DNA of 36,426 nt from Magnetococcales bacterium. GTDB taxonomy: Bacteria > Pseudomonadota > Magnetococcia > Magnetococcales > UBA8363. Made by a program: the position numbers and the translations under genes. Under the pieces are notes generated by a model. The model searched no databases. It was not told where the DNA came from and was given only the letters and a program-made list of their open reading frames with translations. The stretch is taken from NCBI GenBank assembly GCA_015228815.1, contig JADGCV010000037.1, forward strand, positions 1 to 36,426, given 5' to 3'. Each line of letters begins with the position of its first letter. The first letter of the stretch is position 1. Below, piece by piece: positions 1-36,426 of this stretch.

Positions 1-230
1 GTTACAGTTTGCGACATCACGATGTCTCCCGTGTACGGTGATGGTTGACCACGGACCACCCTGTCGATCCTGCATCATGGATCTCATTGTTTAACGTTTG
101 CAACAGATAAACCACAACCATTCCGGGATGCGTCATTTCCAAACGTCATGCCCACGAGGGGGAAAACCCGGAACGTCGATCGGTCGCTTCGAGTCCTGGA
201 TTCCTGCTTTCCAAGATGGTTGCGTGCGGT
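1..230. other. Left-edge non-coding region; possible start of a minus-strand gene
   Basis: No convincing complete gene lies between the window edge and the glmU stop. On the minus strand a GGGAG box (30 to 26) lies 8 bases before an ATG at 17, which would open a gene reading out of the window (first residues MSQTV). Too little is present to identify it. GlmS often follows GlmU but begins MCGIVG, so this would not be GlmS with that start. No terminator is evident after glmU. Confidence 0.3.
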
Positions 231-1610
231 TCAGGAAGTCACTTTTTTCTTTCGTTCATTCCAGTCCGGTACATGTTTCTGCGGCGAACGGGTAATGGCC
301 AGGGCCCCTTCCGGAACATCCTTCGCAACAGATGTCCCCGCGGCGATGACTGCATTCTTTCCCAGTCGCACGGGGGCGATCAACTGGGTATCCGAACCAA
401 TGAATACGCCATCCTCGATGACCGTCTTGTGTTTATTCTTGCCATCGTAGTTGCAGGTGATGGTCCCGGCGCCCACGTTGACCTTCCGACCGATTTCGGC
501 ATCGCCAATGTAGGCCAAATGACTGACCTTCGAGCCTTCACCAATCGTCGATTTCTTGATTTCACAAAAATTTCCCACCTTCGAGCCGCGCTGCATCCGT
601 GCTCCAGGCCGCAGACGTGCAAAGGGACCCACCCCACTGTCGCCCGTGACCTCCGCACCCTCCAGATGGCAGAATGGTTCGATGTGAACCTTATCCCCGA
701 TGGCGCTATCGACCATATGACAGAATGGTCCAATGCGACAATCGGAGCCAATCTTTACCCCAGGGCCAAGAATGCACTGTGGCGCAATCACCGTGTCCCG
801 GCCAATCGTTACATCCCCCGCCACGAAGCAGGAACCCGGATCGACAAAGGTGACCCCGGTCGCCATCAGCGCCCCCACCTTGCGGTCGCGAAATACCGCC
901 TCGGCCCGCGCCAGTTGACTCCGATCGTTGATTCCTTCCAGCGACTGGCCATCGGCATGATGCACCGCGTGAACACCGCCCTCGTTCATCGCCATGGCAA
1001 CAATATCGGGAAGATAATATTCTCCCTGGGCGTTGTCGTTGCCCAGGCGCCCGATCCATCCTTCAAGTCGGGACAAATTCGCCAGGTAAATCCCCGAATT
1101 GATTTCCCGGATGGCCCGGATTTCCGGAGTGGCATCCCGTTCCTCGACCACGGCCTGAACCATCCCCGTACCATCCCGGACGATCCGTCCATATCCGGTG
1201 GGGTGTTCCAGGGTGGTGCTCAACAATGTCAGTGAACACCCACTTTTCACATGGGACTGAAAGGCCTGTTCCAGAATTTCGGTGCGAATCAACGGAACGT
1301 CCCCGGCCATGATCAGAAGGTCTCCGGGAGTTCCGCGCAGTTCTGGAAGTGCGCTTCGTACCGCGTCGCCCGTTCCTTTTTGTTCCTTCTGGCGAACCCA
1401 GGTGATCGATCGTTCCGAGAACGCCGCCTCGACCTGTTGGGCGCCGTATCCCGTCACCACCAGTAACCGTGTCGGGTTCAATGGTTGGACCGCCTCCAGT
1501 ACGTGGTGCAGGATTGGCTTCCATGCCAGAGTGTGCAACACTTTTGGAAGGTTGGAACACATTCGGGTGCCCTGGCCCGCCGCCAGGATGAGGACGGTAC
1601 GTTGTGTCAT
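231..1610 (-). CDS. glmU: Bifunctional UDP-GlcNAc pyrophosphorylase / glucosamine-1-phosphate acetyltransferase
   Basis: GlmU makes UDP-N-acetylglucosamine in the cytoplasm by acetylating glucosamine-1-phosphate and then transferring UMP, feeding peptidoglycan and lipopolysaccharide synthesis. The 459 residues match the usual family length. The N-terminal nucleotidyltransferase half opens with the LAAGQGTRM loop (residues 9-17) and the following SNLPKVLH lysine. The C-terminal half is a left-handed beta-helix acetyltransferase with hexapeptide repeats, the ARLRPGA segment, SHLAYIGDAEIG and the acetyl-CoA-site motif GAGTITCNYDGKNKHKT. The start MTQRTVLILAAG fits the family, although no strong Shine-Dalgarno box precedes it. 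It lies downstream of the ATP synthase genes on the same strand but is separated from atpC by 263 bases that contain a terminator, so it probably has its own transcript. Confidence 0.97.
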   Translation of the reverse strand: MTQRTVLILAAGQGTRMCSNLPKVLHTLAWKPILHHVLEAVQPLNPTRLLVVTGYGAQQVEAAFSERSITWVRQKEQKGTGDAVRSALPELRGTPGDLLIMAGDVPLIRTEILEQAFQSHVKSGCSLTLLSTTLEHPTGYGRIVRDGTGMVQAVVEERDATPEIRAIREINSGIYLANLSRLEGWIGRLGNDNAQGEYYLPDIVAMAMNEGGVHAVHHADGQSLEGINDRSQLARAEAVFRDRKVGALMATGVTFVDPGSCFVAGDVTIGRDTVIAPQCILGPGVKIGSDCRIGPFCHMVDSAIGDKVHIEPFCHLEGAEVTGDSGVGPFARLRPGARMQRGSKVGNFCEIKKSTIGEGSKVSHLAYIGDAEIGRKVNVGAGTITCNYDGKNKHKTVIEDGVFIGSDTQLIAPVRLGKNAVIAAGTSVAKDVPEGALAITRSPQKHVPDWNERKKKVTS

Positions 1611-1684
1611 GTCGGGTATCGAAGAAATAGTGAAAGAAAAAAGGTAACGGCCCAGGGACCCTTCCCCCCGGTTCGGGATTATTG

Positions 1685-1716
1685 AAAGAAAAAAGGGGGC
1701 TTAAGGGATTGCCCCC
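1685..1716 (-). terminator. Rho-independent terminator after atpC
   Basis: Read on the minus strand, GGGGGC (1716-1711) pairs with GCCCCC (1700-1695) across a 10-base loop, and a T-rich tail TTTTTTCTTTC follows (1694-1684). It lies about 160 bases downstream of the atpC stop, between it and glmU, and is a standard intrinsic terminator layout for the F1 operon. The upstream 1721-1756 stretch is an odd low-complexity A-rich (minus strand) tract. Confidence 0.75.
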
Positions 1717-1873
1717 AGGGTTTTGATTTTGACTTTGTTTTTGATTTTGTTTTTCACGCGCCATTTCACCCGAAGCGAATTTCCGCGGTTTTTGCGAAAA
1801 GATCGGGACGCATTGCAAGTTTCCAGGCTGTGGATTTTCTTCGCAGGCTGTTACGCTTTTTCATTGACGATGT

Positions 1874-2287
1874 TCACGCCATTCCGACCATCCGCCGACA
1901 AACCCTGGCAAAGTCGCGGCGCCGCTTCCAGATTGATGATTCCGGTCCATCATGAGGCAGTTGCGTCAGTCGCTCCAATGCCTCCTGTTCTTCCGCTTCC
2001 GCCGCTCTTGGATCGATGAGGTCCTTTTCCACCGCCCGTTCCACCAGAAGCGTCACGCGATCGTTTCCGACTTCGGCATATCCGCCACTCAAGGCAAAAT
2101 GATGCTCGTCCGTGCTTCCCTCCTTGACTACCAGAAGTTCCCCAGGAACAAGCAAGGAAATCAACGGTGTATGGCCCGCCAATACCCCGAACCGACCATC
2201 CTGACCCGGCGCCGTGATGAAGGTCGCCTTTCCGGTCAAAAGCAGCCGCTCCGGAGTGACCACATCCAGTTGAAAGGAATTGCCCAT
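1874..2287 (-). CDS. atpC: F1-ATPase epsilon subunit
   Basis: Epsilon is part of the central stalk of F1 and can inhibit ATP hydrolysis. The 137-residue protein has the expected N-terminal beta-sandwich (FQLDVVTPERLLL, then GRFGVLAGHTPLIS and the FALSGGYAEV strand) and a C-terminal helical part rich in Glu/Ala (AEAEEQEALERL). An in-frame start 8 codons further upstream exists, but MGNSFQ at 2287 is preferred because GGAGGG sits 7 bases before it and because family members begin at this point. The last 20 or so residues are unusually Arg-rich, which is mildly atypical. It is the last gene of the atpHAGDC block, 48 bases after atpD. Confidence 0.95.
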   Translation of the reverse strand: MGNSFQLDVVTPERLLLTGKATFITAPGQDGRFGVLAGHTPLISLLVPGELLVVKEGSTDEHHFALSGGYAEVGNDRVTLLVERAVEKDLIDPRAAEAEEQEALERLTQLPHDGPESSIWKRRRDFARVCRRMVGMA

Positions 2288-2335
2288 GTCACCGCCCTCC
2301 ACCACAACCATCGACCATTACAGAAGAAAACGTCG

Positions 2336-3832
<1,497 letters not shown>

Positions 3833-4705
3833 TCATCCCTTCAAGGATTCGGCACCACCGATGATTTCCATCAATTCGGTGGTGATGGCGGCCTGCCGGG
3901 TCCGGTTGTATTTGATCCCCAACCTGCGGATCATGTCTCCCGCATTGCGCACCGCATTGTCCATGGCGGTCATGCGCGCCCCCTGCTCCGAGGCGTCCGC
4001 CTCCACCAAAGCCTGATACAACTGTACCGCAACGCCATGAGGGAGCAGTTCCGCCAGGACTTCTCCTTCCTCGGGCTCGTACATGGGGGAAGATACCTTC
4101 CGTTCCCCGTCCGCCTCAATGCCCATGGGGACGAGTTGCTTCCAGGTCAGTTCGATGTTCAGCGCCGATTTGAACGTGTTGTACACCATCTGACAACTGT
4201 CGAATTCCCCCTTGGCAAAATCGGTCAGGACCTGGGCCGCCAGGACGGCATCGACTTTCTGAAAGGACAGATCCTTGGTCATCCCCGAAAAAGAACGGCG
4301 CATGAGCGCCGGATATTGCCGCTTGAGAACATCCAACCCTTTGCGGCCAACACAGGTGATGCTGACCGTATGACCGCTTTCTTCCAGTGATTTGATTTTG
4401 GAACGAACTGCCCGAATGACGCTGCTGTTGTAACTGCCACACAATCCCCTGTCGGCGGTGAATACCAGGAGTTCGACCCGTTTTCCCTTGGCAGGGGTCA
4501 GGAGCGGCGGGGCATTGTTCGGATCCACTCCGGCGGCGATGGCCCCGATCATCCGGGAAATGTGCCGACTGTAGGGCCGCGCCGATTGCGCCCGTTCCTG
4601 AGAACGACGCAACTTGGCCGCGGAGACCATCTTCATCGCTTTGGTGATCTGCTGGGTGTTCTTGACCGAGCGGATCCGATTGCGCAGACTCTTCAGATTG
4701 GCCAT
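3833..4705 (-). CDS. atpG: F1-ATPase gamma subunit
   Basis: Gamma is the rotating central shaft of F1. At 290 residues it has normal length. The N-terminal helix shows the family hallmark LRNRIRSVKNTQQITKAMKM followed by VSAAKLRRSQ. The central part has the FTADRGLCGSYNS segment, and the C-terminal helix carries EQGARMTAMDNAVRNAGDMI and the ending NRTRQAAITTELMEIIGGAESL. These two helices form the coiled-coil shaft. The start MANLKSLRNRI matches the family. It lies 43 bases after atpA. Confidence 0.98.
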   Translation of the reverse strand: MANLKSLRNRIRSVKNTQQITKAMKMVSAAKLRRSQERAQSARPYSRHISRMIGAIAAGVDPNNAPPLLTPAKGKRVELLVFTADRGLCGSYNSSVIRAVRSKIKSLEESGHTVSITCVGRKGLDVLKRQYPALMRRSFSGMTKDLSFQKVDAVLAAQVLTDFAKGEFDSCQMVYNTFKSALNIELTWKQLVPMGIEADGERKVSSPMYEPEEGEVLAELLPHGVAVQLYQALVEADASEQGARMTAMDNAVRNAGDMIRRLGIKYNRTRQAAITTELMEIIGGAESLKG

Positions 4706-4748
4706 CGTTGGGTTTTCCAGTCAATATGCGCTGTCGTCGGTATGCCCC

Positions 4749-6302
4749 TCATGCCGCGGATGGGACCTCGACGGTCTCTTCGACATCGTGTTTGGCGATG
4801 AACGCGCTCAGAAGACTTCTCAGACGCTCCTCGGTGGCATCAGAGATTTTTTCTTCCTTGCGGATGGTCTCCAGAACATCGGCATGCTGGGTACGCATGT
4901 GTTCGAGAATCCGCGGTTCCATCCGTGAAACCTGATTGACTGGAACGTTGTCCAACAATCCCCGCGTTCCCGAAAAGAGAACCACCGCCTGTTCTTCCAT
5001 GGAAAGGGGTTGGTATTGCGGTTGTTTCAGCAGCTGCATCAGCCGTTCGCCCCGATGCAGAAGTTTTTGCGTCGATGCGTCCAGATCGGAACCGAACTGG
5101 GCGAAGGCGGCCATTTCGCGAAATTGCGCCAGGTCCAATCGCAGAGTCCCGGCAACCTGTTTGGTCGCCTTCACCTGGGCGGCACCGCCGACCCGCGATA
5201 CCGACAGACCTACCGAAATGGCCGGCCTCATCCCCGAATAAAACAATTCCGATTCCAGAAAAATCTGTCCGTCGGTGATGGAAATCACGTTGGTCGGAAT
5301 GTAGGCCGAAACATCTCCACCCTGGGTCTCGATCACCGGTAGCGCCGTCAGCGACCCCCCGCCAAGGGCATCGCTCAATTTGGCGGCCCGCTCCAGAAGG
5401 CGCGAATGGAGATAAAACACATCCCCCGGATAGGCCTCGCGTCCCGGAGGACGGCGCAGGACCAGCGACATCTGCCGGTAGGCGACCGCCTGTTTGGACA
5501 GGTCGTCATAAACGATCAGGGCATGCATGCCGTTGTCGCGATAGTATTCTCCCATCGAGCAACCGCTGTAGGGGGCGAGAAATTGCATCGGCGCCGGATC
5601 GGAGGCGGTCGCCGCGACGACCGTGGTGTAGGCCATGGCCCCGTGATCCTCCAGAATCTTGACCACCTTGGCCACGGTCGAGCGCTTCTGGCCGATGGCG
5701 ACATAGATGCAATACACCGGCTTGTCGGTTTCGTGGGAACGCTTCTGGTTGATGATGGCGTCCACCGCTACCGCCGTCTTGCCCGTCTGCCGGTCGCCGA
5801 TGATCAGTTCCCGTTGCCCTCGACCGATGGGGACCAGGGCATCCAGCGCCTTCAGGCCAGTGTAGAGCGGTTCATGAACCGATTTGCGCGAGACGATGCC
5901 TGGCGCGATCAGTTCCACCAGGCGCGATTCCCTGGCATTGACCGGTCCCTTGCCGTCAATGGGAACCCCGAGGCTGTCCACCACCCGTCCGAGCAGCTCC
6001 TTGCCGACAGGGACCTCGACGATCCGTCCCGTCCTCTTGACCGTCGAACCTTCCTTGATTCCCGAATCATCGCCGAAAATCACCGCGCCGACATTGTCTT
6101 CCTCCAGGTTGAGGGCCATCCCCTGGGTGCCGTCCGAAAAGGAGATCAGTTCGCCGGCCATCACCTTGTCCAGGCCGTGAATACGTGCGATGCCGTCACC
6201 GACCGCGATCACCTGACCCACTTCGGAGATTTCCACTTCCTTGCCGAAGTCGGCAATCTCTTTTTTGATAATTTCGCTTATTTCGGCAATGCTGATCTGC
6301 AT
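4749..6302 (-). CDS. atpA: F1-ATPase alpha subunit
   Basis: Alpha forms the non-catalytic nucleotide sites that alternate with beta in the F1 hexamer. The 517-residue protein has the N-terminal helix ([16 protein letters not shown]) that binds delta, the P-loop [16 protein letters not shown], the [20 protein letters not shown] segment, and the arginine-finger region [14 protein letters not shown]. The ATG at 6302 follows a GAGGG box that overlaps the end of atpH; only 4 bases separate the two genes, suggesting translational coupling. Confidence 0.98.
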
Positions 6303-6306
6303 CGAA

Positions 6307-6846
6307 TCACCCTCTCAATTGCGCTTTCAGCCGGTTCAATTGACCTCGCACGGAATAATCCATCATGACGCTTCCGATCCGCACGACCATGCCTCCCAGA
6401 AGTTCCGGGTCCTGTTCAAAGTCAAGTCGGACCTCCTTGCCGGTGCTTTGGGAAAGGATTTTGATCAAACGCTCCTCGTGGGATTTGATCAGGGGTTTGG
6501 GAGCGGCAACCCGAACGGTGATGACGCCGCTTTGTTCTTCCTCGATCCGGTTGTAGGCGGCGACGATCTCATCGATCAAAACCATGCGCCGCTTGTGGAT
6601 CAGAAGATTGAGAAAATTGGCGGTCAGGGGATCGCTGTCGCTCTTGGCGAGAAAGGTTTCGATCAGCCGGGACTGCCGTTCTCTGGGGATGGTCGGGTTG
6701 GTGAGCAGTCCGTGCCATTCCGGGTTGGCGGCGGAAACGGCATGAAACTCCCGAAGGTCTTGCCCCACTTTTCGTAACAGACCACGACTCTGGGCAAGAT
6801 CCGCCAGTGCCGAGGCATAACGTTTGGCCAGGGTGCTTGAATGCAC
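6307..6846 (-). CDS. atpH: F1-ATPase delta subunit (OSCP)
   Basis: Delta links the top of F1 to the peripheral stalk. The 179-residue protein has the N-terminal helical domain ([13 protein letters not shown], the family signature) and the C-terminal domain with [24 protein letters not shown] and the final [13 protein letters not shown]. The start is a GTG at 6846, the only start giving the full family N-terminus; the upstream AAGGA box is rather far. It is the first gene of an atpHAGDC block that lacks atpI/B/E/F, the split arrangement usual in Alphaproteobacteria, where the F0 genes lie elsewhere. Confidence 0.95.
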
Positions 6847-7225
6847 GATTGGGAGATCCTTGGCAACGATTGATGGATGTCAGGAGAAAGTCCTCGAGGC
6901 CTGAGGTCCATGCGCCAAAACGATCGCCGGGCGATCCGTGCTTCCGGCCCGTTTTCCTGACGATTCAAGACTCTTTCGTGTATCCAGCCTTTCTCCTTCG
7001 ACACACACTCCTTAACATAGTTTGCGTTCCAGGTTCAACGTTCCTTCTCCATTTTATTGCCAGGATCGCGTCAAAGTCGGTTGGTGCAGGCGTCACCTTT
7101 CCAGGAGGCGCAAGGGCGGCCCTGGTTTGGCGGCTGGAATGACGGCAAGGATTAACAGTGAAATAACGTATAAATAAGATTGTTACGCACGCATGAAAAA
7201 TTATTTCTTTGAGTTCTGACCGGGG
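6847..7225. other. Leader region upstream of atpH, no gene
   Basis: This 379-base gap separates atpH from the end of the toxin gene at 7226. It should contain the promoter and leader of the F1 operon on the minus strand, but no -35/-10 pair with acceptable spacing could be identified. The part at 7150-7210 is strikingly AT-rich for this genome and includes GTTATTTCACTGTTAATCC (minus strand); it may be the promoter area. A strong AAGGAG box precedes a GTG at 7004, but the frame that follows runs out of phase into atpH and resembles no protein. Confidence 0.4.
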
Positions 7226-7570
7226 TCATGATTTTACTCCAAATACTTGAAGCAATGCCTGAATCACTCTCTGGATGTCCCTGGGGGAAAGTTGTCCCAA
7301 TGCGCCCCGGATCAAACGATGGTCCAGAGTGAACAACTTGAAACGCACCTTGGACGGAGATGGCAGACCGGCCATTTCCAGATCCTGAATGGAGCAATCC
7401 ATCGGCCAGGGTGCATTGGCTTCCGAGGTGATCATGGCCATTACCGAATGACCCGCCTGGGTATTGAAAACCGCCTTTTCGGACAACACCAGGGCCGGAC
7501 GATTTTTTGCCGTCTCCCGATCGGTAAAGGGAAAAGGCACGCGGACCACTGCAAACCGTTCAAAGGTCAC
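7226..7570 (-). CDS. PemK/MazF-family toxin (mRNA interferase-like)
   Basis: The 114-residue product looks like a type II toxin of the PemK/MazF fold, typically a sequence-specific ribonuclease. Visible family features are the N-terminal strand FAVVRVPFPFTD, the RPALVLS segment carrying the conserved arginine, and the VMAMITSE strand with the conserved Thr/Ser pair, followed by KVRFKLFTLDHRLI and a C-terminal helix. An ATG 27 bases upstream is in frame, but a GTG at 7570 is preferred: a GAGGAGG box sits 6 bases before it and the protein then begins exactly where family members do. This makes it overlap the upstream AbrB-type gene by 11 bases, the coupled antitoxin-toxin order expected of a TA operon. 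Target RNA sequence and activity are unknown. Confidence 0.85.
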   Translation of the reverse strand: MTFERFAVVRVPFPFTDRETAKNRPALVLSEKAVFNTQAGHSVMAMITSEANAPWPMDCSIQDLEMAGLPSPSKVRFKLFTLDHRLIRGALGQLSPRDIQRVIQALLQVFGVKS

Positions 7571-7790
7571 GATAAGCCTCCTCGTCCGCGGTTCCACGCC
7601 ATTCGGTCATGGTCTCTTCCACCGTTTGCAGATAGGCCATGTCCAGGGATGCGACCCGGCGCACATGAGCTGAACCATCGGCGGCCAGTTCCCAGACAAT
7701 GCGATCTCCCGGTTCTACACGCAGGGCGGCCCGGATTTCTCTGGGAACAGTGGTTTTTCCATGGGTGGACACCTTGGCAATGGCAATCAT
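7560..7790 (-). CDS. AbrB/SpoVT-type antitoxin
   Basis: This 76-residue protein starts MIAIAKVSTHGKTTVPREI and continues RAALRVEPGDRIVWEL, the swapped-hairpin AbrB/MazE DNA-binding fold that recurs in antitoxins. The C-terminal half (about residues 45-76, acidic, ending EEAYRDL) would be the toxin-binding tail. The reading frame stays open far upstream, but that part shows no similarity to anything I recognise; the ATG at 7790 has a GGAG box 9 bases before it and gives the canonical N-terminus (an ATG at 7799 is possible but abuts the box). It overlaps the PemK-type toxin by 11 bases. Such antitoxins usually repress their own operon. Confidence 0.85.
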   Translation of the reverse strand: MIAIAKVSTHGKTTVPREIRAALRVEPGDRIVWELAADGSAHVRRVASLDMAYLQTVEETMTEWRGTADEEAYRDL

Positions 7791-7903
7791 GGCAGTCATC
7801 TCCGCGAAAACATCCCCTTCCAGGGATGGCCGATGAACGGGAACCCCATCCATGGCGCGGCATGGCCGCGACCAGACAAGGGGGTAGGCGTTCTTCGTTC
7901 CAA

Positions 7904-7939
7904 TTCGGCATGTTGCGATCTTCTGACACCAATGCCGAA
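7904..7939. promoter_or_regulatory. 8-bp inverted repeat upstream of the AbrB/PemK pair
   Basis: TTCGGCAT (7904-7911) and ATGCCGAA (7932-7939) are perfect inverted repeats separated by 20 bases, about 115 bases upstream of the antitoxin start and just before the transposase-like fragment on the plus strand. Two readings are possible: an operator for autoregulation of the toxin-antitoxin operon, or an end of a mobile element that brought the fragment in. Confidence 0.35.
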
Positions 7940-7956
7940 AATGAAAGGGGTACGCC

Positions 7957-8058
7957 ATGGAGACATTTTTAGCGGAACATGATGGAGAAGTCATTGGAAT
8001 AGTGTCGGGATTTGACCGATTGGTGTTCCGTGGAACGCTGTGTCCCCTGGCCGTGTGA
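7957..8058 (+). pseudogene. N-terminal remnant of a widespread multi-copy 'FDRLVFRGTL' protein (transposase-like)
   Basis: The 33-codon reading frame begins METFLAEHDGEVIGIVSGF and continues DRLVFRGTL before a TGA at 8056. I recognise the pattern '[E/H]..I.GVLSGFDRLVFRGTLR' as the N-terminus of a large, repeatedly duplicated family of roughly 400-500 residues seen in Planctomycetes, Deltaproteobacteria and magnetotactic bacteria, often annotated as hypothetical or transposase-like. A good AAAGGGG box lies 6 bases upstream of the ATG. After the stop another frame reads VNGMKSW, which resembles the next family segment, suggesting a frameshift followed by loss of the rest. It is probably the dead 5' end of such an element. 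The family assignment is from memory. Confidence 0.5.
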
Positions 8059-8171
8059 ATGGGATGAAGTCTTGGTCTTGGCCAGGTTGAAGCCGCGCTT
8101 GCCCTGCTTGGCAAACGTCTTGCCGTCACGGTCGAGGATGCGGCGTGATCGTCGTCTCCTCGCGGAGGCGG

Positions 8172-8843
8172 TCAACCGAGGACGGCACGAATCATGGCCT
8201 GGGTGATCGTCCCCATGCGGATGATCCGGGGTTGTTTCTCGTCGAAGGCGACGATGGTGCTGGGGGGGGTATCGGGGGGGCAGTGGCCCAGCTGGAGGCA
8301 GTCGATCTCTGCTCCAAAAAGGTCGATGACTTGTTTTCCGTCCCGAAGGGGTGGCGCTCCGGAACGATTGGCGCTCGTCGATACCAGGGGGCGATTCCAG
8401 AATTCGAGAAGGGTTGTGACATGGCGGGACGAGGAATGCCGGACGGCAAGGGTTGATCGTCCTCCGGTCAGGGGGGCGGGGAGACCGGGGCGGGCGGGAA
8501 GGATCAACGTCAGGGGACCGGGCCAGAAGTGTTCCATGAGCCGGCGGGCAGTGACGGGGATGGCGGCGACCAGGGGATCGAGGGCCGGGCGATCGGGAAT
8601 CAGGAGGATGAATCCCTTGGCGGCATCGCGTCCTTTCAGGGAGAGGATTCGCTGGAGCGCCTCGGGATGGAACGGATCGGCCCCCAGGCCGTACACCGTT
8701 TCGGTGGGATGGGCGATGATGCCACCGCGGCGCAGGGTTTCACGGGCGATGGCACGTTGCGTTTCGGTCGGGGGGTCGTTCAGAAGGGTGGGGACGGAGG
8801 TCATGGGAACCTGGATCCGTGGTGCGGGATGAACATGCGACAT
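8172..8843 (-). CDS. tsaC: L-threonylcarbamoyladenylate synthase, TsaC/Sua5/YrdC family
   Basis: The enzyme condenses threonine, bicarbonate and ATP to threonylcarbamoyl-AMP, the first step of the t6A modification at position 37 of ANN-decoding tRNAs. The YrdC fold is clear: GGIIAHPTETVYGLGAD, then SLKGRDAAKGFILLI (the KxR...K substrate-binding signature), FWPGPLTLIL, LAVRHSS and VSTSANRSG. At 223 residues it is of the short TsaC kind and lacks the extra Sua5 C-terminal domain. Two starts are possible: 8843 (AAGGG box about 7 bases upstream, used here) and 8804 (MTSVPTLL). It stands alone among toxin-antitoxin-like genes. Confidence 0.92.
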   Translation of the reverse strand: MSHVHPAPRIQVPMTSVPTLLNDPPTETQRAIARETLRRGGIIAHPTETVYGLGADPFHPEALQRILSLKGRDAAKGFILLIPDRPALDPLVAAIPVTARRLMEHFWPGPLTLILPARPGLPAPLTGGRSTLAVRHSSSRHVTTLLEFWNRPLVSTSANRSGAPPLRDGKQVIDLFGAEIDCLQLGHCPPDTPPSTIVAFDEKQPRIIRMGTITQAMIRAVLG

Positions 8844-8896
8844 CCCGACCCTTGAGGAGACTTATCGATGATCGATGGTGATTCCAATGTCGTGCG

Positions 8897-9190
8897 TCAC
8901 ACGGCACTGGGCTCTTTATTTTGCAACCTGCCGGACAGGCGGCAGGCAGGTGCTCCCCGCAGCAGGCCTTCCGTCGATAGATCTTCGTCCAGTTCTTCCC
9001 AATGGATGCCATAGCCTCCACCGCAAACTTCCCATTGATTGCGCTGGTTTGGGGTAGCCTTTTCAAGTTTGGGAAACCATGCCAAAGGTGCGGAAATGGT
9101 GCGGCCATCCTGCAACCAGACAATAATGGCATCGTCGGTGCATTCCACGTTGGCAACACGTTCATCCGCTCTGAGTGCCAAAATACCCAT
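8897..9190 (-). CDS. DUF2442 protein, partner of the overlapping DUF4160 gene
   Basis: The 97-residue protein has the DUF2442 layout: an N-terminal strand pair (ANVECTDDAIIVWLQDGRTI), a Trp-Phe segment (APLAWFPKL), and the hallmark GYGIHWEELDEDLSTEGLL near the C-terminus. The ATG at 9190 has a GGAG box 7 bases upstream and lies inside the end of the DUF4160 gene (29-base overlap). DUF4160/DUF2442 pairs occur widely as small co-transcribed units and are often suspected to be toxin-antitoxin modules, but no activity is assigned from sequence. Confidence 0.88.
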   Translation of the reverse strand: MGILALRADERVANVECTDDAIIVWLQDGRTISAPLAWFPKLEKATPNQRNQWEVCGGGYGIHWEELDEDLSTEGLLRGAPACRLSGRLQNKEPSAV

Positions 9191-9407
9191 TCCAACGCTC
9201 CATCAGTAAATTTCGGTGTTCCAGTAACAGAATCCGCATCTGCCTTAACTCTGTTGCGGAATACCCTGCATTCCAAGAGAGTTGCAGAGGGTTAAGCCAG
9301 AATTTTGCTGACTTTCCATCCTTGTCTACATGGACATGGGGTGGTTCATTCGGTTCGTGGCTGTAATGATAGACACGGAACCCGGATGTTCTCAGAATCG
9401 TCGGCAT
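9162..9407 (-). CDS. DUF4160 protein
   Basis: The 81-residue protein begins MPTILRTSGFRVYHYSHEPN and continues EPPHVHVDKDGKSAKFWL, the family hallmark with the PPHVHV histidines, followed by a Leu/Arg-rich C-terminal helix. Starts further upstream are in frame, but MPTI at 9407 is the family N-terminus. It overlaps the DUF2442 gene by 29 bases in a different frame, so the two are almost certainly translated together. A second, damaged copy of the same gene pair lies at 23411-23799. The biochemical role is unknown. Confidence 0.88.
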   Translation of the reverse strand: MPTILRTSGFRVYHYSHEPNEPPHVHVDKDGKSAKFWLNPLQLSWNAGYSATELRQMRILLLEHRNLLMERWNGYFGTQSG

Positions 9408-9557
9408 GGATTCCATATCCAGACAAAACAGATGAGAAAATCCATGGAGTGGAGGTTTTCCTGCCCGTATACCATGCACTTCCTTTCGGACCCCACTTTC
9501 TCGTTGTCCAGGAACCCAATCATCAAATTCTACGCTACTTTCGTATCGTATATGGCG

Positions 9558-10091
9558 TCAATGGGATATCCATTTCCCGATATGATCCGCCAACCGTTCC
9601 CGAAGGGCTTGATCCTTCTTTTCCACCCCTTGGGCCATTTCCAGATGATACGCCCGCAAGCGGTCCGCGAGGTCTGGACGGGTCAGGGCAAGAATCCGAA
9701 CCGCCATCAGGGCAGCGTTGACCGCGCCCGCCTTGCCGATGGCCATGGTTGCCACGGGGATGCCGGCGGGCATCTGGACGGTTGCCAGAAGGGCATCCAT
9801 GCCCTGGAGTGCCGTCGCCGACAACGGCACTCCGATGACCGGCAGGGGGGTGATGGCGGCGACGACGCCCGCCAGATGGGCTGCCGCTCCCGCTCCGACG
9901 ATCAATGTCCGGATCCCCCGGTCCAGGGCCGCGGTGGCATAACGATGGGTCCGTTCCGGGGTTCGGTGGGCCGAGGTGACCAGCATCTCGAAGGGGACCG
10001 AGAATTCCGTGAGAATCCGGGCTGATTCGCCCATCACATCGAAGTCGGAGTCCGATCCCATGAGAATGCCGACGAGGGGTGAAGGAGTCAT
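9558..10091 (-). CDS. purE: N5-carboxyaminoimidazole ribonucleotide mutase, class I PurE
   Basis: PurE moves the carboxyl group of N5-CAIR to carbon 4 to give CAIR in de novo purine synthesis. The 177-residue protein shows [13 protein letters not shown] (the SDSD substrate loop), the active-site histidine in [23 protein letters not shown] and [16 protein letters not shown], all of the class I type. Length is slightly above the usual 160-170 because of a C-terminal extension. It starts 9 bases after the purD stop with AAGGAGG upstream, so purD-purE is one operon. PurK, the usual partner, is not in the window. Confidence 0.96.
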
Positions 10092-10100
10092 TGGACCTCC

Positions 10101-11375
10101 TTAGGAAAGGGCGCGATGGGCGATGTCTCGCCGGTAATAGTGGTCTTGCCAGGAAATCAGCGCAACCGCTTCGTAGGCGCGGTTGCGGGCCTCGGTGATC
10201 GTCATGCCCAGACCGGTCACTCCGAGGACACGTCCTCCCGCGGTCACGATCCGCCCGTTGTCGCGGCGTGTTCCGGCGTGGAATATCAGGATATCCTTGA
10301 GTCGGGCCGCGGCATCGAGTCCTTCGATCGGTTTCAGAATGGCGTGGTTTCCGGGATAGCCGCCTGCCGCCATGACGACGCAGATGGCCGGGCGGGGATC
10401 CCAGTCGATGCTCATTCCTTCGAGGGAACCATTGGCGGTCGCCAGCAGCAGGGGAACGATGTCCGAACGCATGCGCGCAAGGAGGGGTTGCGTTTCGGGA
10501 TCGCCGAAGCGGGCGTTGAATTCCAGGACCTTCAGGGTGTGGCCATCGACCATCAAGCCGGCGTAGAGCAGGCCGCGGTAGGGACGTCCCTCGCGGGCCA
10601 TTCCGCGGACCACGGGTTCCATGATTTCCCGGACGATGCGTTCGTGCAGTGTCGGGGTGACGACCGGCGCGGGGGAATAGGCGCCCATTCCTCCCGTATT
10701 GGGTCCGGTATCCCCTTCGCCGATGGCCTTGTGATCCTGGGCGCTGGCCAGGGGCAGAATTCGTTCCCCGTCGGCGAAGGCCATGAAGGAGACCTCTTCG
10801 CCGGTCAGGAAGTCTTCGATGACCACTTCGTTTCCGGCATCGCCGAATTCACGCGCGATCATGGCGCGGTGAATGGCGTGTTGCGCCTCTTTCAGGGAAT
10901 GGCAGACCATGGCCCCCTTGCCCGAGGCCAGGCCCGAGGCCTTGACGACGATGGGAATCGTCTGTTTGCCAACGTGGTCCAGGGCCGCCTCGGCTTCGGT
11001 GAAGGTATGATAGCCTGCGGTCGGGATGTGGTGTCGGTGGAGAAAATCCTTCATGAACACCTTGGAGCCTTCGAGGGCCGCCGCTGCCGACTGGGGGCCA
11101 AAAACCGCCTGTCCGGCGGCGCGCAGTCGGTCGGAAAGTCCGCCAACGAGGGGGGCTTCGGGGCCGATGACGGTCAGATCGATGTTTTTTTCGATCGCGA
11201 ATCGTTCCAGGGCGTCAAGGTCCGTTACCGGCAGGGCGACGCACTCGGCGACACCAGCGATTCCCGGGTTTCCTGGGGCACAATAAAGTTTGCCGACCCG
11301 GGGGGATTGGGCGATTTTCCAGGCAAGGGCGTGTTCACGTCCGCCACCGCCGACTAGAAGTATTTTCAGGTTCAT
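10101..11375 (-). CDS. purD: Phosphoribosylamine-glycine ligase (GAR synthetase)
   Basis: PurD is the ATP-grasp enzyme that joins glycine to phosphoribosylamine, the second step of purine synthesis. The 424-residue product shows the N-terminal MNLKILLVGGGGREHALAW loop, CAPGNPGIA, the ATP-grasp region (SGLASGKGAMVC, LTGEEVSFMAFADG), GDTGPNTGGMGAYSPAP and FNARFGDPETQ. An in-frame start 30 codons upstream exists, but the ATG at 11375 gives the family N-terminus and follows GGACAG. It begins 40 bases after the RHH gene on the same strand and may be partly read from the toxin-antitoxin promoter. Confidence 0.97.
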   Translation of the reverse strand: MNLKILLVGGGGREHALAWKIAQSPRVGKLYCAPGNPGIAGVAECVALPVTDLDALERFAIEKNIDLTVIGPEAPLVGGLSDRLRAAGQAVFGPQSAAAALEGSKVFMKDFLHRHHIPTAGYHTFTEAEAALDHVGKQTIPIVVKASGLASGKGAMVCHSLKEAQHAIHRAMIAREFGDAGNEVVIEDFLTGEEVSFMAFADGERILPLASAQDHKAIGEGDTGPNTGGMGAYSPAPVVTPTLHERIVREIMEPVVRGMAREGRPYRGLLYAGLMVDGHTLKVLEFNARFGDPETQPLLARMRSDIVPLLLATANGSLEGMSIDWDPRPAICVVMAAGGYPGNHAILKPIEGLDAAARLKDILIFHAGTRRDNGRIVTAGGRVLGVTGLGMTITEARNRAYEAVALISWQDHYYRRDIAHRALS

Positions 11376-11415
11376 TGATGAACTGTCCAGGTTGTTCTTG
11401 CCAGATTCCCGAGGA

Positions 11416-11658
11416 TCAATCGATTCGATCATCTCCATGGATTGGAGGCGCGTCGGGAACCTCATCGAGCGCCTGGAAAAAGTTTTTCAGGTCCGCTCGT
11501 CTGGCGCGTTCCTTCAGCAGATGTTCCGTTTCGATGGCCGACATCTTTTCAGCAATGGCCGAAACGAAAAACTGGTTCATGGAGGCGTTATCCTTTTTCG
11601 CGGTCTTGCGTACCGCCTCCATCAAGGAATCCGGCAGTCTTAAGGGATATTGGCTCAT
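11416..11658 (-). CDS. Ribbon-helix-helix (HicB/CopG-like) antitoxin
   Basis: The 80-residue protein opens MSQYPLRLPDSLMEAVRKTA and continues KKDNASMNQFFVSAIAEKM: a beta-strand followed by two helices with the N-Q-F turn, the ribbon-helix-helix fold of Arc/CopG/HicB-type regulators. The C-terminal part (ARRADLKNFFQALDEVPDAPP) would wrap the toxin. Its ATG overlaps the stop of the PIN gene by 4 bases, so it is translated after the toxin, the reverse of the commonest order. It probably neutralises the PIN protein and represses the operon; this is inferred from family and position. Confidence 0.82.
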   Translation of the reverse strand: MSQYPLRLPDSLMEAVRKTAKKDNASMNQFFVSAIAEKMSAIETEHLLKERARRADLKNFFQALDEVPDAPPIHGDDRID

Positions 11659-12089
11659 GTCCGTTTTTCCCGAAGTACTTTGAGAAACTCACGAGGCGTT
11701 AGAACTTTCAATCCAAATCTTTCTTTTGCCACGACAAAGTCCCTGATGTTGAAGGTTACGATGGCATCCGCCTTTCCAGCCACGGCAACCTCCACGATCA
11801 TATCATCCCCGGGGTCGGGAAGAAGCGGTCGCCAAAGATAATAGAGTCGGGGACGCTCCGACACGGCCAAAAGAAGATCAAGAACCGCGTCGATTTTTTC
11901 CTCTTTCCATGGAATGGGAAACGTTCCCTGACGTTTCAAAACCGCTTCGTATTCCAAAAACACCGGTACCGAAATGATCGGTGTCACGACCGGGCCATCA
12001 CTACCGATGCATCGGAGAATCTGGTAGGAAGCCCCTTGGTTGGAGCGTAATCCAGCGACCAGGACATTGGTATCCAAGACGACATGCAT
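11655..12089 (-). CDS. PIN-domain toxin (VapC-like ribonuclease)
   Basis: The 144-residue protein has a complete PIN fold: the first acidic strand HVVLDTNVLVAGL, a central FLEYEAVL acidic helix, the LLPDPGDDMIVEVAVAGKAD segment and the final VTFNIRDF. These supply the acidic residues that bind the metal in RNA-cleaving PIN toxins. It belongs to the 'putative toxin component, PIN family' branch rather than classical short VapC. A long upstream extension is open, but MHVVLDTN at 12089 is the family start. It is first in a two-gene operon with the RHH antitoxin. A promoter-like pair lies so close to the ATG that the transcript may be nearly leaderless. Confidence 0.86.
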   Translation of the reverse strand: MHVVLDTNVLVAGLRSNQGASYQILRCIGSDGPVVTPIISVPVFLEYEAVLKRQGTFPIPWKEEKIDAVLDLLLAVSERPRLYYLWRPLLPDPGDDMIVEVAVAGKADAIVTFNIRDFVVAKERFGLKVLTPREFLKVLREKRT

Positions 12090-12096
12090 ACCGGAC

Positions 12097-12125
12097 TCAA
12101 TATCATGGATTACATGTGATTTCAA
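12097..12125 (-). promoter_or_regulatory. Candidate sigma-70 promoter of the PIN/RHH operon
   Basis: On the minus strand TTGAAA (12125-12120) and TATTGA (12102-12097) are 17 bases apart. The -10 box ends 7 bases before the PIN ATG at 12089, so transcription would begin at or next to the start codon. Only a weak GAG lies before the ATG, which fits a leaderless message. Confidence 0.4.
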
Positions 12126-12289
12126 CAGGACCGTGATGAATGTCCACCACCCGCCGCATCGGCTCCGTTCGTTTGACCACCGAGGTTTCGTTTTCCGGTC
12201 ATCGATCTGGACGGTTGGATTCAAAGGTGAGAAACTTGAATGATGGTCGAATTTCCCCATCCCGAGTGCCACAGGGAAAGGAACGGAAC

Positions 12290-14128
12290 ATGAAGCATGC
12301 CGAAGATCCCGCCTGGCCCCTTGCCGAAGGGGTGGTCCGATCCAACGCAAACAGCGTGGTTGTTTTTCTCCTTATTTTTCTGCCGGCCATTTTTCTCACG
12401 GTGGTGCTGGATGTCCTGGGCATCTTCGAGGAATGGTTGTGGCGCGGCGAACTCTGGTTTCTGGATGAGTTGGCCGCCATGCTGTTGCTGTGCGCCCTGC
12501 CGTACATGACCTACCTGGTTTATCGACTGTTTCGTCTCAATCAAGATCTGCATCGGGAAAAAGGTGCCATCCGCCGTCTGCATCAACGTCATGAATCCAT
12601 CCTTCAGTCTGTCGGAATCGGCATCTTCGGACTCGACGAAGGGGGACGGATCACCTTTGTCAATGCCGCCGCCACCCGAATTCTCGGCACGACCGCTGTC
12701 CGGCTCAAGGAAGGGTCTCTCCGAACCCTGCTCGGGACGGTCCGCGAAGAAGAAAACGCGCCCTGGTCAAGTCTCCTGGAGGAAACCCTGGTCGATGGGA
12801 AAATCCGCCTGGACCTTCAGGAACGGTTCCGGCGCGGTGATGGAACCTTGATTCCCGTTTCCTGCGGTGTCTCGTCGCTCGATCCGGAAGCGCCGACACA
12901 AGGGGCGGTTGTCACCTTTCAGGACATCACCTTGAGACAACAAACCGAAATGGAACTGCACCGACTGGCCAATGCCGTCAACCAGACCGCCGAAATGATC
13001 GTCATCATCGATCCCGATGGGGTCATTCTCTATGTCAATGCCGCCTTCGAATCCATGACCGGCCATCGTCGTGAGGAGGCGATTGGAACCAATCTGACAC
13101 AACTGCCTGGAGATGGGTTGGGTCATCAATGGAATCGACGGATTGCCCAGGCCTTGTCCCAGGGGGTTCCCTTCCGGCAGCGTCATCCCGCCGCGAGGAG
13201 AAATGGCGCCATTTTCCAGGCCGACATCGCCTGGTCTCCGGTACGCGACCCGGAAGGACGGATCACCAGTCATTGCGTGGTGGGGCGGGACGTGACCCAT
13301 GAACTGGAACTGGAACGGCAACTCAGGAAATCACAACGTCTGGAGGCAGTCGGAACCTTGGCTGGCGGGATCGCCCATGATTTCAATAATATTCTCACGG
13401 TCATTCTTTCCTATACCGAACTGACCATGGACGACCTGATTCCGGACAGTCTTGAATACCGCAATCTCAAGGAGGTCATGACGGCGGGCAATCGCGCCAA
13501 GGAATTGGTCAAACAATTGCTTGTCTTCAGCCGCGGAACCGAGCAGGAACGGACATGCCTGACCTTGTCGCGGGAGATCCGGGGGACGATGCCTCTGATC
13601 GAGGCGGGACTTCCCGAGACCATCCGTCTTCAGGTGGCGATGTCACCGTTGGAGGAGCAGGTGTTGGCCGACCCGACCCGAATCCGTCAGTTGGTCATGA
13701 ACCTGTGTACCAACGCGGCGGAGGCGATGGCACTTCGGGGCGGGGTGATCCACCTGGTTCTGGAACGGGTCGTGGTCGATCGGGAAATGATCGCGACCCA
13801 TCCTGCGTTATCGCGCCTGCAACCGGGACCGCACATGGTTCTGGGTGTCGGTGATCAGGGGGCGGGGATTTCCCCGCCCCATCTGGAACGGCTTTTCGAA
13901 CCGTTTTTTACCACAAAAAATGTGGGAAAGGGTTCGGGATTGGGATTGTCGGTGGTCCATGGTATCGTCCAGTCCTTCGACGGCGCCATTACCGTGCGCA
14001 GTGTCGAAGGACAGGGTTCCTGGTTTCAGGTATTTCTTCCGGCAATCGGCCCGCGGCAGCCGGGATCAATGGTTCAGGTCGGTCAGGGGAACGATGAGCA
14101 TGTGTCGAATTCTTGTCATCGAGGATGA
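12290..14128 (+). CDS. Membrane-bound PAS-PAS sensor histidine kinase
   Basis: This 612-residue kinase probably senses a signal and phosphorylates the receiver encoded next to it. Two membrane helices (about 21-46 and 60-80) enclose only a short periplasmic loop, so sensing is likely intramembrane or cytoplasmic. PAS domains lie at about 100-215 and 222-340. The kinase core has the H-box GTLAGGIAHDFNNILT with phospho-accepting His363, the N-box NLCTNAAEA (Asn475), the G1 box GDQGAGI, the F-box LFEPFFTTK and the G2 box GKGSGLGLSVVHG. HDFNN-type H-boxes are typical of NtrB-like kinases. The ATG at 12290 follows AAAGGAA; the open frame upstream has no kinase features. Its 3' end overlaps the response regulator by 35 bases. 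Confidence 0.93.
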   Translation: MKHAEDPAWPLAEGVVRSNANSVVVFLLIFLPAIFLTVVLDVLGIFEEWLWRGELWFLDELAAMLLLCALPYMTYLVYRLFRLNQDLHREKGAIRRLHQRHESILQSVGIGIFGLDEGGRITFVNAAATRILGTTAVRLKEGSLRTLLGTVREEENAPWSSLLEETLVDGKIRLDLQERFRRGDGTLIPVSCGVSSLDPEAPTQGAVVTFQDITLRQQTEMELHRLANAVNQTAEMIVIIDPDGVILYVNAAFESMTGHRREEAIGTNLTQLPGDGLGHQWNRRIAQALSQGVPFRQRHPAARRNGAIFQADIAWSPVRDPEGRITSHCVVGRDVTHELELERQLRKSQRLEAVGTLAGGIAHDFNNILTVILSYTELTMDDLIPDSLEYRNLKEVMTAGNRAKELVKQLLVFSRGTEQERTCLTLSREIRGTMPLIEAGLPETIRLQVAMSPLEEQVLADPTRIRQLVMNLCTNAAEAMALRGGVIHLVLERVVVDREMIATHPALSRLQPGPHMVLGVGDQGAGISPPHLERLFEPFFTTKNVGKGSGLGLSVVHGIVQSFDGAITVRSVEGQGSWFQVFLPAIGPRQPGSMVQVGQGNDEHVSNSCHRG

Positions 14129-14489
14129 GCGGCAGGTCCGGGAAGTGCTCAAACAGATGCTCGAAAGGGCGGGATATGTGGTCGATACCGCGGAGGATGG
14201 CCGATTGGGCCTGGAACATTTTTCCAGACAACCCGCGGACATGGTGATCACCGACATCCTCATGCCCAACAAGGATGGCCTGGAAACCATCGAGGAACTG
14301 ACCGGGAAAAATCCCAACCTGCCCATCATCGCCATTTCCGGGGGCGGACCGGGCGAAAAGGCCCAGTTCGCCCTCGATGTCGCCAGGATGTGCGGTGCGG
14401 TGCGTGTTCTGGCCAAGCCGTTCTCCAGAAAGGAAATTCTGGAAATGGTGACCGAACTCCTGGCCGCCAGGGATCAGGCTGGCGAGTGA
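14094..14489 (+). CDS. Single-domain (CheY-like) response regulator
   Basis: The 131-residue protein is a receiver domain and nothing else. Acidic residues IEDE near the N-terminus, the phospho-accepting Asp in MVITDILMPNKDG, Ser in IIAISGGG and Lys in VLAKPFSRKE make a complete active site. No DNA-binding or enzymatic output domain follows, so the signal must pass by protein contact, for example to the nearby PilZ or GGDEF-EAL proteins or into a phosphorelay. The ATG at 14094 follows AGGGG closely; 14100 is an alternative. The long 35-base overlap with the kinase gene implies coupled translation. Confidence 0.93.
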   Translation: MSMCRILVIEDERQVREVLKQMLERAGYVVDTAEDGRLGLEHFSRQPADMVITDILMPNKDGLETIEELTGKNPNLPIIAISGGGPGEKAQFALDVARMCGAVRVLAKPFSRKEILEMVTELLAARDQAGE

Positions 14490-14500
14490 CAATGTCCGGT

Positions 14501-14695
14501 TTAGTTTCCGGAGGTGGAACAGGTGTTCAGGCCGATGATGGGATAAAACGGACAGAATTTCATCAGGCCTGTGGCCAGGGGAATGATGCCGATCCAACCC
14601 CATGGGGTCTGGGGACCGACGAAGACCAGGGCGATCAGGACCAGTCCTGCCACGATGCGAAGAATGCGATCGATGCCACCGACATTGGCTTTCAT
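14501..14695 (-). CDS. DUF2892 (YgaP-type) small inner-membrane protein
   Basis: The 64-residue protein begins MKANVGGIDRILRIVAGLVL, with the N-x-G-x-x-D-R-x-x-R signature of DUF2892, and has two hydrophobic segments (about 10-27 and 31-45) ending in CPFYPIIGLNTC, also typical. In other bacteria such units occur alone or fused to rhodanese domains (YgaP). The start at 14695 has GGAG 8 bases upstream and matches the family; a longer frame exists but is not needed. It is convergent with the response regulator, with 11 bases between their stops. Function unknown. Confidence 0.88.
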   Translation of the reverse strand: MKANVGGIDRILRIVAGLVLIALVFVGPQTPWGWIGIIPLATGLMKFCPFYPIIGLNTCSTSGN

Positions 14696-14847
14696 GGGTC
14701 GTGCTCCTTGCAAAGGTATTGATGCTTTCGCTTTCGAAAGGCATCGTACCATCCTTGACGGGAAAACTTCAAAAAAAAATGTGATTTTCCTTGAGCCCGC
14801 CGTCGCGGCTGCCGAAAGGGGTTTTGACGCGGTGAATCCAGTCGGAC

Positions 14848-15690
14848 ATGGAACGGAGCGATGGTCTTATGGATTTTCTTGATTTTGTCTATCAGAATGC
14901 CCGGGTTCGCTTTCCCAGGGGGATTCCGGATTCGCCCGATGCGGTGCGTATCGACGACCCGGTGCTGTTGCAACAATTGCTGACCATCCTGACTCTGGAC
15001 GGTGAGGTTCCCATTCTTTTGCATATGGGCGATCAGATCTTCGATTATCATTCCTTCCTGAAGATGGCTGCCGGGGATGGTGGGACCGAAAAAAACCTGT
15101 ATCTGCTCATCCAGGCGTTGATTCCTCCCATCGGCAATCTGCGCATACGGCGCGCCGATCTTGTCGTTCTCAGTTTGAATACCAGGGCCTACAATGTCGT
15201 CATGGAGGTTCATTTCATTGAGCAGTTGGGCAATCATGCTCTGAAGATTTCCTTTCCCCGCGAGGTGATTATCCGGACCGAAAAACGCAAGTCGGTCCGG
15301 GTCAACGTCGATGCTGCCTGGAATCTTCACCTGGAGATGGCTGTCGGACGCAAGGAGGTTCTGCGGCCCCGTCTGGAAAATGTCAGTTATGGTGGATTTT
15401 ATTTCAAGGCGCCCGAGCAGCATCCCAGATTGGATTCTGGTGGGCAGTGCCTGGCCCGTTTTCTCTGGCCGTCGATGAAGATCGATACCCGGATCAACAC
15501 GACCATCATCGAAACCTGCGGCAAGAACGGCGATCCTTTCTTCCGGGCGCGGTTCACCTTCGAGATCTACGACAAGACGATGCAACAGATGGAAAGTCTT
15601 GTCGCTTCCGCGCAAAGCATGCACCTGAAAAAACGCAACGCCCTGTTCGGGCATTGGGAGATCGTTCTGGATCGAAACGTCCGCCATTGA
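14848..15690 (+). CDS. PilZ-domain c-di-GMP receptor (YcgR-like)
   Basis: The 280-residue soluble protein has an N-terminal domain of YcgR-N type (about 20-135) and a PilZ domain (about 143-265). Both c-di-GMP-binding motifs are present: RKSVR (Arg147-Arg151, the RxxxR loop) and N178-V-S-Y-G-G183, matching the [D/N]xSxxG motif. YcgR-like proteins slow flagellar motors or redirect surface processes when c-di-GMP rises. The start is uncertain: ATG at 14848 is used, but ATG at 14869 (MDFLDFVYQ) has a GGAG box about 10 bases upstream. It lies 255 bases upstream of a GGDEF-EAL gene on the same strand, suggesting a local c-di-GMP circuit. Confidence 0.88.
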   Translation: MERSDGLMDFLDFVYQNARVRFPRGIPDSPDAVRIDDPVLLQQLLTILTLDGEVPILLHMGDQIFDYHSFLKMAAGDGGTEKNLYLLIQALIPPIGNLRIRRADLVVLSLNTRAYNVVMEVHFIEQLGNHALKISFPREVIIRTEKRKSVRVNVDAAWNLHLEMAVGRKEVLRPRLENVSYGGFYFKAPEQHPRLDSGGQCLARFLWPSMKIDTRINTTIIETCGKNGDPFFRARFTFEIYDKTMQQMESLVASAQSMHLKKRNALFGHWEIVLDRNVRH

Positions 15691-15710
15691 CCGGAGGGAC
15701 TCCGGTCTTT
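15689..15710 (+). terminator. Weak terminator-like hairpin after the PilZ gene
   Basis: GACCGGAG (15689-15696) pairs perfectly with CTCCGGTC (15700-15707) around a 3-base loop, and TTT follows. The stem begins inside the PilZ stop codon. The T-run is short, so termination would be partial at best. A second small palindrome, CATCGAT-CTG-ATCGATG, lies about 30 bases further on in the same gap. Confidence 0.45.
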
Positions 15711-15945
15711 GGGGTGTGGGGGGGCGTCCCGGCATCGATCTGATCGATGGCATCGACGGGACCGGAGGCGCTCCGTGAAAGGTGGTTTCGGATTGCCGCA
15801 ACATGGGGTAGATTGGGATACCTTCCTTTTCTGGCGGCTCCGGGACCAACCTCATGAGACCATCCCCGACATCGATTCCTGTTGCCATCCGTTTCGTCCA
15901 TCGTCCCCTGTCCCGATCCCGCGAGGACCTTCCGGGGGCATCGTG

Positions 15946-18153
15946 ATGGCCGAACCGTCTTTTCTCCATGAGGCGTGGCAGCGCTTGCGGGTGGTTCTCG
16001 ACCTTGCCCCCGACGCCATCGTGACCTTCGACGAAGAAGGGATCCTTCTTGATGCCAATCATGCTTTCGATGACCTTTTTGGATACCCTTCCGGATCGAT
16101 GATCGGAAAACCGGTCACCCAGGTGTTGGACCGCGAGAAGATCCGTCGGGTGGAAGGAGGAGGGGGGAAATGTTCTTCTGGGAGACATGCGCCCCTTCTG
16201 GAATGGTGTCCGCCGTTTCAGGAAGGGGTTTTCGAGGGGGAAGGGATCGGACGCGATGGCGGTCGGTTCGCGGTTTGGTGGACGGTGGGGCGGTACCGGT
16301 TGGGGGAGGTCGGGCGCCTGACGGCGATTTTCCGGGATTTGACCCTGCACCGCCAGACCCTCGATGCGCTGGATGAGGCCTATTGTGAACTGGAACGGCG
16401 GGTCCTGGAGCGGACCCGGGCCCTTGAAGAGGCCAACCGTGTATTGCTCCGGGAGGTGGCCATTCGCCGCGAGGCGGAGGAACAGCAGAAGCTCTTCGCC
16501 AAGGTGTTCGAGGGGGCCAGGGAGGGGATGCTCATCACCGATGCCCAGGCACGCATCGTGGCGATCAACCCATCCCACGCCGAACGGACCGGATATCCTC
16601 CGGAAGAGGTTCTGGGAGCCAATCCAAGCATGTTTCGTTCCGGGCGTCATGGCGCCGACTTTTACCGTCGGATGTGGCAATCGTTGCGGGAGACGGGGCA
16701 GTGGAAGGGGGAAATCTGGGATCGAAACAAGGGGGGCGAGGTGTTTCCCCGATGGTTGAGCATTCATTCGGTGAGCGACGAGGCGGGGCAGGCCAGTCAT
16801 TATGTCGGGATTTTCTCCGACATCACCCACATCGAGGGAACCGAAGAGCGAATGCAGCAACTGGCCTATTTCGATCCCTTGACCCAATTGCCCAATCGAC
16901 TGTTGTTTCGCGATCGGGTGATCCATGAAATTGCGATGAGCCGCCGTACCCATTCGCAGGCGGCCCTGTTTTTCATCGACCTGGACCGCTTCAAGTATGT
17001 CAACGACACCATGGGGCACGATGCCGGGGACCAACTGTTGATGGAGGTGGCGGGTCGTTTGCAACGACGGTTGCGCCAATCCGACACCATTGCCCGCATG
17101 GGTGGGGATGAGTTTACCGTTCTCCTGCCCAATCCTGGCAAGAGCGTCGATATCGGTCATCTGGCCCAGAAGGTGATCCTGGATTTGCAGCAACCCTTTG
17201 TCGTCGGCGGCAAGGAGTTCTTCATCGGCGCGAGTATCGGCATCACCCTGTTTCCCGATGATGGCGACGATTATGAAACCTTGAGCAAAAATGCCGACAT
17301 GGCCATGTATCACGCCAAGGAGGCGGGACGCGGCGTCTATCGCTTTTTCTCGCCGCGGATGAACGAGCGGACCACGCTGCGGTTGTCGTTGGAAATGGAC
17401 CTGCGCAAGGCGATGGAGCAGGATGAATTGATTCTTTTCTATCAGCCGAAGATCCAGGTGTCCACGGGGCGGATCAGCGGCATGGAGGCCTTGATCCGGT
17501 GGCGCCATCCGCAAAAGGGGATGGTCAGTCCTGGAGACTTCATCCCCTTGGCCGAAGAGACCGGTTTGATCGTCCCGATGGGGTTGTGGGTGCTGCGCAC
17601 CGCCTGCCGCCAGGTTCGGATTTGGCGCGACATGGGCTGGAAGCATCTCCGGGTGGCGGTCAACCTGTCGCCACGCCAGGTCCAGGGAGAGGAGATCGTC
17701 CGCGAGGTCGCCGGAATCCTGGAGGAAACGGCTCTGTCCAGCGATGGCCTGGAGCTGGAAATCACCGAATCGATCGCCATGTCCGATGTGTCGCGGAGCA
17801 TCGGCATCATTCGGGAATTCAGACACATGGGACTGCACATTTCCATCGATGATTTCGGTACCGGGTATTCCTCGCTGAGTTATCTGAAATCGCTTCCGCT
17901 GCATGCCTTGAAGATCGATCAATCCTTTGTTCGCGACCTGGTCGAAAATTCCGATGATGCCTCCATCGTCACCTCGATCATTTCGATGGCGCGGGCAATG
18001 AATCTGGAGGTGGTGGCGGAAGGGGTGGAGACCGCGGCTCAATTGGCCTTTCTGGCCAGACAAAACTGTGCCCAGGCCCAGGGATATTTCTTCTCCCGAC
18101 CGGTTCCGGCGGATGAATTCCTGGAACTGTTGAAAAAACAGGGGTATGAATAA
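15946..18153 (+). CDS. PAS-PAS-GGDEF-EAL c-di-GMP turnover protein
   Basis: The 735-residue cytoplasmic protein can in principle both make and break c-di-GMP. PAS domains lie at about 12-135 and 185-298, joined by a charged helix (about 140-182) that looks like a signalling coiled coil. The diguanylate cyclase domain (about 303-468) has an intact GGDEF at 386-390 and an RxxD inhibitory site (RQSD, 377-380). The phosphodiesterase domain (about 480-730) has EAL at 514-516, VNLSPRQ, ITES, IDDFGTGYSS, Lys656 and EGVET, all residues expected of an active enzyme. No membrane segment is seen. The ATG at 15946 is chosen because PAS similarity begins right after it; the frame upstream is open but unlike protein. 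Net activity cannot be predicted. Confidence 0.94.
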   Translation: MAEPSFLHEAWQRLRVVLDLAPDAIVTFDEEGILLDANHAFDDLFGYPSGSMIGKPVTQVLDREKIRRVEGGGGKCSSGRHAPLLEWCPPFQEGVFEGEGIGRDGGRFAVWWTVGRYRLGEVGRLTAIFRDLTLHRQTLDALDEAYCELERRVLERTRALEEANRVLLREVAIRREAEEQQKLFAKVFEGAREGMLITDAQARIVAINPSHAERTGYPPEEVLGANPSMFRSGRHGADFYRRMWQSLRETGQWKGEIWDRNKGGEVFPRWLSIHSVSDEAGQASHYVGIFSDITHIEGTEERMQQLAYFDPLTQLPNRLLFRDRVIHEIAMSRRTHSQAALFFIDLDRFKYVNDTMGHDAGDQLLMEVAGRLQRRLRQSDTIARMGGDEFTVLLPNPGKSVDIGHLAQKVILDLQQPFVVGGKEFFIGASIGITLFPDDGDDYETLSKNADMAMYHAKEAGRGVYRFFSPRMNERTTLRLSLEMDLRKAMEQDELILFYQPKIQVSTGRISGMEALIRWRHPQKGMVSPGDFIPLAEETGLIVPMGLWVLRTACRQVRIWRDMGWKHLRVAVNLSPRQVQGEEIVREVAGILEETALSSDGLELEITESIAMSDVSRSIGIIREFRHMGLHISIDDFGTGYSSLSYLKSLPLHALKIDQSFVRDLVENSDDASIVTSIISMARAMNLEVVAEGVETAAQLAFLARQNCAQAQGYFFSRPVPADEFLELLKKQGYE

Positions 18154-18172
18154 GGGGTGAAGGAGGGTCTTT

Positions 18173-18232
18173 ATGACGGGTGATTTTCCCGGGTGTGGGT
18201 GCGGGGTTGGAATTTTCCAGAAAAATTCATGA
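18173..18232 (+). CDS. Candidate 19-residue small protein or leader peptide ahead of the Rpn gene
   Basis: A very strong ribosome-binding site, AAGGAGGG (18160-18167), lies 5 bases before an ATG that opens a 19-codon frame, MTGDFPGCGCGVGIFQKNS, ending 25 bases before the Rpn start. The CGCG cysteine pair and glycine content are unusual. It may be a translated leader that couples or regulates translation of the nuclease, or a genuine microprotein. The alternative is that the box is a relic of an older start for the Rpn gene. Confidence 0.35.
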   Translation: MTGDFPGCGCGVGIFQKNS

Positions 18233-18257
18233 TGCCTTTCAAAAACGGAGTTTTCTC

Positions 18258-19202
18258 TTGTCGGATTATGATTCGGGCTACAAACTGCTTTTCAGCCATC
18301 CAGACATGGTGCGTGACCTACTTCGAGGGTTTGTCAAGGAGGAATGGGTTGAACAACTGAATTTTTCCAGTCTGGAAAAGGTGAGTGGCAGCTATGTCGC
18401 CGATGATCTTCGTGACCGGGAAGACGATGTGATCTGGCGTGTTCGTTGGGGAACAGAGTGGTTGTTCATCTATCTGCTTCTGGAGTTTCAATCCTCCGTG
18501 GATTGGATCATATCGGTAAGAACGGACGCCTATATGATGCTCTTGTACCAGGATTTGGTCAAGGCTGGGCATGTGAAGCGTGGAGATCGACTTCCTCCCG
18601 TGCTTCCGGTTGTTCTGTACAACGGCAAGTCGGCCTGGACGGCGGCAATGGATGTATCGGAGTTGATTACACCGGTTCCTGGTGGACTTGATCGTTATCG
18701 GCCACGCACGAGGTATCTGCTTATCGACATTGTACGGTATAGAAACGCCGAATTGGTGCCTATGCGTAACCTTGTCGCGGCGCTTTGCCGGTTGGAGAAG
18801 AGTCGGACGCCTGGAGAAATTCGCGATGTAGTGGCACTTTTGGTCGATTGGTTGAAAGCCCCGGAACAGTTGAGTTTGCGGCGAGCGTTCACGGTGATGC
18901 TTGGGCGCGTGTTGTTACCCAGGCGGGTTCCTGGGCAGGCAGTTCCGGAGTTGAATGATTTACAGGAGGTAAATGCCATGCTGACCGAGACTGTGGGAGA
19001 ATGGACAAAAGAGTGGACTCGTGAAGGTATCCAAATTGGCAAGGCAGAAATGCTGACCCGTCAGCTGCAACGCCGCTTTGGCACAATGCCTGACTGGGCC
19101 AGTGAAAAAGTCGTCAAAGCGGATCTTCCCTCTTTGGAGAATTGGAGCCTTCGCATCTTCGATGCCCAGTCTCTGGACGATGTCTTTGTCGACAAGCCAT
19201 GA
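18258..19202 (+). CDS. Rpn-family recombination-promoting nuclease / putative transposase (PD-(D/E)XK)
   Basis: The 314-residue protein is of the Rpn/YhgA-like group, DNA endonucleases that promote RecA-independent recombination and were formerly called transposases. The N-terminal pattern YDSGYKLLFSHPDMVRDLL and the core EDDVIWRVRW followed by WLFIYLLLEFQSSVDWIISV give the D...ExQ catalytic signature of the PD-(D/E)XK fold. Later come LPPVLPVVLYNG and YLLIDIVR, also typical. The C-terminal part (WTKEWTREGIQIGKAEMLTR then QLQRRFG) matches the usual tail. The likely start is a TTG at 18258 with GGAG 7 bases upstream, since family members begin near SDYDSGYK; an upstream GTG at 18180 is less likely. 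Such genes spread within genomes, and a second one begins at 36167. Confidence 0.85.
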   Translation: MSDYDSGYKLLFSHPDMVRDLLRGFVKEEWVEQLNFSSLEKVSGSYVADDLRDREDDVIWRVRWGTEWLFIYLLLEFQSSVDWIISVRTDAYMMLLYQDLVKAGHVKRGDRLPPVLPVVLYNGKSAWTAAMDVSELITPVPGGLDRYRPRTRYLLIDIVRYRNAELVPMRNLVAALCRLEKSRTPGEIRDVVALLVDWLKAPEQLSLRRAFTVMLGRVLLPRRVPGQAVPELNDLQEVNAMLTETVGEWTKEWTREGIQIGKAEMLTRQLQRRFGTMPDWASEKVVKADLPSLENWSLRIFDAQSLDDVFVDKP

Positions 19203-19334
19203 CGCGACCGAAGAAACTTTTCCGCGGAAGTGCCCGCGCAACGATTTCGGGCGTGTACCGAACCTCTGGGGCGTTTTTATTGCAAGGCAAGGGATATGAG
19301 GATTCGTCGTATGGCGATCCTCATGGCGTCAAGA

Positions 19335-20153
19335 TCAGCGTTTTGCGGCGCCTTTGGACGGGTGCATTCCGGACCAGGGGGGGGTGTCGCACAGTTGCGG
19401 CGGGTTTTGTCTTTGCAGGGAACGGTAGAAATTGCGACACATCGGGGCATGGGTGCTCTGTTGCGGACAGTTCTTGAGTCCGTCTTCGAGCATCTTCTGA
19501 TAATTTTCCAAACGAATCAGGCAGTTGCGACGCCAGATGCAGGCCAGGTAACGTTCCTGGTCGGGACCGGGCCATCTTGGGGGCGAACCGCAGCGTTCCC
19601 TGGCATTGTTCGCGGGCGGGGCAAAGACCGGTTTTCCTTTTGTATTTTGTTCGTCGGGTTCCACTGGGGCCGATGCCTTGGCGACCGCCATCTCCCGTAC
19701 ACTCCGACCGGATGGAGGATCTTGAAGGGACGGCGTGACGTTTTGCCTTCGTGGCACGGGGGGCGTGTCGCCTGACAGCCCTCCCGTCATCGCCACCGGA
19801 GTGGATGGGGTGGCCGATGCCGCGGGCGGGGAGGGGGAGAGGAGCGGGGCTTCCGATAGGGTCTCCGACGATTCTTCGTTCGCCGGAGAGGCACTGACGC
19901 GGTCCTGGTGGTTGTCCTGCATGATTCCGGGGTCGATGGCGGTGACCGCATCGGGAAAATCCAGATGTTCGAAGCGTTTAAGCATCATGGACAACCATTC
20001 CGTTTCCTCGGAGAATCGCGGCAGGCTTTGCAGGGGCCCGTTGGGAGCATCGACAAAGCGAAGCAACAGCACGAAAAAGCCGATGCCCAGGAGCATCCCC
20101 ACGAGATAGGGGGTCACCGAACGGAAAAACCAGTGGATGCAGCGTCCGATCAC
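19335..20153 (-). CDS. Membrane-anchored protein of unknown family with a six-cysteine periplasmic tail
   Basis: I do not recognise this family. The 272-residue protein has one N-terminal membrane helix (about 13-34, TPYLVGMLLGIGFFVLLLRF) with positive charges before it, so the rest should be periplasmic. Residues 85-185 are Pro/Ser/Ala-rich and probably disordered. The last 85 residues carry six cysteines (188, 205, 211, 229, 239, 255), among basic and aromatic residues (RYLACIWRRNCLIRLENYQK), suggesting a small disulphide-bonded domain. The start is GTG at 20153 with a weak box. It lies 70 bases after the JAMM gene on the same strand and could be co-transcribed with it. Confidence 0.75.
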   Translation of the reverse strand: MIGRCIHWFFRSVTPYLVGMLLGIGFFVLLLRFVDAPNGPLQSLPRFSEETEWLSMMLKRFEHLDFPDAVTAIDPGIMQDNHQDRVSASPANEESSETLSEAPLLSPSPPAASATPSTPVAMTGGLSGDTPPVPRRQNVTPSLQDPPSGRSVREMAVAKASAPVEPDEQNTKGKPVFAPPANNARERCGSPPRWPGPDQERYLACIWRRNCLIRLENYQKMLEDGLKNCPQQSTHAPMCRNFYRSLQRQNPPQLCDTPPWSGMHPSKGAAKR

Positions 20154-20223
20154 GTTCCGTCAACCTTCCTTGTGATGTCGATCATTGTGCCGCCGGTGGA
20201 AACCGGGCCTCCTTTGGGGGCGA

Positions 20224-20652
20224 TCAATCGTCGATGGTCAGTTCCTGGGGATGGGCGGCGCCATCGCGTACCAGAAATCCATTGAGATCCAGTCGTCCAA
20301 GGGTATCGAGCGAGACGATCAGATGCAGGACCTCGGGATCGTAGGCCTCGCGAAGGTCTTGGGGCGATGGCATGGCGGGCGCCGCGGGATGACTGTGATA
20401 GATGGCGATGACCTGTTCGCCACGCTCCCGCAGATCCTTCATGAGTTGGATCTGTTGTGCCGGATCGGCCAGGAAACGGCGTTCGTGACGCAGGCTGTTG
20501 GCGAGTGGATGCCATGCGGTGATGGTTCGTGGCGTCTGTCCCGACAGAATGCCCACGCATTCCTCGGGGGCCGTTTTCAGGGCATGGGCGAGGATGCGAT
20601 TGACGATGGGCCGGGGGATGACCCATGCCGTTTGCGGGATCGGTTCCGCCAT
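20224..20652 (-). CDS. JAMM/MPN+ metallopeptidase, M67 family
   Basis: The 142-residue protein is a stand-alone MPN domain with a complete JAMM zinc site: Glu31 in PEECVGILSG, His86 and His88 in IYHSHP, and Ser96 and Asp99 in PSPQD (H-x-H-x7-S-x2-D). Such bacterial enzymes cut isopeptide or C-terminal peptide bonds, in known cases removing extensions from ubiquitin-like sulfur carriers of the ThiS/MoaD type. No sulfur-carrier or E1-like gene is visible nearby, so the substrate is open. An in-frame ATG 43 codons upstream exists; MAEPIPQTAW at 20652 is chosen because MPN similarity begins just after it. It is divergent from the WGR gene and upstream of the cysteine-rich membrane protein. Confidence 0.88.
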   Translation of the reverse strand: MAEPIPQTAWVIPRPIVNRILAHALKTAPEECVGILSGQTPRTITAWHPLANSLRHERRFLADPAQQIQLMKDLRERGEQVIAIYHSHPAAPAMPSPQDLREAYDPEVLHLIVSLDTLGRLDLNGFLVRDGAAHPQELTIDD

Positions 20653-20723
20653 GGTTTGTTTTTTTCCGCCGGGCCGGTTGAAAATCTTATATGACGACTT
20701 GCCAAAAGGGCGTCCTTCTGACC

Positions 20724-20730
20724 TATTATA
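20724..20730. promoter_or_regulatory. Shared palindromic -10 box between the divergent JAMM and WGR genes
   Basis: The 9-base palindrome CTATTATAG (20723-20731) gives a perfect TATAAT on the minus strand (towards JAMM) and TATTAT on the plus strand (towards WGR). On the plus strand TTGCCA lies 19 bases upstream, longer than ideal; on the minus strand the -35 is poor. It is the only strong -10-like sequence in the 136-base divergent gap. Confidence 0.45.
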
Positions 20731-20788
20731 GCGCTGTTGGGAAACGGTACACGGAAAAATCGCACAAGCGGAAAAAAGCATCCCGTTG

Positions 20789-21049
20789 ATGAAAGCCTAC
20801 CTCCAAAGGGTTCATCCGCAATCCGGTGTTGTCTGGTTTTATTCCATCCAGATTCAACGCGATCTTCTCGGAGAATGGCAACTGATCCGGGAGTGGGGGC
20901 GTTCCGGTTCGTCGGGAACCCTGCGGCGTCAGATATTCGACGACCTTGATCCCGCGCTGGAAAGCATGGACCTGTTGGTGGAACAGTTGCGGGAAAAGGG
21001 ATTCAAGGTGGTCATGCGCGAGGGGTTGAGTGCCGAGATGGCCCATTGA
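20789..21049 (+). CDS. Stand-alone WGR-domain protein
   Basis: The 86-residue protein consists of a single WGR domain. It has the pattern [20 protein letters not shown], then [20 protein letters not shown] with the name-giving Trp-Gly-Arg, followed by a C-terminal helix ([17 protein letters not shown]). WGR domains in eukaryotic PARPs contact DNA or nucleic acid, and short bacterial versions are common but uncharacterised. The ATG at 20789 follows TTG at 20786, and either could start translation. It is divergent from the JAMM gene and 80 bases upstream of the metallo-hydrolase on the same strand. Confidence 0.85.
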
Positions 21050-21129
21050 GTCTTGTCGCGACCGGTGGGGTGTGGCCGGATTGCAAACCATCAGGATGGA
21101 ACATCATCATTGAACGAAGGAAATTGGCG

Positions 21130-21777
21130 ATGGTCGAACCTTTTCACATGGCCATGGAAGCGGGGGTGCTTCAGGTCAACTGTCAGATATTGGCCAATCG
21201 TGAAGCGGGTTTGGCGGTGGTCATCGATCCGGGTGGCGACGCCGACCGGATTCTGAAAGAACTGGATCGCCTTGGGGTCCGTTTGACCCACATCATCAAC
21301 ACCCATGGTCATTTCGATCATTTGGGCGGGGTTGCCGACCTCAAGGAGAGGACGGGCTGTGCATTCTGGATCCATCCCGGAGATGCACCGTTGGTATCCG
21401 CGGCCCGCCAACATGCGAGGGCGTGGGGCCTGCCCTTTGGCGCGCCGCCCACGATCGATCGCGAACTGGCCGACAACGAGGTCCTTGAAGTTTCCGGGAT
21501 GGAGCTTCAGGTCATTCACACCCCTGGCCACACACCAGGAGGGGTCTGTTTGCGTTGGGGCAATCGGATGGCGGTTGGCGATACCTTGTTTCAGGGGTCG
21601 ATCGGACGCACCGACCTTCCAGGCGGCAATCATGCGCAACTGATCCAATCGATCAAGAACAGGCTCTTGCTCCTGGGCGATGACATCGTCTGTCATCCAG
21701 GACACGGACCGGATACAACATTGGGCAACGAACGCAGGCACAATCCTTTTCTCAACAGCATGTGGTCGTTTTCGTGA
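21130..21777 (+). CDS. Metallo-beta-lactamase-fold hydrolase (glyoxalase II-like)
   Basis: The 215-residue cytoplasmic protein has the metal-binding motif THGHFDH (His59, His61, Asp63, His64), a later HTPGHTPGG histidine, the bridging Asp in AVGDTLF and the final histidine in VCHPGHGP. Together they make a full binuclear metal site. The GSIGRTDLPGG segment is typical of the short glyoxalase II-like group that hydrolyses hydroxyacyl-thioesters, but substrate cannot be set from sequence. The ATG at 21130 follows GAAGGA by 8 bases; the open frame upstream overlaps the WGR stop and has no conserved features. Confidence 0.92.
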   Translation: MVEPFHMAMEAGVLQVNCQILANREAGLAVVIDPGGDADRILKELDRLGVRLTHIINTHGHFDHLGGVADLKERTGCAFWIHPGDAPLVSAARQHARAWGLPFGAPPTIDRELADNEVLEVSGMELQVIHTPGHTPGGVCLRWGNRMAVGDTLFQGSIGRTDLPGGNHAQLIQSIKNRLLLLGDDIVCHPGHGPDTTLGNERRHNPFLNSMWSFS

Positions 21778-21920
21778 TCCAGGGGAAAGAATCCGGATTT
21801 TTCTATTCACATCAAGCTAAACTCGGGGTCGTGGAGATTGCTGTTCGAGGCCGTTAACCGGCAGGGAGTTGGCCCGTCCATTGGAGCAGCAGGAGATGCG
21901 ACGGATGTCTCCGAAAGGCA

Positions 21921-22310
21921 TCAATGCAGGACCCGTGTTCCGGGGACTTCCATGAAAAAGGGGGGGATCGGAACCGGGAACTGTTCGCCATCGTCGGTCA
22001 CGAACAGATAACTGCCCTCCATCTGGCCCGTGGTCGTTTTCAGAATGGTCCAACTGGTATAGTTGAATACACCACCCGGTTCCAGCCGTGGTTTCTCTCC
22101 GACGACCCCTTCGCCACGAACCTCCTGCCTCCGACCGTTGTCCGACAGTATGATCCAATGCCGCTGCAAAAGTTTCGCGGCCCTCGGTCCATCGTTGTGG
22201 ATGGTGATGGAGTAGCCAAAGGCGTATTCACCATGTTCCGGATTGGAATGCGATTCCAGATAGTGGGTCGCCACGGTGATCCGAATGTCTGTCGGCTGTG
22301 ATCGTGCCAT
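21921..22310 (-). CDS. apaG: ApaG (DUF525) protein
   Basis: The 129-residue protein is a complete ApaG domain, a fibronectin III-like beta-sandwich. Family features are IRITVATHYLESHSNPEHGEY, YAFGYSITIHNDG, the LLQRHWIILSDNGRRQEVRG segment, GVVGEKPRLEPGGVFNYTSW and the end FPVPIPPFFMEVPG. ApaG is linked genetically to cobalt/magnesium resistance in enterobacteria, but its biochemical role is still unclear. It starts 56 bases after the stop of the sigma-54 activator on the same strand. The usual apaH neighbour is not in the window. Confidence 0.95.
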   Translation of the reverse strand: MARSQPTDIRITVATHYLESHSNPEHGEYAFGYSITIHNDGPRAAKLLQRHWIILSDNGRRQEVRGEGVVGEKPRLEPGGVFNYTSWTILKTTTGQMEGSYLFVTDDGEQFPVPIPPFFMEVPGTRVLH

Positions 22311-22366
22311 CGCGTGATGCTCCAGGCAAGGGGTCGGAAAGGGTTCACTTCTTGTCCTTCGACTTC

Positions 22367-23377
22367 TTATCGCTTTCGCCGTTCCATCTGGATGCGGCGA
22401 TTGAGTGCTGTTCGGGAAATGCCCAGCATCGCCGCCGCCACACCCTGGGATCCGCCGCTTCGGCGCAATGCCTCCGCCATCAGCAGTCGTTCCGCCTCCC
22501 GGAACGTCGGCAGCGGACCCGAAAGTCCTCGGAACAGGTTGGCCGTTTCTTCGAGACCACTTTCTTCCCCCCGCCCAAAGGGGCGATGGGATACCAAACG
22601 CCCGATAGCCGTGTTGTCCATTCCAAGTTCGCCATCATTGTGACATGCAACGGCGTCATGTACCAATGCCTGAAGTTCGCGAATGTTGCCGGGGAATGGA
22701 TGGGCGGCAAGGGCCTCCAGAAAGGAGGTGGCGATCGCGGGCCGGGTCCGGTTCATCGCCTGCGCCGATTCGGTCACAAAGTGGTCCACAAGCAGCGGAA
22801 TGTCCTCCATCCGCTCACGCAAGGGTGGAATCGAGACCTGATGCGCCGAAAGACGATAGTATAAATCGGCGCGAAACGTCCCCCGGTCCACCTGGGCCTT
22901 GAGATCGACGTTGGTGGCGCAGACAATCCGGGCATCGCTTCCGCGAGGGGTGTCGCTGCCAAGAGGATAATAAAGATTCTCCTGGAGCAACCGCAACAGT
23001 TTCACCTGCGATTCCGTCCCAAGATCCCCGATTTCATCGAGAAACAATGTGCCGCCCTGGGCCTCCGCCACCATCCCCTGGCGAAAACCTTCCGCTCCCG
23101 AATACGCGCCCCGAACGTGTCCGAACAGGGTATCGGAAAACATGGCGCCGTCGATCCCGGCAACGTTGATGGCGATCAATGGTCCCGCCAGGCCACTCGC
23201 CCGATGCAGCCCTGCCACGAGGAGTTCCTTTCCGACGCCTGTCTCTCCATGGATCAATACCGGCTGACTCGAAGGGGCGATTTTTTCAAGATAGTCGAAA
23301 ATGGCCAACATTCGTTCGTTGCGCGTCTTGATCGCGGCGAAGGGGGGGGAATTCCGTGTCGAGGGGTGCGTTGTCAC
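22367..23377 (-). CDS. Sigma-54-dependent transcriptional activator lacking a sensory domain (PspF-like layout)
   Basis: This 336-residue enhancer-binding protein consists of an AAA+ domain (about 18-240) and a Fis-type helix-turn-helix (about 295-332, EALRRSGGSQGVAAAMLGIS then RTALNRRI). Walker A is GETGVGK (44-50), the sigma-54 contact loop is GAYSGA (90-95, a variant of GAFTGA), Walker B is LFLDEIGD and the arginine-finger region is FRADLYYRLS. There is no receiver, PAS or GAF domain, as in PspF, so activity must be governed by another protein or by expression. The start is a GTG at 23377 without a clear Shine-Dalgarno box; M23 is an alternative. No sigma-54 promoter was found nearby, so targets are unknown. 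Confidence 0.92.
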   Translation of the reverse strand: MTTHPSTRNSPPFAAIKTRNERMLAIFDYLEKIAPSSQPVLIHGETGVGKELLVAGLHRASGLAGPLIAINVAGIDGAMFSDTLFGHVRGAYSGAEGFRQGMVAEAQGGTLFLDEIGDLGTESQVKLLRLLQENLYYPLGSDTPRGSDARIVCATNVDLKAQVDRGTFRADLYYRLSAHQVSIPPLRERMEDIPLLVDHFVTESAQAMNRTRPAIATSFLEALAAHPFPGNIRELQALVHDAVACHNDGELGMDNTAIGRLVSHRPFGRGEESGLEETANLFRGLSGPLPTFREAERLLMAEALRRSGGSQGVAAAMLGISRTALNRRIQMERRKR

Positions 23378-23410
23378 GGAGGCGGAGGGGTGGGGTTCAT
23401 GTCAAACGCA

Positions 23411-23692
23411 TCAGGCTGATTTCGCGATGGAAGGTGATTGCCAGACTGGGGGTTTTCCTGTCACCAACCAATAGGCATATTCTGGCGCCAGATCGAATCC
23501 GCAGGGCCACGCCAGGGTGGGCCATTCGTCAAGAAAGACGCGGCGGAACTCTTCCTGGTTGCGTAAGGGCGTGGCGCTTGGGGTGGAATGCACCAGTTCC
23601 GCCAGATCCGCCACCCCGCTTTCGCCTGAGTTGAAGGTCAAACGCAAGCGGTGGTCATCCAGGTATTCCACGGATTGCACGGTAACGAGCAT
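23411..23692 (-). CDS. DUF2442 protein (second copy)
   Basis: The 93-residue protein has the other common DUF2442 form: MLVTVQSVEYLDDHRLRLTF, SGVADLAELV, FRRVFLDEWPTLAWPCGFDL then APEYAYWL. The start at 23692 follows GAGGAG and is the natural family N-terminus; the frame upstream is read from other sequence. Immediately upstream, and on the same strand, lies what looks like the last 30 or so codons of a DUF4160 gene, so this is probably the surviving half of a DUF4160/DUF2442 pair. It is 33 bases upstream of the sigma-54 activator. Confidence 0.85.
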   Translation of the reverse strand: MLVTVQSVEYLDDHRLRLTFNSGESGVADLAELVHSTPSATPLRNQEEFRRVFLDEWPTLAWPCGFDLAPEYAYWLVTGKPPVWQSPSIAKSA

Positions 23693-23703
23693 GGCATTTC
23701 TCC

Positions 23704-23799
23704 TCACACCAACGGAGGAAGCGTGTAGAACTTCTTGCTTTCCCACATGAACAGCAATTTTTCTTGATGCAATTCCGTCCACTCTTTTGTTGGGTGCGT
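23704..23799 (-). pseudogene. Truncated 3' end of a DUF4160-like gene
   Basis: On the minus strand the last codons of an open frame read EWTELHQEKLLFMWESKKFY and then TLPPLV before a TGA 11 bases ahead of the DUF2442 start. Ending '...W...H...LL..WE....LPPL' is how the longer DUF4160 proteins end, as I recall, and its position just upstream of a DUF2442 gene is exactly where a DUF4160 partner should be. The PPHVHV core and everything before it are missing; upstream the frame runs into a GC hairpin and the PpiD stop region. It therefore looks like a deletion remnant. Confidence 0.45.
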
Positions 23800-23805
23800 T
23801 GCTCT

Positions 23806-23822
23806 CAGGGGCTTCGCCCCTG
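23806..23822. repeat. GGGGC-TTC-GCCCC hairpin repeat
   Basis: CAGGGGC (23806-23812) and GCCCCTG (23816-23822) form a perfect 7-base-pair stem with a TTC loop, flanked by a second short inverted pair (GTTGC/GCAAC). It lies directly after the ppiD stop on the minus strand, without a T-tract. The 'GGC-TTY-GCC' core is like the double hairpin at 33487-33539, suggesting a dispersed palindromic repeat family in this genome. Confidence 0.6.
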
Positions 23823-23836
23823 GACCCGCAACACGA

Positions 23837-25741
23837 TTAAAACTGGTCGAGGATTTTGTGATTGATGCGAATGTCGGCCAACGTCCACAAACCATCCAGA
23901 TAGGCGGTCAACTGCTCCAATCCCAACCCCTCTTCGACCAGCCCGACCATTTTTTTCCGTTCCTGTTCCTTGAATTTCGTTCGGTCCGCCGTTTCGATCC
24001 CCTTGAGGCGAAGCAGTGTCAGAACCCCTGAATTGTCGATGATCTCCCGGTGCATCGGCGCCTCCATCGTCAGTTTGAACGCGGCGGCGCGAATGGCCGT
24101 GCCAACTTTGGGATGTTCACCGGAACGGGTGAAGGGGTCGATGGACTCGGCCTTCAGGCCAGGATGGGCCGTGACCGCCTGTTCCCAGGGCGATCCTTCC
24201 GTCAATTCCTTGAGGATTCGTTCCATCCGTTCCCGGGCCAGTTTGGCCCCCTGTTCCTGTTTGTAATCCCGGAGAACCTGCTCCCTGACCTCTTCCAGGG
24301 GACGGGGTTGCGGTTCCTTGCGGTCGTTGACCCGGAGGACCATGAATTTTCCTTCGGACAATTCCACCATCGGACTCAATTCACCCTTCGTGGTCGCGAA
24401 AGCGGCATCGAGAAATTTTTTCTCTTGTTCCAGTCCGTCGAGTTTGGCCAGATCCTCGCGGCTGAAAAAGTCGAGTTCCTTGTAGCGCAGGTTGAGATCG
24501 CTCGCGATCGACTTCAAATCACCGGAGGCAAAAACCTGATCCTCCATCACCGCCGCCCGTTCATAGACCAGGTCCATGGCCTTCTTTTCGGTCAAAAGGG
24601 CCTTGATTTCCACCTTGACCTCCGGCTCCGGTCGTATCCGCGCCGCATGGACCTCATCGACCCGGATCAGGTGGATCCCGAACGGGGTGAGCACCGGCTC
24701 CGACACCACCCCCTTCTCCAGGGAAAACACCGCCTCCTCGAAGGCCGGAACCATCACGCCACGCGCGACAAGTCCCAGTTCCCCTCCCTGGGACGCCGAA
24801 ACATCCTCGGACACCTCCCGGGCAACCGCCTCGAACGCTTCGCCCTTGTCGATGCGTCCCTTCGCCGCCACGGCTTTTTCCCGCGCCTGCTCCTCCGTGA
24901 CGCCATCCCCGATCTTGAACAGAATGTGCCGGGCGTTTCTCTTTTCTTCCTGCCGGTATTCTTCCTTGTGTTCATCGAAATAGTCATCGATCTCGGCATC
25001 GGGGATGACAACGGTCTCGCGAAGGCTGTCGCTGCCCAGGAGGATGTAATGAACCTGCACCTGGGTCGGGGACACATAACGTTCGTGATTCCTCTCCAGA
25101 TGGGCCTTCAGCTCGGCATCCGTGGCGGTGATGGTCGCCAGGATCGGTTCCAGGGGCAGGGTCAACAGTTCGACCGAGCGTTTTTCGTTTTCCAGAGCGT
25201 ACAGATTGTCGATGAAGAGATCCGGAACATTCAATGGCGCGGTGAGCGCCTGCTGCAACTGCGCCGCGATCAGGTCGGTTTTGAGCTTTTGTTCATAATC
25301 CCGTGGCGACATCTGGTTGTTGCGCAATACCAGGGCATACCGTTCCGGATCAAATTTTCTCTCGTTGTGAAAGACCGGATTGGTGGCGATCTGATCGCGC
25401 AGGGCAGTGTCGGAGACCGTCAGACGCATCTCATGGCTTTTGGCGAGGATCAGATTGCGGTTGATCATGGCGTTGAGGGTTTTTTGTTTCAGACCGAGAA
25501 CCTCGGCGGTCTTTTTGTCGAGCGAGCCGCCGAACCGTTGGCGCATGCGTTGGAATTCGTTGTCATAGGCCATGGCGAACTCCCTCGGGCCAATGGCCCA
25601 ATGATCCGCTTCCGCCACCGGTTGCTGGTTCTGACTGTTGACATAGTCTCCGACCCCCCAGACCATGAAGCTCAAGGCGATGAAAAACAGCAGCAGTTTG
25701 ACGATGAAGGTGTTGGCGCCCTTGCGCAGTATCTTGAGCAT
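23837..25741 (-). CDS. ppiD: PpiD-like membrane-anchored periplasmic peptidyl-prolyl isomerase/chaperone
   Basis: The 634-residue protein has PpiD length and layout. It starts MLKILRKGANTFIVKLLLFF, giving one N-terminal membrane helix (about 14-34, ending MVWGVGDYV), then a SurA-like chaperone domain (about 40-190), a parvulin/rotamase domain (about 280-380: RNARHILFKIGDGVTEEQA, GELGLVARGVMVPAFEEAV, TPFGIHLIRVDEV), and a helical C-terminal region. It helps outer-membrane proteins leave the Sec translocon and fold. The start at 25741 has GGAG about 10 bases upstream; the 51 codons open upstream have no signal-like features. It is divergent from ribF. Confidence 0.92.
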   Translation of the reverse strand: MLKILRKGANTFIVKLLLFFIALSFMVWGVGDYVNSQNQQPVAEADHWAIGPREFAMAYDNEFQRMRQRFGGSLDKKTAEVLGLKQKTLNAMINRNLILAKSHEMRLTVSDTALRDQIATNPVFHNERKFDPERYALVLRNNQMSPRDYEQKLKTDLIAAQLQQALTAPLNVPDLFIDNLYALENEKRSVELLTLPLEPILATITATDAELKAHLERNHERYVSPTQVQVHYILLGSDSLRETVVIPDAEIDDYFDEHKEEYRQEEKRNARHILFKIGDGVTEEQAREKAVAAKGRIDKGEAFEAVAREVSEDVSASQGGELGLVARGVMVPAFEEAVFSLEKGVVSEPVLTPFGIHLIRVDEVHAARIRPEPEVKVEIKALLTEKKAMDLVYERAAVMEDQVFASGDLKSIASDLNLRYKELDFFSREDLAKLDGLEQEKKFLDAAFATTKGELSPMVELSEGKFMVLRVNDRKEPQPRPLEEVREQVLRDYKQEQGAKLARERMERILKELTEGSPWEQAVTAHPGLKAESIDPFTRSGEHPKVGTAIRAAAFKLTMEAPMHREIIDNSGVLTLLRLKGIETADRTKFKEQERKKMVGLVEEGLGLEQLTAYLDGLWTLADIRINHKILDQF

Positions 25742-26087
25742 CGAATGGGAACTCCGCGTACTGGGGAGAAAAATGTTGGCGACGGTGCTTCGCGGTGGAA
25801 AAGCATAGAGTTTGATCGAGGAAATATCCAGTCCTTCTCCCTGGATCACTGCAAAATCTTCACCATTACGGCGCCATGCGCACTGTTTTTTCATGGGGAG
25901 GGACGTTGGCGAGGGGGGGCCACGATCTGGAAGGAAATCAAGGTTCGTTGACGCAATTCTTTCCTTCCGGTAGGTTTCACTGCATTATGGGATGGTTTTT
26001 TTCAAGGATCGCGTGGACCGAGGCCCCGGTTCGTCTCGTTTCGGGGTAGCGCTGGTCCGACCTGGATCGTGGAGTTGGGCATTCGGA
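25742..26087. other. Divergent intergenic region between ppiD and ribF
   Basis: This 346-base gap should hold the promoters of ppiD (minus) and of ribF and its downstream genes (plus). A good plus-strand promoter is recorded separately. Both frames remain open into the gap but neither carries recognisable protein sequence. No clear minus-strand promoter was found. Confidence 0.5.
25948..25976 (+). promoter_or_regulatory. Candidate sigma-70 promoter for ribF-ileS-lspA
   Basis: TTGACG (25948-25953) and TAGGTT (25971-25976) are separated by exactly 17 bases. Transcription would start near 25983, leaving a leader of about 105 bases before the ribF ATG. The -35 is strong and the -10 moderate. Confidence 0.45.
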
Positions 26088-27026
26088 ATGTACGTCATTC
26101 GTGGCAGGATCAATATCGTTCCCCGTTTCCGGGAGGCGGTCGTCACCATTGGCAATTTCGATGGTGTTCATCGTGGGCATCAGGCGATTTTTTCCCGGCT
26201 TTTGGACCTTTCGCGGCGGCATGGCGGGGCGCCGAAGGTCGTGATCACCTTCGAACCCCATCCGCGGCGTTTCCTGGGAAACGATCCTTCCATGGCCCGC
26301 ATCATCCCCTTGCGGTCCAAGATCGCCAGGCTCGATGGCGCGGGGATCGACGCTGTTTTGATTCTGCGGTTCAATCGTGATCTGGCAACCTTGTCGGCGG
26401 AGCAGTTTGTCCAACGCACTCTGGTGGCGGGATTGGCGGTGCGCGAGGTCCTTGTCGGCGAGAATTTTCGTTTTGGTTCGGGGGGCGAGGGGAATCTGGA
26501 ATCGTTGCGGCGCATGGGACGACAATTGGGGTTCGGGGTTCATGGACAGCCATTGATGCGGGTTGGCGATACCGTTATATCTTCATCGATGATCCGGGCA
26601 GTGGTCGGGCAGGGGGACCTGGACCGGGCAGGGATCCTGTTGGGGCGTCCCTTTTCGATGGAGGGTCGGGTGGTTCACGGGGAGCGGCGGGGACGGGCCA
26701 TGGGGTTTCCGACCGCAAACATCCCGGCATGCAACATGCTCCATCCGCCCCTGGGCGTTTGGATCGTCAAGGTTTGGCTGGAGGGGGTGGCGTATCGGGG
26801 GGTGGCCAATCTTGGGGTCAATCCGACGTTCGGTTTGGGGGGGCGTCGGTTGGAGACGCATCTTTTCGGCTTTTCGGGGGATCTGTATCGGCGCTGGTTG
26901 CGGGTGGAGTTCCTGAAGTTTCTGCGACCGGAACGGAAATTTTCCGGCATCGACGAATTGAGGGAGCGGATCGCGGAGGATGTCCGGTTGGCAAAGCGCT
27001 ATTTCGCCGATGGACCAGAGGTGTGA
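26088..27026 (+). CDS. ribF: Bifunctional riboflavin kinase / FAD synthetase
   Basis: RibF phosphorylates riboflavin to FMN and adenylates FMN to FAD. The 312-residue protein has the N-terminal nucleotidyltransferase domain (VVTIGNFDGVHRGHQAIFSR, FEPHPRRFL, VGENFRFG, SSSMIRAVVGQGD) and the C-terminal kinase domain (GRVVHGERRGRAMGFPTANI, YRGVANLGVNPTF, ETHLFGFSGDLY, VEFLKFLRPERKFSGIDEL). The start MYVIRGRINI at 26088 matches the family; the frame is open for 32 codons upstream without similarity. It leads the plus-strand run, and ribF-ileS-lspA is a common gene order in Proteobacteria. Confidence 0.96.
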   Translation: MYVIRGRINIVPRFREAVVTIGNFDGVHRGHQAIFSRLLDLSRRHGGAPKVVITFEPHPRRFLGNDPSMARIIPLRSKIARLDGAGIDAVLILRFNRDLATLSAEQFVQRTLVAGLAVREVLVGENFRFGSGGEGNLESLRRMGRQLGFGVHGQPLMRVGDTVISSSMIRAVVGQGDLDRAGILLGRPFSMEGRVVHGERRGRAMGFPTANIPACNMLHPPLGVWIVKVWLEGVAYRGVANLGVNPTFGLGGRRLETHLFGFSGDLYRRWLRVEFLKFLRPERKFSGIDELRERIAEDVRLAKRYFADGPEV

Positions 27027-27081
27027 CGTGACTTGAGGCTGGGACAGTGATCGATTGAAATTCTTCAAGGTGAGACCGACC

Positions 27082-29940
27082 GTGGATTACAAGGATACCG
27101 TACTTCTGCCGCAAACCGGGTTCGCCATGCGCGCCAACCTGCCCGCCCGCGAACCGGAACTGCTGCGACGATGGCAGGACCTTGGCCTTTATGATCGGTT
27201 GCGACAACAGTCGCCAGGTCGGCCCCGCTTCATCCTTCATGACGGCCCCCCCTACGCCAATGGTCATCTTCATATCGGCCACGCCATCAACAAGGTCCTC
27301 AAGGACATCATCGTCAAATCGCGCCAGATGATGGGGTTCGACGCCGATTATGTCCCCGGCTGGGATTGCCACGGCCTGCCGATCGAAACCAAGGTCGAAC
27401 AGGAACTGAAAAAGGAGGGAAAAACACGGGAATCGATCGATACCGTCACCTTCCGCCGTCGCTGCCGCGACTACGCCGGCCACTGGGTCGAAATCCAGAA
27501 GGGAGAATTCATTCGCCTGGGGGTGATCGGCAACTGGGATCACCCCTATCGCACCATGGACTACCCCTTCGAAGCGGACATCGTGCGCGAATTGGGGCGG
27601 TTTCTCGCCAACGGCGGGCTTTACAAGGGATCCAAACCGGTCTACTGGTGCGTCCATGACGTGACCGCGCTCGCCGAAGCGGAGGTTGAATATCAGGACC
27701 ATACGTCCCAGTCGATCTACGTCAAATTTCCCCTGGCCGCAGACCAGACTCTGACAGACATCGACCCGTCATTGACCGCCATCCGGCCCGTTTCCGTGGT
27801 CATCTGGACCACGACCGCCTGGACCATTCCCGCCAACCTGGCCGTGGCGCTCCATCCGCAATTGACTTATATCGCCCTCGAAATCCTCGATCCCGCAGGT
27901 CACGCCAATCTGGTGGCGGGGGAACTCCTGATCGTTGCCGAGGGTTTGTGGGAATCGGTGGTCGATGCCCTCGGCATCGCCCGCGACACGGTGGCCATCC
28001 GTTGTCGTTTTTCCGGCAAAGACCTGGAGGGGCGTCGCTTTCGCCATCCCTACCTCGATCAGGATGCCCCGATCGTCCTGGGCCGCCACGTCACCCTGGA
28101 GGCGGGGACCGGTTGTGTCCACATCGCTCCGGGCCACGGACATGAAGACTACGAGGTTGGCCTGAACTACCACCTTCCCCCCTTCAACCCGGTGGATGAT
28201 CGCGGTCGGTTCACCAGCGAAACCCGCGAATTCGGCGGTCGGTTCATCTTTACCGCCAATGGCGAAATCATCGAACATTTGCACCGGATCGGTCGTCTTC
28301 TGGGAACGGCCCCCCTGCAACACAGCTATCCCCATTGCTGGCGCTGCCATCAACCGGTGATCATCCGTGCCACCCCGCAATGGTTCATCTCCATGGAACA
28401 CAACGACCTCAGGCAAAAGGGACTGGCCGCCATCCGCGCCACCCGCTGGATTCCCTCCTGGGGGGCGGAGCGAATCTTCAACATGGTGCAGGGACGCCCC
28501 GACTGGTGTGTCTCGCGGCAACGGGCCTGGGGGGTGCCGATCACCGTGATTTCGTGCAGTGCCTGCGGCGCCCATTGCACCGGACCGGAGGTGATCGAAT
28601 CGGTGGCCCGGGCGGTGGAACGGGAAAGCGCCGATGTCTGGTTCCAGAAACAACCCCATGAGTTCCTTCCCCAGGGATTTGTCTGCCCCCAATGTGGCGG
28701 CGGCGAGTTTCACAAGGAATCCGATATTCTCGATGTCTGGTTCGACTCGGGAGTGACCCATGCCGCGGTCCTGGAAAACAATCGTGCCGATGGCTGGGGA
28801 CTCTCCTGGCCCGCCGATTTGTATCTGGAAGGCTCGGACCAACATCGCGGCTGGTTTCATTCAAGCCTTCTGGCCGCGGTCGGCACAAGGGGGACGGCCC
28901 CCTACCGGGCGGTCCTGACCCATGGCTTCGTCGTCGATGGCCGGGGACGAAAGATGTCCAAGTCTCTGGGCAACGTCATCGCTCCGGAAAAGGTGATCAA
29001 ACAATACGGCGCCGACATTCTGCGCATGTGGGTCAGCGCCGAGGATTACACCGGCGATATTCGCATCTCGGACGAAATCCTCAAGGGCCTGGCCGACAGT
29101 TATCGCCGCATCCGCAATACCATGCGTTACCTCCTGGGCAATCTTCACGGTTTCGATCCGGCACGCCACGAGGTGGTCGTGCAGGAAATGCCCGCTTTGG
29201 ATCGCTGGGCCCTCGATCGTCTGGCCCATTTGATCGACCAGGTAACATCCGCCTACGAGGAATTCGCCTTCCACCGTGTCTACCAGGACCTCCATTATTT
29301 TTGCGCCGTGGACATGGGGGCTTTCTATCTGGACATCATCAAGGATCGCCTCTATTGCGACGCCGCCGATTCGTTGTCGCGCCGTTCGGCCCAGACAGTC
29401 CTCGCCGCCATCCTCGACGCGCTTGTGCGATTGATGGCCCCGATCCTGTCGTTCACCGCCGAAGAAATCTGGCTCCAGATGACGCATCGTGCCGAGGATT
29501 CGGTCCATCTGGCGCCCTTTCCACAAAATCGTCCCGAATGGCGGGACGATGAACAGGCCGCCGTCTGGAAACGGTTCCGCGAGGTCCGTTCCGAGGTTTA
29601 CCGCATCCTTGAAACTCTGCGCAACGACAAGGTGATCGGTTCCTTCATGGAAGCCCGGGTCCGGATCGTCGCCACCCGGGAATGGTGCGATTTCCTGGGT
29701 TCTTTCGATCAACTGGCGAGACTCTTGCTTGTTGCCAGTGTTTCGGTTGTCTGCCAGGAGGAGGTCGTGTCCGATGAGACTGCGGTTGATTCTTCCCTGG
29801 CGGGATTGCGGGTCGAGGCGCTGCGTTCAGGGGGGGCCAAATGTCAACGCTGCTGGAATTGGGGCGAGGATGTGACGGGTGTGGCGGGATTGGAACTGTG
29901 TCCCCGTTGTGTCGGGGTGGTGGCGGGTTTGCGCCGATGA
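27082..29940 (+). CDS. ileS: Isoleucyl-tRNA synthetase
   Basis: A class I synthetase charging tRNA-Ile, with an editing domain against valine. The 952-residue protein has the HIGH motif (HLHIGHAINK, 64-67), the editing domain (about 190-400, including VIWTTTAWTIPANLAVALHP), and KMSKS at 624-628. A C-terminal zinc ribbon has CQRC and CPRC pairs close to the stop. Start: a TTG at 27055 gives a longer form, but the GTG at 27082 is preferred because AAGGTGAG lies 7 bases before it and because the family begins MDYKDTL-like (here VDYKDTVLLP). It is followed by lspA with a 4-base overlap. Confidence 0.97.
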   Translation: MDYKDTVLLPQTGFAMRANLPAREPELLRRWQDLGLYDRLRQQSPGRPRFILHDGPPYANGHLHIGHAINKVLKDIIVKSRQMMGFDADYVPGWDCHGLPIETKVEQELKKEGKTRESIDTVTFRRRCRDYAGHWVEIQKGEFIRLGVIGNWDHPYRTMDYPFEADIVRELGRFLANGGLYKGSKPVYWCVHDVTALAEAEVEYQDHTSQSIYVKFPLAADQTLTDIDPSLTAIRPVSVVIWTTTAWTIPANLAVALHPQLTYIALEILDPAGHANLVAGELLIVAEGLWESVVDALGIARDTVAIRCRFSGKDLEGRRFRHPYLDQDAPIVLGRHVTLEAGTGCVHIAPGHGHEDYEVGLNYHLPPFNPVDDRGRFTSETREFGGRFIFTANGEIIEHLHRIGRLLGTAPLQHSYPHCWRCHQPVIIRATPQWFISMEHNDLRQKGLAAIRATRWIPSWGAERIFNMVQGRPDWCVSRQRAWGVPITVISCSACGAHCTGPEVIESVARAVERESADVWFQKQPHEFLPQGFVCPQCGGGEFHKESDILDVWFDSGVTHAAVLENNRADGWGLSWPADLYLEGSDQHRGWFHSSLLAAVGTRGTAPYRAVLTHGFVVDGRGRKMSKSLGNVIAPEKVIKQYGADILRMWVSAEDYTGDIRISDEILKGLADSYRRIRNTMRYLLGNLHGFDPARHEVVVQEMPALDRWALDRLAHLIDQVTSAYEEFAFHRVYQDLHYFCAVDMGAFYLDIIKDRLYCDAADSLSRRSAQTVLAAILDALVRLMAPILSFTAEEIWLQMTHRAEDSVHLAPFPQNRPEWRDDEQAAVWKRFREVRSEVYRILETLRNDKVIGSFMEARVRIVATREWCDFLGSFDQLARLLLVASVSVVCQEEVVSDETAVDSSLAGLRVEALRSGGAKCQRCWNWGEDVTGVAGLELCPRCVGVVAGLRR

Positions 29941-30440
29941 CCGTTGATGGTTGGAACCGAAACGGGTGGCTTGTGGGGATCCCCCTGGCGCTTGGGGTGT
30001 TTTTGATCGACCAGTGGTCCAAATGGATGGCAGTGGCCGAACTGGGAAGTGGCCGGCGGATCATTCTCTGGGAAAACTTTTTCGATCTGGTCCTGGTGTA
30101 CAATGTCGGCGCCGCCTTTGGCATGTTCAAGGATCTGGAACCGGGGTGGCGTCATCTTGTCCTGGGCGGCGTGGCGGTCGTGGCGGTGGTCGCCATCGTC
30201 ATCGTCCTGGGACGGACGACAAGCCTGTGGTTGATCGGCGGCATGGCTTTTATTCTCGGCGGGGCGCTGGGTAATCTGGTGGATCGGATTCGTTTGGGCA
30301 AGGTGGTCGATTTTCTTCATGTCCATTGGCATGATCTTTCCTGGCCGGTGTTCAATCTGGCCGACAGCGCCATCACGGTCGGAGTCGCGATGCTCCTGCT
30401 CGACTATTTCCTTAACGATGAAGACAAGGAGACGGCATGA
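29937..30440 (+). CDS. lspA: Lipoprotein signal peptidase (signal peptidase II)
   Basis: LspA cleaves the signal peptide of lipidated prolipoproteins in the inner membrane. The 167-residue protein has four membrane segments (about 12-27, 65-85, 88-110 and 135-152). The catalytic aspartates are in GNLVDRIRLGKVVDFLHVHW and FNLADSAIT, and the YNVGAAFGMF motif is also present. The ATG at 29937 overlaps the ileS stop (ATGA), so the pair is translationally coupled. It is followed, again with a 4-base overlap, by a lipoprotein gene that would be one of its substrates. Confidence 0.96.
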   Translation: MTVDGWNRNGWLVGIPLALGVFLIDQWSKWMAVAELGSGRRIILWENFFDLVLVYNVGAAFGMFKDLEPGWRHLVLGGVAVVAVVAIVIVLGRTTSLWLIGGMAFILGGALGNLVDRIRLGKVVDFLHVHWHDLSWPVFNLADSAITVGVAMLLLDYFLNDEDKETA

Positions 30441-30805
30441 AGCGGTTTTGCAAGGTGATGATCCTCCTGGCGGGGTGTGGCGGGCTGGCGGGATGCTCCA
30501 ATGCCATTTCCCTTCCCTGGGAGCAGGATTTCCTGGATCCGGGGCGGGTGGCCACTCGTGAACCCCTGGAAATTCCTCCCGATCTGAGCGAACTGCCCAA
30601 CCCCGATGTTCGCAAGGAAGAGCCACCCCTCGATGCCTGGGTCAACCCCGATGGACCGGGTGGTACACGGACGGGAAACCCGGAAGGGTCAAATTCGCGT
30701 CTTCCCTTTGCCATTCCACCGGTCCGTGAGGACAATGAAGGTCTTTCCCGCAATGAAAAAGAAAATCTTCCCGGATGGATGGATGCCCCGATCAAGGCAC
30801 ACTGA
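30437..30805 (+). CDS. Small lipoprotein, DUF3035-like
   Basis: The 122-residue protein begins with a lipoprotein signal sequence containing two possible lipoboxes, LAGC ending at Cys14 and LAGC ending at Cys20. The mature part carries DFLDPGRVATREPLEIPPDL followed by SELPNP, the 'R-x-P-L-x-x-P-P-D' signature of the small DUF3035-type lipoproteins found next to lspA in Alphaproteobacteria. The remainder is Pro/Gly/Asn-rich and likely unstructured. The ATG overlaps the lspA stop by 4 bases. A role in outer-membrane assembly is suspected for related proteins but is not shown here. The 3' end overlaps the M16 gene. Confidence 0.85.
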   Translation: MKRFCKVMILLAGCGGLAGCSNAISLPWEQDFLDPGRVATREPLEIPPDLSELPNPDVRKEEPPLDAWVNPDGPGGTRTGNPEGSNSRLPFAIPPVREDNEGLSRNEKENLPGWMDAPIKAH

Positions 30806-32132
30806 TTGCGGGGGATCGGCTGCGGTCTTTCTGTTTTTTCTCCTGGTTTTTGTCGGGCCGGGGCGGGCCTGGGGCTGGGAATCGGAGGACTTCACTCTGG
30901 ATAATGGCCTGCGGGTCATTCTGGTCCGGGAGTCCAAGGCGCCGGTGGTCGCGACCCAGGTCTGGTATCGGGTCGGGGCGCTGGATGAAGTCGCCGGGAA
31001 AACGGGGTTGGCCCACATGTTGGAACACATGATGTTCCAGGGAACCAAGGCGGTTCCAGGGGGGGAATACAGCCGGATCATCGCCCGTCATGGCGGCGAG
31101 GAAAACGCCGCGACCGCCTGGGACCATACCCAATACTGGTCCCGGCTCGCTTCCAGCCAACTCGAACTGGCCTTGAAGCTGGAGGCGGACCGGATGGAAA
31201 ACCTTGTGTTCCATCCGGGCCGGTTCGGCTCGGAAAATCATGTGGTGCGTGAAGAGCGGCGTACCCGGACCGACTCCAATCCCCAGGGACGCTACTTTGA
31301 AAAATTTCGTCGGTTTTTCTTTCAAGATCACCCCTATGGCCGCCCGATCATCGGTTGGATGAAGGATATCGAGGGGTACACCCTGGCCGATGTGGCAGGG
31401 TGGTATCGGCGCCATTATTCTCCCGACAATGCCATCCTCGTGATCGTCGGCGACATCGAGTTCATTTCGGCCAGGGACAGGGTGCGGCACTGGTTTGGCG
31501 GGATTGCCCCTTCGGGACGGAAGGAGCGGTCGGCGTTGCCGGACCTGCCGGAGGGGAGCGGATTCCGGAGGCTGGTTCATCGGGATCCCCAGGTCATGGC
31601 CCCTTTCATGCAGATTTCCTGGTCTGTTCCTTCGCTGGCTTATGGTGCCACCGGGGATGCCTATGCGTTGGATCTCCTGGCGGCGGTTCTGGGGGGGGGC
31701 GGGTCGAGCCGTTTGTACCGTCGTCTTGTGGTTCAGGAGCAGAAGGCGGTTGCGGTGCAAACCCAATATGCGGGGTCTTCCCTGGGGGTTGAAACCTTCG
31801 ACATTTATGCCGATCCACGCGATGGCGTCCCGGTTGACGATCTGGAACGGGCGTTGTTCGCTGAAATGGAAACCTTTTTAGCCAATCCTGTTTCCGAGGC
31901 CCAGTTGCAACGGGCCAAGAATGGATTGCTGGCGGAACGGATCTATTCCCGGGATGCTGTCCAGCATCTGGCGACGATGATCGGACGTCTGAGTATCGTC
32001 GGGGTCGATTGGAAACGGGAGATCGAGGATGGTCCGCGCATGATTCAGGAGGTGACGGCTGAACGTCTTCAGGAGGTCGCGGCTCGTTATCTGACCCGGG
32101 ACAGGGCTGTTGTCGGGGTTTTGACGCCATGA
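30783..32132 (+). CDS. M16-family zinc protease (active subunit)
   Basis: The 449-residue exported protease has a signal peptide (about residues 1-31: basic start, hydrophobic FLFFLLVFVGPG, cleavage near RAWG). The inverted zinc motif HXXEH is intact (GLAHMLEHMMFQGT), and the further glutamate of the site is provided by the helix with QLELALKLEADRMENL. The C-terminal half has the ALDLLAAVLGGGGSSRLYRR segment of the M16B group. Several in-frame starts exist; the ATG at 30783 with GGATGG just upstream best fits a signal peptide. It overlaps the lipoprotein gene by 23 bases and the inactive partner by 4. Likely periplasmic. Confidence 0.92.
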   Translation: MPRSRHTDCGGSAAVFLFFLLVFVGPGRAWGWESEDFTLDNGLRVILVRESKAPVVATQVWYRVGALDEVAGKTGLAHMLEHMMFQGTKAVPGGEYSRIIARHGGEENAATAWDHTQYWSRLASSQLELALKLEADRMENLVFHPGRFGSENHVVREERRTRTDSNPQGRYFEKFRRFFFQDHPYGRPIIGWMKDIEGYTLADVAGWYRRHYSPDNAILVIVGDIEFISARDRVRHWFGGIAPSGRKERSALPDLPEGSGFRRLVHRDPQVMAPFMQISWSVPSLAYGATGDAYALDLLAAVLGGGGSSRLYRRLVVQEQKAVAVQTQYAGSSLGVETFDIYADPRDGVPVDDLERALFAEMETFLANPVSEAQLQRAKNGLLAERIYSRDAVQHLATMIGRLSIVGVDWKREIEDGPRMIQEVTAERLQEVAARYLTRDRAVVGVLTP

Positions 32133-33445
32133 CCAGGTTTCCATGGTTTCTTGTCCTGATTGCGTGGATGTGTGTGGTGACCGTGGCTGGTGCCGCGACG
32201 TCTCTGGAGACGGCCCGTTTTCTGACGACCCGTGGTGGAATTCGGGTCTATCTGGTGGAAAATCATGCCAATCCAATGGTGGAACTCAATCTTCTGACCC
32301 GTGGCGGTTCGGTGTTTGATCCCAGGGGGCGGGAGGGGGTTGCCTATTTGACGGCGTGGATGTTCAACGAGGGGGCGGGTTCGATGGATTCGGAGGCTTT
32401 CCGGGATCGTCTTGACGAACTGGGAATCCGCATGGATGGCAATGCCAATCGTGACACTCTGGAAGTTTCCATGACGACTCTTTCGCTTCATCTGGAGGAG
32501 GCGTTGCGACTGTTGTCCCTGGCGGTGTTGGAACCGCGCCATGATGTTCGGGATTTCGAGCGTGCGCGGCAGGAGACCGTGGTTGCCTTGAGACAGAAGC
32601 GGGAGGATGCCGACTGGCTGGCGGGCGAGCGTTTGTATGCCATGATGTATGCCGGGCATCCCTATGCCCATCCGCCGATGGGCTATGAGGAGAGTCAGGC
32701 CCGTATCACCTTGAATGATGTGCGGCGTTTTCATGTTTTGAGCTTCCGTGCGCCGCAGATGGTGATCGCGGTGGCGGGCGATGTTACCGAAGAGACCCTG
32801 GGGCCACTTTTGGAACGCCATTTTGGCGGGGTCGATGTGCGTCCTTCGTTGCACGGGGCAATTCCGGAGACAGGGACTTTGGCTTCGGGGGGGACGGTTC
32901 ATTTGGAAATGGACAGTCCGCAGACGGCCATTCAAATGGGGATGATCGCCATGGATCGGGAGGATGCCGATTATTATCCGATGGTGGTCTTGAATCAGAT
33001 TCTGGGGGGGCCGGGTTTGACGAGCCGTTTGAACGAGGAAATTCGCGAAAAGCGGGGTTTGACCTATGGGATTCATAGCCATTTCGCTCCGTTGGAGAAG
33101 CGTGGTCCCTTGACGATTTCGATGAAGACCCGGACGGAGGCGACGGCGCAATCGATCGGCTTGATTCATGAGGCGATGCGTCTTTTGGCCAGGGAGGGGG
33201 GGGACGCGGATGAATTATCGGATGTCAAACGGTATCTGGTGGAATCCTTCGCGCTCAATCTGGACACATTGAAAAAACAGGCAGCGACCTGGAGTTTGGT
33301 GGGATATTATCGGCGGGGCATTGATTATCTTCGTCGTTGGCCGGAGCGGATCGAGGCAGTGGGGCGGGAGGATATTCAGCGGGTGGCGCGTCGGGTTCTG
33401 GATCCCGAACGGTATGCGACGGTGACGGTGGGGCGAAAAAATTAA
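32129..33445 (+). CDS. M16-family protein, catalytically inactive partner
   Basis: The 438-residue protein has a signal peptide (about 1-22, FLVLIAWMCVVTVAGAA) and the M16 fold, but where HXXEH should be it reads VAYLTAWMFNEGAG, so no zinc site is left. The C-terminal half keeps the substrate-binding hallmark GGPGLTSRLNEEIREKRGLT followed by YGIHSHF. This is the usual division of labour in M16B heterodimers, where one chain carries zinc and the other the Arg/Tyr pair. The ATG overlaps the stop of the active subunit (ATGA). Both would act together in the periplasm. Confidence 0.93.
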   Translation: MTRFPWFLVLIAWMCVVTVAGAATSLETARFLTTRGGIRVYLVENHANPMVELNLLTRGGSVFDPRGREGVAYLTAWMFNEGAGSMDSEAFRDRLDELGIRMDGNANRDTLEVSMTTLSLHLEEALRLLSLAVLEPRHDVRDFERARQETVVALRQKREDADWLAGERLYAMMYAGHPYAHPPMGYEESQARITLNDVRRFHVLSFRAPQMVIAVAGDVTEETLGPLLERHFGGVDVRPSLHGAIPETGTLASGGTVHLEMDSPQTAIQMGMIAMDREDADYYPMVVLNQILGGPGLTSRLNEEIREKRGLTYGIHSHFAPLEKRGPLTISMKTRTEATAQSIGLIHEAMRLLAREGGDADELSDVKRYLVESFALNLDTLKKQAATWSLVGYYRRGIDYLRRWPERIEAVGREDIQRVARRVLDPERYATVTVGRKN

Positions 33446-33486
33446 GTGAAGGGGGGGGGCCTGGGCAGTTACGTCAAAAGAAAAAC

Positions 33487-33539
33487 TTTGGAGGCTTTGC
33501 CTCCAAACCTCCATTGGGAAGGGGAAAGCCCCTTCCCAA
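33487..33539. repeat. Tandem pair of perfect hairpins upstream of gspL
   Basis: Two perfect palindromes lie side by side. TTTGGAGGC-TTT-GCCTCCAAA (33487-33507) has a 9-base-pair stem. The second pairs TTGGGAAGGGG (33514-33524) with CCCCTTCCCAA (33529-33539) around AAAG, an 11-base-pair stem. They sit in the 131-base gap between the M16 pair and gspL. No T-tract follows on either strand at the right place, so this looks like a REP-like dispersed palindrome rather than an intrinsic terminator. Confidence 0.75.
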
Positions 33540-33576
33540 ACCCATCCTTTGACTGTGGTGGATCGTTTCCATTTCC

Positions 33577-34788
33577 ATGAGCACACCTTTTTTCCTTTTT
33601 CTGCCGCCGCTCGATGGGGACAAGGTCCTTTTCGTCGGTGGCGATGGCGGACTCGACCAGGTGCGCCGCGAACCGGCAGGAGTCGCCGCCTTCGCCGCCC
33701 GTGGACAGCGCGTCATTCTGGTGGTTCCCGGACGAGACATCCTTTTGACCCGCCTTACCCCTCCCGCGGGGGCAAAAAAACGACAACTCGAAAAGGCAGT
33801 CCCCTTTCTGCTCGAAGACGATCTGCTTTCCCCCGTGGAACAGTTGCATTTCAGCCTGGGCAAGATCGGCGCGGATGGCCGGATGGCGGTTGCGGTGGTG
33901 GCGAAGAAAATCATGGATGGATGGATGGCCTTCGTCGCCGAATGGGACATCCGCCCCCAGGCGATGATCATCGATTTCCTTCTGCTTCCCTTCACTCCGG
34001 GAAAATGGCAGGTGTGTACCGAGGAAGACCAGGCCTGGGTCCGTCTGGGGGATGACGAAGGGTTCATGATCGAACGCGACAACCTGGAACTGTTCTTGTC
34101 GCTGGCCTGTCAGCGCCCCGAATTGCCGGAACGGATCCGATGGGTCGCATTCGACCGGGATGACGACTCCGACCGCTTTTCTCTTCCGGTTCCTGTGGAC
34201 CGGGTCATCGGCCATCGCGACCGGGTGGTGGAGATGGTCGGTGGCGATGCGACAGCGGGGGGATTGAACCTGTTACAGGGGGCCTATCGTTCGGCGGGTG
34301 TGTTCGGCGGTGGATGGCAACAGGCACGTTTTGGATTGATTCTGTTGGCGGTCTGGCTCGTGGCGCGAACCATGATCGGAATGGTGGAACTGCACTATCT
34401 GGAACAACGGGAAGCGGTGTTGAAAAATCAATCCCGAACCATCCTGACCGAGGTGTTTCCCGATATTCATGTGATCGTGAATCCGAAGGGGCAGATGATG
34501 CAACGCCTGGAGGAACTCAAAGGACAGGAAGGAAAAAACCGAAACGAAGGGTTCATGGACTGGCTGACCAAGGTGGCCATGGCGGCCCGGGGTGTCGAAG
34601 GGCTGCTGTTTCATCGGGTCAATTATCGCGATGGGACCCTGGGGCTGGTCGTCAAGAGTCCCGACACGGGGCGGCTGGAACGGATGATCGATGTATTGAC
34701 GAAGCAGTATGGCTTGCGTGCGGTCTTGCGCAAGGCGGATCGCGGTACCGACGGGGTCGAAGGGCAGATCGACATTGGAGCGGTGTAG
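33577..34788 (+). CDS. gspL: Type II secretion system protein GspL
   Basis: GspL is the inner-membrane protein that recruits the ATPase GspE to the secretion machine. The 403-residue protein has the cytoplasmic actin-like domain (about 1-240, with VILVVPGRDILLTRLTPPAG and AVPFLLEDDLLSPVEQLHF), one membrane helix (about 256-275, FGLILLAVWLVARTMIGMV) and a periplasmic ferredoxin-like domain at the end. The start MSTPFFLF is the most upstream one consistent with the family; its Shine-Dalgarno is weak. gspM and gspN follow at once, but no other gsp gene is in the window and gspK is not upstream. Confidence 0.9.
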   Translation: MSTPFFLFLPPLDGDKVLFVGGDGGLDQVRREPAGVAAFAARGQRVILVVPGRDILLTRLTPPAGAKKRQLEKAVPFLLEDDLLSPVEQLHFSLGKIGADGRMAVAVVAKKIMDGWMAFVAEWDIRPQAMIIDFLLLPFTPGKWQVCTEEDQAWVRLGDDEGFMIERDNLELFLSLACQRPELPERIRWVAFDRDDDSDRFSLPVPVDRVIGHRDRVVEMVGGDATAGGLNLLQGAYRSAGVFGGGWQQARFGLILLAVWLVARTMIGMVELHYLEQREAVLKNQSRTILTEVFPDIHVIVNPKGQMMQRLEELKGQEGKNRNEGFMDWLTKVAMAARGVEGLLFHRVNYRDGTLGLVVKSPDTGRLERMIDVLTKQYGLRAVLRKADRGTDGVEGQIDIGAV

Positions 34789-34791
34789 AAA

Positions 34792-35298
34792 ATGAGCGAC
34801 TGGTCGGGATGGATGGATGTCTGGCGCGGCCTTGGCGGGCGGGAACGTCGCCTGGTGGTGATCGGCGGGGTAGCATTGTTCGTGGCGCTCTTTTACGCCA
34901 TGGTGTGGTCCCCGTTCATCGAAGGTCTCGGCCATGCCCGGCAACGGGTGGCGGCGGGGGTCGAGGCCGTGACGTGGATGCAGGGTCGGGCAACGGAGGC
35001 AAAGAGGTTGCTGGCGGCTCTGGGGGGCGGAGAAACTCCCATTCCAGCAGGATCCCTGTTGTCTTTCGTTCAGGAGAGCGCCAGCAAGAGCGGAGTCGGT
35101 ACCGCCCTGAAAGGAGTGGAACCCACGGGTAACGATCAGGCGTTGGTTCGATTCGAACAGGCCCATTTTCATGCCCTGGTCGCCTGGCTGATCGAACTGC
35201 ACTCCAGAGGGGTGGAACCCTCCTCGGTGACGCTGGAGCGCGAACAGGAACCGGGAAAGGTGCGGGCCCGTCTGGTCCTGGGGCGCCGGGGTGGATGA
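34792..35298 (+). CDS. gspM: Type II secretion system protein GspM
   Basis: GspM pairs with GspL in the inner-membrane platform. The 168-residue protein has a short cytoplasmic start (MSDWSGWMDVWRGLGGRERR), one membrane helix (about 21-40, VVIGGVALFVALFYAMVWSP), a helical linker and a periplasmic ferredoxin-like domain ending in VRARLVLGR, all as in the family. It starts 3 bases after the gspL stop and overlaps gspN by 4 bases. Confidence 0.9.
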   Translation: MSDWSGWMDVWRGLGGRERRLVVIGGVALFVALFYAMVWSPFIEGLGHARQRVAAGVEAVTWMQGRATEAKRLLAALGGGETPIPAGSLLSFVQESASKSGVGTALKGVEPTGNDQALVRFEQAHFHALVAWLIELHSRGVEPSSVTLEREQEPGKVRARLVLGRRGG

Positions 35299-36053
35299 TG
35301 GGAACCAGGGGGTATCTGGCACTGGGGGTCGCGGGTTACCTTTTTTTTCTTCTTTCAACCCTGCCTGCGGGGCTGGCGTGGTCGTGGCTCGCAATCGATC
35401 CCTCGGTGCTGGTCCTCGGTGAAATGTCGGGAACCCCGTGGTCGGGGACTGCGGGACGGGTGGTCGTGGCGCATTTTGAAACGGGGCCGTTGCATTGGCG
35501 GATCTCTCCCGAATCCTTGTTGCGTCTGGCTCCCCGGGTCGATTTTTCCCTCGATGGCCCGGATGGATTGCATCTCCAGGGGGCAGTCGTGGGGGAAAAA
35601 GAGTTGATCCTGAATGTGCGCGAGCTTTCCTTCGTCGCCTCCCTCGCGGGTTTGACACCGCTGCGGATGCAATTGCCGGTCGATCTTCTGGGCCGGCTGG
35701 CGTTCAGGATCGAACACCTGGCTGTGAATCGCGAAGGACGGATCATCGCCATCGACGCCGGGGGACGCCTTGAGGATTTGATGATCGGCGTCCCCTGGGA
35801 TAAAAAACTGGGAGGCTTCACCCTCGAAGCCGAGCTTGGAGTGGACGGGGAGGTCCTGATCCATATCAAGGATGTCGATGGGGTTCTTCGTACCGCCCTG
35901 GTGTTGAAGATTTATCCCGATGGCCGGTATTCTCTCAGAGGGAGCCTCAAAGGGGGAAAAGACATGGATGATCAAATGGCCAATCTGCTCCGGCAATGGA
36001 TTGGATTCGAGCGCAATAAACAGTTTCCGGTGCGGATCCAGGGGTACTTGTAA
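35295..36053 (+). CDS. gspN: Type II secretion system protein GspN
   Basis: GspN is an accessory inner-membrane protein of some type II secretion systems. The 252-residue protein has an N-terminal membrane helix (about 7-26, LALGVAGYLFFLLSTLPAGL) followed by an AsmA-like beta-rich periplasmic part with the family's opening segment (LAIDPSVLVLGEMSGTPWSG then TAGRVVVA). The ATG overlaps the gspM stop. It closes the visible gsp cluster; the next gene is an unrelated Rpn nuclease. Confidence 0.87.
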   Translation: MMGTRGYLALGVAGYLFFLLSTLPAGLAWSWLAIDPSVLVLGEMSGTPWSGTAGRVVVAHFETGPLHWRISPESLLRLAPRVDFSLDGPDGLHLQGAVVGEKELILNVRELSFVASLAGLTPLRMQLPVDLLGRLAFRIEHLAVNREGRIIAIDAGGRLEDLMIGVPWDKKLGGFTLEAELGVDGEVLIHIKDVDGVLRTALVLKIYPDGRYSLRGSLKGGKDMDDQMANLLRQWIGFERNKQFPVRIQGYL

Positions 36054-36166
36054 TAAACAATAGTGAAGGAAGGAAAAGGGTGGTGTCCGCACTGACGGAA
36101 TTTTTCGATTCCCTGAATCGGATATCCGGAATGACTTGAACGACGACTCATGCTATTGTGTCGGTC

Positions 36167-36426
36167 ATGACTGAAATTTCCCAGCCGCATGATAATCTGT
36201 TCCGGGTTCTTCTGTCTTCGCCGGAGACGGCGGGTGCTTTGTTGCGGGAACGATTGCCGCCCGAGGTGGTCAAACTTCTGACCTCCGAACCGCCGGAACT
36301 GGTCGAAGGAAGTTTTGTCGCGGAAGACCTGCGCCATTGTTACTCGGACCGCGTGTTCCAGGTCAGAACGGTCAGTGGAAGGCCGATGTCGATCTATGTC
36401 CTGATCGAGCACAAGAGCTACCGGGA
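36167..36426 (+). CDS. Rpn-family nuclease / putative transposase, 5' part (runs off the window)
   Basis: The first 86 codons are present. They read MTEISQPHDNLFRVLLSSPE, then TAGALLRERLPPEVVKLL, EGSFVAEDLRHCYSDRVFQV and YVLIEHKSYR, which is the N-terminus and PD-(D/E)XK core (EHKS) of the Rpn/Transposase_31 group. This subfamily differs from the one at 18258 (EHKS against EFQS at the active site). The 113-base gap before it contains several small palindromes (GATTC-CCT-GAATC, GGATATCC) but no clear promoter. Confidence 0.87.
   Translation, partial: MTEISQPHDNLFRVLLSSPETAGALLRERLPPEVVKLLTSEPPELVEGSFVAEDLRHCYSDRVFQVRTVSGRPMSIYVLIEHKSYR

Follow-up and report, generated by a model that had tools for sequence, protein, structure and literature searches.

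CYS6, a previously unclassified cysteine-rich inner-membrane protein family found in the order Magnetococcales

The window, meaning the whole 36,426-nucleotide stretch of Magnetococcales DNA that was analysed (GCA_015228815.1, contig JADGCV010000037.1), contains a gene here termed CYS6 (Table 1). The first-pass annotation had described this gene as a 272-residue open frame with cysteines at positions 188, 205, 211, 229, 239 and 255, located 70 bases downstream of a JAMM peptidase gene on the same strand. The sequence and coordinates confirm both statements and add one further cysteine, C5, in the N-terminal part. The JAMM protein passes the Pfam cut-off for Prok-JAB (83 bits versus 25). The Prok-JAB/JAMM motif consists of HxH...SxxD with an upstream glutamate, and the motif is present in the window's JAMM protein, which carries YHSHP...PSPQD. 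Against the NCBIfam equivalog for haloarchaeal desampylase, the protein scores 67.3 bits, below the 130-bit cut-off; it also matches phage tail-protein families in PHROGs (best E 1.2e-10). The longest open frame of the JAMM gene spans 20224-20781, and the ATG at 20652 is the more likely start because homologues from the genus align from there. On the other side of CYS6, a YhgA-like gene (18180-19202, plus strand; PF04754 plus DUF4351) is convergent with it. A search of positions 19100-21100 against Rfam returned zero matches, and a scan for promoters and terminators stayed near shuffle expectation (1 versus 0.7 expected and 3 versus 1.9 expected, respectively).

Table 1. Features of the CYS6 locus, in window coordinates
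Feature	Position	Strand	Basis
CYS6 gene, 272 aa	19335..20153	(-)	open frame, GTG start; homologues found
CYS6 N-terminal membrane helix, residues 2-35	20049..20150	(-)	AlphaFold2, hydropathy, conservation
CYS6 Pro/Ser/Ala/Glu-rich linker, residues 38-187	19593..20042	(-)	mostly low pLDDT; predicted helix 48-60
CYS6 C-terminal six-cysteine domain, residues 188-260	19374..19592	(-)	AlphaFold2, profile, cysteine counts
Gap from JAMM stop to CYS6 start, 70 bases	20154..20223	(-)	46-246 bases across 8 genomes of the genus
JAMM (Prok-JAB) peptidase gene, 142 aa	20224..20652	(-)	PF14464 E 1.8e-23, scored on the 185-aa open frame
WGR-domain gene, divergent from JAMM	20786..21049	(+)	PF05406 E 1e-12
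Metallo-beta-lactamase-fold gene of the JAMM/WGR/metallo-beta-lactamase block	21130..21777	(+)	PF00753 E 1.6e-29

CYS6 is a real and previously unclassified inner-membrane protein family, found here only in the order Magnetococcales, which include the magnetotactic cocci. When the window's genome and 60 relatives were searched with the single sequence, every one of the seven remaining genomes of its genus gave a homologue, and matches with E values no higher than 1e-10 came from nine further families of the order; the closest homologue, that of genome G002, is 44% identical across 261 residues. A profile of the C-terminal domain, built from an alignment that omits L047 as a near-copy of L039 (alignment A3), was searched against 398 genomes of the phylum with 13 candidates scored per genome. 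It matched 36 of the 48 Magnetococcales genomes at E 1.4e-15 or better and none of the 350 genomes of the phylum outside the order credibly. Five weak matches outside the order (E 0.002-0.009) are taken as chance, since four contain internal stop codons and one covers 27 positions. Each genome has one profile match except G010, whose two copies lie on separate contigs and are near-identical by tree branch lengths. Of the 27 Magnetococcales genomes that are near-complete (completeness 90% or more and contamination 5% or less, counted from the profile-search table), 21 have CYS6 and six do not (G011, G018, G025, G029, G037 and G041), so the family is not needed by the whole order. In species-representative genomes, 10 CYS6 loci were confirmed among 17 pattern matches, and the named relatives are Magnetococcales MAGs; the 24 pattern matches in viral contigs included no CYS6 relative, and plasmids yielded none.

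The C-terminal domain is present at 37 loci in 36 genomes, and 32 of these loci are aligned (alignment A1). The omitted five comprise three fragments or split genes (L040, L046 and L049), one long and distant homologue (L054) and one that blastp did not recover (L059). At L049 (genome G046) the homologue is divided between two matches in different frames, reflecting a frameshift or an assembly error. Four further loci were dropped because the profile detects no C-terminal domain in them: L048 is an unrelated frame, and L055, L057 and L060 are weak single-sequence matches.

The earlier impression that the protein belongs to no recognised family is borne out, as it could be assigned neither to a known family nor to a solved structure. 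The window protein, searched in Pfam, NCBIfam and PHROGs, and the 32 aligned members, searched in Pfam and NCBIfam, give only weak or low-complexity matches. Those in Pfam are to Auxin_repressed (E 0.3), DUF4389 (E 0.034), Ku_C (E 0.049) and, in three members, DUF6927 (best E 0.067); in NCBIfam, one of the 32 has a low-complexity match to TIGR04526 (E 9e-4). The PDB offers a single match by sequence profile (E 1.1) and, in a Foldseek search with the C-terminal domain model only, a best E of 2.8. The best VIA-align result, a lengthened ROP variant (Z 6.0, rmsd 4.1), was rejected, as it lies within the tool's range for common arrangements of helical bundles. No description of the family was found in the literature at the level of titles and abstract openings.

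Both ends of the protein are conserved in the alignment, and the linker between them varies in length: the columns of residues 37 and 211 are 101 to 241 residues apart in the 32 rows (median 158.5). The AlphaFold2 model of the full-length protein (11 sequences) has a mean pLDDT of 66.2 and a pTM of 0.36, with its confidence concentrated at the two ends. It predicts an N-terminal helix at residues 2-35 (block-mean pLDDT 91-94 for residues 1-30), a second helix at 48-60 followed by a long low-confidence stretch, and C-terminal helices at 197-227, 236-249 and 252-256 (block means 91-94 for residues 191-250 and 86 for 251-260). The same C-terminal helices are obtained when the domain is modelled alone (mean pLDDT 82.3, pTM 0.62). 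The first helix contains the hydropathy maximum (residues 16-34), and across the 32 rows P15 and G23 never vary and W8, G19 and F26 hardly do, giving a G19-x3-G23 pattern. The first-pass description of a membrane anchor with a long disordered linker thus agrees with the model, in which the linker is mostly low-confidence, and the structure prediction that the annotation had called for returns a folded, cysteine-rich helical C-terminal domain that is confident at 197-256. We infer an N-in, C-out topology.

The cysteines of this domain fall into a core and an additional pair. The core cysteines C211, C229, C239 and C255 are kept in all 37 loci with the spacing C-x17-C-x8/9-C-x15-C. All six cysteines are found in 27 of the 37, and C188 and C205 are missing from the other ten, all of which belong to one genus (g7). 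The expectation that six cysteines would be conserved therefore holds for the core four and fails for C188 and C205 in those ten loci. Of the 32 aligned rows, 25 carry both cysteines of this pair, seven carry neither and none carries just one; the 25 six-cysteine rows have spacings of x16-17, x5, x17, x8-9 and x15. In the tree, a branch supported at 100/100 separates the seven four-cysteine rows from all others, and the segment around C188 and C205 is eroded together with the cysteines. A single loss that took the surrounding segment with it explains the absence of the pair, and the loss, as one event in one genus accompanied by erosion, counts as one observation and not many.

Such an even, pairwise presence of cysteines is what disulphides would lead one to expect, and it lends support to the disulphide-type pattern claimed earlier. 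C188 probably pairs with C205, which is the simplest reading of two cysteines that are lost together and never singly. Nested C229-C239 and C211-C255 bonds are likely in the core, because the order of the predicted helices puts C229 and C239 on either side of the turn, with C211 and C255 close to the opposite ends of the helices; this pairing is read from helix positions in the predicted secondary structure and not from coordinates. The helix order of the C-terminal domain in the AlphaFold2 model fits a hairpin, to which the bonds are assigned conditionally. CHCH (twin-CX9C) proteins of the mitochondrial intermembrane space are helical hairpins with two Cx9C motifs, and CYS6 would resemble them in combining a helix-turn-helix with two nested disulphides. 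Unlike CHCH proteins, CYS6 has the core spacing Cx17C-x8/9-Cx15C at 37 of 37 loci, an extra cysteine pair and a membrane anchor, and the two show no sequence match. Saposins have a fold with three disulphides; in VIA-align comparisons of the CYS6 domain, they (Z 2.2-4.4) and surfactant protein B (Z 4.7) appear amid unrelated helical proteins.

An oxidant for disulphide formation is likely to be present in the cell. DsbA-fold proteins occur in all 49 genomes searched, and the two in the window's genome (G000) carry CPHC and CPYC and have starts that look like signal peptides by eye, which is the ground for this view. The Pfam model for DsbB matches in 18 of the 49 genomes at E 1e-5 and does not find the protein in the window's genome (best E 0.7); with a relative's DsbB as query, 17 of the 49 genomes match, again not including the window's genome. 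VKOR was found in none of the 49.

As the best explanation of these features, CYS6 is proposed to be a bitopic tether of the envelope whose docking domain is stapled by disulphides, a proposal to which we give about an even chance of being correct. The gene family, the predicted helix and domain, the variable linker and the conserved cysteines are the observed ground for this tether model, to which it would add a topology, a bond pairing, docking and a partner. The anchor would consist of a short N-terminal tail followed by a single long membrane helix bearing a G-x3-G face, and a flexible, length-variable Pro/Ala/Ser-rich arm would span the periplasm. At the end of the arm would sit a small helical hairpin held by disulphides, with C211-C255 and C229-C239 as two nested staples and C188-C205 pinning a dispensable Pro/Gly-rich lead-in to the first hairpin helix. 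The domain could then dock on a cell-wall or outer-membrane partner, in which case CYS6 would tether or reach in the manner of proteins of the TonB, TolA or FtsN type. Proteins of that type are bitopic periplasmic tethers with a Pro/Ala-rich linker and a small periplasmic end domain, and CYS6 shares with them the short N-terminal tail, the single membrane helix, the long Pro/Ala-rich linker and the small end domain. However, the end domain of CYS6 is cysteine-rich, helical and probably disulphide-stapled, and none of the 32 members has a TonB_C, TolA or SPOR match in Pfam at E up to 0.1. By domain content, CYS6 is outside the TonB, TolA and FtsN families.

A more specific version of this build, in which CYS6 would be an FtsN-type cell-wall or division protein whose hairpin binds peptidoglycan or a divisome partner, is unlikely. 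It draws on the general likeness of a bitopic protein with a long flexible linker and a small terminal domain. However, the same search that excluded SPOR detected no other wall-binding Pfam domain in the 32 members, and none of the eight neighbouring frames scanned matches a division protein.

Outside the window's genus, CYS6 has a different neighbour. Of the 29 loci there, 25 have a gene of the RSH family (ppGpp hydrolase-like) divergent to CYS6; among the 26 loci whose fetched contig reaches at least 2.2 kb upstream, the number is again 25. Four loci lack it. In three of them the contig extends 1.3 kb or less upstream; in the remaining one, L047 of G010, it extends 6.4 kb and RSH is absent. 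One of the three belongs to G008, where the CYS6 gene is split and its N-terminal half, on contig C81, is likewise divergent to RSH. When neighbours up to 2.5 kb away were tallied for 26 loci, 25 of which reach that far upstream, greedy choice of open frames recovered RSH in 22 loci, and among the matches listed the next clusters reached at most 8 of the 26 loci, 6 on one side. A wider listing placed a further cluster just past RSH in 13 loci, and several of its large clusters were shadow frames over RSH. The RSH gene lies at loci L028-L059 (for example, L031:5846-7909, minus strand) and occurs in many genomes of the order, some of them without CYS6; a more distant second RSH-like match is found in most genomes.

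The domains of this RSH protein are HD_4 and TGS, and its RelA_SpoT region falls below the cut-off (22.9 versus 27 bits). Compared with the canonical hydrolase and synthetase motifs of RSH proteins, the consensus of 25 sequences keeps the HD-type motifs LLHDa.EDAP and K.FDvlhN, and the typical synthetase motifs were not seen in it by eye. Judged by these motifs, the protein looks hydrolase-only. CYS6 might be pictured as an envelope sensor or regulator coupled to the divergent RSH through a shared regulatory region, such that envelope or redox state sets ppGpp turnover. We regard this as quite improbable, despite the frequency of the pairing and the hydrolase-like sequence. RSH is retained without CYS6 in G018, G025, G029, G011 and G037, where no CYS6 was found beside it among the matches listed. 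Within the window's genus the two genes lie on different contigs in 8 of 8 genomes, and no CYS6 match adjoins RSH in the three genomes examined. Moreover, the part of CYS6 preceding the membrane helix is only about 13 residues long, and divergent gene order is itself weak evidence, given that the JAMM/WGR/metallo-beta-lactamase block persists too, as does the cluster beyond RSH in 13 loci. Still less probable is the fuller form of this idea, a Magnetococcales-specific envelope sensor that partners the hydrolase-only-looking RSH and provides a disulphide-based periplasmic input to ppGpp turnover. The RSH neighbourhood is a lead and not a demonstrated link.

The cysteines could also be thought to bind a metal, an Fe-S cluster or haem, making CYS6 a periplasmic electron or metal carrier, and the retention of four cysteines in every locus would suit such a role. 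However, the spacings of the 25 six-cysteine rows include no CxxC or CxxCH, the alignment contains no invariant or 90%-conserved histidine, and disulphides account better for a clade that has lost precisely one pair, which leaves a carrier role slightly less probable than coupling to RSH. A c-type cytochrome in particular was rejected, as CxxCH is absent both from these rows and from the alignment columns.

JAMM had been put forward as a conserved neighbour of CYS6, and this was not borne out. The two genes are adjacent in 8 of the 8 genomes of the window's genus, 46-246 bases apart, and in none of the 29 loci outside it, two of which (L040 and L046) end within 111 bases upstream and so cannot show a JAMM neighbour. 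In G008, JAMM is on a contig other than that of CYS6. Elsewhere JAMM keeps other company: in each of the five genomes sampled outside the genus, it lies divergent to WGR and metallo-beta-lactamase genes, the block that is also conserved within the genus and seen in the window (window 20224-21777; L089-L093), and no CYS6 match lies beside the block in any of these five stretches. The shared arrangement indicates that the block predates the genus, within which CYS6 seems to have become its neighbour through a genus-specific rearrangement, the direction of the move being drawn from parsimony and not from a rooted species tree. JAMM is thus a local coincidence of gene order and not a conserved partner of CYS6, a partnership refuted by the limitation of the adjacency to one genus. 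In two of the five sampled genomes (L089:6446-7282 and L093:5493-6323), the gene after JAMM resembles a PP-loop (SGGVDS) enzyme, which we take to be possibly LarE-like. A DsbA-fold match adjoins JAMM in some genomes of another family (G031:C46:104249-105169, G036:C172 and G041:C514).

A two-gene operon of joint function, in which JAMM might, for example, mature something that CYS6 uses, is accordingly very unlikely: the shared strand and short gaps within the genus, and the absence from the gap of any of the three terminator-like sites of the simple scan, are outweighed by the lack of adjacency at the other 29 loci although JAMM is present in 44 of the 48 genomes of the order, and by the fact that JAMM, with no export signal by eye, would be cytoplasmic and the cysteine domain periplasmic.

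CYS6 is a genuine but modest finding, for which the structural reading is good and the JAMM connection is not. The case of CYS6 and JAMM demonstrates that a lineage-specific gene neighbour can mislead. Should the link to RSH prove functional, it would hint at a path by which the envelope acts on ppGpp turnover. What CYS6 contributes is a family of envelope proteins that is unclassified and restricted to the Magnetococcales, and whose disulphide pattern can be tested.
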